A stretch of DNA of 64,000 nucleotides, taken from contig OY725499.1 of NCBI GenBank assembly GCA_963281255.1, positions 2,623,148 through 2,687,147 of the forward strand. The letters are read 5' to 3'. A model generated the notes under the pieces. It was not told where the DNA came from, made no database searches, and saw only the letters and a list, made by a program, of their open reading frames with translations. The stretch comes from Aphrocallistes beatrix (taxonomy: Eukaryota; Porifera; Hexactinellida; Sceptrulophora; Aphrocallistidae). Of this stretch, positions 1-64,000 are shown piece after piece. How positions within the stretch are numbered: the stretch's first letter is position 1; each line of letters starts with the position of its first letter. Both the position numbers and the translations under genes were made by a program.

Positions 1-779
1 AAGCTATTAAGTTACTTAAGAATTAGGATAGTCTTATCAATGAGTAGTTTGAATTAACATATCGTTAGCCTGGATAGGTTTAGATTCAAATTATATTTTA
101 AAGTTAGCTCAGAATATCGAGAAACATAGGCAATTATAATTCAAGTATAGAGGAGATATTCCCATTTCGCAGAGTGAGAAGACAAACAGACACGTAAGTT
201 ATTATTGATTAGTTAATAATCTTGCTTATTAGTGTCAGTCTAGAGATGAGCATTGAAAGTGGAATGTTCTGCGTCAACTAGCCATAGACACTAGAATGTT
301 TTTAATCAATTTAACGCACACGTAAACATTTCGGTTATGTCTCAATAATGAATACTGTAATTTTGTAATTGTCTGGTTTACAAATCCAAATTTCAGATAA
401 CAAGATATATTTAGGAGAAAATAACTATACAATGTTCACAAGGCAAATTCTTCAATCCAAAGTTAATTCCTAAGAAACGAGTTGACGGAAGTGTATTCGT
501 AGTTGTTTACTCATGATAAAACAGAGAAGGTTTCATCCAGGCAAATGCAGCGCAATACAGGCGCGTAAATTTAAACCAATTTTCATCTGCGTGTGAGGAA
601 TTTTTACTACAAATCCATATCTTATTATTGAATGCATAGGCTAGGCGCGCGAAAATAATGAGAGGGATCATTTATGCGAAGTATATCCTAAAAAAATCTG
701 AGTGAAACCCTGATTTGAAAGTAGGTAGAGGGCAAAGGATGTGACTAAATTCTGATTCCATAATCCATGAATACAAGTA

Positions 780-1110
780 CAGTACACCCTCGCTAATCCG
801 AACAGCTCTGTGCCAATGATCTAAAAAATCGTTCGGATTAGTGAATTTGTTCCGATTAGTGAAATAACACTAATTCAATGGGGTATTAACTATAAAAAAT
901 TTGAACTGTTAGAATATTAGGATAATATTTTGTTATAATTACTTCTTTAATGAAGTTTCTCAATCTTATTGAAGTGTATAATATTATAAACATTGATTTA
1001 AAGCATAGAGGCGAAAATTATTATATTTCGGGTGTTCGGATTGTAAGAATGAAGTGTTCGGATTAGCGAGGGTTCGGACTAGCGAGGTTCGGATTAGCGA
1101 GTGTGTACTG
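780..1110. mobile_element. pogo/Tigger-like MITE, 331 bp
   Basis: The ends are inverted repeats: the left end starts CAGTACACCCTCGCTAATCC and the right end reads GGATTAGCGAGTGTGTACTG. It is preceded by TA and followed by CA, which could be a mutated TA duplication. The inside is AT-rich and has no transposase reading frame. Extra partial copies of the 'cggattagcgag' motif lie next to the right end. A second copy in inverted orientation is at 25911-26219. The short CAGT-starting repeats and TA target suggest a non-autonomous pogo/Tigger element; the superfamily assignment is inferred from the ends only. Confidence 0.75.
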
Positions 1111-1242
1111 CATTATGATGGAACTATTAATAGATAACCAAATTGTTGATAATAGTGACAATGTAAATACGTATCAAACTAAATTACTAAATTTAAGTTA
1201 ATTAACAGTTTTATTGCTCATTGATTTAGTTTTAATTTTAAA

Positions 1243-1678
1243 CAAGCCCGCTTCGCTTGCTTGCGCTGCGCGGCTGGCAGACACTGTGTCCGTCAGAGGC
1301 GTACTTTGGACGCCTAGGCTCACATTGATTAATTGTAAGGAGATAACATCTTCAAATACGTTGTCTTACTGTTATAATCGAAATCACTCGAAAAATCATC
1401 AAATTTGTCAATTTTTGATGCGTAATGATGACGTCATAACAGAGTGATTATATTATATATGCAGAATATTATTATACACATTCTATTAAAATTTCAGCCC
1501 TTTATCACCTAAAATGGCTGAGTTATAGTCGAAAAACTGAAATTTCTAATTAGAAAAAGGTGACAATGACGTCATAATTCCATGATGAGTCGACAGCTTT
1601 CTGCGCTTGGCAGTTTTTTCAATCAATTCGTTAGATATATGTGTATATATAAACATAATCGAGTTTGAATAGTAAGGA
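1243..1678 (-). mobile_element. Helitron-like non-autonomous element, subfamily A
   Basis: On the minus strand it starts TCCTTACTATTCAAAC, preceded by A, and ends GCGGGCTTG, followed by T. There is no terminal inverted repeat and no target duplication. The GC-rich 3' end carries the hairpin-forming block also found at 36.5, 53.3, 54.0, 54.4 and 62.6 kb. Its start matches the TC-plus-TATTAAAA style of many Helitron 5' ends, but the final CTTG differs from the usual CTRR. It is the shortest complete-looking copy (436 bp) and codes for nothing recognisable. Confidence 0.7.
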
Positions 1679-1872
1679 TTGTTCAATTGTACAAGACAAT
1701 ACTGGATACTAGTATAAGACTAGGTTTGATGCTTAGAGCACAAACAAAGTTGATGATACAAATTTTAGGGATGACTCCCCCAAAGTTTGGCTCCCTATGG
1801 ACACGTACTACAATATGTCTAACTAACACCTGTACAATGGTGTCAAGGGAAACTTTTAGTTTCCAGGACCAT

Positions 1873-2086
1873 GCATGCCAACTTAAGCAATGATAAAGGC
1901 GGGACGCAAAGTTGAATTTCGCGGGACATGGCGGGACGCAATAGAAAAGTATCATCCATGGAATCCAAAAAAGCGGGATAAATGGAGAAATATCATATAA
2001 AAACGGGACACTAGTGAAAATTAGCTCAATAGAAAAGTGAAAAAAGCGGGACGTCCCGCCAAAAACGGGACGGTTGGCATATATGC
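1873..2086. mobile_element. Small hAT-like MITE with GCGGGAC motifs
   Basis: The ends GCATGCCAAC and GTTGGCATATATGC are imperfect inverted repeats. The flanking octamers aggaccat and aggactgt match at 6 of 8 bases, suggesting an old 8-bp target duplication. The interior repeats the motif GCGGGAC or CGGGAC several times. A related copy with the same order of motifs lies at about 23172-23361. Confidence 0.5.
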
Positions 2087-2897
2087 AGGACTGTGCTATT
2101 CCAGAAGATATACATCATGACACTCTAGCATTGCATCATGCGTCAGTCATCTTACCAACAGGAAACGATAACTTGGGATCACGAGAATTTGCTAAGATAA
2201 ATGCCATAATAACATAATGAAGGAATATATTTATGGGGAAAACCATATCCTTTCTAACAAATTAGTATTCATCATATGGTCGAGCATTTTGTGCAAAATA
2301 CAATATTTGCATCTCGTGGTATGAATCATAATGATATTTAATGGTTAATCATGTGGCTATTAGTTCTTGTAACAGGTTAATCCCACCCAATGGTAAACAA
2401 GTATCCTCTTTCACAGAGTATTCGGTTAGATGTACTAGCAATTATTAAAAATTTTAGTTGTATATACATTATTCCAATAACTAATTTCAATGGTTCATTT
2501 CATCGACGTAAATCATTTCGAAAATGAATCATGTTATACTAGTAGTATCAAATTATTTGGAGAATTACAAGCAAATCAAATTTAAGACAAAGAAAATCTC
2601 TTAGTCAAAATTCCAACTCTTCTTTCAAATGCAGGGAAGGAGGAACAACTACCACTGCATGAGACTCAACCATTTAATTGTAGTTAAATTGGGTGTATTA
2701 TATCACTATAATTATGAGTCTACGCGTCATATGTAAATAATACGTGCGCCAGTTTCTTACCAGAATATCACTATATTCATTGTCCACTATGATGTCTATT
2801 GAAGAGACTAGTATAAATAAAGAATTCTAGCTTAAGCTATCAGAAGGTTCATCAAGGCGAGAATACCTAAAAACTCAATCTTATATTTGTATATCTT

Positions 2898-4891
2898 ATG
2901 GATTATTTAATAGAAAAAATCAGAGAATACATTTTCCCAATCAAGACTGATACGGGCATGGAAGGTGCACTTATCACAATCAAAGAAGGGTACGTGTTCA
3001 AGAGAGGAGCACTAAATACAGACTGGAAGAAGAGGTTATTCGTCCTCAACCAGAAAAACCTCACTTACTTCAAAGGAGGGGTGAGTATTATCTATAAAAG
3101 TATTATGTATAGAGTGGCATTGGAAAATAAATTTAAGATCGCCATTAGTTATATATTTTAAAAGTATTTGAGAATCACTCAAGTCATCTCGATTCGAATT
3201 GATATTATTGGGATTAAAATAATTGTGAAAATCTTAAAGATGCGTTGTTCAATCTTTATTCATTATTCACTGGAAATTATGAGAAAAGTATTAGGACCTG
3301 TTTTACATCGATGTTGCTGTAGTTACATATTTTATGTTTTATGCATTCAAGATGATAACCTAATCTATTAATCTGGAATATTAGGTTTTATTCTAATAAG
3401 ATAACGAAATGGAATAACTACTTCCTGGTTAGGAGAGAATTGACAAAACGGTTTCTGGTGATAATCTTCAGATAATTAGACCACACTTTTCTTTCAACTG
3501 ATACGACTTCTCTATTGAATAGTTTATTATTGATCTTGACCAAATTGACCTACGGAACTGAATCCGTTGTGATGAAATGAGTTTGCAAGGTGTCCAATGA
3601 GGTAGAAAATGATTTAACAATGAACATTGAAAGTTCAAGTGACACATATAGCATAATTCCATCCGAAGTTACCAAAGCTATACGTGAAAGGAAATCCAAT
3701 CAATTGGGGGACGACTGAATTCTTTTAAATTTATTAACCACGCCTAATATTCCGGACGACGACCTGGAAACACACAATGTTGGAAATAAAATCTACGTGT
3801 GACGCATGTTGATTATACCATTACATTGAAATATATACTTAGGTGACTGTAATAGTGAGATTCTTCTACATCCTTATGAAATGCTATTATGCAATGTCAT
3901 GAGGATCAGAATACAGGTGCCAAGGATCTGTAATTTACGTAGACTATGCAAATTCAACTGAACTGCTCTGCGTGTTTATATGTATGAAGGGTTATAATTA
4001 TAACGTAGATTATAATCTACGTATTTTCACTTTTACCAGACAAAACAATGTTCTAATTAAGTATATCAGATATCATAAACTAAATAAAGTATTTCAATTT
4101 CATTAATACTGATGCTATTTCGCACATCAGACTACTCCAATTACACCAAAATTTGTGTTCATAAAATGCTAACTTAATTGAGTTATAATGAGTTGTCTAA
4201 TCTCAAAAAAACAAGAGCATAGTTGAACAATGCCTTGCTATCAGTCGGACTGTATAACATGTGTAAAACTCGTCCGTGATAGTTTACGAAATTACTTGTA
4301 TCTTTTAAATTATTTTAGAAATCAGTACCTTCGGGATCTATAGAGATGAGCTCAGTACAACATATTTCAGAAATTCAAAAAGATAACATTTTCAAAGTAA
4401 GTTATAGGATAAATTAACATAATATGCATGCGTAATCCGTAGGTAAACTAAAAGTAGCTAATCGTACAGTATTTAAGTCTGCCAAGCAAATCGACAGTAT
4501 TAATGCTATTTACCATAGGATTAATAGTAATTTGTGAAAAATCATTGCAACGAGTTGATTTTTGTCAAAAAATAACTTCCATAAGGTTCATTTAAGGCAA
4601 GAATAAGATGATGCATTTATAATATTGCAATGTATCTACCTGTAGTTGTACACACCTGGAAGAGTCTACGATATCAGATCGGGTGAGTGCAAAGTTGATA
4701 TTTAATTATTAATTAAATAATTATAATTATTAAGCAATGTATCGTAATGACGATTGCAAGAATAAGCTTGTTAGTTGTCAGGTAAAATGTCATATGCGAT
4801 GTTACGTATGTTTCCAATAGATTCGCATGCAGATGCGGTGGCCTGGGTTGAAGCACTCACTCAAGCAGCTAAAAGAGGACCGATCACCTGA
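2898..4891 (+). CDS. Small PH-domain protein, four exons
   Basis: The gene splices into a protein of about 121 residues that is essentially one pleckstrin-homology domain. Exons, with GT..AG introns in matching phase, are 2898-3080, 4319-4396, 4646-4682 and 4821-4891 (stop TGA). Exon 1 gives the first strands (KEGYVFKRGALNTDWKKR, then LFVLNQKNLTYFKGG), exon 2 the loop and middle strands (PSGSIEMSSVQHI), exon 3 a short strand (YTPGRVYDIRS), and exon 4 the C-terminal helix with the invariant tryptophan (SHADAVAWVEALTQAAKRG). PH domains usually bind phosphoinositides at membranes; the basic beta1-beta2 loop here (KRGALNTDWKKR) would allow this, but binding is inferred. An AATAAA at 5044-5049 lies 150 bp after the stop. 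No other domain is visible, so it may be an adaptor-like PH-only protein. The reading ends abruptly in the intron if splicing is ignored. Confidence 0.85.
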
Positions 4892-5043
4892 TCTTGCATA
4901 GAGAGGAGTCCAACTGTGGAAACGCCTGAAAAATTAATAACCACTCTCCAAAAAAGATGTACATAGTCATTTTTTCTCCGTTTTTGAATGTAACTACCTT
5001 ATTTGTGGATAGTATCATACTGTTTTGTTACCTTTTTTTGATA

Positions 5044-5049
5044 AATAAA
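5044..5049 (+). terminator. Poly(A) signal of the PH-domain gene
   Basis: A canonical AATAAA followed by a T-rich stretch, 153 bp after the stop codon of the PH gene. Confidence 0.55.
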
Positions 5050-6506
5050 GGTTTGTATTTGATATTTTAATTTGTAATTCATCTTTCAATTCAATATTTT
5101 CAATAATTTCCATTAATGCGAGAATTCGATGAGTTGAATCCGAGTAGTTAGTTAACTTCGATTTTTTAAAAAACAAAATATGTTATCTAAGTAATTACGG
5201 ACAGTTTGAGTAACTATAAAGTAACGTGTCCACTTTAAAATTTAGTAATGAAAGTACATACATGGGGGATGGACAATTATTGTATCCTGCTCACGTGTAT
5301 TTGAAGAAATAGCCACAGTCCCAAACGATTCGCTGTGTCCGTGTTTCACTGTATAGAATTCATCCTTCAAAATTCTGAAGTTATTTAAGAGCTTTCGAAC
5401 TTTTCATGAGAATGGAGTCATAATTGCCTCAGTAAGCTATCTGTTAGATTTATACCTGATTAAATATATTACTTAGTTACTTTCTATACATTAATTGTTG
5501 CTAATATTCCAAAAGAAAACATGAGGAAGATTCCCTTCTCAAAATATATGAATGATCCAATACATATGAATGCTGACAAAAATAACACATATGGGATAAA
5601 TACCTCATGTTATGCAATGTTTTAGAGCAGCAAATCAAGATCTAATAACAACAATCGTAGATTACACAATAAATTTTAATTAATCGATATTAATCAAGTA
5701 AGCCTGCTTCAGCTCATTCCTGAACCTTGTACCTTGGAAGGGTCTAGAGCTATCGTCAGACTTGTTTACTGTAATACACTCTCTGAGAAGAATTCTGAAT
5801 AACAAGTATGTATTCATTATAAAATAAATTCATTGAGTAACACAAATATCTGTGTAACATTATTTAGGAATAATGACATAATTTATCTGGGTTAATTAAT
5901 CATTTTTTAATTTTTAGTCACTGTTTCTGATCACACACAAATGCTATGACTGATCGCGCGTAGTTTAGTGCAAATTTGCGTTCAATGTAATAAGTCCAAG
6001 ATATTTTAAAATTAAGAGCTCGCTGAGACATTGACACCGTTGTTGACAGACTAAGTGCAGGTTCCAGAACGTCAACCAGAGGTGTTAGAGATATATAGAT
6101 ACACCTCACCTCGACAATTTCTTATAATTAGCTCATTATATTCAATGCCTCGCGATTGAATATGATTGTAAATTATCTTAATCTTCTCATTCGATATATG
6201 AGGAATGTGATATGACATATTCCACACTTTACTAAACAGGTACATACGTACCTCGACATGTTTGCATGATGTTCAAGATTATATTCCATTAATTTCAACT
6301 ATTCTTCTAGGGTTGAATTTACAAAAAATTTTCTCTTGTATGCTACTTCTTTTAGAATAAACAAAAATACGTGATGGAAGAGAGGCACGCAAAGAACGAC
6401 TTAAACTACCAACAAAGTGTCCGTGCTTGTCATATACGTATAAAATATAAAAATCAAATAAATAGAAACAATTGTTGTATAGTAATGTTTGCAGCTGGAA
6501 GAAATC
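5050..6506. other. Gene-free spacer
   Basis: AT-rich intergenic DNA between the PH gene and the first SDR gene. I see no convincing exon, RNA gene or transposon end here. Short open frames are scattered and resemble nothing known. Confidence 0.5.
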
Positions 6507-7406
6507 TTAAATTTCTTTCATGAGTTCTTTAACACCTAACAAAAGTGTTTGAATATTAGTGAACTTGATTGGCATAAGAAAACAGATAAAGGACATAAAA
6601 CTGAATGGAGAGGGAATTGGAATGAACTGTTTACAAACACGAATTCCATTAACGATAGCCGTTGCTACGCTGACAGGAGGCATGCTCTGGAGTACCGTAG
6701 GAATCGGACTTATGAGAGGAGTGTCAACTGCTGAAGGATAGGCCACAGATATGTTCACATTACGGCTGTTAATCATTTCAAGTTCCTCCATAAGTGATGC
6801 GTAGAAGTTGGAAAGAGCAGCTTTACTAGCAGAGTAGGAACTTATGTGTGTGGTGCCTCTAAATGCCGTAATAGAGGATACGCACACAATATATCCACTA
6901 TCTCTCTCCACCATCTTCTTCAAGAAATACCTCGTAAGCCACACTATGGAGATGAAGTTGATCGTCATCAGACGGTCGATTTCATGGTGTTCTATTTTGT
7001 AGAGACGGTTGAAGTTTAGAATGCCGGCATTACACACCAGGATGTCCACTGGACCGTGTTCCCTTATCACACTCTCAGCAGCCGACTCCACTGCTCCTCT
7101 ATCGCTCACATCCACAGTGTAGACGAAGGCTCTGCCTCCAGACTCACGGATCATCCTAGCCGTCTCCTCGTTTCCTGTCTCATTCACATCCCACAGTGCC
7201 AGAGTGCAGCCGTGCTTAGAGAGTTCGAGACTCGTCTCTCTCCCGATTCCGCTCCCGGCTCCAGTCAGCAGCACAAGTTTCCCGTTCAGGTCCTGCTTCC
7301 TGCGCAGCCAGCCAGGCAGCAAGCTGACCACGACTTCGAAGCAGAGCGTGAGAGCGAGGACGACCAGCAGGATGGGAAGGTCTATGAGGAGGTAGCCAGA
7401 TCGCAT
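6507..7406 (-). CDS. Short-chain dehydrogenase/reductase, SDR16C (17beta-HSD11/RDHE2-like), copy 1
   Basis: Membrane-anchored SDR of 299 residues from the Met used here. Residues about 8-30 form a hydrophobic N-terminal anchor, followed by the NAD(P) motif TGAGSGIG (48-55), NAG (126-128), the catalytic serine in VCVSS (174-178) and YSASK (191-195). The layout fits the SDR16C branch (HSD17B11/13, RDH10, SDR16C5), ER or lipid-droplet enzymes oxidising or reducing retinoids and steroids; the substrate cannot be read from sequence. A second copy lies 3.7 kb away. DNA identity between the copies starts at the shared catalytic-region boundary (6871) and runs to 7441, then stops, so upstream of 7441 this copy lacks the extra 22-residue start of copy 2. 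Either the Met at 7406 is used or an unseen upstream exon supplies the N-terminus. The C-terminal 120 residues differ clearly from copy 2. Confidence 0.9.
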   Translation of the reverse strand: MRSGYLLIDLPILLVVLALTLCFEVVVSLLPGWLRRKQDLNGKLVLLTGAGSGIGRETSLELSKHGCTLALWDVNETGNEETARMIRESGGRAFVYTVDVSDRGAVESAAESVIREHGPVDILVCNAGILNFNRLYKIEHHEIDRLMTINFISIVWLTRYFLKKMVERDSGYIVCVSSITAFRGTTHISSYSASKAALSNFYASLMEELEMINSRNVNISVAYPSAVDTPLISPIPTVLQSMPPVSVATAIVNGIRVCKQFIPIPSPFSFMSFICFLMPIKFTNIQTLLLGVKELMKEI

Positions 7407-7609
7407 TTTGGGATACCGGTTTAATAGCAGCGTTGCTAGAGTTATAATACATAATGGAGGGATATGTGTATGATATGTTCTAAATGAGGGTAGACTACTA
7501 ACCTATTTGGCTCATATCCGGGAAATCCTCGCTATAGTCAGGGGTATATTGGGAGAACGCCGTCCCTTACTTTAAATTCTAGAGGGAACACAAAGGCGTG
7601 TATTACATA

Positions 7610-7849
7610 CAGTCCCGGCAAAAAGTCTGGAATATTGTATGTAAAATATGGATATCCTAGTTTTAGCAAAAATAACAAATTTCAATATTGCAGAATATTT
7701 TTTATCAATTTAATGCAATGAAAATCTAGAGTCTACTCTTTCTATAACAAAGTATGAAATATTTAATTAAAATATAATATATGTTTATTACCGGGTAAAT
7801 TCAAAAAAATTAGAAAATACTAAATATTCCAGACTTTTTGCAGGGACTG
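7610..7849. mobile_element. Tc1/mariner-type MITE, 240 bp
   Basis: Nearly perfect inverted ends: the left end is CAGTCCCGGCAAAAAGTCTG and the right end ends CAGACTTTTTGCAGGGACTG. It is flanked by TA on both sides (7608-7609 and 7850-7851). The interior is AT-rich and non-coding. It lies just upstream of SDR copy 1. Confidence 0.85.
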
Positions 7850-8059
7850 TATACTACTCTATGAATATTTATGCATTCTATGAGTTATAGACTTACATCC
7901 CACATTTAGAAAGCTTTAAAATGAATATTTCCCGATGTATTATAATATTCATATTTCGTGTCCTCCAAGTTACTTAATGGAGCTGCACTATCGGCATGAC
8001 GACCGACATTTTTTATTTACTTAGATAGGATATTTGGATTTTGTTAATACACATTACAA

Positions 8060-8467
8060 CAGTGTTCCGCAACCTTTTTAAATCTCGAGGCCAAATTTCT
8101 TTGACCCACAGCTGTGCCGGCCTTCTTCTTCATCACAGTAATAACGAGATCACACAATAAACAAATACAATTCTTCCGCTCCTGAACAACAAAGTATTCT
8201 TCCTCCCATCTATTTTGAAAGCTTCTATTTTCTTCTGCAATAGTTCGTCTTTTTTTGCAATAGCCATGATGGTCAACTAATACTAGTCTAGGCTGTAAAA
8301 TTAACTGAGTATTTAAGACGAAAATTACCACTCCCCGCCCAGATATTTTGAATAGGCTCTGAATAGCGAAAAATGTCATAGAAATTAAAAGAACTACAGA
8401 AAACTTCAATTCGAAAATACATAGTCTGTAAAACATTTTTTGTTTTGAAGAAATTTGCGGAACACTG
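8060..8467 (-). mobile_element. hAT deletion derivative carrying a BED-finger remnant
   Basis: The ends are CAGTGTTCCGCAA and its complement. Both sides carry the perfect 8-bp target duplication cattacaa (8052-8059 and 8468-8475), diagnostic of hAT insertion. On the minus strand, about 8128-8261, a fragment resembles the start of a hAT/ZBED-type transposase: an RSFQNRWEEEYFVVQ stretch, then CICLLC where the zinc-binding cysteines lie. The rest of the transposase is missing. The open frame reading through it (8044-8436) is therefore not a gene. Confidence 0.8.
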
Positions 8468-8475
8468 CATTACAA

Positions 8476-10170
8476 TACTATATTTTGTGATAATACAATT
8501 GTTTTGGTGATATGAATGTTCCTCCAAATCCACAAAAATGCTAGTGCACATATATATGGAATTATTGGATTCATACTCTAAGAGATCCTGAGAGCTGATT
8601 TGAGATTCGAAATCTACACATTCGAATTAGTCATAGGGTGAATTTCTAATAAATTGATCATCTCAATGAGTAAAACTATAAACTTGTGCCATCAAATGTA
8701 ATTCATCATCATGATGTTTAGTGGTTAAAATTAACAGATATGGCACACAGTGGTTAGGGCATTAGGATCGCGATCCTATTTTGACGATCGAATGGGGATC
8801 AGCGATTTTTTTAAAAATGATCAGATGGATCGCGATCTTTTTTAGCCCGATCATTTTTCTGATTATTTTTTGAAATTTGCACACGGACGGACATAGCAGA
8901 CCGTCTATGCTACAAGGTATCTCCTGATAGCTGCAATAATAAACATTCAAACGCATTCACAACTTGGATTTTGGCAGATAAAATCAAAGAACTTGATTTA
9001 GAATTTGTAGGATACAAAATTAGGAATCGTTTCATGATTTTCATAAATTCGCCTCAAAGAGTAAAATGGACAATTAAGTATTAATAAGAAATCGAAAAAT
9101 GCCCAATATCAAATCTATTTAACAACGACACTTATAATGTTAGGTTGAAGCGAATGCATAGCTAGAAAAACTCTACGGTTCAAAATTCAAAGGATTGGGA
9201 TTGAGAATTAAGTACTCAGCTGAAGATTGGGAATATAATTTTATTTCTCCATAGGGATGGATTGATTACAAGGATCCTAATTCAAGTCAATTCTTTATGT
9301 TATCTAGTTTATAGAAGTGATTATATAGTATAAATCATTTTTTAACCCAAAATTTTACTCCTATTCTATGTATACACACTCATAGGAAACAGTCAGCTCC
9401 CATGTACTCCGTCACAACAGGATATTCGTTATATCTGACTTGGTTCTAACGGAAGTTTGACTGTGTTTCACTTGTTTGCATTGCGACTGGCGGACACTCG
9501 GCGTCTGAGTCAGGTGCTGCAAAAAAGGATTCTATCTCGGGGTTTTGGGATTGGCGTCATCTTCAATCCGGGATTCAAAATGCTTCGAATTTATGTATTT
9601 TTACTATTATAGGTTGAACTATTATACTCTATTGCCACAACCAGTTTAATATATTTGAATAAAGGCAAATATCTGCTAATAGTAATTTTTCTAAATTAGT
9701 ACACATCCAAAATCTCGAAAAATACAACATTGTTTTTATCCAAGTAAATGGAAAATAAATAACGAACTCAGTGCAAAATAAAAATGACAGTTCAGTACTA
9801 ATAAAACCAGACTGACGACTATTCTTAAGACAATATTTTCTAGATTTACGAAGTAAATTAATAACCATATTTCCTCATGATTTCGCTATAATTCGGCCAA
9901 CAGAGTATCATGGTGATTTTGACGATCGTTACGCTTAGAAATCTTACAGTAACTCAGGATAGGGAGAAGCTCGAACGTAGACATCTCAAATCTACTATTC
10001 AGTAAGAATTGCAATAAATCGAAATAACATCAGACGTATACCTGTACATATATTACCATACCAGGAATCACCAATTACATAAATACTTATTTACTATATT
10101 ACAATCAACTCAGGTATAAAATCGATGTGTTCAAACTCTTCAAAATAAAGAATTAAACTAATTACTTTTA
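8476..10170. other. Gene-free spacer between the two SDR copies
   Basis: AT-rich DNA with no convincing exon. It holds a short palindrome-rich patch around 8765-8860, where 'gatcgcgatc' occurs repeatedly, and a small fragment at about 9480-9500 resembling the 'ctggcggacac' block of the Helitron-like family. Confidence 0.45.
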
Positions 10171-11148
10171 TTAGATTTCAGAGGTGCGCCATTTTCCTTG
10201 TCCCGACACCGAAACTAAAATATTGGAGAAAGTCACCGGAAGCAGGAAATAAATAAAACCGAATAGTTTGATCAAGGATGGAATAGCAACGAACTGTCTC
10301 TCCACAAGGATTCCGCTAACAATCGCCCTAGCCACTTCATTGGGTGAGCGAGGTGAAATCTCCGCGCCTGATGCCATCACAGGTCGAATGAGTGCTGTGT
10401 CTACGAGACTAGGATGAATAACTGAGATGTGCACATTCTTACAGTTGATCATATCCAGTTCTTCCATGAGCACCGAACAGAAATTAGAAAGAGCACACTT
10501 GCTAGCTGAATAGTCGGTAGAATGTGTAAGTCCCCTCATCGCATTCATAGAGGATACGCATACAATATATCCACTATCTCTCTCCACCATCTTCTTCAAG
10601 AAATACCTCGTAAGCCACACTATGGAGATGAAGTTGATCGTCATCAGACGGTCGATTTCATGGTGTTCTATTTTGTAGAGACGGTTGAAGTTTAGAATGC
10701 CGGCATTACACACCAGGATGTCCACTGGACCGTGTTCCCTTATCACACTCTCAGCAGCCGACTCCACTGCTCCTCTATCGCTCACATCCACAGTGTAGAC
10801 GAAGGCTCTGCCTCCAGACTCACGGATCATCCTAGCCGTCTCCTCGTTTCCTGTCTCATTCACATCCCACAGTGCCAGAGTGCAGCCGTGCTTAGAGAGT
10901 TCGAGACTCGTCTCTCTCCCGATTCCGCTCCCGGCTCCAGTCAGCAGCACAAGTTTCCCGTTCAGGTCCTGCTTCCTGCGCAGCCAGCCAGGCAGCAAGC
11001 TGACCACGACTTCGAAGCAGAGCGTGAGAGCGAGGACGACCAGCAGGATGGGAAGGTCTATGAGGAGGTAGCCAGATCGCATTTTGGGATACCGGTTTAA
11101 TAGCAGCGTTGCTAGAGAGATTATGAAAAGTAGCAGAAATCCTAGCAT
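10171..11148 (-). CDS. Short-chain dehydrogenase/reductase, SDR16C-like, copy 2
   Basis: Intronless 325-residue SDR. It starts with MLGFLLLFIISLATLLLNRY, a first hydrophobic stretch absent from copy 1, then a second one (about 30-52). TGAGSGIG is at 70-77, NAG at 148-150, and the catalytic Tyr/Lys in YSASK at 213-217. All key residues are present. From 10547 to 11117 the DNA is identical to copy 1 except for one base near the left edge, while the C-terminal part (substrate loop and tail) has diverged strongly. Family knowledge suggests an ER or lipid-droplet retinoid/steroid dehydrogenase; the divergent C-termini suggest different substrates, which is inference. Start chosen at the first Met of the open frame. 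Confidence 0.92.
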   Translation of the reverse strand: MLGFLLLFIISLATLLLNRYPKMRSGYLLIDLPILLVVLALTLCFEVVVSLLPGWLRRKQDLNGKLVLLTGAGSGIGRETSLELSKHGCTLALWDVNETGNEETARMIRESGGRAFVYTVDVSDRGAVESAAESVIREHGPVDILVCNAGILNFNRLYKIEHHEIDRLMTINFISIVWLTRYFLKKMVERDSGYIVCVSSMNAMRGLTHSTDYSASKCALSNFCSVLMEELDMINCKNVHISVIHPSLVDTALIRPVMASGAEISPRSPNEVARAIVSGILVERQFVAIPSLIKLFGFIYFLLPVTFSNILVSVSGQGKWRTSEI

Positions 11149-11267
11149 GTAATAGCCTACTCATGAGTATCAAGGAAAATAGTTAGTTTAATTAAAAGAT
11201 AAAACAGTTAATAATCCTGAAATTTTTATTCTTATTTAAATGTACTCCTGACTCCCAAATTCTCAGT

Positions 11268-12474
11268 CATGGCTCACTTAATACACGGCTGTGTATGTCA
11301 CCGAGAAGGCCAGTTTTAACATAGCCAAAATTTAATTAGACCGATAAATCAAAAAACGTATACGATAGGCCTTTGATATGTCATCATGTGATTGCGCAAT
11401 AGGTTCGTTTTAGAGCGAAAATGCTGTTGTTCTAGCTCATTTAAAACATCGCTATCTGAATTTCTAAAGCTTGATTTTTTAATAAAACAACAATAGGAAG
11501 GCCTTAATCCAAAAAATCTGAAAATCTATAGGAATGTCTATGCATTCCTCAGTTGCTATAGAAACAAAAAAATGAATGTTTAAGCCATTACTCAAAAAGT
11601 ATAGATCGTAGGCACTGTTGCGTGATATCTTGAGATCGTAATATTTTGAGATATCGTAGCATTCTGAGATTTTGTTTGGCTTACTCAAATGGCCTTGTGG
11701 TTCAATCGGTTTTATTGTGGCACTAAATTGTGGTACATGACAAAGTTTGATGGCACGCGACACAATTTACTATGGTAAAACCCCATATGGACCATGGATC
11801 AATTATATTTTAATAATTTATGGTCCATATGGAGTTCTACCATAGTAAATTGTGTCGCGTGCCATCAAACTTTGTCATGTACCACAATTTAGTGCCACAA
11901 TGAAACCGATTGAACCACAAGGCCATTTGAGTAAGCCAAACAAAATCTCAGAATGCTACGATGTCTCAAAATATTACGATCTCAAGATATCACGGTACTA
12001 AATCATCCATGGTTACTTAATACTAGGATCTCAAGCATCACGCAACAGTACCTACGATCTATAGTTTTTGAGCAATGGCTTAAACATTCAATTTTTGGTT
12101 TCATAGCAACTGAGGAAGGCATAGACATTCCAATTAAGATTTTAAGATTTTTTGGATTAAGGCCTTCCTTTTGTTGTTCTATTAAAAAATCAAGCTTTAG
12201 AAATGCAGATAACGATGCTTTAAATGAGCTAGAACAGCAGCATTTTTTGCTCTAAAGAGAGCCCATCGCAATCAAATGATAACATATCGAGTTTTTGACA
12301 GTTGAATTGGATACTCTGATATAATGTTTGTATATGGTAATAATACATCTCAAAGGTCTATCATATACGGTTTTTGATTTATCGGTCTAATTAAATTTTG
12401 ACTATGTTAAAACTGGCCTTCTATTTTTCAGGCTTTCTCGGTGACATACACGGCCGTGTAGTAAGTAGGCCATG
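11268..12474. mobile_element. 1.2-kb fold-back (long inverted repeat) element
   Basis: Two arms of about 540 and 650 bp are inverted copies meeting at about 11790-11830 (tggaccat..atggtcca). The outer ends are catggctcacttaatacacg and its near complement before 12474. The right arm has extra sequence around 12245-12360. Open frames in the arms are mirror images and resemble no known protein. Fragments of the same family lie at about 21328-21365, 53048-53165 and 57470-57832, so it is a dispersed repeat. No clear target duplication was found. Transcripts would fold into a long hairpin. Confidence 0.85.
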
Positions 12475-12789
12475 TTTCAGTACATTTAACACGAGGACTC
12501 AGCGGCGCGTTTGAAATGGGTTTAAACGTGATTGAGAAGTGTTTGAGACCATTGTTTAAACATGTTTAAAAGCATTAAACGTTTTAAACGTATAAACCGA
12601 AATACAATAGGGTATTTTCCAGTGGCAGCGCGAGGGGCGGCTAGCTTAGAACTCGTTCAAATGGGTAGCAAAATTACGAATATTCTACGCAGTATATAGG
12701 GTACTTTGATCTTGTTAGAGTATTAAAAATTAATTATAGTAACTAAATATATATACATATAAGGAAACATACAAAAGGTTTAATATTGT

Positions 12790-13587
12790 TTAGTTTTCCT
12801 CAAGGGGGCATACGACGATTACTTGAGCTCTTAAGTTAAACATCAGAGAGGAAAGATGCTGCTTCTTGCTCCTTCTTTTGAAAGTTCCAAGCAATTTTCC
12901 ATCAGAGTTTAAGACATAAATACAATCACTATTGCTATGACTAATAATGATATCTTGATTATCTCCGATGTTAAAATAGTATCGACTTAAATTCTCAGTG
13001 TGCTCTAAATCGATTCTTGAGAGGTGTATATCGTTCAGGGAAAAAGTGTGTATCCAATTTTGGGTTCCAACAAAAATTGTTTCAAGACTTTTCTTTATTG
13101 AATAAGGATTTCGAACAAATTCTTCTCCAAAAGTAGTAATTATACCTTCATCAGAATACTTTTGGATTCTAGAGTTCTCACTGTCACAGAGGTAGAGAGT
13201 TTCTGAGCTAGGGTCCACAAGTATCCCATTAACACATTGGAATTTCCCTCTAACTGTACCTTTCCCACCAAAAGATGTAATATGATAACCTTCCAATGTA
13301 TAGATGGATACGAGGCATGTGCTATAGTCAGACACATAAACTGTATTCTTGTAGACGAAAACATACCAAGGAGAGCTTAGTTTGAAGATCCCCGTATGTA
13401 TTCCAAATTTATAAAGGTATCCACCTTCTCTGTTAAAAACAAGAACCAGGCCACGCAATGAGTTAGTAATGAATATGCATTGAGTTAATTCATCAAAACT
13501 GGTGCCCCTTAACCCATTAACAATATCTTTTTCAAGACAGATCTCTACTAAACGTAGTTGATAGTTTCCTAAAAGGAGATCTGACAT
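12790..13587 (-). CDS. NHL-repeat-like beta-propeller protein
   Basis: Intronless 265-residue protein made of repeats of about 40-45 residues in the NHL style, for example GLVLVFNREGGYLYKFG, LVSIYTLEGYHITSFGGKG and RIQKYSDEGIITTFGE. Each ends with a strand plus 'F/SFG', and TLYLCDSENSRIQKYS is the typical NHL core (asp-x-x-asn-x-arg-ile). About six blades can be traced, enough for a closed propeller. There is no RING, B-box, signal peptide or membrane segment, so it is not a complete TRIM-type ligase. NHL propellers bind proteins or RNA; the partner here is unknown. Confidence 0.75.
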   Translation of the reverse strand: MSDLLLGNYQLRLVEICLEKDIVNGLRGTSFDELTQCIFITNSLRGLVLVFNREGGYLYKFGIHTGIFKLSSPWYVFVYKNTVYVSDYSTCLVSIYTLEGYHITSFGGKGTVRGKFQCVNGILVDPSSETLYLCDSENSRIQKYSDEGIITTFGEEFVRNPYSIKKSLETIFVGTQNWIHTFSLNDIHLSRIDLEHTENLSRYYFNIGDNQDIIISHSNSDCIYVLNSDGKLLGTFKRRSKKQHLSSLMFNLRAQVIVVCPLEEN

Positions 13588-14124
13588 AATCTAATTGAAT
13601 GTAAGTAGGAATTATCAGAGTTGTATTCCTAGGAACATTTAATTATAGAGAATAAGGATCGCAAGAGATAAGCATGATTTACTTTACAACCCTTGCATGA
13701 TCTAAATCCGGAATGCATGCACGTAAGAACGTAGTACGCGTATACCTGTTACTTGCAGCAATGACACATTACTAGGGACCAACTCCTGTAGTAGATGATA
13801 GCATATACATTTTGCTCTCTGACGTTGACATGATTCAAGTGGGATAAACCACCATTTTTAGCAAATAATTTAGGTACCACTGGCTAATACTCTAGACTGA
13901 AATAAGACTGAATGGAATAAACTCTATTTCCGATAAGATGGTAGGAGTTAAATACAAGATACGTATTTGAATTTAGTGCATTAGCTCCCAATACAATAAA
14001 AATGCTAATCATCATTGATTACGTCAACATAACAAATTCGAATAAGTGATAAAGAAATTATAAAAAAATTACACTTAAGAGATCGTCTACCAGTAGGAGG
14101 TTACTTGCACACAGGTGTGTGCGT
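13588..14124. other. Gene-free spacer
   Basis: AT-rich DNA between two genes on the minus strand. No transposon ends, RNA gene or extra exon seen. Confidence 0.4.
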
Positions 14125-15630
14125 CTATGCACTCTGTGCGTTCATGAGAGCTTTGCGAAGGATTGAGAGTTCCTTATTCTTCTTCCTTAACAATTCTTTG
14201 CACCTCTTTCTCTCCTTGTCTAGCATTACATCGACCATGTCCTGTGTGAATAAACAGGAATGGAATCGTTCTTTCTTGGGAGAGTAGAGCTGCTGTTTTT
14301 CTAAGAGTTCATTTTGAAATTTGAGAGATATATTCTCTTCTTCTCTTCTTTCTAGATTCGACTTCAAGTCAAGAATCATTTGATTCAGTCTCCTAATTTC
14401 ATTTTCATTTTCTGCATCAATTGCCGGCTGTCTCGACATTATCTCATCTTCATACTCGGAAAGTTTAACAGAAAAGTGATTAATTTGTTTCCTCCTTGAT
14501 TCCATTTCAACCTCCATTTCAACTTGTGACATGTTTGGCAGCAATTTAAAGTCTAGGCGGTACAGATTGTAGAATTTACTACTGAGAATCACGAGCAACT
14601 CTCTCGACACATCTTCAGACGAGTGAAGCATCCTCTGTGTCAGCTCATGAGTTTCCTTCTCCACTTCCAACTCAGCAGTCCTGTTCTCCAGCAACTGTTT
14701 GAAGCTAGCCTCCTCCACCTCCTTCTTCTGCATCAAGTAGGCTATGTCCGTTCCTTCCAGGGCTGACTTGGCTCTCCTCAGCTCCTCCCTCAGCTCCCCC
14801 ACCTGCTGGACCGCCTCTCTGTGAGTGGGAACGAACTTGTTCGCGGCCTCAAGCTGGTGGACGTGCGCTCTCATGGAGGCGAGAGCTTGAGCCTGCTTCT
14901 CGATTGTCTGCGCATGAGTCTCCTGAGCACACTTGGCGGCCAACTCCGTGATAGGAGAGAACCTGCTCTGGGCATCGTTGTACGTGGAGATGTTGGTAGA
15001 GATTGAAGACACTTCTTCCTGAACTTGGCACAGAGTGGACTGCACCCCGGGGAGGCTACCTCGCAGCTCCGTCAGCTCGGAGTGCTGTCTTGACACGAGA
15101 GTTGATTTCAAGTTCAGAGCTTCCTGCAGTTTTCCGTTCAGGAGCTTGCTCCTCTCGAGACGAGCTTCCACCTGTTCCAGCTTCTCTGAGAGAGAGAATA
15201 TTCTCTTCTGAAGATAGCGAATCTGGCTAGCGTCGGTATTCTTCTGAGATACGTCTACATCTGCTACAGCCACGTGCTGGCTGACTGGAGTTTCTTTCAA
15301 GTCCGAGGTTGAGGTGAGAGCATTTTCTAAGAAACAATTTTCTGTCGTGGTGTCCTTGTCTCTCATGTCTACCTCCACTTTAGCGGGGATAAGACTGTGG
15401 GAGAAGGAGCCTAGCAGTTTATCTTCCAGATTCACAATCGTCAGAGAATGCTGGTACACCTGCTCTTCACAGGAGAACAGCTGAGATCTGAGTTCAGTTA
15501 TTTCCTGTCTCAGAGAAGAGAAGAGGGCTTCTCCACTAACCGGAATCTCTTCTTGGGAGGAATGGCTGGTGTGAGAACCTGACATCAGGCTAGAGGTAAT
15601 GGAAAGCGGGGAATGACAAGCATGCAGCAA
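14125..15630 (-). CDS. Coiled-coil protein, unidentified
   Basis: A single open exon of 501 residues. After a Ser-rich head (SLMSGSHTSHSSQEE) most of the protein is predicted alpha-helical coiled coil by heptad pattern: about 35-75, 130-190, 245-330 and 360-495. It ends with a charged helix (MLDKERKRCKELLRKKNKEL) and the short tail LMNAQSA. The GC content and codon use of the middle part look like its gene neighbours. I do not recognise the family; centrosomal or ciliary coiled-coil proteins look like this, but that is only a shape argument. The start could be the first Met or Met16 before SGSHTS. MRPS15 lies 235 bp upstream on the same strand. Confidence 0.8.
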   Translation of the reverse strand: MLHACHSPLSITSSLMSGSHTSHSSQEEIPVSGEALFSSLRQEITELRSQLFSCEEQVYQHSLTIVNLEDKLLGSFSHSLIPAKVEVDMRDKDTTTENCFLENALTSTSDLKETPVSQHVAVADVDVSQKNTDASQIRYLQKRIFSLSEKLEQVEARLERSKLLNGKLQEALNLKSTLVSRQHSELTELRGSLPGVQSTLCQVQEEVSSISTNISTYNDAQSRFSPITELAAKCAQETHAQTIEKQAQALASMRAHVHQLEAANKFVPTHREAVQQVGELREELRRAKSALEGTDIAYLMQKKEVEEASFKQLLENRTAELEVEKETHELTQRMLHSSEDVSRELLVILSSKFYNLYRLDFKLLPNMSQVEMEVEMESRRKQINHFSVKLSEYEDEIMSRQPAIDAENENEIRRLNQMILDLKSNLERREEENISLKFQNELLEKQQLYSPKKERFHSCLFTQDMVDVMLDKERKRCKELLRKKNKELSILRKALMNAQSA

Positions 15631-15865
15631 CGTTTGTAATTATATTTTAGTCGATTCAACTTGAAAATTCTATACCTCGCATGGTAGCGCGGACAATAGC
15701 TGCATACATTATATTGAATAGTACAGAGCTAATGAAGTGAATTTTGTAGCATTAAACTATTTTTTTTGTTGAGAACATTTTTGAGAAAGTAACTTCTAAC
15801 CGCTACGTCATGCTAATGATGTTAGACAATACGTATAGGCAATATTTTAATTTATCCTACTATAC

Positions 15866-16426
15866 TCATTCTTCCTTTTTCAATCTCTCCCCGGAAACCT
15901 CTATCTCCTTCAAATTGTACTTTTGTTTCAGTTCCTGGTAGAGAGTGAAGTCCTTGCGCTTCAAGAAGCGGAAGTGCTTGTCCCGTTTAATTTTAGCACG
16001 TATCATATTCAGCTTGGCTCGAGAGTCTTTGGGGAACATCTTCATGTGATCAGTGAGGACATCAATTCTGGAGCACAAGCGGGAGACACTGGTCAGCAGA
16101 TCTTTAAAATTGCTGGACTCATTCTCAATGCTCTTCAAAGCTCTCTTTTTCTCGACAATATTTCGCAATTTCTTCGGTAAGTATTTGAGCTGCAGATGAG
16201 GAGGGAGTTTAGAAGCAGCTTCTTCTTCGAGGTATGTGTCCAGAGAACAAGGCAGGGTGTTCTCATATCCTTTTAGAGACGGGACAAGCTTCCGTTCATA
16301 GTTGTACTTCCTTGGGTTCTTGTCTGTGTTGCTGAAAGAGCGCAGAGCGTGTCCTTGGCTAGCTCCAGCCATTCTACTCATGCATTGAGAAGTGCTCACC
16401 CTTGCCAGCCTCAGTAATACTGACAT
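15866..16426 (-). CDS. MRPS15: Mitochondrial small-subunit ribosomal protein uS15m
   Basis: 186 residues, intronless. An N-terminal basic region without acidic residues (MSVLLRLARVSTSQCMSRM) looks like a mitochondrial targeting peptide. The S15 fold follows at about 100-178: LCSRIDVLTDHMKMFPKD, then RAKLNMIRAKIKRDKHFR and FLKRKDFTLYQELKQKYN, which match the helix order and the 'H..hPKD' and 'YLK..D...Y..L' features of bacterial S15. It binds the 12S rRNA platform in the mitochondrial small subunit. The length is shorter than some animal MRPS15 proteins but typical for a lean version. The C-terminal tail is charged (GERLKKEE). Confidence 0.88.
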   Translation of the reverse strand: MSVLLRLARVSTSQCMSRMAGASQGHALRSFSNTDKNPRKYNYERKLVPSLKGYENTLPCSLDTYLEEEAASKLPPHLQLKYLPKKLRNIVEKKRALKSIENESSNFKDLLTSVSRLCSRIDVLTDHMKMFPKDSRAKLNMIRAKIKRDKHFRFLKRKDFTLYQELKQKYNLKEIEVSGERLKKEE

Positions 16427-17406
16427 CTACGTATACAACAGCAAGACCAGGCCCAGGTTTAAAGTCTCAAGTTTAATTCTTGGAGAAAATAATACACATG
16501 GCATGGGCTTCAAGGGGGAGGGCAGTTGCCCCTCTCGCCTAAGTTAATTCAATGTTATTTATAGCAGATTAACTAACTTATTCTTATTACACTACCTCCT
16601 CGTCCCCTGAATTTGTGGTTGGCTAGGCCTAAGGTGTGAAGGAGGCTAAAAGGTGCCTGGTTAGATCAGTCGGACCGTACAAAATGGTCATTTCTAACTC
16701 ACTACACTACCACACTAGGGTAGATCTGGGTGAGCAGAGGAATTTCAACCAAAACCTGGACATTTCAATTTCTTTTTGAAAAAAACAACAACTTATTTTC
16801 CAGGAAAAAGAGTGTCATCTGGCCACCCTATACCACACAGGACAAGAAATAGCAGTCAAAACGATGTCTATCTAGGAATCCTACCAGTGCCTATCTTCAC
16901 AATCATGGACATGTCATAGGTTTTACTCAGTTCTCCATGTTATTTACACTATACGTACTCAATTGTATTCTCAGTAGTGGCGTTTGCTTACATAGCTTCT
17001 CTGATTCGAAGTCTTGATGGTCATTCCTAGAAGATGCGGTTATCGCATGGGCGGTGTACTATGTCATCCATACGTATGAATATACGTCCGTTTGCGCATT
17101 CTGTGAAATCTAAGTCCGACTTCTACCAGATTTCGTATGCAGGATGGAGATGTGCACCAACTTTTTTTCGCGAAATTTCATCATTCCGGTTTCAATAGTG
17201 AATATTATTTTTTAAATTATCATCATGATAATCATCACCTCCACACGAAGCAGCGTTTCAAGGTATTAATGAGATCAGTATTTCACTGAGTAAAATCCGA
17301 GGTTTACACTTAGATGGGCGTAGCCAGTGAATCCGACCCGTCCTGCATCAGCATTTAACAAAATTCTGCAGGCCTGGCAGGCTTTCTGATGATTGTAATG
17401 CAAATA
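16427..17406. other. Gene-free spacer
   Basis: Contains no recognisable exon. Several short GC-richer patches (for example 16505-16545, ggcttcaagggggagggcag) look like decayed repeats but no ends could be defined. Confidence 0.4.
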
Positions 17407-18741
17407 CAGTCTGTAACATAATTATTGAGAATCATTAAAATACTGTAAAACACACGTTCATGCGAATATCTTCTAGTCGTTTGAATATATTGTTAACAAC
17501 ATGCCAATAACTAATAATTAATCGGAAAACCGCCTGATTCTATCACTAATTGGCACCTGCGTGGCATGGAATCACAGTATGGCTTGAGAAATTCAGGGTT
17601 TATGTTCGACCATACGATCTCGAGTTTTTCTCTCAGTTCAGAAATTGTCCTGGGAGCAAGTTTTGTGTTCTCGTTTAACCCATCCGAAAACATTCTCAAT
17701 CGGGTTGAGGTCAGGGCTCTGCGAAGGCCATGGTAGATGGTTTGGGATATTTTGGGACAAAAATTCCTTGACAACCTTCGAAGTGTGTTTGGGTCATTAT
17801 CCATGACTAGACGCCATCCATTTTGGTGAAAGACCTCAGCCTGGGTTAACAGATGCCCTTCTAGGATGGTAATAAACATTTGGCTGTTCATATTATCAGC
17901 AAAGATGGAGAGAGGAAACGTCCCCATTGAGCTAAATCCTGCCCAAACATTAATTTTGGGGGTATGTTTAGTCGTTGGAGCTGTTCTTTTTGTGTCGGAT
18001 TTTGTCCACATTTTAATCCTTCCTCGAGACAACCAAATCGACCTTTCATCGGTATAAACAGTCTTATTCCATGCTTTTTTTGGGTACTTATGCTTCTTTG
18101 CCCATTGAACTCTCGCAAGCCGATTTTTCTCGCTCACTATCGGTCTGTTGGTCTGATATTTTTAGTATAGTCGGTCTTTCATCGCTCGCCAGACAGTTTC
18201 ATGAGAGGGTTTCCCGGGGACAAGATTAGCCAAAGTTCGCAGAGAGATAAGGCTTACGTCTGATCTGTTGGGAAATGCTTTTTCGGATAGATGATCTCAG
18301 TTTAGACGGTCTCCCAGCACCCTTACGATGTTCTAAACCAATGTTGTCTTGTTTTCTAGATTTCACCCTATAAACCGTGGCAACGCTTACGCCCAACTTC
18401 CGTGATATCTCCTTTACAGATAAACCGGAGTTGTTCAATAGTGTTTCTATTTGAGTTCTCTTTAGTTTTTGACTCATGTAGGCAGTATTACTAGCTAAAT
18501 CATTGATAGGAAAAAGATAAAAGTTAAATATGCAAAAAATTAAGAAAATGGTGACGTCATCATTTAATTTGAGCTTGTATTTTTAGCAAAAAATGGAAAT
18601 TTCTTTCAATATGGTCAAAATACTTCAGAAAAATGAAGATAAAGCTAATTTTGATAGAGAGTAAATGATAGAAGAGAGAGATTTATTAAAATTGGTTCAA
18701 TAAGAATTTATAAAAATTCTCAATAATTATGTTACATACTG
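17407..18741 (-). mobile_element. Tc1-like transposon, complete ends but inactive
   Basis: 1335 bp bounded by 26-bp inverted repeats beginning CAGTCTGTAACATAATTATT at the left and the complement of CAGTATGTAACATAATTATT at the right. TA flanks both ends (17405-17406 and 18742-18743). The length is that of an intact Tc1 element. The inside encodes a minus-strand transposase broken by frame changes. It lies just downstream of LANCL, with its right end only about 60 bp from the LANCL stop codon. Confidence 0.9.
17511..18477 (-). pseudogene. Tc1 transposase, frameshifted
   Basis: The N-terminal paired-like DNA-binding domain is at 18226-18477 (helix-turn-helix SVKEISRKLGVSVATVYRV, then an AT-hook-like GRPSK). 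The catalytic domain continues at 17511-18137 with VYTDERSIWL (first Asp) and VMDNDPN (second Asp). The third catalytic region, which in Tc1 follows 'WPSQSPDLNPIE', is present at about 17680-17740 but in another frame. The gap between the two parts (18138-18225) and this shift mean no functional enzyme is made. Confidence 0.9.
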
Positions 18742-18800
18742 TATTATTTTTAATATCGCCAGTTTAATAATTACTCCTAATACTAATAGCTGTGTTGTAT

Positions 18801-20033
18801 TCACAATAATATCGGCAGTTCATAACTTGGAAAAGCTGCAGCTTCAGGATGGAGCATGTCAGCGAGGAAATAGATTTGTCCAGATATGCCTTCAAACAGA
18901 GAAAACGGTCGATCTGGCTTCCCCATCGTATCCTCCCGACCCATCACCCACTCTGCAAATGCCCTCGCTCTCCGAATATGTTTAGGATCCTGCGTGAGTC
19001 TAAACAGGGATAAGAAAGCGTAAGCATTACCACTCACCCCGTGACATATGCCATGCCCCTTCGTCAATAGTCCTCTCTCCCAGGTTACTTCCCCAGCACG
19101 AGTGGCGGCCTCCATCAAATTCTCTACGCTACACTTACGAGCAACAGCCGAGCAGAGAACCGGAACAAACCCGGGAGCTCCGTGACAGAACTGCACCAAA
19201 GAGTCTTTGTGCGAACCCAGAGACGATGGGAAGTTCCCTGATTCCTTCTGGAGGGAGACCAAGTACGCGATGAGAGAGAGCAGCATCGGCTCCAACTCGG
19301 GGTGGGAGTCAGGAGGTACGTTCAACAGCTGCATCGCTATGCCTGCCAGCCCATGCGCTCCTCCTAAGTAGTGCTTCCCGTGCCAGGTGTACATGAGTGG
19401 GGAGTCGATGCTAGCTTCTCTCCCTGCCTTGCCAGTCTCGATTATGAGAGCCACCATTCCTCTTATGACCTCGCCATCCACGGCTCCAGGCACGAACCGA
19501 TTCAGGAAGAGCAAAGCGTAGAGGAATCCTGCGTGGCCAAAGAGAATCTCAGACGGATGCTGTTCCTTCTTCACCGATTCTGCGAACATTTGATTCAGCA
19601 GCTGGATGCACTCCTGGCTCTCTGATTCACTCTTCAAGAGGGAGTAGACAACTGCTCCGATGCTATACAGACCTGCTGGACCATGGACAAAGGCGATCTT
19701 TCCATGCTTTATTGAAGCAAGAGAAGATTGAACCTGTGTAAGCGACTTTTCGAGGTAATTCTTACGTAGTATTGGGTTGTCTCGGGCGTATGTGTTCGCG
19801 AGGTGGAGATATAGGAGAGCTAAACCACCAGATCCTGCATATATATCTTTAGATTTATCTGTGAGTGGATCATAGTAATCTTCCAAATATTCAATTTTTT
19901 TAGCTATGCATGTTTTTAGCTGAATTTTGAACTCAGATTCATTGAATATATCTTTGAGTGCGAGAGAATTAATGTAATATCGTGCATCTGGAGAGATTTG
20001 GAGATCTTTGGGAGAAGAATAAGATTCTGCCAT
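18801..20033 (-). CDS. LANCL: LanC-like protein (LANCL1/2/3 family)
   Basis: Intronless, 410 residues, full family length. The seven-fold alpha-toroid repeats are marked by Gly-rich turns: AGSGG (66-70), HGPAGLY (118-124), FGHAGF (165-170), HGLAG (227-231), CHGAPGF (283-289), CHGVSGNAY (330-338) and EGISGQIY (381-388). The zinc ligands Cys283, Cys330 and His331 are all present. In animals LANCL proteins bind zinc and glutathione and act as glutathione transferases for dehydroamino-acid-containing peptides or as signalling adaptors; they do not make lantibiotics. There is no signal peptide and it is probably cytosolic or membrane-associated. Assignment to LANCL1, 2 or 3 is not possible by eye. 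Confidence 0.93.
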   Translation of the reverse strand: MAESYSSPKDLQISPDARYYINSLALKDIFNESEFKIQLKTCIAKKIEYLEDYYDPLTDKSKDIYAGSGGLALLYLHLANTYARDNPILRKNYLEKSLTQVQSSLASIKHGKIAFVHGPAGLYSIGAVVYSLLKSESESQECIQLLNQMFAESVKKEQHPSEILFGHAGFLYALLFLNRFVPGAVDGEVIRGMVALIIETGKAGREASIDSPLMYTWHGKHYLGGAHGLAGIAMQLLNVPPDSHPELEPMLLSLIAYLVSLQKESGNFPSSLGSHKDSLVQFCHGAPGFVPVLCSAVARKCSVENLMEAATRAGEVTWERGLLTKGHGICHGVSGNAYAFLSLFRLTQDPKHIRRARAFAEWVMGREDTMGKPDRPFSLFEGISGQIYFLADMLHPEAAAFPSYELPILL

Positions 20034-21779
20034 TGTAAGCTGTTACAGTTCTTACACTCTTATAAAACGCAATAAAAAGAGACAAATTATAAATTCAGAA
20101 TCCTTATATGATGAAACTAAGGAAAATAGATAAAAAAATTGTGTAAAGATGTGAAAATATGCATAATATATATACATATGTTAACTTACCTTTTAAATAC
20201 CTTGATTGAGCAAAGCGGGCATTTAGGTAAAAAAAAGTTTCTAAAGGGTGTTTGGTGCTAAACAACAAATTTCAACCCCCCCGTCCGAAAGTGGGATTTT
20301 TTGCAATTTTGCAATTTTCTACGCCGTAATTTACCCTTAGTCCGAATGGTTGGTACGCATCCCCAGTGCTGCTGTGGGAATGGCACTTCAATGCCCATTC
20401 ACACCTCACTCCAGAGGAGTCCCTAGGATTTCTACATTATTTCAAAAGGTAATTGCCATTAATGCGCGCGTATGTAGTATAAGACATCAAGAGCAGTTTC
20501 ACTTTTCTAGTAGGATAGCATAGCAGGATTTAACTTTGAACTTAGGGGAAAGCAACTATTTATTTTCAGAGGGGATGTATGGGGTTGAACTTTGTCAGAA
20601 TTATGGTTAAGCTTGCCATGCCCAGATCATAATCAGAATGGACAACGCGAAATTTCACACCGCTCGGGTAGAGATATTCTTTACTTTTCGGATATTCTGA
20701 ATATTTTGATATTCCTTTGGTAAATATTTTCCGAAGCTATCGTTGAGAATATGGAAAATACACTTGAGATTATTCTCACCTTCAGCAAAGTTAATGCCGC
20801 TTCTTTTTTTACTGATGACGAGGTAAAACAGAGCAATGTAAATTACTTCCCTACTTTGTATTCCTCAAAAATGTGCAGTGGTAAGTCCAAGCCCCGATAC
20901 GTCATCACTTGAGTGGGGATGGGTTGATTCCAGAACAGGAGAACGGAGTTAAGAAGGATGCCATAGCTGCCAAGGCTAGATCTTCGCCCAGAACAGCTGT
21001 TACAGGATTGCCTTGCATCCGTAGCGACCTGTTCAGAGCAGAAAAGAACGGCTTAGAACTGTACATATACTTTTACTTGTTATGCTGTTGTTATTTGTAT
21101 AGATGCATATAATTCTTTCAAAAAACTGTTCTTTTGTTTCTGAATTGGGTTGGAACATGTCTTCATAGTCATTCCCTGTCGCCAGGAAGTTGCGGTAGCA
21201 ATGTCAACCATTTGAGCTGTAACGCAACCTCATTTCTTGCCAATTGTTAGTTATATTTTCAAAGAGCGTGTTGAGGATATTCTGAGCATTTAATAGATTT
21301 TGTCTATCTAATGTAATTTGTTGAAGTATAGGTGCTGTTGCGTGGTATTTTGAGATCCTAGTATTAACCTGTATTTAGTTTGTATGAAGTTTTGTAAAGT
21401 AGTTTAAATGGAAATAATAAATTCATATAAACACAATTGAACATCAGTTTTAATGAGATACGTATACTACTAATCAGTGTAAAATTAATCCCAAAGGCTC
21501 AATTTCATAAAATATGAATACTACGTTAGCAGGATTATATTCTTCATTATAACTGGAGCAGTGATAAATTATTTTCTTATAATAGGGTTAATCCTATGAG
21601 AGAAATCTTGATAATATTCACATCATTATAATACACCAATATCCAGGTCCTGGGCAGTTCAGTTTTTATTGAAAAATCTAAGTATTCCGAGAACCGTTGA
21701 ATTAACATTGTTATGTAGTCATTTCTTAGAATATCAGTAATTATTAATTAATTAGCAATTCCAGTACACTCCGTGAAGA
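20034..21779. other. Gene-free spacer upstream of two divergent genes
   Basis: Lies between the divergent LANCL (-) and ankyrin (+) genes, so it probably contains both promoters. A fragment of the fold-back family is at about 21328-21365 (gttgcgtggtattttgagat). A GC-richer open stretch at 20909-21060 reads as protein but matches no family I know and has no splice partners; I do not call it. Confidence 0.4.
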
Positions 21780-22820
21780 ATGAGTTTTTATAAGATACCT
21801 GAATACAACCCATTTTGGGGTAAGCTGGATTATCACAAGTTAAGACAGCTTTTAAAACTGGTACAGACTAAAAAAACATACGAAATTGAATTCCGAAAGT
21901 TCAAAGATGGTTATAGAGAAGAAGCCTTAAGGACTTGTCAATGCATTCCCTACGAAATTATCAAAGAAAAAGACATTCAATCTGGACAAGTAAAAGATGT
22001 CCTGGTGAAGTGGTTCATAGCACTGCTAGCTCTGCACGATGAAGGAGCACCTCTGGAGCCCCCTTGCAGGCTGCTGGTGCTCATGGCGTGGGCGCGAATG
22101 CATGCCCGAGTCCATCCGCTCACGGTTTCCGAAGCCTTCCCTTTCTGCCTGATACTTGTCAACGTGCTCATCAACTATTATCAGCCAAATTCCAACTACG
22201 ATCTAGAGGAGAAATGTGAGGGAGAAGAGCTCACAAAGTTGATCGTTATCTGCCACAAGTTTCAGAACATATTATCTCCAATTAACTTGCTATTCTACAT
22301 CGCTTCCCACACCATTCTAATCCCTCTTCATGGGAGCTGCAACGATGACTTTAGTTTCGACATGTTCTTAATGTCGAACAGGTGCAACTCACAAAAGGTT
22401 CTAGCTGCGGTGATAAAGAGATTAATCCAGGACGCAATTACGCCATACAGTACTGAGATAGTGAACGGAGATGGGAGCTACCCTCTACACCATGCCGTCA
22501 CTGCACTGGCAAATTACAAGGTGGGTTCAGACCTAGTGGAGAAGTTGTTGGAGGTAGGAGCTTATCCTTACTCAGTGAATGGTTTAAATCTTATTCCCTT
22601 CAAAATAAGGAAACCAGAGAGTCGTGAGAGGATTGGATTACTGGAGAGGAGGTTTATCACGGAGAGGCTGATCAGCTACCCGCCTTCTCTCAAGACACTC
22701 ACCGCAAGGAAGATTCTATACTACCAACAGCGTATCTCATCGTATAAACAGATTCTGGACACCAACCTCTCAAGCTCAATGAGGAATTTCATCTCAAGGC
22801 ATTCCGCAACTAAAATCTGA
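21780..22820 (+). CDS. Ankyrin-repeat protein with FEM1/SOCS-like C-terminal tail
   Basis: Intronless, 346 residues. One clear ankyrin repeat is at 231-263 (NGDGSYPLHHAVTAL, then LVEKLLEVGAYPYSVN). The end, PPSLKTLTARKI at 301-312 and a closing MRNFISRH, matches the 'P.SLk.L.AR.i' and 'l..FI..H' pattern of the C-terminal VHL/SOCS-type box in FEM1 and ASB proteins. Those proteins present substrates to cullin-2 or cullin-5 ubiquitin ligases, so this may be a small ligase receptor (inference). The N-terminal 220 residues are helical and I do not recognise them; they resemble the FEM1 middle region only in general character. Confidence 0.7.
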   Translation: MSFYKIPEYNPFWGKLDYHKLRQLLKLVQTKKTYEIEFRKFKDGYREEALRTCQCIPYEIIKEKDIQSGQVKDVLVKWFIALLALHDEGAPLEPPCRLLVLMAWARMHARVHPLTVSEAFPFCLILVNVLINYYQPNSNYDLEEKCEGEELTKLIVICHKFQNILSPINLLFYIASHTILIPLHGSCNDDFSFDMFLMSNRCNSQKVLAAVIKRLIQDAITPYSTEIVNGDGSYPLHHAVTALANYKVGSDLVEKLLEVGAYPYSVNGLNLIPFKIRKPESRERIGLLERRFITERLISYPPSLKTLTARKILYYQQRISSYKQILDTNLSSSMRNFISRHSATKI

Positions 22821-22952
22821 CGAATTACCTGCACCTTGATGCTATCCCTGGTGTATTTGTACCATACTAAGAGTAGATTTTGGGTATTTAACTGTTTATA
22901 TGTGAAATTTCAAATTTCAAATGATATTGAAAGAGCTGGATTAAACAATAAC

Positions 22953-23387
22953 CAAGGGCGTCGATCCAGGGGGCGATCGACCCCTAAAAAAACCGAGGGA
23001 AAAAAAAATCGTTTCGTCGCCCATGTTTTTGTTATGCCTTACGATCCTAAACATGAACCATCATGGTATTTGATCCTGGGCATTCAAAGGGCACATTCGA
23101 CTTCAAAATTCTAACTAATGTTACGCACCACCCGGATTCCTCAAAACAAGCTCCACTCTCCAATAATACATACATGATAACTTGAATGATAAAATCGGGT
23201 CGCGGCGTTAAATTTCGCGGGACATGGCGGGAATCAATAGAAAAGTATAATACATTTAATCCCCCAAATCTGGACACAATGGAGAATATTCATGCAAAAC
23301 AGACACTGGTGAAAATTATTTTATAGAAGAGTGAAAAAATCGGGATGATTGGCATACATGCATATATTTTAAAAATCGACGCCACTG
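22953..23387. mobile_element. hAT-like MITE with another MITE nested inside
   Basis: Ends CAAGGGCGTCGAT and (complement) CAGTGGCGTCGAT form a 13-bp inverted repeat. Flanking octamers acaataac and acaatggc match at 6 of 8, suggesting an old 8-bp target duplication. A copy of the 'gcgggacatggcggga' MITE (see 1873-2086) sits inside at about 23172-23361. Confidence 0.6.
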
Positions 23388-23899
23388 ACAATGGCCAAGG
23401 TGCAAAGAATCAGAAAATGGCAGTTTCTGTTTCAGGGAAATTTCAATTTGTAGATATGTCATTCCTCACAAGCTGAATCTCCTAAACTGAAACATAGATC
23501 ATCGTTGTCAGTCTCAGCTTACGCATCAAAAAGACAAATTTGGGCCTAAGGGAAATAAGCATGGGTCGAGGCCGAAAGTGGAGATGATGCTAGTGTATTG
23601 TTCCATTAATATTCAATCGGGCTCTAGGACCTAATCTACAGATCATGTAAGCTAATTAACAGTATACACGTAATAGCCTTGCTTGGTGTACAGAAAACGA
23701 TTGTTTTGTGAATGTATTCATATAAGACATCCATAAAATAAGTGTGAAAATGTAAAAAACTAATCCTACCCCTCAAAAGGGAGTTCTCTAAATTCTCAAA
23801 TTGCTTTTGAGAATAATTAACACAAAACTAAAATTCCATTGAAATGAAAGTGACAATTAAAAAGCTACGGTTTCTGCTATCATCGGCTTGGTTGCGTGA

Positions 23900-26800
23900 T
23901 CAGGGCTCGGTCCTGAGATACGAGTAGAACTCCATGTACAGATCCAGGGAGTCTGGGTTAATGAGGGCGCCTCTCGACTTCACACTCTCCCCGCTTAGAA
24001 TCCGTTTCACGGCCACCTCCACCTTCTTCCCATTCATGGTGTACGGGATCTCCTGCGTCTCCAGCATCAGGTGGGGGATGTGTCGCGCCGAGAGTTCACT
24101 TCGGATCTGAACCTTTAGCTTCATGATGAGTTCCTCGCTTAACTTGTGTCCGCTGGCCATTTTGAGGAATAGAATGACTCGTTCGTCTCCTTTGAACGGC
24201 TGTCCAATACACAGGCTATCTTCTATCTCCTCGTTAGCCTCCACTATATTGTAGATCTCTGCACTCCCGAACCTTACTCCCGCGGGGTTGAGTGTGCTGT
24301 CACTCCTGCCCATCATCACCAGGCCCCCCGTGCGCTCGTTGATGATGCAGAAGTCTCCATGTGTCCACACGCCTGGGAAAGCTCCGAAATAAGCCTTGTT
24401 ATACTTGCTGCTGCCGGGGTCGTTCAGGAAGTGTGTGGGCTGATTAGGGAAGGGTTTGGTGGCTACTAACTCCCCGCAAGTGTTGAAGACAGGCTGTCCC
24501 TTCTCGTTCCAAGACTCCACGGCCATTCCTAGGTTCCTACCCTGCACCTCCCCTGCATACACGGGGAGCTTAGGGTTCTGCCCGATGAAGCACGAGATTA
24601 TGTCAGTACCGCCGGAAATGGATCCCAGACACACCTGCTTCTTGATGCTCTTGTACACGTACCGGAAGTTGTCGGGCTTGAGGGGGGAGCCGGTGGAGAG
24701 GATGGTGTGGAGAGTGTCCAGCTTGTGCGTCTTCATGGGCTCAACACGTCTCTCCTGGAGAGCCGCTATCCACTTAGCGCCGGTGCCCAGCACCGTAATG
24801 CCCACCTTGTCCACCAGATCAAACAGGACGGCCGGCGTAGGGACGAATGGAGAGCCATCGTACAGGACTATCGCACTGCCCAGCGCAATAGCAGACACCA
24901 GCCAGTTCCACATCATCCAGCCGGTGGTAGTGTAGTAGATGATTACGTCATTATGCGTCAGGTTCCCGTGTAGCATGTGTTCTTTCAAGTGCTGGATGAG
25001 AGTGCCTCCTACCGAGTGCACCATGCACTTGGGAGGGCCGGTTGTTCCAGAGGAGAACATGATGTAGAGGGGATGGTTGAATGGGACCTGTACGTACTTC
25101 AAACTATCTCCATTTGATTCGTGGCCCTTGAGGAATGATTGGAGACTGACTGCATTCTACAGAAGTAGAGAGGATAGTAATACTCTCTAAAGAGAAGAAC
25201 ATTTCACGTTGTTAAATATAATCTGACAAGATTCTCCCGGCGAATAAACGAGGACATCGACAGTGTCCGCGAGGAGTTTATTAATTTTAAATAATACTTT
25301 CTACTTGATGAAAGTATAATTATTAGAGACAAAAATAATTTCCAATGAATGTAATCATTTAGGTAATTTTTGAAAGGAAAGAGGCAATAAAATTAGCAAA
25401 AGGCAGGATACAGTTTATGCTAACTCTCACAAACGATAACAATTACGTAGATTGCAACTTATGGCAACATAATTTCCTGGGAGTGTCTAGAATAGTCTCA
25501 GTTTTAGAATAGTATCAGTTATAAGTTTCAGGTATAAAAATAAAAATTGTTCAGTATCCGAACATGTAGAACAGTTATGTTGTCCAAAAGGCATTCATAA
25601 TATTAATGCAATGATTATGCAAAGGTGTGGTTCAAAGTTTAGTCGTGTATAAAATTACAGGTTCGGAAATGAAACGAGTAGAAATTATCAATTGCATTAC
25701 ATAATTGTAAGTAATATTCAAGTAAGATAAGATAATGTCGTAAGTACAATCGCCAAAGAAAAAGAAGGTAATCTATTTTTAGAAAATGTAATATTAGTAT
25801 CATTATTATATAATTAAGACTATGAAGTAAGGTCTACTTTACTGGAGGAGGATGAGTCGAACAATTCCAGGAGGAAAGAAAGCTATTTTTAGAAATTCAC
25901 ATTCTTATTACAGTACATCTCAGTAATCCGAACACTTCATTCTTGCGATCCGCTCATCTAAAATATAATATTCGGCTCCATGCAAGTTTGAATCAACGTT
26001 TATAATTTTATACTTTTCAATAAGAATAAGATTGAGAAACCTCGTTTAAAAAGCAATCATAACAAAAGAAAATCCTTAATAATATCTAACAATACAAATT
26101 TATTAAATGTAATACCCCATTGAATTATTGTTATTTCACTAATCAGAACAAATTCACTAATCCGAACGCTTTTTTTCGATCATTGGCACAGAGCCGTTCG
26201 GATTAGCGAGGGTGTCCTGTAATATGTTAAATAAATAATAGATAATATGATACGTCTCCTCTATTGGATAGATATTTTTGCACTAGCGATCCAGAAATGT
26301 TAAAAGGGGGGGGGCAAGAATATGATACAGAGCGAGCGACTTATGAGGGGCCTGGAAGGTACCACCCATAATTTGTTCGACTTATATACTATATTCCATA
26401 TAATAATATGCATAAAAAAAAAAAAAAAGGATCCAGGGGGACTTAATATTAGAGTTAAGGTCTAATATTAAGTCCCCCTGGATCCAACCAGACTTTTTGA
26501 AAGTTCTGGTGTCTCTCCTGCGTACAACGTGCTGAGGTACAAAGAACTAATATCAAGTCATAGAGGTAGCTTTCATCAGCACCGTAATCTCTCTTAATAC
26601 AAACAAAAAGTCTGACAACTCAAACTTTTTGGTTTCTATAAAAATCATGTACATGTATATACTTTTAGTTATACGTAGTAAGTGTACTACGTATAAACTA
26701 AAAGTATATGTGTCTTTTGTTTCAATGTAATCAAAATGGATTACTCAATGTGCGTAGAACATACAGCAAGCTCCTAGAGTAATAAAATACTCGATTAGTC

Positions 26801-29800
26801 ATTCTAAAAGTATAAATAGAACTGTAATGAGTGAATCTAGACAGAAAAACTTTTTAAAATCAATCAAGAACCATTTCAATTCAATTTTTCAAGATGACTT
26901 CTCCAATCAAGTGCGTAGTGATCGGCGATGGAAATATCGGAAAGACTTGTCTTGTGACTTCATTCATTCAAAATGCTTACAATCCCAAATACATTCCTAC
27001 TGTGTTCGACACGTACCAAACGAAGACAATGTTTAACGACCAAACCTATGAGATGCTAATCAAAGACACAGCTGGAGATCTGGGGTATGACAGACTGCGG
27101 CCTCTTGCTTATACAGACGCAGATTGCTTCTTGATTTGCTTCTCAGTGGTGGACTCGTCAAGTTTTGACAATATCAAGACGAAGTGGATAAAAGAGATAC
27201 AAAACCACTCTCCGAACACTCCCTTCATTCTCGTCGGGCTACAGAGCGACTTGAGGAATCACATGAAGACTTGTATGACACTTAAAAGCTGTAAACAAAC
27301 ACCAATAAGTTACAAAAAAGGAGCTGACCTAGCCAAGAAGCTCAGAAAGGTAGAGTGTAAGAAGTATGCGGAGTGTTCTGCCATGACGCAAAACGGACTA
27401 CAGAACGTGTTCCATGAAGTGGTCTTTGCAGTGAGAGAAAATAGAATGAGAAAGATGAAAGGGAAGGAGTAGCAATAATTATGTAATTATGAATGTTGAA
27501 AGGTTTTAAACATGGATACTGTTAATCAACTATTGAAATATTTTATTGCATACGTGATTAATGATTGTTTAAATTGGAGTCAACTAAGAATTATAGCTGA
27601 CAGCTTAATTTAATGAAATAACTGTATAACAGTGCATGTATACAATAAAGCTACTTAAAACAAAAACAATCTTATCGTCCACTTTAATGAACCTCTAATT
27701 ATACCTTGAGTACACACCATATTCCCTTGGGCAGCCGTTATCGACAGGTTTCATTGTATTGGAATGGCAGAACCGATTCATCACGGTCTGCTCAACTCTG
27801 GAATGTAAAATGGAGAGGTGCCGACTTGTGCAATCATTCACAAGTAGGCTGCTGTAGCAATAGAAAACTAAAAACCCAATTGAATTCAATGTTAATTAAT
27901 TCTGGGTAAATACGATACGTATGTACTTTTAAATGTAATATGCGGCGTCGTTTATAAAGAATCATTGACAAATTATTAATTTATGAAATTGTTGCAATCC
28001 CAATCAACAGTTCATTTATTCATCAGTAATCTTGATGAAAAAGAGTGTATTAGAATATGTCATTAATTATGCAATCGGGAAAATGCTTTCTGCTCGAAGT
28101 AATACACATGTGCTGACCCCTACTACTAGCAAATTAATCGATGGTTCACTACAGTTTAATGGCTCAGTTCATTTAATACGCAATCTAATATGAGATAATG
28201 CCACCTCATTCTTTGTGGCGTAATTCTCTAGATATAAGCCAACCAAAAAAATACAATTGTTTTCAATCAATTTGTATTCAAAATTTCATGGCACAAAAAA
28301 GATGATGCCATGAGCAAGGCAAACATAGTGCAGGAGATGAGGTATGTGGTGGGTGAGAGGCAGCCAAACTAAATTCTTCTAGAACATGACGCCTATCACA
28401 TGGAGCTTAAATTCATTTTTATCACCATTTTAAAATCCAGCATATTAATATGAACCCGCTTAATATGAACATTCGATTATTTGAACGGACCACCTGGTCC
28501 CAATTTCATTCTTCACATAGGATTTGTATTGAATCGAGTTCGTTTAATATGAAATTTCTCTAAAATTTTTAGTTCTCTGCTGGTTTATAATAAGCGACCC
28601 GGACTCTAAAGGCTTGTTCAAATAGACTCAGGAAGCAGAAGATCTTACAAACAAGTGAACCATTGTCGCGCACCTTTTTAGGCATCGAGTCATTCTGTCT
28701 CTCATCTTCAGTATTCTAGTGATATGCGTTTATATCAAAGGAATAAATGGAAGGCTTGCGCAAATGATAATTTTCAGGATAAAGGGCTTGTGAGAATTTC
28801 ACTTCTAAGTATTACAGTTCTATTCATTAAGAAAAAGCTAGCTGTTAAATTTATCATTAGTTTACTTAGAAGTTGACCAGATAACTGAATATGTACAAGA
28901 ACTATTTCTGCAAAACTAATTAGCTTGAGACATCCTGAACAGATGAAAGAGAGGAAATTCATTGTGAAACTAATTTCATGATGTGATCATTTTTTTGTCT
29001 CGAAATTTGTACTCTCAACAATTTTAACTAGGTGCGTACCTAACTTGAAAGTAGGACGTAGTTGGAAATACTACTACTAGTAGTTTCCAAAAAAAGATAA
29101 ATAATTTAGTAACAAACGATATAATAATAGTCAGAAGAATTCATAGCTGGATAGCGAGAATGCAAAGAAATATTGTCTGAGACTAGTCAGATGATCTAAC
29201 AAGGATATTATTAAGAAGCAACATTTTATTCAAAAGAAAGAATGGCTGCATTAAATTAAACAATGAAATAATCATGATATTACTGGTTCTCATTCTCACA
29301 TACCATAGTTTTGAATTAATACAAATCTTGAGCAGATACTACGTAGACACAGCTATTTCTGATTAATGTCTCGTCTCGTGCAACGTAATAGTCTTGAGCA
29401 AGAATGTTATTCCTAGCCACGAACAATTAATTAAATGGCGAAAGAATGAAAAAAATTTGCTTAACTTCCTGATTATTCTGCATTAGTAGCTGATATAATG
29501 CAAGAGTTAGCTATAATTAGATGACTTATTCATTCCATTAAAATGCTACGTGAAAGAGGAATTCTGATAATTTAAAAAAGTTATTTGATTAGAACCTTCG
29601 ATATGCTTGAGTGGCAAAAAAATATGAATATTGATCAGAAATACTAGTTCGAATTTTCATAAAATTTTAACCATATCAAGCAAGCATCAGGCATAAAGAA
29701 TGAATAATGTCTAAGGTTGGATGATCTCAATGACTATAAATAAGAAATTCATATTTGAAAACGAATAATCCATAAGTATCACTTTATTATAGGAAATAAA

Positions 29801-32800
29801 AGCGATTTACTAAAATCTTAAAGTCTTAAAATTGATTCCATTACATTATTCTCCGCCATCAAAAACATTTTTTTAAAAAACTTACTAATCGTACTAGGTC
29901 ATGAAATTGTCAATATAATCTCTTGGAAGAAGAGAATTAACAATTAAGAAACGATATGGATGGCAGACAATCATATCCAACTTAATATAATACGTAGTTC
30001 TAGCTTAAGTGGATTGTATCTAACCAGTGGCGTACCTGGAGGGCATGAGGACCATGGCCCTCCCGAAACGTCTCCGAATGACCTTTTTTAAATATTGATA
30101 CCATCATCATCATTAAATATATTATCACCCTCCCCCCGCCACTGGCTTTTTCTGGGTATGCCACTGTATCTACCTGAACGTTACCATATATGGAGAAGAT
30201 AAATTTTGTAATATCATGGTGTGACAGGAATTATTGCCTATTCATGTAATTTCTTATATCAAGGTAAACCCTAAAGATTCTGCTGGAAGAAGTAGGCTGG
30301 TACTTCAACCTTTAAGAAAGGCCTCAGTCTGAACGCATTTTCTTCTTGGACCCTACTACCCTCTGAATATAGGAGCTACACGTAGCTATACATAGGTTTA
30401 GGTTCTACCTGTAATGTCTAGTAAAATGAATTCATAAATTCATTCAAAAGCACTACGATATCAACCATGGTTGAAAGGCAGGGTTGCCGTGGGGATGGAA
30501 TTTCAATTCCCATTCCCACAGGATTTCTGTGGGAATTCCCGCAGAATCCCACAGATTCCCACATGTGGGGATTCCCATATGTTTAAAGTCATTCCCATGG
30601 GAATTCCCACATATTCTCATTCCCACGGCAACCCTGTTGAAAGGACAACTGCCTTGGTCATTTTCTTCAAAGAAAATGTATAATTTTAAAATAAACGACA
30701 TATTTGGGTCCTGATCCGGACTATAGTGACGTCACAAACCTACATTAGCATCTGTGTAATACAGACACTGTGCTAACCTGAATCCCGGACAAATCCAACT
30801 CTTCCTCCGATTGCACATATCCCATCACCACGACATGCTCCACGCCAGGAAGTCCTTTCACAACCTGCTTCAACTTCTCCAAGTGGAGATGTACTTTATT
30901 GTTGTATCTGTAGAAATAAATCAAATTATTATAGAATAGAATTATTCCAACATAGTTATTAAGAAAATCTCCTAATTCATAAAAAGTAAGTTTATACACC
31001 AAATTGTCAAAGCAAAATGTGACTAGAAATCTAGACAAATGTTTAATAAATGCATTTAATTTAGGATTAGAGCTGAGCTTGAACACGTTGCAGCATTTAA
31101 CTTAAATCAATAAAGAGAGAGTATATCTCACTGATGCTATAGCGTTGGCAAGATAACAAACAACAGCTCAGTGATATTTATCTCTATACACTGTTTAGTT
31201 GTGCTCTCTGGGATATTAATTCCTGATCGAAAGATTCTTATCAATCTATCACTATTCTCTCTAATCACGTATATCTAGTTTGATATTCTGACAAATATTT
31301 GTGGAGACAGGTTCAAATGAATACCCTGAACTCAGTCTCCCAGGATAGGGGATGGCTCACAGCTCACCTGACTCCGTCCACTGAGAATATGAGCTTGGGC
31401 TTAACCTGAGAGAAGCGGTCCAGCACTCCCGTGACTCCGAAGTCCGGCGAGGCGCTGCTCCAGATGGCGCCCAGACTGACGGCGGCTAGCATAGCCTCGA
31501 CGGAGAGAGCGCAGTTGGGCACATACCCGACCACCTTGTCTCCGCGCCCCACCCCGCGTGCCTTCAGAGCTGAAGCCAGCGTAGCCACTCTGCTCTTCAG
31601 CTGCGAGAACGTGATGCTCCTCACGTCCAGCCCTTCTCCTACGGAGAACGGAGAATGAAACAGAATCTAGTTAGGACAGTGGAACTCCGTTAAGACGAAC
31701 AGTTGTTTATCCTTTTCGAGGAAAATGCATGTAAATCACTTAGTAGAATTCCGAAAATACGAACAATTTCGACCGTCCCTGGTGTTCGTATTAACGAGGT
31801 TCTACTGTAGCTGATAAGTCGGATGTGTGTTAGGAAAGACAGCGATCAGTATGCAGTCAGCACCTGTGTTTACTGAAGATGTTGTCAAATGGTTAACATC
31901 TTCTAATGGTTCTTCCGTACCAGATGTGCTAATTATTCATTTAATCAGAGTTTTGAAATGTGGCGATTGAAGAGCAATTCGTTTATTTTAATTTGGTCCT
32001 CAGCGGTGTTTCAAAGATCATAGAAACTATTAATTCTGTCAAAGTGGAGGAAGTTAACTTAGGAAGTTCACCGATTAATGCGCACTTATTCGGACATCTG
32101 TGGACTTTCCTTTAACCAATTTGCATAGGTCATTGCATAGTAAGTTATTTCAACCAGAAAGATGCAATAGTAGTGCAAAATTAGCAAATTACAAATTTTA
32201 TGCTCTAAGTCAAATGACTATTAGCGTCATGACTGTACTCTTGAGGTTAGTTATTAAACTACACTGAGTAAGAGTAACGGTAGATCTTCCGAGAATTTTC
32301 GATTAGGAAATTTTTTAAAATAAATTAGCTACTGTCTCGATTGATCAGTGTTTGAACTGATCTGCAAATGAAAGAATTCTAAATCAAAGTACGTGGATCG
32401 TTTTTCAGGAAGGTTTTCTGGGCATGCCTAATTTCCGGGACGGGACCGTCCCGGAAAATCTAGATCCCTAATTTCAGGGACGGGACGGTATCCCGTCCCG
32501 GGAATTAGGTATCTTAACCCGTCCCGTCCCGGAAATTAGGCATCTTAACCCGTCCCGTCCCGGAAATTAGGCATGCCTGGTTTTCTTGACATGAACATTT
32601 GTTAACTCCCTAGTCTCAAGTTGAAGTACCTGGAAAAGTGGAAATATATTTGTAAGAGAAATAACTCGATATTTTTGGTGGTTCATGGGATGGAGGAAAG
32701 TAAATTCTATCATTAAAATATAAATATCTGTCTGGAGAATTTCACACTCAAGACTTGCTTACGTCATAGGATGTTTTTATTCGAATTGCTAACTGATTTG

Positions 32801-33514
32801 TCAAGAATATCACTAGATCAATGAAATAAATTGAATATTTTGATGTAGTCCTGTAGATATATTTTAGTTACCAATTTGAATAAATTGGTTTATTTCATAC
32901 GCAACCATCCGAGGAGTAATAAAAATCTCCTATCTTCTTCTGGATCTGGGATTCCATCCCCAAATCAAAATCTATTATAATCGCCATATATTCGACGTTG
33001 TAAAGTCAAATAACGCAGATAATCTACTCAGCAAAACACAGGAAGATTGTTTTCTGATAAAATCGTTAAAAAGTCAATTTCTATGGATTGACCATATAAA
33101 TCTAATAAAATATCGTGATTTAGCTTGTAAAGTAAAGCTAAACTTTCAAGAGATGATTTAAGCCAGCTACATACCTGCAGTAATGAGCGCTGGTCTGTCC
33201 GGATGTTTGTCCGCATATCTGAGGAGATTCTCAGCGAAGTTGAGTCTAGCCCCTATGAACCACTCAGGCACATCAGCCACTCCCTTACTCGCATCCACCA
33301 CTCCCTGATAAGGCTGTGAAGAGACGATGGCAGAGAATCTGTAGAAGTCCTCCCAGAAGAGAGGGTATTGGTCGACTGACCACTGATACAGCTGTGAATA
33401 GCTGCCGTCCAGACTCAGGCTGCGAGATGAATTCACGAATGCTATGAACTCGTCCATGTTAGTTTTCCGGTCTGCAGGGGGAGACCACAGCGGTTGCTCC
33501 GTGCTGGAGGACAT
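23900..33514 (-). CDS. AACS: Acetoacetyl-CoA synthetase, four exons
   Basis: Activates acetoacetate with ATP and CoA in the cytosol, feeding ketone-body carbon into lipid synthesis. Exons (minus strand, phases match): 33514-33175 (113 codons, phase 1), 31638-31368, 30907-30778 and 25156-23900. Spliced length is about 665 residues, like animal AACS. Exon 1 carries the N-terminal region ending RPALITA, exon 2 [16 protein letters not shown] and [10 protein letters not shown], and exon 4 the AMP-binding core [53 protein letters not shown] and the C-terminal catalytic lysine motif [10 protein letters not shown]. Intron 1 (1536 bp) carries a Tigger-like MITE and a hAT MITE. Intron 3 (5621 bp) contains a Rho-like gene on the opposite strand. 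The GC content of exon 4 is well above that of its surroundings. Confidence 0.93.
25911..26219. mobile_element. pogo/Tigger-like MITE, second copy, inverted
   Basis: The right end (GGATTAGCGAGGGTGTCCTG, then TA) and the left end (TA, then CAGTACATCTCAGTAATCCG) match the ends of the 780-1110 element in the opposite orientation. The shared inner motif 'gatcattggcacagagcc' is also present. It lies in AACS intron 3. Confidence 0.75.
26429..26485. repeat. Perfect 25-bp hairpin after an A run
   Basis: GGATCCAGGGGGACTTAATA (start of the arm) to 26453 is matched exactly by its complement at 26461-26485, with a 7-base loop (gttaagg). A run of fifteen A precedes it. It lies in AACS intron 3, 400 bp upstream of the Rho-like gene. 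It could be the relic of an inverted small repeat. Confidence 0.8.
26658..26708. repeat. Inverted repeat upstream of the Rho-like gene
   Basis: The arms TATACTTTTAGTTATACG.. and ..CGTATAAACTAAAAGTATA pair over 23-24 bases with one unpaired base and a 4-base loop, 186 bp upstream of the Rho-like start codon. Confidence 0.65.
26894..27472 (+). CDS. Atypical Rho-family small GTPase, nested in AACS intron 3
   Basis: Intronless, 192 residues, clearly Rac/Cdc42-like: P-loop GDGNIGKT (11-18), switch I PTVFDTY (35-41), [14 protein letters not shown] (160-173). It departs from a working GTPase at key sites. DTAGQE reads DTAGDL (58-63), so the catalytic Gln61 is Asp. The base-recognition TKxD reads LQSD (116-119), so Lys is Gln while Asp is kept. 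The P-loop Ala13 is Asn. The C-terminus ends RKMKGKE without a CAAX box, so there is no prenylation; a basic patch remains. By analogy with Rnd and RhoH, it is probably stuck GTP-bound or otherwise non-cycling (inference). The region after 128 replaces the normal Rho insert. An out-of-frame upstream ATG at 26827 overlaps the start. AATAAA is at 27644-27649. The reading frame is intact and codon use is ordinary, so it is unlikely to be a dead retrocopy. Confidence 0.9.
   Translation: MTSPIKCVVIGDGNIGKTCLVTSFIQNAYNPKYIPTVFDTYQTKTMFNDQTYEMLIKDTAGDLGYDRLRPLAYTDADCFLICFSVVDSSSFDNIKTKWIKEIQNHSPNTPFILVGLQSDLRNHMKTCMTLKSCKQTPISYKKGADLAKKLRKVECKKYAECSAMTQNGLQNVFHEVVFAVRENRMRKMKGKE
27644..27649 (+). 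terminator. Poly(A) signal of the Rho-like gene
   Basis: AATAAA 172 bp after the stop codon, in a setting consistent with an independent transcript inside the AACS intron. Confidence 0.5.
27650..30024. other. AACS intron 3, left part, no further gene seen
   Basis: AT-rich intronic DNA. The open stretches are short and match nothing. At 28440-28560 the motif 'ttaatatgaac' recurs in both orientations and may be a decayed repeat. Confidence 0.35.
30025..30166. mobile_element. 142-bp hAT MITE
   Basis: Ends CAGTGGCGTACC and GGTATGCCACTG are inverted repeats. The flanking octamers tatctaac and tatctacc differ at one base: an 8-bp target duplication. It lies in AACS intron 3. Confidence 0.85.
30485..30635. 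repeat. GGAATTCCCA-type short repeat array
   Basis: About 150 bp in which variants of 'attcccac', 'gggaattccc' and 'catgggaatt' follow each other on both strands, forming many small palindromes. The open frames here (both strands) are by-products of the repeat. It is intronic and GC-richer than the surrounding DNA. Confidence 0.7.
31677..31807. mobile_element. Tigger-like MITE, 131 bp
   Basis: Left end CAGTGGAACTCCGTTAAGAC and right end complement CAGTAGAACCTCGTTAATAC are inverted repeats over about 24 bases. TA follows the right end; the left TA is lost. It lies in AACS intron 1, immediately after the exon 2 acceptor. Confidence 0.75.
32420..32578. mobile_element. hAT-like MITE with internal GTCCCG repeats
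   Basis: Inverted ends GGGCATGCCTAATTTCC and GGAAATTAGGCATGCCT. Both sides have the perfect 8-bp duplication ggttttct (32412-32419 and 32579-32586). Inside, about three copies of a 30-bp unit (cccgtcccgtcccggaaatt plus tail) are arranged head to tail and each has strong dyad symmetry. AACS intron 1. Confidence 0.85.
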
Positions 33515-34290
33515 TCCTCTATAAGCTAAGGTGGAGACTTTTGTAAAATAAATATCAGCGGAGAAAAACGAAAAAGTACTATCTATACTGTGGAATTTTC
33601 AGAGTAATTGAGCTCATGCTGCAAAATGTGTTCATGTTAATTAAGTCTAGCACAGACGTAGGTAAGTCAGAGCTAATTAACTCAATTAAGCCTTCTCCAA
33701 CATATTTAATAAGTTTCCTCGAATACTATTCTTTATAGGGAATCGTGTTGAAGTATTCACTCTGATGCCGAATACTTTTGTAGAAGGCCAGACAGAAGCC
33801 AGACCATGTTTTAGCCTGTTAGGCGGTGAATAGGTTCTCAGTAAGGATCAATGTCCCTGGAATTGTATTTCTGCTGGAAAACGACTTTCAGCTAGGGCTA
33901 ATTTTCCATGGAAAATTTTGGCTCTGGAACAATATTTTTGGGAGACCATTTTCAAATTACTTGCCAAAATGTCAATTTGACTTGAACGGGTGAAGATAAC
34001 CGCTGGATCTTTATTAAGTAAAATGTTCAACTTTTAATAAAAACCCACAGGTCTATTTAATACTCCTGTGATCCAGAATCTTTAGATTGGGGGGATAATC
34101 GGGGTTTTCGAGAATGTTTTATTTTATGTTCCTCTGAGCGTTGAGGCAATACTGTCAACGACGAAAAAAGTTATATTGAATCATCCATTGATAGTTCAGA
34201 TATTCTATTGATTAATTAAAACAAAAGTAATCAATATCATTGTTTGAGATATTATTAGGTGAGTGCGCTACGAAAAAGTTGATATAACGG
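33515..34290. other. Upstream region of AACS
   Basis: Presumed AACS promoter region. No recognisable gene or repeat boundaries. Confidence 0.35.
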
Positions 34291-34951
34291 CATAGCCGTA
34301 GACAAGGGGGGGGGCTTGGGGGGGCTCAAGCCCCCCCAAATTTTGCCTCATAAATTCCTGAAAACATGTATGAAATTATGTTTTTTTATTAATTCATGAA
34401 GTTCATAAAGTTATTCCGGATATCTTCCAAACAAACGCATTCTACCCTCATTACAAGTAACAAATTCATTTACTAATTCTTTCAATTGTAAACCGTCCGT
34501 TCTTTGCTTGTGCACATGAAATAACAAGCACCAATTCAATCGTGCTTGGCATGTAGTTGTACGCAGCCAGGTCTTAAGTCTGCGAAGTGCTAAACAATGT
34601 TAAATATTTAATCACAAACACCTATAAATACAAAGTGGAATGAAGCCCAGTAATGAAAACTAGAGATGTATTAAATATATAACAGTATTCGATAGATTCC
34701 TAGATTTAGTATGCCAGAAATTTATGAACTTCAAATTTATCAAACAACTTTAGCTAATACTAGAAAGTATTCTCATTTTGAATGAAACCTAGAAAGTAAA
34801 ACAAAGCTGCGAAAATACGATTATAGCATCGGTTCATATTAATTCAAATTGATCACACTGATCAATACTTTGGTCATAATTTAAGTATTCCCACAGTGAC
34901 ACCTTTTTAGACGGTTAGCCCCCCAAACTAATAATGTTGTCTACGCCCCTG
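34291..34951 (-). mobile_element. hAT remnant with transposase C-terminus
   Basis: Ends CATAGCCGTAGACAA and (complement) CAGGGGCGTAGACAA are inverted repeats. On the minus strand at about 34411-34596 sits the last part of a hAT transposase, the dimerisation region: LRRLKTWLRTTTCQARLNW, then LFHVHKQRTDG, ending GRYPE and a stop. The rest of the transposase is gone. No clean 8-bp duplication remains. Confidence 0.8.
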
Positions 34952-35445
34952 GTATACTGTGTTCTGAGTGGGTCAAAATTTCGTATTATGTAGGAGCTGC
35001 GATCGCAAAACTTTTTGTGACAACATTTATGGATATGTCCATGGCCTACCAACATTTAGCGTAAAATACAATTTTACAGGCGCTCCCCCACTTTAATTTT
35101 GAGCACTACACCGCTGACCATCGATGAAATACATAGTTGTGAGGGGTTTGGGGGTTTGGAAAAAATTTGATTCCAAGGCACGATAGACCTTAGAAATCTT
35201 ATAACGAGCATATAATAAGTATAATCACATATCAGAGTACGTGAATCCGTTGTCAAAATGTTTTGCACCATCATATTGCCAACTAAGCCATTTTTTGAAT
35301 AAATTTAGGCTACTTACATAGTTCATTAATAACAGTTATATTGGTATTATTAATGTCTAATTATTTCAGGAAATCTCACTATGGAACAGTTGTTTATAAA
35401 TATGTGGAAATTTTGATTGGAATGTTTTACATCCCTACGTGCTAG

Positions 35446-35661
35446 CAGTGCTCGACAAAACCAAATTAACTGTTGGTTTTCTTAGCCACCATTTTATATT
35501 TTTCTGGTGGCTGAGAACCACCAAATTCCTAACGCACTATAGAAGTAGACAGTACTTGATCTAATTTGGTGGCTTAATAGCCACCACGCTCATAATTTTG
35601 CTGGTTTATCGCTATATTTTGGTGGCTATCGCCACCAAACCACCTGATTTGTCGAGCACTG
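35446..35661. mobile_element. hAT MITE, 216 bp
   Basis: Inverted ends CAGTGCTCGACAAA and TTTGTCGAGCACTG. Flanking octamers cgtgctag and gttgctag match at 6 of 8. Inside, 'ggtggct' and 'agccacca' alternate, so the element is palindromic throughout. Confidence 0.75.
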
Positions 35662-36006
35662 GTTGCTAGGGAAGTATAATTGGACCGATTTGGGAGATAT
35701 CTCGGAAGTTTTAAATGCTAGAAGCCAATTAACCTATAATACAGTTCATCTCTAAATAACAATAGTTTTACAGTTATGGAGCAATTTATAAATTTAAATG
35801 TCAAAATAAATTGCTTCATAACTGTTATACTATTGTATTAGGAGAGACATATTAAAACTTTCGAGATTACTATTTAACAACCCTTCATTGACTATGGATT
35901 TTGCTAACTCATTTCCGGTTAAGTCAGTTTGGGCGGGGAAGCCATAGAAATATGGGGTCCAAGCTATAAATAGAATGGACCCCAGGTCATTGAAGAGTTT
36001 TAATAA

Positions 36007-36558
36007 TCCTTACTATTAAAACTCGATTAATGTATATTTATTTATATAGTATATATATATATATCTGTAACGAATTGATTGAAGAAACTGCCGGGCGCAG
36101 AAAGCTAATTTTTGGCATGTGGGAGTCTTTTGGCTATGGTTCCAGTAAGTTCTGAGCTCAGAGTAAAATGTCGACTCATCGTGGAATTATGACGTCATTG
36201 TCACATTTTTAAAAGTTAAGCAACACAATTATTCGAGCATAACTCAGCCATTATAGGAGATAGAAGGCTGAAAATTTAATAGAATATTTATACTAACATA
36301 CCTCACATATGATGTAACTATCATCAAAGAATGATGACTCATCACTTTGTTATGACGTCATCATTACGCATCAAAAATTTTAAAATTGTCAAATTTGGTG
36401 ATTTTTCAAGTGATATCGAATATAAAAGTAAGACAGACATATTTAGAGATGCTATCTCCCTTATAATTAACCAATGTGACCCCAGGCGACCGAAGGGAGC
36501 GTCCGGCGGACACAAAGTGTCCGCCAGCCGCGCAGCGCAAGCAAGCGAAGCGCGCTTG
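36007..36558 (+). mobile_element. Helitron-like element, subfamily A
   Basis: Starts TCCTTACTATTAAAACTCG after an A and ends CGCGCTTG before a T, with no flanking duplication. It has a TA-rich run near the 5' end, then 'cgaattgattgaagaaactg', and a GC-rich 3' end with the hairpin GGCGGACAC-aaa-GTGTCCGCC. It includes a run of open reading on both strands that is not protein-like. Immediately after it (36583-36620) is a Tc1-type inverted-repeat fragment 'gggtgtacgaatactttt'. Confidence 0.8.
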
Positions 36559-36880
36559 TTATTAATTAAATTAAATGGAAAAGTGTGGGGTGTACGAATA
36601 CTTTTGGTCGGAAGCATATACAGTTACATCTTCACAAAAATATTCAGCAGTCATTAATCTCTTAAGCATTGCTAAGAGAGGAATTACGGACGGACGGACA
36701 CCGACATTCATTCTAGTTAGGATGCATGTACTATAAATCAAAGAAACGAAGTGAGCTTGTTACGTTCGACCCAGATTGATTATAATAAAACATAATAAAC
36801 ACTCTTTGTTTGTATGTTTGTTTGCTTTTAATCTAAGTACAGTTGTGATGTTAGACAGGAGTCAGCAAAATGTCACAAAC

Positions 36881-37549
36881 TTAAGAGTTCTGTGTTTCAA
36901 ATTGGAAATGAGATTCTATATTTCTATACTTCATCCCCAGTTCCTTTTCAACTCTATCCTTCTCCAATGCAAACTCCTTTTCAAAAGAATTCATTCTTTC
37001 AGTTAGCTTAGCTCCGATTACAGCCGCTTCTAACTCTCCATTTTCATGTAACGACAAGGCACTTCTGTTCAATATTTCTGTTTTACCTCTCACTTGAATG
37101 CGGTCCAAAGTGTTCAGCAATGGTAACACCGCTATGACTTGAGTAAAGTAATCGGGCTGTCTACAGAGTGGATTCGTGAGGCCAGTGCTCATATCATTGA
37201 TGACAAGATTCTTTAAATTATAGAGGCTGCCAAGGCAAAGAAAAGAAATTGATGATTCTATATAATTTCCAGATAATTGGAGGGAGTACAACTTGAATAG
37301 CTTAGATAAGGGATTGATATCGGAAATAGAATTTGAATTCAGAATCAATATTTCGAGAGATTGTAGGCCGGATAGAGGCTGTAAGTCTGAAATGAGATTG
37401 CAAGACAGATCAAGTAAAATGAGAGAAGAGCATCTTTGAAGAAGAGATATTGCGACTAGTTTCCTCGAAGATAAGTCTACTACGTGGATCAGCTCCAAAT
37501 CAAATTCGCCTGTTTGAACTCTAATTTCATCAGTGCTAATAGCCATCAA
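36881..37549 (-). CDS. LRRC61: Leucine-rich repeat protein, LRRC61-like
   Basis: Intronless, 222 residues. The start EIRVQTGEFDLELIHVVDLS resembles LRRC61, followed by four to five LRRs of the SDS22 type (LILLDLSCNLISDLQPLSGL, then SLEILILNSNSISDINPL, YSLQLSGNYI) and the LRR-cap NPLCRQPDYFTQVIAVLPLL with NTLD at about 125-150. The C-terminus (about 175-215) is a charged helix, shorter than in vertebrate LRRC61. The function is poorly known; such small LRR-cap proteins act as scaffolds, often cilium-related (inference). Alternatives are other SDS22-class proteins. Confidence 0.8.
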   Translation of the reverse strand: MMAISTDEIRVQTGEFDLELIHVVDLSSRKLVAISLLQRCSSLILLDLSCNLISDLQPLSGLQSLEILILNSNSISDINPLSKLFKLYSLQLSGNYIESSISFLCLGSLYNLKNLVINDMSTGLTNPLCRQPDYFTQVIAVLPLLNTLDRIQVRGKTEILNRSALSLHENGELEAAVIGAKLTERMNSFEKEFALEKDRVEKELGMKYRNIESHFQFETQNS

Positions 37550-38849
37550 GGAAGAATCTAGATTTGGATTAATCTAAATGTTTAACATTTAAACAAAAAC
37601 CATAAATTATTTTAACAGGAGTATGGATTTGGGGATATGATGTAGAGTGTCCGTATGGGAAATACTAGATACTTCATTTTAGAATTAGAACCGTTTGTAG
37701 TACTGAAAGAAAGAGTATAATATTGTCGTTAATTATAATCACTCAATTAATAGCATATGCGTGTCTGGTGTCATTCTTACGCACGGGGGCGCAGTTAGTA
37801 AAAAATCTAAAATCGGGGACAGTGACTCAATATCATTTACAAGTTTACATGTATATTCTCACAATAAGTTGGAAGCAGTCCCATCCCATCTGTCAGTTTT
37901 TTTTCTTTCCGATATAAGTAAAAATTTTGTCAATTTCGAATTAAGCACAGAGTTGCGAATTAATATTAATCATTATGGTTGAAATTTTTTTATTGATTCT
38001 ATAAGAACTTGGATCCTAATAAACTATTCTATTTCTCTTCATAGGCATGCATAATTGTGTTTACTCTTCTAAAAACATTCAAAATTCCTTTATTTTTCGG
38101 AGAATTTTGCAGGTAGGGATAAAGCAGGACCAACCGGACCAGTAGCACCGACCCAGGCATATAGTCCCGGCCTGGTACCCTGTGACCTCTTTTTATTCCC
38201 GAAAATGAACGAACAAATACGAGGGGAAAGGTTTGATAGTCCTGAAGATGAAGTCCGGGTGTATATTTTGGAGGTCTCTGCTCGCGATAATTGATCAAAA
38301 TACTGTTCCCCTTGATTTAGGAGGATTAAAGTTGCATAGATTGTAATGGCAATTACGTACTTTGAAAAAAATGTGTTTGTTCGGTAGCATTTAAATAAAT
38401 ATAAAGCTGCGGTTGTCAGGCCAGAAACTTTCTTAATGACCCTCGTATTGCCATAGCATATATGTGCTACGCGTATTTACTATATCATCAATAAGTTTCA
38501 ATTTTTCGTGTAAAATCAGACTCTAGTATAAAGTGAAATACTCCTAATTAGTTTTGAGATCACACATCTACCTAAAACAATTAATTCAGAGGTCTGAGAA
38601 GTGGCACCTATGTATCATTATTGCTTGACAATGACTACTGACATTCCTGAGTCATCGTAACGGACGACAGGTACAGCAACTGCAATTACACTTTTATAGG
38701 CTCCGGCATAGATACACCACTTAATTACACCCGATCCTAACTTACTATTCCATTTCTTAAATAGGTTTTTCAAAATCTACGACATATTCTAAATACATGT
38801 ACAAGTATAACTACAAATCCAATATAAATCTGATCAGAAAGCTCTAAAT
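37550..38849. other. Gene-free spacer
   Basis: AT-rich intergenic DNA. No exon or transposon boundary could be defined. Confidence 0.4.
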
Positions 38850-39256
38850 CAGTGTTTTTCAACCAGTGGGCCACGGACTTCTTTTCAGTGGGCCACGGCC
38901 TGGTGATCTAATAATACAGTATAATCTCCAAAAGTGAACACCTCTAAAAGATGAACAACTCCAAAACATGAACACTTTTTCTCGGGCCCAAATTTTTCCA
39001 TTCTGTTACATATTATTTAACCTCCAACTTGTGAACACCTCTGAAATGTGAACACCTAATCTTGTCCCAAATGTCCAAATTACAGTGGATATGGTCTCTT
39101 AAAAGTGAACATAGCATGTGGCTTCATTAGATAATAGGCTAGAGTTAATATTTGATGTAGAATTTGGATACGAAATGTCACAGTAATGTAGTGGGCCACA
39201 GTTTTTTCTGTAGTATGCTAGGTGGGCCACAGCAGTAAAAAGGTTGAAAACCCCTG
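38850..39256. mobile_element. hAT (Charlie-like) MITE, 407 bp
   Basis: Left end CAGTGTTTTTCAACC and right end GGTTGAAAACCCCTG are inverted repeats of the style common in Charlie-type hATs. Both sides carry the perfect 8-bp duplication ctctaaat (38842-38849, 39257-39264). The inside contains 'gggccac' blocks near each end and, between them, what look like pieces of another repeat (several 'aagtgaaca' motifs around 38937-39115). Confidence 0.9.
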
Positions 39257-39477
39257 CTCTAAATGGAGTTAAATTAATCAGATACAGTCAAGGTTTGGCT
39301 ACATTGGCTAAGGTTGGTCACATTTGTCAAGTTGGCCAATTTTGATCAAAGGACCACACGTTGAGAAGCCTGCTAAACCATCTGCTAACACAATAAGCAC
39401 ACAAATATAAACACACAAAGCTATACAACTAGCAGACTAATACCCTATATATACACGTATATTTGTAGTATGTTAAT

Positions 39478-42400
39478 TCACTTTTGATCTCCGTGAACTT
39501 GCAGCTTAGCAAAGTGGAGGAAAACTTGCTCTAAAGTAGTCTGACTCACGCCATAGCTGGCGATGTTCAGTCGGAGCTTGAATTTTTCCAGCGTCATGAA
39601 GATTTCTGAGTAGTGATGGCTTTCGCTAGGAATGTGGAAGTCCAGGGATAGAGAATGCTCGCTCATCAGCTTTGAACCGGGAAATTGAGTTTCAAACAAA
39701 TCCTTGAGATTTCTGATAGTTTGACCATTTTCTTCAGAATTATCCAAATCCTTCATTTGTAAGTTTATTGTGTATCCGTCGTCAAATTTCGTTTTGAGAT
39801 GCTGAACATTTCCGAGACATTTGAATTCACCATTCACCATAATAGCAAGCCTCGTGCACAGAGCTTCACACTCTTCCATTGAGTGCGTAGTTAGGACGAT
39901 GGTGCGTCCTGCCTTCGTCACCGCCTCGATCACATCCCAAAATTCACGCCGTGAGTCCGGGTCCATGCCCGTCGTGGGCTCGTCCAGGAGGATGATGGGT
40001 GGGCCTCCAATCAGTGCCGCAGCTGAGCTCAACTTCCGCTTGTTCCCGCCACTATAAGTCTGGTTACTGAACTTGGCGTGAACCTGCAAGTGCATGCGAT
40101 CAATTTCAGTCTGAACTGCCTCCGTAATAAACTTTTCTGGAATCCCCCGAATACGGGAGTAGAGAGTCAACAGCTGGTACGAGTTCAAATAGCCTTGTAG
40201 CGCGTCGAACTGAGGGCAGTATCCAATCATCTGCTGAACCTTGCTTAATTGCGTTCTCACGTCGAAACGTTCGATTCTTATCGACCCGGAAGTTGCAGCC
40301 AGATTCCCAGTTAGCATTTCGAAGGTTGTAGTTTTGCCTGCACCGTTTACTCCTAACAATCCAAAGCACTCTCCATGTCGCAATCCTAACGAAAGATTAT
40401 TCACAGCTAGCTTGGAAGACCTCTTGAACAATCCACTTGTGTAAATCTTCGTTAGATTCTTAATGACGATCGCATCGTCCCTGTTCCTCTCAAATTTTAT
40501 CCTTTCCTTCTCATTCAACACATCGTCGTCGATTTCATCATTGGTGTTCTCCATATTTTGATGTTTAGGATTCTTCTTAATTAATTGGTTGAAATGGATC
40601 TTGTCCACAACTAGTGTCAGAATAAATGAAATTATTCCAAGGATGGTTGGCAAAACGATGAATAGCAAAACTCCTGGAATTTGAAAAGAAAATTGAGACT
40701 CCTCAACATCAAATCCTTGATCTCTACAAGTTTGCAAGGTGAAGGGAAAGGTGCTACAGAAATCCAGATTTCTTGTGTTTATATAGATTCTGTAAATGCC
40801 ATTCGCAACGGAAAAACATGGGAAAATGGAAAAGATGTACTGAAGTGTTTGTGAAATTTCAGAATTAGATAACGCAAGAGTTTGAGAAATCAAAATACCC
40901 AACACAAAGGAAAGAAAATGGATGACAGTAAGAGATCCAAATGCTACAAGAGTAGAATCAAAAAGAAAACTAAAGAGGTAAGCCATAAGCAGAGCACTGA
41001 TGATATAGGAGAGCAATAACAGCCACACGAGGAGAAGATTGCTCCCAGTGAAAGGAGTATTTGGAAAGAACGTAAAAGGAAGAAATGTTATAATCAAAAT
41101 TGCTACTGAAAGTATTACATCAAACAATAGGTTCCCGACCCAATAGCTAGTGCTGTGAAGTCCAGAAACATACTGAAGAAATTTGGAGCGATTTTCCCTC
41201 TCTTCAACGATAAAAATAATGAAACTACCTCCAACGAATGCCAGTGCGAATCCGATGAATAAAGCGATGGAAAGCGCCTCAGTAGGTACTTGAACAACAT
41301 CAATCGCGTTATTCGCAATAGGTAATGGGTGGTTGTGGATGCTAATTGTGGGTGGGGTACCAGAGAGATTGTAGACTTTCCAGAGATGGTTAAGTTGGTA
41401 ATTATGCAAGTTCACCAAACCAACAGCGACTAGCACATCCAATTCAGTGTTATGCCATAGGGTGACTCGTGCAGGAGAGTTGGGTATATTCGGATAGGTC
41501 CTACCAACACCGGGACGGTTGCAAGTGGAATCTGTAGCGAGCGCATCGAAACAAACACCACTCGATTCATTCATGTTTGTAACAGTCACTGATTCTGAAC
41601 AGCACAGACATTCGCCATTACCAAAAAAGGGAACTTGTCTGTTGGTTGTAAAACCAGCAAAATAAGTTTCCAAATATTCGACACGTTTCACAGATCCTAG
41701 TCGGAGAATATTCTCATCGATAAAACTTACGTCGACCGGAAGTGGCCCCCGGTACGTATCTGAGAAGACACCAGGACTTGCCGGATTGTACACAATCCTA
41801 GGCGGTCTTGGACACGTGAAATCGGAGCTCGAATTAGCACAATCGAGGCATTGAGGACAGTTGGCATATCCGAAACTTGGGTTAATATTAGCACAATAGT
41901 TTATCACGTTGAAGGCAGATGCGAGTAGGTGTGAACAGAACTCATCGAGAATTTGGTATTCGTAACCGCAACACTGTGATACATTGGTATATGTTTCGAT
42001 GGAATTGATAATAGCGAGGTAATCATCCAAGTAAGGTATTCCCTCGAAATTCCCATTCAACTGGGCGAAATTTGGCAGAAGAGATAGCGTAAAGTTATTT
42101 GCAAACGCACCATTAGTTCCTGGAGTATCCATGAAGAATATAGAAGCTCGATCAGGTCTTGTAAACGTGTTGTCCACTGAGAGGACGAGATCATTTGTTA
42201 CAGAGACTGTAGAGTTGATGTAATTATTCAACAGTGCTAATACAGTGAATGCGAATGGAAGGAAGAGCTGAAGAAATACGATTTGATAGCGACGAACTGC
42301 GAATAAAACTTTTTTCACAAATACTGCCCATATTTGTTGAATCCTCAATGTAATTCCAGTATTGAGGGTGATCGTACGGAACAAGTTCTCTTCTGCTACT

Positions 42401-45400
42401 GGCACTAGCTCTTCGTGAGTTGGAGCTAACTCACCTAGTTCGACTTTGTCCAATACCGACTGGAGCCTTGGCCTTTCTCTCAGTAATATTGTCTTTATTC
42501 TTTTGCTCCCTACTCTATAATTGTGCCTCTTTTCATTAGCAACATTTCTTTCTAACACCTTTATTTCCACGTTTTTCTCTACTGGAACTGTTGATTTAAT
42601 ACTGTCGATGTTACTCTCAGTTATCTCGCTCCTCACTTCTTGTTTGTTACTATTTTCTATCGAATTCGACTTAGATACAGTTTGCATAAAAAGACTTCTT
42701 TTTAAGGTAGCTGTTTTGATAGATTGAGTTGTAACATAATTTCTTTTTATTGAGGAATTTGGTTCTTTTGGAATTATACTTATTGATTTGGAGAATACTG
42801 AATCTACTGGCACAATATCAGTTGAATCTATTCCTTCTTCCTTCTCATCAATTGAAAACAGCTGGGATGTGTTTCTCTCGCTTAGTTTGGACTCTGAAAT
42901 GTGTCTCATTAATGTTTGTCTACGGAGTGTTTTTATCTCATTTGTTTCTTCAAATTTGATGCTACTTACTTCACTAAATACCTCTTCCAAAGTGGTCAGA
43001 CTACATCCAAAACTCTCCACTCCAAGGATCGAACCTGATTCTTCAAGAAATTCAAACAATTTTATAAACTTCAACGGTTGATCCAATGGAAGAATGAAGG
43101 ATATTGAATTGGAAATGTAATCTTCTAAACTTGCTTCCGGGACGTAGTGGTTGACCACATCAAACACTCGATTTGGAACTTGCAAAGGATCATTCCCGTC
43201 TGTCTCTAAACTCATTGTTAAATGATAACCAACGCCGAACCTTGTCTTGAGAAAGAGAGATGAGCCGCATGCTTTCAGTTCTCCTCTGGCCATTATAGCG
43301 ATTCTGTCACCAAGGACATCAGCCTCTTCCATGAAGTGTGTCGTGAGGAGAATAGTGCGTCCAATCTTGTTCTTTTCCAGCATATCCCACAGAGTCCTTC
43401 TAGCTTCAGGGTCCAATCCTAAGCAAACAAGTTTAAATACAATTGATAGTGTTTGTTTAATAAAATTAGATGTAATCACATCTACGTAGCTACAGACAGA
43501 TAATGTCCAATACATAACATGCGAGTATATTCTCAGAAATGAGGCTCGACAATCAACATTTGCTCTTTTATAGTCACCTTGTTTCAAATATTAATTAAAT
43601 ATTAATTAGGTTCAACCGGACCACTTCAAATGAGGTGCCGCCAGCCCTGTAAAGTGAGGACAAACTGCTCTGATTTGTGGCTTCACCTCCTGGAGCCGCA
43701 TTATCAGCTGTCGCGACAGACATTATTCTAATGAAGTTACTACTAATTTAATTTAAGACTCACCAGAGGTTGGTTCATCCAGTATCACTGTTTTTGATCC
43801 TCCAATAAATGCTAGACCAACTGAAAGTCTTCGCTTCATGCCACCTGACAGATTACTGGACAAAACATGCTTCTTGTGCACCAGATTAATATCCGACATT
43901 GTCTGGTTAACCTCTTCCATCGCCTTACCCCAATTCCAAATGCCCTTCAATCTGATGAAGAAGTGGAGATGTTCCCACACACTCAGACGGTCGAAAAGAA
44001 CATTGTGTTGTGGACAAATTCCGAGGCTTTCCCTCACTCGATCAGGGTCTTTCGTGATATCATAGCCATCTACATAGGCAGTGCCTGATGTCGGAGGAAA
44101 GAGACCAGTTATGATCGAGATTGTTGTACTTTTCCCTGCGCCATTATGACCTAACAGGGAAGTGATTTGTCCTTTGTACAGATTCAAACTGAGTCCTTTT
44201 AATGCTTTCTTCTCTCCAAAATGTTTCATGAGACCTTCAATCTTCAGTCCTACATCAATATCATGCGGTTCCTTTTCAAATGCATTTTGCATTTCATTCG
44301 CAAATATGGTCTCATTTTCAATCGAATCATTTGTTCCACTACAATCGATTCGTTTTCCACACCAGTAGTATGGCGTGAATAGGAAGTAGAACGGCCTTCG
44401 ATATCCGTACTCTTTGGGAAGAACCTCGTCCAGATACCACGCCAGTACGAAATAGATGACGGAATCTAGCAGTAGCATCAGATACATATGCAGTACTGTC
44501 ACTTCACTGAAGTTGTTCAGTGGAGAGTTGATATTGGACCATTGTAAACCGACTTGCAGTTGCTCCAAATTAGATACTACAGTGAGGGCGATAGAAAATC
44601 CGGAGTTACTTAGGAAAGAAAGTAGTAGATGACCGTATAAAGGAATGATAAAGAAATAATTTTGAATGGCAAAATATGGAATAAAATTTGTAAAATAACC
44701 AAACAAAATGGCAATCAGAGCCACCCGTGAAGACTTGAAGACACTTCCAAGCAAGAAAGAGAAAGTGATCAAAGCATTGACATGCAACATGAAGAGAAAG
44801 TACAGAGTCAAAAAGTCAGAAAAAGGAAAGATACCTCCGAATTTGATGATGATTGTACAGATGAGAACGATGGGAGCTAAGAAAATCAAATTTTTGAAAT
44901 ACCAACTGAACCAATTCACACCTTTAGACAGACCCATAATCAACATTGATTCTCTCAGTTTAGTTTCTTTCTCAAAAGCTATTTCTTTGGTGATCGAAAT
45001 AGCCGAATAAAGATAAATGAAAATTAAGAAAACTGGAATTATCACTTCCAATTGTATCAAGAATCGATTGAAGGTTATGGGAAACCGAGGGAATGGTTTC
45101 ACATCAATAGGCAGGAGGGAAGGAGTGTATAAAGCTGTCAAATTTGAAACTCTTCCTTGTATGACAGACTGAGTTATTGCATCTTGTAAGGAAGTAAACC
45201 CCTCGTCAATGTACTCAGTTGGGAAGAATTCTCCTGGTGTCGCGGCTGGCGGACTCACTTCGCTGTTTAGATTATTAGGATCCAATCTAATCGCAACGTC
45301 AATGTTAGGCTCCAGTTGGTTGAAAACGATTCCAGCGATTGTAGGACGATATACTCTATAAAATGCATTAAAATAATATAGGAGATATCAATACTTAGTG

Positions 45401-45983
45401 TTTAAAGCGATCCTAAACGCTCTGTTTATTTAAATATTTGAAATTTTAAGAAAACTTAAACTATATGACCTAGCAGGTTCTATGAACTTTTAAGGACAAA
45501 AGTAGCGAAATGGAAATATTCTTACTGTAATCCTCTGAGAGAGGTTGCACAAATGTTGGGATTCTCCGCATCAGGTAACAAATCATAAGCTAATATTCTT
45601 TCATTTGCCAACACTCCAAGCTCCCCTTCACTCTGGGTTGGGATGAATTCCACAGTTGTGAATCGATTATCCAGAATGCTCTTCGCAGTTGCTATGATAG
45701 CGTCCGTCTGGTTATTAGAGGGAGTGTAGAAGTAGGTAAAGTTGCAGAATAGACTTGAGCTAGCTGCATCAAATGGAGCGCTGAGTTGGAGGCTCCTTGG
45801 CTCGAAGATTCTGAGGCAATCTGATCGATCGGGTGCCACAGCCACTCTTAAGATGACAAGAATGATTGTACCCACAATTGGGATGAAAAATTCAAATACT
45901 GTTCCAATTGGTCGTCGAATTTGTAGCAAAAAGTTTTTCCATTGCAAAAGAAAAAATTGAAGTATCAACTTTTTCAAATTCAT
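39478..45983 (-). CDS. ABCA-family full transporter, three exons
   Basis: Exports or flips lipids across membranes. Exons (minus strand): 45983-45526 (phase 2), 45355-43764 (phase 1), 43418-39478; introns of 170 and 345 bp. The protein is about 1996 residues with the ABCA plan: a first TM helix after MNLKKLILQFFLLQWKNFL, an extracellular domain, a TM block, NBD1 (Walker A GHNGAGKST near 560; LSGGMKRRLSVG; ILDEPTSG split by intron 2), a Ser/Lys-rich linker, TM2 with a large Cys-rich extracellular loop, a second TM block, and NBD2 (Walker A GVNGAGKTT; YSGGNKRKLS; LLDEPTTGMDP). Both catalytic glutamates are present. The open frame continues past 43418 only because intron 2 is open; those residues are not protein. 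The exact subfamily (ABCA1/4/7 versus ABCA3-type) cannot be set by eye. Confidence 0.95.
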
Positions 45984-46625
45984 TGCAGAAAATTATTAAT
46001 TAAAGATATTTAACGATAATTTGTAAGTCTTCACTTTTTCTTAGTGTGCAATACGAATTTATCGAATAAATTTTCCGCAGGTCTGCTTAGTCTACATATA
46101 TAACAATTTGAGACAGATTGGCAATGAAAAAACTATATTACTAGTTTAAACGAGTGAAATAGTCTGATATATTGATTTCAATAAATATCTTAATACATAT
46201 TGTAAACTAACAGCCTACGGTTCAGGCTAATTTATTAGTTGATACCTGAACTCAATTGGAACTAGTGGATAGTGCTAAATCTAAGCAAATGTGTTTTAAT
46301 GTAATGATGATGAATCCATGAATAAGTTATTCTTATTCGCTGCAATTAAGAGAAATACAATATTTGATTAGTTGATGATTTTTTTCCAGAATAAATTAAT
46401 AAGTTCATTGCTGCACATATTTAGTCTGCCGCGTATGTACTTGTATACTATGTAGAGTAGAGTGACCACTAACTAGTGATTATTATTATCATAAAAAGGT
46501 TACAATGACGTCATAATTATGTAATGAGCTGACATTTTCATTTGACTTGCTCGAGTCAGTGACAAAATGTGCCAAAATCAGGTTTCTGCGAATGGTGGCC
46601 TCAATCAATTCCATAGACGTATATA
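45984..46625. other. Upstream region of the ABCA gene
   Basis: AT-rich, presumed promoter and 5' UTR. No other feature. Confidence 0.35.
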
Positions 46626-47074
46626 CATTCACTCCCTGGACAAAAGTATTCGTACACCCTAAATGTTTTCATCCAAATTGTTATAATACTAATCCATTTA
46701 TGAAGTCAAAAACATTCATCAGTAACAGATACACTAAATCTGACTTCAAATTTGTTTTCTTCACATTCAAATTACTCGCTTAGTAAGCTTTCAACCTAAT
46801 TACTCTCCTTCAAGATTAAGTATTATCAGCATTTGCTATCTTATGCCACATGTCATGAGTTATCACAATTATATATGAGGTAGCACAGTTTAAAAATGTT
46901 CAACCTTGTGAGAGAGTAATTGAGTTGAAGATTATAAAGTGAGTAATTCGAATTTTCGGCTAAATTAAGCATATCTCCTACTAATTAAATTCCCTTGACT
47001 CGATAAATAGATTAGTATAATAACTATTTATATGGGGAATTTGGGGTGTACGAATACTTTCCTCGTCCCGACAA
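46626..47074. mobile_element. Tc1-type MITE, about 449 bp
   Basis: Shared end core AAAGTATTCGTACACC near the left end (after CTCCCTGGACA) and its complement GGTGTACGAATACTTT near the right end. TA dinucleotides flank both ends. The outermost bases differ between the ends, so the boundaries are approximate. Another single end of this type lies at 36583-36620. Confidence 0.55.
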
Positions 47075-47239
47075 TATACGAATACAAATGAATAAATATA
47101 AATCGAGTTTTAATGGTACGTGTATAGATTTATCCAGTATTTTCTTTCATTTATGTAAAAAATCGAATTTTCAACCATTTTTGAACTGAATTAAGAAACT
47201 AGGAGTGAGATGATCGACCAATTGAGTTTTAGAAATATA

Positions 47240-47933
47240 TCTTATATATTAAAACGCTAGGATTTTTGTTTGTCCGAATTGATTGAAGAATTGGCAAGTC
47301 GTAGAGATACGAAAATTGGTATGTGGGTGTCAAGTGATGAATCTACGATTAAGTTCGAAGATCTAAGCGAAATTTTCACGCTTCTGCAAAAAGAAAAGTC
47401 AATTTTTCACACCTTTTCTATACAATACTATGTACGGCTTCACTCTCACAATAGAAATTATTGTACGACACTATTGTAGGCTGCCATTGTTATTAATACT
47501 TCAAAGCAATAACTTATATAGAGTCTCAATTATATTATAGTATATAGCAATAAAAAAGGTTTGTGTATATTTTCACATCTTTATATACATATTTTAACAC
47601 CATTTGATGAATTTTAAAAAATCGCTAGAGACTAGCTTCCAATGGTTGACATGGAGTTTTAGGGGTGTAGATTTCGACTACGGTATTATATTTTCAGATC
47701 AATATGATTTATTTGTATACTTTTGTTCACATTAGACACATAAAGTAAACAAATTACAAAAATAGGCTAGAGGCCAGCTTCCAACGGTTGACATGGGGTT
47801 TTCAGGGGTGTAGATTTAGAACATTATATTTTCGGATTCATATGAGAAATTATTTGTCAACTTTTGTTTACAATATTTATATAAAGTAAACAAATTCCCA
47901 AAATTGGCTAGATTGAGTAACTCCAGGCGCCCG
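47240..47933 (+). mobile_element. Helitron-like element, subfamily B, 3'-truncated
   Basis: Starts TCTTATATATTAAAACGC after an A, with 'tgtccgaattgattgaagaa' following as in subfamily A. The inside has tandem units of about 125 bp containing 'ggttgacatggggtttt', 'ggggtgtagattt' and 'aagtaaacaaatt'. The GC-rich 3' end breaks off after 'ctccaggcgcccg'. Confidence 0.75.
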
Positions 47934-48421
47934 TTTAAGGGTTAATAGTATGTGGTATTCCACCATGTAGATTTCAAATTTCACACTTAAGGAGAGATGC
48001 TCTATCAATCTCCAGTAGTAATAACTAACTCCGTGAAACATTACCATGAAACATATTCAATGATTGCACTGCTACAGAGGGTATTTTAAAGCATAAACGT
48101 TAGTTATTAGACTCAATACTATAGAATTATTATAAAAAACGATACCTCAGTTTGCCACCACCAAATTAATTCACCATTATAACTTTCCAAAAGTGTGACG
48201 TGATACAGTCCAGTACAGAAACTTATTTCAATAACAACAACTGTGCCGGACTATACTCACTCGTTATAGCAGTGCATTTGTAGCTTGCCAATGATGGAGA
48301 TGTATAGACAAACTGTTTAAGCAAACTGAAAAACAGATAGTAGATACTGAGGCCTAAAGTACTAGGAAAGAAATACTAGACAACTGTAAGTTAGGCTATA
48401 ACAAGTATATAAACACGCGAA

Positions 48422-51400
48422 TTATTGACTGTTTTTGATAAAGTAGCTCATTCTTGCAGCATTGCGCAACTGTGCTTCATTTCTCGGATCGAGGTGAGAG
48501 AGAAGATGGCTCAGATAGCTATTCTCCCTTCCGAGCATCAAGAATGGAACATCTATCTCGATAATCCTGCCTCTCTCTAGCACTACAATTCTGTCTGAAT
48601 CTATAATCGTCTCAATGCGATGTGCAATTGTGAGTACTGAACAATCTGAAAAGTGACTCCGAATAGCCTGCTGGACTAATGCGTCAGTTTGCAAGTCAAC
48701 ATTAGCAGTCGCTTCGTCTATCAGAATTATTTTGTTCTTTCTGAGAATTGCTCGAGCTAAGCACAAGAGTTGACGCTCCCCTGCAGAGAAGTTATGTCCA
48801 TCTTCCGCCACACTCGTCATCAGCTGATCAGGCAGAGATTGAACCATATTGCATAGATGGGACTTTGTGAGAGCATCCCAAATCTCTTCTGAGCCAAACT
48901 CTTCAAATGGATCCAAGTTGTAGCGGAGTGTCCCAGTGAAGAGAAAGGGGTCCTGCGGGATGATGGACAGTCTCTTGCGATGCTGGAACAGATTCAGACT
49001 TGAGATATCTTCGTTATCAATCATAATGCGACCAGCAGATATTCCATTGAGGAGGAAGAGCGAACTGAAGAGAGAAGATTTCCCTGCCCCTGTTCTCCCG
49101 ATGATCCCTACCTTCTCTCCTGGTCGGATGTAAAGAGAAACGTCGATGAGTGAGTATGGGAGATCTTTCGAATATTTGAAGCAGACTTGGTTAAATTGGA
49201 TTATTCCACTACTTCCTTTAAGAAGTGAAATAGAGTTCTGTTTGCATTCGTGTATCTTTTGAGAATTCTCTTGTTTCAGTTTGCAGTACTTCAATATTCG
49301 ATCTACAGACACCATCAAGATGTCTACGTCTCCGCTAAGTCTCAACACATATTGTAATGCCGTTGGTAAAGATAGGATGAGAGGAATCGAAAATTCGATG
49401 AGTTCGTTCCTTCCAAGGAAGTGTTTGGCAATGATAGCAGAGAATATTCCAAAAGTTACCACAAATACAGTCAGAAAGTCAATTCGTATTCCAAACCACC
49501 TATTACAAGCTAAATAATTATACCATGCACGCGAGTGTTCGTCTAGAAAGTAATGGAAATCTTTTGTGACTCTTGATTCCAAAGAGAGAGAGCGTATCGT
49601 GGTGAGGCCTTGTAGGGTGAGGGAGATGTGGGAGTAGAGAGGACTACGAGCAATGCTTTCCAAACGTTTCACTTGTGAACAAGTTTTGAGGTACCAATAT
49701 CTAAACCCTAACGTGCACAGCACTAACACACTGAAAGGTAGCAATAAGTAATACTGAACTAAACTGCTAGCTATCACAATGCCAATGCAATAAGTTGAAT
49801 ATTGCCAGAAGTCGTAGAATAACATGGGAAGTTGCTCATCCAGAAAACCGAAATCTTTGGAGAACCTGTTAAGGATGCGACCACTGGGGTTAGTATCAAA
49901 GAAATGGATCGGAGTGTATAAAACTGTCCTTAACATTCTTTGATGGAGTCTCCTGCTAGCTTGAAGCACAATGTAATAGAAATTGAACCCGCGAAGAAGC
50001 ATGAAAGCAAAACCTGAAAAAGTGAATAATGCTACCAATTTCAGAGATCCGGAGTTGTGAATGTTGTAATACCAAGGACATTGTGTAAGCGTTGAGTTTG
50101 TCATATTATTTCCATCAAGTGTGAGATTTCTGTTTTGGAAACATCGTGTGGTAGACTGTATCCACCAGTAAGAGAGGATAATCCCTCCGTTGCTCAAGAT
50201 AGTCAGCAGCAACATGGAAATTGTTGGTAAGAATCCACCAGCCCAAAAGTATCTGATATACGTGATCAGAGTGAAGGATGTTGTTGCGTGTTCTTCCTCA
50301 CTGACTGAGGTGGTCAATGGCTGTTGTTTATCGACATCCTTATTGAATTCACCTGTGAAACCTTGTGTCGCACATTCTGGATTTATTATTGAATCTTCCT
50401 TATCATGCAAACGTTGTTCTATTGTTTCATCATTAACTTCCAAAGCATGAAGGAATTCTTTACAAAAGCCGTCCTTAATAATTTGTTGATAAGTGCCACT
50501 CAATTTTAATTTTCCTTCGTCCAACACGAGAACTTGATCTGCTTTCATCACATACTCAATCTGGTGAGTTACAAGTATGACAAGTTTTTCTTTGAGGAAT
50601 TCTTTCATACATTTTTGGAATATTTTCTGGCCTACCTTCACATCTACAGCACTGAGAGGATCATCAAAGAGATAAATATCAGCTTGATGGTAGACTGACC
50701 TAGCTAAGGCCACCCTGGCCTTCTGACCGCCACTCAACGTAATTCCTCTCTCACCGATCAATGTCTCGTCTCTCTTGTCAAAAGAGGAAATATCTTCTCT
50801 TAAACAACAGGCCTCGATAACCTGACTGTAGCGAGTCGATAGGAATGGCTTCCCGATCAGTATGTTGTCTCTGATGGTACCAGAGAATATCCATGGTTCT
50901 TGCGCAGCATAAGATAGAACTCCTCTCGTTGAGATGTCTCCTGAGATGCCTGGAAGTTCTCTGATCAGACTCAGGAGGAGACTCGACTTTCCTGATCCGA
51001 TTGGGCCTGTAATGACTGCTAACTGAGGTTGGAAAAGTTGAAGACTGATAGATTTTAGAACTCTACTTCTGGATTCACCATCACCTGTGTCATTCCAAGA
51101 TGCTGTAAATTTTTTAATTTGAATAGCAGAACTGTTTCCTTTTTGGCAGATGCATGACTTTAGTAAAATTTCTTTAACTCCTATTGGAAGATCCAAAATC
51201 CTTTGAACCCTTTTCAATGCAATCACAGTTTCACTGGTCGTAAAAATCGATTGACCCATGTACAAAACAAGATAAGTTCTGATTACATTGAAAAGTAAAA
51301 AAGCTGCACTTAACTGAGAAGTGCTTATTGGATCAGAAATCTGATAACTAACGACGTAGATTAAGAACAGCCCTATGAACAGACTGGAACTGAAAAACGT

Positions 51401-52372
51401 AAAGTTAGTACTCTGTGCGATTCCTGACATGCTGGCGTATGATATTTCTTTCCTTCGAATCTTACTGATGTACTTAACAAACGGAATCTCCCAAGCATAG
51501 AATTTGATCACTCGCATTCCTCTGATGATCTGGTCCATGAGTCGGATGCGTATATCAGCTGTTTTTGATTGATGGAATCTCAAGTATCCAAATATGTAAC
51601 CAAGAAATGCCTGTAGCGGTGTATGTAATATAATGTATCCAAATCCTATCAGTCCAATGGGTCCGATATAAATGATGATCACTAACAAGCAGACTATTGT
51701 CAAAATAGGAGAAATCCAGATATAGTCCCAGTAAGAAATCCCATAGTCCAATTTGAATACGTCGTTAGATGCGAGGTTAATAATATGGCCTATGGATGTT
51801 TCATGTAGTAGAGTTTGTTGCATTTTGAGGGATTTCTTAAATATAGCCGTAATACAGATAGCTCTCATTTGCAATCCAACGCAGAGTCCTATGTAAGATG
51901 TGTTACTATTAATGACTGCTATTAACATGCTATTAAGGGAGATCAAGATTGCAATAGCTATACTTTGAACATATGCATTGCTAGTACTTATATTCAGAAA
52001 AATTTCGGAATCCGGTTCAGAAAAGTAATAAACGAGAAGCGCTTGAATTACTAACAAAAGTCCTACAATAAGGCGGCCAATGCTACTGATGCATAAGAAG
52101 AGTTTGCATGTTTTCGCTAGTGCAATCTTGATGTCAGGATTTCGTTTCTTTTCGACTTCATATTTCCAGTATTTGTCAAATGTCTCATACAACTTCTGGG
52201 AACATTGTTCATTTGGACATGGAAAAAGATCACTTTGTTTCAGTTTACTCCTAAATCCTTTGAAAAAGAAGGTTTCTAGCCATGTGAAAAATAGTTGAGA
52301 GAAAAGGTTTCCTCTGTAATCTTTTCTCTTTAGATCGAAATTCATTCTATAAGAAGTGTAGCACATAAACAA
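48422..52372 (-). CDS. ABCC-family transporter, MRP4-like, single exon
   Basis: Exports organic anions, conjugates or cyclic nucleotides across the plasma membrane (ABCC4-type family role). 1316 residues (1307 from Met10) in one exon. It lacks the extra N-terminal TM domain of long MRPs. Order: NLFSQLFFTWLETFFFKGF, TMD1 with FYAWE (about 291-295), NBD1 (Walker A GPIGSGKS 456-463; LSGGQKARVALARS 546-559; YLFDDPLSAVD with Asp in place of the catalytic Glu, as usual in ABCC NBD1), a linker, TMD2, and NBD2 (GRTGAGKSSLFSSL; FSAGERQLLCLARAILRK; ILIDEATANVD). Start: MNFDLKRK (Met10) is a good alternative to the first Met. No intron for nearly 4 kb is notable. Confidence 0.95.
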   Translation of the reverse strand: MFMCYTSYRMNFDLKRKDYRGNLFSQLFFTWLETFFFKGFRSKLKQSDLFPCPNEQCSQKLYETFDKYWKYEVEKKRNPDIKIALAKTCKLFLCISSIGRLIVGLLLVIQALLVYYFSEPDSEIFLNISTSNAYVQSIAIAILISLNSMLIAVINSNTSYIGLCVGLQMRAICITAIFKKSLKMQQTLLHETSIGHIINLASNDVFKLDYGISYWDYIWISPILTIVCLLVIIIYIGPIGLIGFGYIILHTPLQAFLGYIFGYLRFHQSKTADIRIRLMDQIIRGMRVIKFYAWEIPFVKYISKIRRKEISYASMSGIAQSTNFTFFSSSLFIGLFLIYVVSYQISDPISTSQLSAAFLLFNVIRTYLVLYMGQSIFTTSETVIALKRVQRILDLPIGVKEILLKSCICQKGNSSAIQIKKFTASWNDTGDGESRSRVLKSISLQLFQPQLAVITGPIGSGKSSLLLSLIRELPGISGDISTRGVLSYAAQEPWIFSGTIRDNILIGKPFLSTRYSQVIEACCLREDISSFDKRDETLIGERGITLSGGQKARVALARSVYHQADIYLFDDPLSAVDVKVGQKIFQKCMKEFLKEKLVILVTHQIEYVMKADQVLVLDEGKLKLSGTYQQIIKDGFCKEFLHALEVNDETIEQRLHDKEDSIINPECATQGFTGEFNKDVDKQQPLTTSVSEEEHATTSFTLITYIRYFWAGGFLPTISMLLLTILSNGGIILSYWWIQSTTRCFQNRNLTLDGNNMTNSTLTQCPWYYNIHNSGSLKLVALFTFSGFAFMLLRGFNFYYIVLQASRRLHQRMLRTVLYTPIHFFDTNPSGRILNRFSKDFGFLDEQLPMLFYDFWQYSTYCIGIVIASSLVQYYLLLPFSVLVLCTLGFRYWYLKTCSQVKRLESIARSPLYSHISLTLQGLTTIRSLSLESRVTKDFHYFLDEHSRAWYNYLACNRWFGIRIDFLTVFVVTFGIFSAIIAKHFLGRNELIEFSIPLILSLPTALQYVLRLSGDVDILMVSVDRILKYCKLKQENSQKIHECKQNSISLLKGSSGIIQFNQVCFKYSKDLPYSLIDVSLYIRPGEKVGIIGRTGAGKSSLFSSLFLLNGISAGRIMIDNEDISSLNLFQHRKRLSIIPQDPFLFTGTLRYNLDPFEEFGSEEIWDALTKSHLCNMVQSLPDQLMTSVAEDGHNFSAGERQLLCLARAILRKNKIILIDEATANVDLQTDALVQQAIRSHFSDCSVLTIAHRIETIIDSDRIVVLERGRIIEIDVPFLMLGRENSYLSHLLSHLDPRNEAQLRNAARMSYFIKNSQ

Positions 52373-53047
52373 CGAACGATATTATATTTTTGGTGTCTTT
52401 TATTTTACAAGCTTAGACAGATGATTATTTCCAATTATATATCGTAATACGCAAAAAAATATTGATGGAATGGCATTTTAACAGACTATAGTACACATGA
52501 CTGGGATCAATATTTTTCAGTAATTACTGCAGGTCTTACGAAATTCGATTGAAATTCCTTCATCCAACCTGAACGAAGTATTTTCAGACCAAATATCTCC
52601 AATATTAAAGGAGTGATCTATGCTTTCCCGAATTTTGGATTTATTCTAGGTAAAAATTGCTCAATAATTTGTAACGATGGTTGCCCATTGATAATTTGCG
52701 AGTAAATATCATTTCCGTGTTGAACTGATCTCCTATGCAAAGGAGATCGGTTCAACACATCTTGTTTGCATCCCAAACATTATTCTTGATTAATTTCCAG
52801 GTGTTTAAAATGTCTTATGCACCTTATGCATAAAAAAGATAGGGTTGCATTCATGGTTTCTGAGTATGACTTTTTTTGTCTCTAAAAGTTGTCCTATTTT
52901 GTCGCTAAGTGTCGGATCAAAAATCGTATAGTAACTTCGTTTACCAATAAACATTTAACACTTTTTGTCCAAATTTCATCTTTCTCGCACTTGTGGTATT
53001 CCCGAAAAACGCGTTATGGAGAAAATAAATAAAAATACTATAGGGAG
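52373..53047. other. Upstream region of the ABCC gene
   Basis: AT-rich, presumed promoter and 5' UTR. A short perfect palindrome 'gaactgatctcctatgcaaa' / complement occurs at about 52722-52756. Confidence 0.4.
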
Positions 53048-53165
53048 GCACCATGGCCTACTTAATACACGGCAATGTATGTCAACCGTGAGGGCCTGGA
53101 AAATAGAAGGCCATAACTCAAGGCCATAACTCACCATAACTCAAAAAGTATAGATCGTAGATACC
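53048..53165. mobile_element. Fragment of the fold-back family
   Basis: Begins caccatggcctacttaatac and runs to 'agtatagatcgtag', matching the ends and inner arm of the 11.3-12.5 kb element. Truncated on the right. Confidence 0.6.
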
Positions 53166-53235
53166 AAGAAATCATAGCATTCAATCCACAAATTATTATT
53201 TCTTATATGATAATATATTAGGATTTTATACGATA

Positions 53236-53536
53236 CAAGCGCGCTTCGCTTGCTTGCGCTGCGAGGCTGGCGGACACTTCGTGTCCGCCGGAGGCTCCCT
53301 TCGGTCGCCTGGAGGTGACATTGGTTAATTATAATGGAGATAACATCTCTGAATACGTCTGTCCTACTGTTCTAATCGATTTCACTCGAAAAGTCACCAA
53401 ATTTGTCAATTTTTAAAATTTTGATGAGTAATGATGACGTCATAACAAAGTGATGAGTCATCATTTTTTGATGATAGTTGCAGCATATGTGAGGTATGTT
53501 AGTATACACCCTTACTATTAAAACTCGATTGTTATT

Positions 53537-53572
<36 letters not shown>

Positions 53573-54286
53573 TAACGAATTGATTGAAGAAACTGCCGGG
53601 CTCAGAAAGCTGATTTTTGGCATGTGGGAGTCTTTTGGCTATGGCTCCAGTAAGTTCTGAGTTCAGAGCAAAATGTCGACTCATCATGGAATTATGACGT
53701 CATTGTCACATTTTTAAAAGTTAAGCAACACAGTTATTCGGGCATAACTCAGCCATTATAGGAGATATAAGGCTGAAATTTTAATAGAATCTGTATACTA
53801 ACATGTCTCACATATGATGCAACTATCATCAAAAAATGATGACTCATCACTTTGTTATGACGTCATCATTACGCATCAAAAAATTTTAAATTCACAAATT
53901 TGGTGATTTTTCGAGTGATATCGATTAGCACAGTAGGATAGACATATTTAGAGATGTTATCTCCCTTATAATTAACCAATGTGACTCCAGGCGACTGAAG
54001 GGAGCCTCCGGCGGACACAAAGTGTCCGCCAGTCGCGCAGCGCAAGCAAGCGCGAAGCGCGCTTGTAATCTATTAAAATTTCAGCCTTCTATCTCCTATA
54101 ATGGCGGAGTTATGCCCGAATAACTGTGTTGCTTAACTTTTAAAAAATGCGACAATGACGTCATAATTCCATGATGAGTCGACATTTTGCTCTGAGCTCA
54201 GAACTTACTGGAGCCATAGCCAAAAGACCCCCACATGCCAAAACTCAGCTTTCTGCGCCTGGCAGTTTCTTCAATCAATTCGTTAC

Positions 54287-54320
<34 letters not shown>

Positions 54321-54345
54321 AATAATCGAGTTTTAATAGTAAGGA
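53236..54345 (-). mobile_element. Helitron-like element X, interrupted by element W
   Basis: On the minus strand its 5' end is TCCTTACTATTAAAAC (ending 54345) and its 3' end is GCGCGCTTG next to T (53235). Element W (53509-54065) splits it. The pieces left and right of W line up with uninterrupted copy Y (54346-54932). Confidence 0.8.
53509..54065 (+). mobile_element. Helitron-like element W, nested inside X
   Basis: Starts CCCTTACTATTAAAACTCG after the A at 53508 (first T mutated to C) and ends GCGCGCTTG before the T at 54066. X continues on the other side with no base repeated: target A|T, no duplication. Includes a long TA run and the hairpin GGCGGACAC-aaa-GTGTCCGCC. Confidence 0.82.
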
Positions 54346-54932
54346 CAAGCGCGCTTCGCGCTTGCTTGCGCTGCGCGGCTGGCGGACACTTTGTGTCCGC
54401 CGGAGGCTCCCTTCGGTCGCCTGGAGTCACATTGGTTAATTATAAGGGAGATAACATCTCTAAATATGTCTGTCCTACTGTGCTAATCGATATCACTCGA
54501 AAAATCACCAAATTTGTCAATTTTAAAATTTTTGATGCGTAATGATGACGTCATAACAAAGTGATGAGTCATCATTTTTTGATGAAAGTCGCATCATATG
54601 TGAGGTATGTTAGTATACAGATTCTATCAAAATTTCAGCCTTCTATCTCCTATAATGGCTGAGTTATGCCCGAATAACTGTGTTGCTTAACTTTTAAAAA
54701 TGTGACAATGACGTCATAATTCCATGATGAGTCGACATTTTGCTCTGAACTCAGAACTTACTGGAGCCATAGCCAAAATACTCCCACATGCCAAAAATTA
54801 GCTTTCTATGACCGGCAGTTTCTTCAATCAATTCGTTACAGATATATATATATATATATATCCTTACTATTAAAACTCGATTATTGTGTATGTGTATATA
54901 TATATACAATCATCGAGTTTTAATAGTAAGGA
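54346..54932 (-). mobile_element. Helitron-like element Y, joined head to tail to X
   Basis: Its 3' end (GCTTG) directly touches the 5' TC of X, and its own 5' end is TCCTTACTATTAAAAC at 54932 after A. Near the 5' end (54867-54932) there is an extra inverted copy of the 5' terminus. The 123-residue open frame at 54171-54542 spans the X/Y junction and is not a gene. Confidence 0.75.
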
Positions 54933-55009
54933 TACGTATATATTGTTTCAAGTAGCCCATAAAAAATTTCCCATAACTCAGGACGATCAATGATGCCAGT
55001 TTTCAGGGC

Positions 55010-55194
55010 CGGTAAAAATCGGGGGCCAGAGGCAACTGCCTCCATTGCCTCATGGATAATCCGGGCCTGAGTCCAGGGGTATATCTGCTTGTCGTAGATT
55101 TTGTTGCACCATTCCCAGGAACTCTCGCATTTGTGCGTCGGTAAACGGGTTGATTTCTTGTTGTTGGATCCATTTCTTGGTTGCAGGGGGCCCC
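55010..55194 (-). pseudogene. gag remnant, downstream half
   Basis: Minus-strand frame with TDAQMREFLGMVQQN and other gag-like text, ending in stops near 55010. It appears to be the continuation of the gag at 56985-57300, separated by the Harbinger-like element. Confidence 0.6.
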
Positions 55195-56984
55195 GGCCGT
55201 ATTCACTAAGAACTTAAGACCGATCTTAAGATCGATCTTAGTGCTTAAGTCTTAAGTTCGATCTTAAGTCGTATTCACTAAGATTTAAGTTCGATCTTAA
55301 GACCGAACTTAAGACCGAACTTTAAGCAACCTAGGGAGGTGTCTTAAGTATTGGAATTGATTCGATTTTCACTAATTACTCCATAAATGTTGTTCAAACT
55401 TACTTCTATCGAACATTTAATCTACCTTGATTGATATTAGACTTCAAATAAAATTTAAATATTTTAAAAACATTTCTCCTTATTGTGTAACATCGCAACA
55501 TGTACATGCTATATTCGTGGCAAATTCTTTTTGGATTTGTATGAATAAACAAACATACATTCTTTGATCATATAATCATACACTCATTCTAATATGCACA
55601 ATTATAGAGACAGGCTTTATATATTGATTCACATGACTGATAATAATCACTTTGATCCTATTTTCCTATTCACAATGATTTTTTCAGCAGTCTCTGACGT
55701 TTCAATCTATAATAGTCCCTCTGCTTTTCATCAACCTGCTGTAATGGAAGTAAGTCTGCAGCCTTCAAGAGTTAGACCGAATCATCTTGCTCATCAACAG
55801 TTCGCCTTCTCTTCTGACTTTTCTTTGATGGCTTACGAGTATATATTGTCGGGATTTCAACTTCTGGAGACTCTAAAATTGGAGTATCTTCAAATTCAAC
55901 AGGACCTGCAGCTGATACTGTTGATGCTATTGGAATTTCATTGTTCTCAGCTGGTGCTTTGAAAAAGATCAGCAGCACCTGTAATTCCGCTAAAAGCAAG
56001 GGTGTTTTGAAACATCTCTGTTACCCGATCTGCAGGGTCAGAAATACTTCTATCTGCTGATATAATTGCATGTCCTCGTCTTCTACCTGTCCAGCAGTGT
56101 TTGTACCCCACACCAGTCTTTCTGGCTTCCTGTTTTTGTCAGCAGAATTCCTGAGCCTCTCAAAATCTCACCTGCTGATTCAATTTCATTAATGAGACTG
56201 CACTCTTCTTCTCTGGTCCAATTTGCTTTGCGGGATTTGTCCATTTGGTCTGGTATTGTTAATGCAAGTACTCAGCAGCAATTTGTATACACGGGAGGAC
56301 GCCGACTTACCATAACCACTAATGACACCAATTATTTTCGTAACACCAAATGACGCAGAAATTTTACCGTCGATAGAGTTCAATTTATTGTACTTCTCAT
56401 ATCCAGTGTTTATACTTTGTTTTAGAGAGGTTTTCATGTTACAATATATAAAGACACGTCGTTTATATGTTTTGTTTAATATAATATTATGAATCCATGA
56501 GGTATAACTTGTGCTCTTTGATAGCTCTTCCTTTGATATTGACTAGTGTAGAATAATTATAGATTACATGCATAAAACATTGAATTTTCATAATACTTGT
56601 AGAATTCAAAGTTAAAACAAAGATTTCACCACAGATATGTAAGACTCACTAGCAGGCATTCCAGGCGGTACAACTACATAGATAGAAGCTATGTCTTACA
56701 GGAGTGGGTTAATCAATCTTCTTTGCTCCTAATATTGACATTAATTGCCCCAATTTTGAACAAAAAGAAGAAATATAGTTTATTTTCACTAGATCAATAA
56801 TAAATGACCACTTACCATTACAAATATTATAGTTCAGTTTTGTATTTGATTAGTATAATGCTATATTCTAATCATATTAACCCTAACGTTATTTCTAAGT
56901 TCTATCTTAAGATCGATCTTAACTAAGATCGATCTTAAGACTTAAGATCGATCTTAGTGCTTAAGATCTTAGTGAATACGGCTG
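55195..56984 (-). mobile_element. Harbinger-like non-autonomous element with Myb/SANT fragment
   Basis: Inverted ends GCCGTATTCACTAAG and CTTAGTGAATACGGC, each followed inward by repeated 'cttaagatcgatctta' type units. On the minus strand at about 56075-56240 a Myb/SANT-like DNA-binding piece is visible (NWTREEECSLINEIESAG), the kind of second protein that PIF/Harbinger elements carry, and basic residues at 55772-55999 (KKSQKRRRT). No DDE nuclease was found. No 3-bp target duplication was evident. Confidence 0.65.
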
Positions 56985-57300
56985 GAGCCTCAATTCGAAT
57001 CCCTCTAGCCCAGACCATACTACGGAACCGCGCAGTGGCCTCTAGCTCGTCGATAGGAAGATCGATGGCCTTGCAAAGCACCTTGAACGCGGCATTTACT
57101 TTTTCTTATTTTATCGCTAAAAGCAGAGTGTCTCTTTCAAACTCGTTCCTGCACACATAAGAGGGAATAATCAGCACGGCTGCCCGTTCTCCGGCCTGAG
57201 CTGCGAGGGCGCTGGTCGCTGCTACAAATAGGGGCTACCAGTCTTCGATTCTTTCGTCCAACTTCAGTGGCGGGATTGAGATGTTCATTGGAGCGGCCAT
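56985..57300 (-). pseudogene. gag N-terminal remnant of a Ty3/Gypsy-like retroelement
   Basis: The minus-strand start MAAPMNISIPPLKLDERIED is followed by gag-like helices but broken by stops (after position 21 and near 74). Interrupted by the Harbinger-like element at its 3' side. It has no complete LTR that I can mark; 57301-57420 may be the adjacent untranslated part. Confidence 0.65.
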
Positions 57301-57469
57301 TGGAAAAACTATTGGTATTTATGTGACGCGAACGCGAACAGTTAACAATAAGGTTTATTGTGTAAGAAATACCAATAAGTTAGCTATACCCTAAATAGCC
57401 TAGGATCTACTATTGAACTACCATGATAAGTGAGAACACTAAGGTTCTCTAAAAACTACTTGAACGTTA

Positions 57470-57832
57470 CAGTAGCGTAGAATTCTGAGATTATCCGTAG
57501 AATCATTATATATTTAGTTTCACTTACTCGAATAACCTTGTGGTTCCATCTGTTTCATCGTACCTTGACATCGCCAGATAAATTGTCATGCGACACATTT
57601 TTGCCCCCATATGAACTATGACTACAAAAGAAAATTCATCCACGATCCATATGGGGTTTTACCATTGCAAATTGCGTCGAGTGGCACAATTTTGTGGGGA
57701 TGGTTATCGGTACGATGAAACAGATTGAACCACAAGGTCATTTGAGTAAATGAAACTAAATCCCATGATTCTACGGTACAGAACCATCCATGGTTATGTA
57801 TTCTAAGAATCTCACGAATCTACTCAACAGTT
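57470..57832. mobile_element. Smaller fold-back family member
   Basis: Arms such as ataaccttgtggttccatct and its near complement (57527 and 57730 region) face each other around about 57640. The sequence 'accatccatggttatgtatt' and the 'ccatatggggttttaccat' centre are shared with the 11.3-12.5 kb element. Confidence 0.6.
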
Positions 57833-57940
57833 ACTAAAGAATACAGGAACGACTTGTATCCTGGCGAGACTTACTGAGGAAATTGGGGACCAGAGTTCAA
57901 CTGGCAGAACCAATAAATGCGCCTAGGCACCACATGGAAG

Positions 57941-58125
57941 CAGGGTTTCATCCAGCTTTCCAAAGTTATACGCCTAAATGGACGTCACCATTTTTTCGAC
58001 GCCTAGACTCATTTTTATATGTTTTGTGCCGCGAGCCTAGCCCAAAAAAATCATACGCCTAATTATGATCCATGGGATCAAATACGCGCCTCTAGGCGCG
58101 CCCAGTACGCCTGGATGAAAGCCTG
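57941..58125. mobile_element. hAT MITE, 185 bp
   Basis: Inverted ends CAGGGTTTCATCCAG and CTGGATGAAAGCCTG. Perfect 8-bp duplication catggaag on both sides (57933-57940 and 58126-58133). Interior with 'tacgcctaa' motifs. It interrupts the upstream end of the broken pol sequence. Confidence 0.9.
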
Positions 58126-58139
58126 CATGGAAGAGCTCT

Positions 58140-59380
58140 CAGGTTACAATGGAAGGAGGGGAACCAATTACGAGAGCAAGTGTTGCCATATTGGAGTACG
58201 CCGCAGAATCGGAGCAGACAACGCCCCGAATCGTAATCAACCCTGACCTCCCATCAAAACAAAAATCCGTTCTATCCAGCATTCTACGCACGTTTGAACA
58301 CGTGTTTGCCCAGAATCCGAAATGCCCTCCACTCGTGTACGGAGTTACCCACAGGATAGATACCAGATCGCCCCCCCTCCCGTACAAGCAGAAGCCAATT
58401 CCGGTAGCGCTGGCCGTTGAAGACAAGATATCCAAAATTGTTGACGAGATGCCTCAAGACGGTATATGCAGGCGTAGTCCCCCTGGTGACCTGGTCGATC
58501 CGTGTTCTACTAGCGCGACGGGAGTAAACGCTTCGTCGTAGACTATCGACAGCTGAACGAAGTCACTCGCATCGATTCGACCCAATGCCGAACGCGAAAG
58601 ATATCCTGGACAAGATGTGCAATCACAGGTACTTCTCTTTTGTCGATGGAGCTTCAGCCTATTGATCAATTGAGTTCGAAGAATCGGACAAACATAAGAC
58701 TGCATTCGTGACTCAGAGAAGTCTATGCGAGATGAACTGAATGCCCTTTGGCCTAGTTAATTAATTAACAGTCAGGCGTCCTAATACAAGGGTTGATGGA
58801 TGAGACACTCCTTACATGGACAGAGCTGATCTATTTGTAGACGACACTTGTATACATTCTGAGGCTTACCTTCAAGGCACGAGGTTCCTAAGGATGGTCA
58901 TAGCCCGACTCCGCGATTAGTAAGCAAGATCCAGTATGCGCAGGGACCACCCAGCAGGAAACAGTTGCCAAGATTCCTGTGACTAGCCACTTCTACAGAG
59001 AGTGCATACCAAGTTCGCACGTTCCCTGATTGGAGAGAGGAATTTATCCTACAGACTGACGCGTCATCCACCTCAGTTGGCGGAATTCTATCTCGGAGAG
59101 AATTGGAGTGTTGGGCTGTAGTAGCGGCACCAGGAAATTCAGGAAATACTTGCGGCCAGCCACTCACGTGAAAATACAAACTGACCACAACACACTATAT
59201 GGCTTGGAAGCAAAAGGATCCTAGACACAAGATGGATTCTGAAGTTAGAGGGATCAACAATACGAGTGCAGATTATCTCTCCAGGGAGAAATGCGAGATC
59301 GACTCAGAAGTCAATGACGAGGATCAATGTTTTGAAAGGCTTATAAACTCGATCCAGACTGAGATCCAGGACTGAGCGCT
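58140..59380 (+). pseudogene. Ty3/Gypsy pol remnant (RT and RNase H)
   Basis: Reverse transcriptase pieces lie in different frames: RIVINPDLPSKQKSV region (58149-58480), FVVDYRQLNEVT (about 58520-58560), FSFVDGASAY and MPFGL (58630-58760). An RNase H piece (FILQTDASSTSVGGILSR) is at about 59040-59100, then TDHNTLYGLEAK near 59190. Many stops and shifts; no function remains. Family: Ty3/Gypsy, from the RT motifs. Confidence 0.8.
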
Positions 59381-59889
59381 GGGTGGATCTATCTCCACGG
59401 ACTCTCTGTTTCCATGTTAAGTGACCAGGAGCCAAGCGTGGATGGAATTGAAATTGAGATGAGGGAGTTCTTAGCAGAGCTTTGAATTACTGAGAAGACA
59501 GTTCTGCCTCTCACCCAGAAGGGGATGGAAAGCCAAAAGAGGAATCAGGGCTGTGAAACAGATAATCCGATGTTAGATCGCAGAACATGAATTACAAGAA
59601 ACAGACCGGCCCGCTCTACTTCCCGCGGCAGCTACATCCTCAACTCTCTACCGAGTGCGAGAACCGGCTTCACGGCTATAAGATTATGTTCGGAGTTTAC
59701 CCCAATCCCCAGACCTATCTCCATTGCAGAATTGGAGCCAGCAGACCAGCCTCTTACAAACCAGTCTTAGGATGGGTCGACAAGAGATGGAGACTCGTAA
59801 ATGAACAGGTGGATGACAATCCTGCACAGGCAAGAGCAAGGAAGATTTAATCAGTGACGATCGGACCGATTCGGGAGCAAAAGGCGGAG

Positions 59890-60340
59890 GAAGTCTTGAC
59901 CAAGATCAAGTGCATTCTATGAAATTCTCTGCTCGATCTCACACACGGGCACATGTCCATGGGCAGGGAGGCCCTTGTTATAGGTGTGGTGGCAGGCATC
60001 AAGCTAGAGATTGTCGATACAAGGAGATGACCTGTTTCAACTGTCATAAACAGGGTCATTTAGCAAAAGTTTGCCAAGGCAAAACTAGAACAGCTTCAAC
60101 ATTCGCAGGAATCGGTCAGAGGAATATCAATCTAATGCTCCAAGATAGCGGGAATCTCAACTACGAGCCATCCCGGGAATATGAGCTCACAACATCGGAG
60201 ATTCGAACATCTCGCTATACGCGTGAATCTTAAAGCAAACGGAATTGAACTCCAGATGGAAATTGATACAGGTGCTACCAGATTGATCATAAGCAAAAGA
60301 ACATACGACTATTTGTGCGAAGGAGTTGACATGCAGATCT
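59890..60340 (+). pseudogene. Gypsy-type zinc knuckles and protease remnant
   Basis: Open frame 59910-60233 with two zinc knuckles: CYRCGGRHQARDC (C-x2-C-x3-H-x4-C) and CFNCHKQGHLAKVC (C-x2-C-x4-H-x4-C). In a shifted frame after about 60200 the aspartic protease motif MEIDTGATRLII follows. In a normal element gag/protease precedes RT, but here it follows the RT/RH remnant, so this is a separate copy or a rearranged one. It ends in the 60302-60445 palindrome. Confidence 0.8.
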
Positions 60341-60445
60341 GTTATAACATGTGTTATAACAGTGTTATAACACATGTTATAACACTGTTATAACACATGT
60401 TATAACAGATCTGCATGTCAACTCCTTCGCACAAATAGTCGTATG
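60302..60445. repeat. 144-bp near-perfect palindrome
   Basis: Bases 60302-60372 pair with 60375-60445 without mismatch; only the central two bases do not. The outer 40 bases are protease-coding sequence and their mirror; the centre is made of 'tgttataaca' units. It joins the gypsy remnant to a mariner fragment. Confidence 0.9.
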
Positions 60446-60830
60446 GCCAGGACCCAACAATAATCCCTCGATATGACTTCGGGAACCCCAAGGTTATGTA
60501 CTGCATATTTTTTGATTCTTATGGTCCAGTGTGCCAGACTTGTGTCCCCAAGAATGCCACTATTACTAGATCATTTTACATGAGTGAGTGCCTATCTGAG
60601 GTTGAGAAATTCTACCACAATCGACGGCCAAGGACTGGAACGCGAGGATTGAGATAATTGCATGATAATGCTCGATCCCACTAGACCGAGCTGGTAAGGG
60701 AAAAGTTGGAAAGTCTGAGAGTTGTAGAGCTAGATCATCCTCCCTACTCACCAGACCTCGCTCCATGCGACTTTTGGCTCTTCCCTAAGCTGAAGGAACA
60801 CCTGTCATGAGGGAATTCGAAAGTCGGCCT
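60446..60830 (+). pseudogene. mariner transposase fragment
   Basis: A degraded but readable mariner (DD34D) catalytic region: a VCQTCVPKNATITRSFYMSE-like stretch at 60530-60590, LHDNARSH with the second Asp at about 60658-60681, then LDHPPYSPDLAPCDFWLFPK at about 60735-60795 with the third Asp. In-frame stops show it is dead. The N-terminal HTH part is absent. Confidence 0.85.
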
Positions 60831-62530
60831 CACCTCGGATCGGCGATTTTTCAGTATATGAAAGGTATACCACGTGAAGACTTCAAATAAGTTTTTTGGA
60901 TTGGATTAAGAGGCTAATACTAGTTATACAGCATCAAGGAGAGTTGTTCGAGAAATTGCAGCATTGATATCAATTATATTACTTGTTTTGAGGAAAGTAT
61001 ACTATGATAACGACTACTTATTGAATGCCCGTAGTACATGATGCAAAATTGATGGCTCATTAACTGATCATGAAAATATTTATATAGAAAGGTGTTGTAA
61101 TGCTTTTAATAAATATTTTTCTCAAGTAACCTAATCTCTATCTCTTCTCATTTTCAAGTTAATTTAACATCGAGGTGTTAAAATAAAAAATTTTTAAGGA
61201 AATCTTTTTAGATAACATAGGAAAGCATAATTATGCAAATTCGACATTTAATATTTTTTCGATTAGTCATCGCCATCTGACCACATAAATATAATTATTA
61301 AAATGTGTCAAGAGATATGATGAACATTTATTCGTTGAAAGATTTATTTCATCACTTTTAATTATGAAGTTATTTAGTTTTAAATCTGTATAGTATTATC
61401 CTTATATGGATATTAATATTAATATTAATCTTGCTCAGTAATAGTTATTGTGTAAAATAATTCCGCTCCAAATTAATAATTATAAGTCGAAACTCGATAT
61501 TATTGGTTGTGGACTCTAATCTCACTTGAAACAATAGAATTTGGTCATTGTATAGAATCAAATAAATAATTTTAAATAACGATTGTAGAAAAATGGTACG
61601 TCATAGAAAAATCTGCGACTGCATAAGGTGTTAAAATCAGCAAAGTTATAATGAGTAATTTTTAGACATTAGAAAGATTCATCAGCGTTTGAGTTTGTCT
61701 AGTATACATATATAAAGTTATATAATTATATATTACATCTATACACACATATATTGTAATAATTTCTTTGACACGGTGCTAACAGTAAGTAATAATACAT
61801 GTATGTTAGTCATCGGATATGAGCGTATTGTATTACAAATAAACCCATAGTTCATATATATCAATATCTACATTACAGCACTCGTGCCTAGAAGCAATAT
61901 ACCTACTAAATTATCCTGTTTTCTATTATTAGCATCTGCAATGCAGTGACTATGCGATGCTAACTACATTTGTTTCAATAGGATAATTCACCTTAAGTTT
62001 GTCTCCTATGCAGTTTACAGATAAAGGTAGTAGCCTATAGACTAACCAAAACAATTTGATAAAATTTCCGCATCCCATTGATATATTATACCGATAAAAA
62101 TGATGGCAATTTAAATGAGAAAGTTTGGTCATTTGCATTCAGTTGTACTGTATAATATGGATTTTCCGCGCCTAATGTTATCAACCTAAACAGATGTAAT
62201 CTTGTTCAATTAATTGCATCTTTTAGATTGTATTATTTTTGCTACCAGTGGAATTAATGGAATTTATTTGCCAAAATAATTCCATGGATAAAATGTAATG
62301 AGTAAAAGTGGTTCATTTATACATATTGGGAAATTTTGAGTGACAATTCATTGAAAGTATCTGATATCCTAGCAGAGATGGATCTAACTAGTCATTAATT
62401 AAAGCAACGCCCTTTTAAAGCAACACCTTCTTTTCAATATTTTCATTAGTTTTGTTAGAGTTATAACAAGTTTTGGTAGACATTTAACTAAATTTGTTAG
62501 TGTCATAATTAGAACCCAATATTAAATACA
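60831..62530. other. Gene-free AT-rich region
   Basis: Very AT-rich DNA with no exon, RNA gene or transposon boundary that I can support. Confidence 0.45.
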
Positions 62531-63456
62531 CAAGCACGCTTTGCTTGCTTGCGCTGCGCGGCTTGCGGACACTGCGTGTCCGCAGAGTCGCCCTGCGGGC
62601 GCCTGGAGTCACTTAATCTAACATATTTTGGAATTTTTTTAATTTGTATAACTATTGTAAACAAAGGTCGACGAATAATTTATCATATGGATCTGAAAAT
62701 ATGATATTCGAAATCTACACCCCTGAAAATCCCATGTCAACCATTGGAAGCTAGTCGCTAGCCTATTTTGTAATTTGTTTACTTTATGTATCTATTGTAA
62801 ACAAAAGTAAACAAATTGATCATCAAATATACTCGAAAATATGATATTCAAAATCTACACCACTGAAAACCCCATGTCAACCGTTTAAATCAAGTTTCTG
62901 GCATATTATTGAGATTTGTTTACTTCAGGTATCTAATGTAAACAAAAGTAAACAAATACTTGATCATATAAATCTGAAAATATGATATTCGAAATCTACA
63001 CCCCTGAAAACTCCAAGTCAACCGTTGGAAGCTAGTCTCTAGCATTATTTTCAAAATTCATCAAATGGTGTGAAAATATGTATATAAAGGTGTGAAAATA
63101 TATAGATAATTTTTTTGATTGTCATACACTATAATACATTTAAGCTATCAAACATTAGTTGTGGCTTTGAAGTATTAATAACAATGACGATATATTGTAG
63201 TGTTGTACTTGTACAATGATTTCTATTGTGATAGTGTAGGTCATTTATTTAGTATAGAAAAGGTGCGAAAAATTGTTTTCCATTTTTTTTGTAGAGATGT
63301 GAAAATTTCGCTTAGATCTTAGAACTTAATCGTAGTCATATCATTTGACACCTACATGCCAATTTTCACATCTCTATGAATTCCCAATTCTTCAATCAAT
63401 TCGGACAAACACATAAATATAAAAACAAAAAAATCCTAGCATTTTAATATATAAGA
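62531..63456 (-). mobile_element. Helitron-like element, subfamily B, complete
   Basis: Minus strand: 5' end TCTTATATATTAAAATGC after A (63457 complement), 3' end GCGTGCTTG before T. 926 bp. The 3' end has the hairpin TGCGGACAC-tgc-GTGTCCGCA and a second GC-rich stem. Inside are three tandem units of about 125 bp with 'gaaatctacacccctgaaaa' and 'aaagtaaacaaat'. No coding capacity. Confidence 0.82.
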
Positions 63457-64000
63457 TACTACTAAGTGATATATTCATAAACGTATATGTCTTCAGGTAT
63501 AGTAATTGTAATCATCAATTAATTTTTCGTGCCTTCATCTTATCGGTAAACCTATTATGTACAATATTACTGGAAACCTAGGATTGCAATTCAAATATAC
63601 ATCAGTATATATCTAGACTGACAGTTTCCATCTATATGTATTATTCCTGAGATCTACTTACTGTCGAAATGTTCTCTAACAACTGTGAAGATCTAAATAG
63701 AGGCTGCTCTCCACCTGATGATATGTTCTATGTTATGTTCTGATTTACTGATTGTGTTAGACTAAATACTTACATTTACTTGCTCCTAATAATGGGATCA
63801 TAATGGGTCATAATGGGTCGTGACCCATGGGTCAATGGGTTATGGGTTACTTTATGTGACCCATTTACAGCTCTGCTACGTATAAGATTTTCATCTTAAA
63901 TTCTGAAGCTCATTTTGTATTATCTAGACTTTTTATTTATTACTTTTAAATGTCCCAACAATATTCAACCGTGCAGCCATCCCAAAAGAAACGTAAAGTA
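63457..64000. other. Gene-free end of window
   Basis: AT-rich; a short tandem run of 'aatgggtcatgacccat' type units at about 63795-63865. No gene. Confidence 0.5.

Follow-up and report, generated by a model that had tools for sequence, protein, structure and literature searches.

The window analysed here is a stretch of 64 kb (64,000 nucleotides), whose positions 53236-54932 consist of three copies of one short repeat family, designated W, X, and Y (Table 1). W interrupts X, and Y is joined to X head to tail, so that on the minus strand the 3' CTTG of Y abuts the 5' TC of X with 0 bases between them. The coordinates and junctions assigned to the three elements in a first-pass annotation of this DNA, including the head-to-tail contact of Y with X, proved exact on recheck. 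That annotation overlooked an inverted 46-bp copy of the family 5' end inside Y, owing to which the Y 5' end (54861-54932) forms a strong foldback (z -11.6, equalled by none of 200 shuffles). The inverted copy could be a 3'-truncated insertion, a local inverted duplication, or the product of a template switch in the TA repeat.

Table 1. Family copies, their relatives, and the palindrome in the 64-kb window
Feature	Positions	Strand	Description
Element W	53509-54065	+	557 bp, full length; inside X in opposite orientation; 5' CCCTTACTATTAAAACTCGA, 3' GCGCGCTTG; flanks A / T
Element X, whole	53236-54345	-	interrupted by W; 553 bp once W is removed
X, 3' half	53236-53508	-	ends with CTTG, followed by host T
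X, 5' half	54066-54345	-	begins with TCCTTAC beside the CTTG of Y
Element Y	54346-54932	-	587 bp, full length; host A on the 5' side, first T of X on the 3' side
Inverted 46-bp copy of the family 5' end in Y	54861-54906	+	Y positions 27-72; preceded by A; nhmmer E 2.8e-6
Element V	36007-36558	+	552 bp, full length; flanks A / T
Element Z	1243-1678	-	436 bp, more diverged, with internal gaps; 84-85% identity over aligned bases; flanks A / T
Element U	62531-63456	-	926 bp, second family; 5' TCTTATATATTAAAATGC, 3' CTTG; flanks A / T
Element T2	47240-47925 (3' limit approximate)	+	related to U; truncated, lacking its 3' end; preceded by A
Element T	46492-47122	-	diverged truncated relative, interrupted by other DNA
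Palindrome ATGACGTCAT	1428, 1566, 36189, 36352, 46505, 53434, 53694, 53857, 54155, 54545, 54708

Searching the window with the 53236-54932 stretch gave two more copies, V and Z, and a profile built from the five copies (V, W, X, Y, and Z) and run on the window for further relatives matched at 62531-62619, 63302-63423, 46489-46627, 47274-47384, and 54861-54906. U, which represents a second family, has a 3' end closely related to that of the V/W/X/Y/Z family, its last 61-85 bases matching at 82-87%, and its 5' end TCTTATATATTAAAATGC looks related to the family 5' end as well. The interior of U holds about three copies of a 140-bp tandem repeat; arrays of ca. 140-bp repeats are found both in U (62617-63055) and in T2 (47617-47912), and each of these elements is preceded by A.

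The palindrome ATGACGTCAT occurs 11 times in the window, and all 11 occurrences fall in family copies: V, W, X, Y, and Z have two apiece, and T has a single one. It resembles a CREB/ATF-type site, and the V/W/X/Y/Z family may spread such CREB/ATF-like sites across the genome.

Several other features were noted in the same window. By eye, a segment at 46636-47075, inside T, has inverted ends (CCCTGGACAAAAGTATTCGTACACCC and its near reverse complement) and looks like a Tc1/mariner-type miniature element; a similar end lies at about 36590-36615, beside V. Near Y, a segment at 55200-56945 is seen by eye between inverted repeats rich in CTTAAGATCGATCTTAG, possibly a Harbinger-type element. Two same-strand ORFs for short-chain dehydrogenases (6510-7502 and 10174-11160) possibly represent a tandem gene duplication. 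Stop-free ABC-transporter ORFs of 1370, 544, and 1319 aa are located at 39481-45387 and 48425-52381, which is long for single exons if the genome is that of an animal.

Termini, flanks, and target sites

The ends of V, W, X, Y, and Z are alike, while their flanks are unrelated. The 5' flank is A in all six elements counted (V, W, Y, Z, U, and T2), a count which omits X, since its 5' side is occupied by Y, and T, whose start is altered to CA, though A precedes it. On the 3' side the flank is T in six of six cases (V, W, X, Y, Z, and U), that of Y being the first base of X itself. At the AT dinucleotide frequency of 0.098 in the window, five complete AT sites would arise by chance with a probability of ca. 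9e-6. The TC start that had been annotated is present in V, X, Y, Z, U, and T2; it does not hold for W, which starts with CC, and T starts with CA. Terminal inverted repeats amount to 0-1 bp in V, W, X, Y, and Z and to 0 in U, in agreement with the absence of such repeats reported before. No direct repeat was found in the host flanks at four of the five sites (V, W, Z, and U), so that the claimed lack of target duplication stands there; at the fifth site a 2-bp TA borders the X+W+Y block on either side, which is taken as chance in AT-rich DNA.

The target rule can be read directly at the W site. Once W is removed, X aligns without gaps across the junction to V (81 bp on one side and 195 bp on the other) and to Y (81 and 193 bp), and W therefore inserted at A|T with neither loss nor duplication in X, as had been proposed. 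W had also been presented as an empty-site proof, which is sound, but paralogous, as it is made across repeat copies. Comparing repeat copies across an insertion is a usual method for such families. At the junction base X has A|T and V also has AT, while on the element strand the A is replaced by C in W and Y and by G in Z. Since V has AT at the site and W, Y, and Z do not, W probably inserted into a sequence variant common to X and V.

The 3' end and its predicted hairpins

The 3' tetranucleotide is CTTG, and not CTRR, in six of six complete ends (V, W, X, Y, Z, and U). Upstream of it lies a hairpin whose predicted stem measures 9 bp in V, W, X, Y, and U and 6 bp in Z, and which stops 33-35 bases short of the terminus; a second possible hairpin, CAAGC(...)GCTTG, is flush with the final base. 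The GC-rich hairpin end of the first-pass annotation calls for a correction here, in that the last possible hairpin is flush with the final base and not 10-12 nt upstream. The flush hairpin belongs to the minimum-energy fold of three of the six copies (W, Y, and U) and in X appears only in the centroid; in V, Z, and the consensus fold the last 35 bases are paired in other ways. When the 3' ends were folded as single-stranded DNA, each against 200 shuffles, no shuffle did as well as the end of W, V, Y, or U, while that of X was equalled by 5 and that of Z by 14 of the 200.

Covariation was looked for in the 3' hairpins, and none of the 25 pairs predicted in the RNAalifold consensus fold is changed on both sides. 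By eye, the outermost pair of the first hairpin is T-A in U and G-C in most other copies, one instance that is masked by an alignment gap. The hairpin structure of the 3' end is thus plausible, though not proved by covariation. It may tentatively be considered, as a reading that we hold to be possible but doubtful, that the two families (V/W/X/Y/Z and U) share membership of a Helitron lineage with a 3' end type of its own, in which a hairpin is followed by a second hairpin running flush into CTTG. If so, one partner enzyme would read a terminator unlike the canonical hairpin with CTRR. The possible CTTG-flush hairpin common to two families that differ in body is the one feature of the cluster worth a genome-wide look.

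Order of insertion of X, W, and Y

The location of W within X makes W the younger of the two, and X would have inserted first, followed by W, which entered X at AT in the opposite orientation. Substitutions from the four-copy majority number 21 in V, 18 in X, 14 in W, and 9 in Y (of 544), which, the counts being small, is suggestive of X being older than W and Y. The place of Y in this order depends on how its join with X is read. Pairwise identity is 95.2% for W-Y, 94.0% for X-Y, and 93.7% for V-Y, and X and Y are thus not the closest pair, which makes it most likely that Y inserted later, at the AT formed by the host A and the first T of X.

The alternative, that X and Y constitute one tandem rolling-circle product, made when replication overran the end a single time and inserted in dimeric form, appears unlikely. 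It would fit a perfect join with 0 bases between the copies, and such arrays have been reported in bats and plants (PMC5876387, PMC2267711). However, the two halves of a dimer are identical at birth, and X and Y should then be each other's closest relatives, while W is closer to Y than X is. Of the gap-free columns splitting V, W, X, and Y two against two, three group V with X, two group V with Y, and none groups X with Y; moreover, a 2-bp piece of the terminal hairpin is present in W and Y and absent from X, V, and Z. These are small counts, which gene conversion could blur. For adjacent maize Helitrons, whose copies likewise differ, PMC2267711 weighs both of these models and also relates an argument made by others, according to which copies that inserted independently should be separated by a host A. 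The insertion of Y later than X escapes this argument, since the junction used would be the A|T of X itself.

Random placement of five elements produced a nested pair in 8.6% of trials and an exact abutment in 0.03%. This test was devised after the case had been seen and takes no account of the preference for AT, with which abutment would be more frequent. Nesting is therefore unremarkable by itself. In maize, Helitrons are described as preferring to insert in or near other Helitrons (PMC3288121).

Family assignment and comparison with known systems

Canonical Helitrons are described as starting with TC, ending with CTRR, and having a hairpin 10-12 bases before the 3' end (PMC5148889, PMC3288121), and the HelSearch criteria, as quoted in PMC4289320, demand a hairpin with CTRR. 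A strict CTRR rule would exclude the family analysed here. A CTTG end is nevertheless stated for HELPO2 of Pleurotus ostreatus (PMC4289320), and CTTG is reported both for some truncated Helraiser insertions and for maize (PMC4778049), so the rule is not strict, and the CTTG terminus, singled out in the first-pass annotation as an anomaly, has precedents in print. Its Helitron-like reading, on the other hand, is borne out: the A|T target, the absence of a clear duplication and of terminal inverted repeats, the TC start, the predicted 3' hairpin, and the head-to-tail join fit the complete copies, with the small exceptions of the CC start of W and the 2-bp TA at one site. The structure argues strongly for Helitron membership. 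W, X, Y, V, and Z very probably make up a short non-autonomous Helitron-like family in which no gene can be recognised, and which would be moved by the Rep/helicase of a putative partner elsewhere in the genome. The partner enzyme, whose existence we infer, would cut at the 5' TC, one strand would be peeled off until the 3' hairpins and CTTG bring the process to a stop, and the copy would be joined between A and T.

No Rep/helicase or Helitron family is among the matches listed in the scan of window ORFs of at least 60 aa. The protein-family scan covered 90 of 90 ORFs of at least 80 aa and 95 of 111 ORFs of 60-79 aa, the other 16 of which all overlap the long ABC-transporter ORFs; for the 90 ORFs, the best 25 of 59 families were listed at E 0.01 and all 16 families at E 1e-7. 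Rescans comprised the 10 longest ORFs (E 0.001), 61 of the 90 (sharing one ORF with that set), and eight more, while 12 were included only in the two full scans. In the 10 ORF proteins inside or overlapping the elements, transposase families gave no match up to E 0.1. Elsewhere, far from the elements, two neighbouring minus-strand ORFs match DDE_3 (17514-18161; E 4.6e-6, narrowly below the curated cut-off) and HTH domains (18229-18582), and this ORF pair is probably a broken Tc1/mariner-like transposase. Transposase_1 was matched in one small ORF of the window and in none of the element ORFs tested.

Relatives were also sought beyond the window. The 3' hairpin has no exact match in the viral contigs scanned. 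A scan of bacterial and archaeal genomes with the terminal stretch gave one locus, in a Dinoroseobacter metagenome-assembled genome, which matches the elements over at most 25 bases and by eye resembles bacterial coding DNA, and a scan of viral contigs with the 5' end likewise gave one locus, matching over at most 23 bases (E 0.32) and again resembling coding DNA by eye; both were rejected as chance matches. In the literature searched, the 5' motif of the family was not found in connection with Helitron.

Assignment of the family to the Helitron2/Helentron branch in place of the canonical Helitrons is improbable, even though its 3' end is not CTRR and the short satellite-like arrays in U and T2 recall those of oyster Helentron-derived elements. 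Insertion occurred at A|T and not at T|T at the sites counted, and the first 35 bases of V, W, X, Y, Z, and U have no above-chance inverted match in their last 200 bases (the longest perfect match is 6-8 bp, equalled by 26 to 161 of 200 shuffles). The oyster Cg_HINE is described as a non-autonomous rolling-circle element that, like U and T2, contains short satellite-like arrays, but a preference for TT is described for Cg_HINE and subterminal inverted repeats for HINEs (PMC7492417), while U sits at A|T and has none above chance. That the elements are no Helitrons and were moved by another duplication-free enzyme, e.g. an unrelated HUH nuclease or a tyrosine recombinase, is highly improbable, since, for all that no enzyme gene is among the matches listed for the window ORFs and that the termini depart from the CTRR rule, the combination of a TC start, insertion at AT, a GC-rich predicted hairpin at the end, no inverted repeats, and head-to-tail joining agrees with Helitrons, among which a CTTG end has been published (PMC4289320, PMC4778049).

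Taken as a short non-autonomous Helitron-like family, the cluster is well preserved and instructive but ordinary, as the CTTG end, head-to-tail joining, and nesting are already in print; it raises no new question on mechanism. Its value lies in the fact that the target rule, the orientation, and part of the insertion order are directly readable in one short stretch, and it is useful for teaching or for calibrating Helitron finders, of which those requiring CTRR would miss the family.

Among the known systems, HELPO2, compared by its description in PMC4289320, shares with the family the A|T target, the CTTG 3' end, and a subterminal palindrome; a Rep and helicase ORF is given for the families described there, while no coding copy was seen in this window. 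Helibat1/Helraiser, as described, likewise has a TC start, an A|T target, no duplication, and a 3' hairpin (PMC4778049, PMC5876387). Helraiser, however, normally ends with CTAG and has a 19-bp palindrome 11 nt upstream, while here the predicted hairpin lies 33-35 nt upstream and is followed by a possible flush one. Head-to-tail joins of Helitrons have been described in maize (PMC2267711) and bats (PMC5876387). In the adjacent maize Helitrons the 3' end likewise abuts the next TC, forming a G/T junction, the copies differ, and consecutive insertions are inferred by the authors (PMC2267711); the members of the maize pair are dissimilar and contain gene fragments, while X and Y are short copies of one family.
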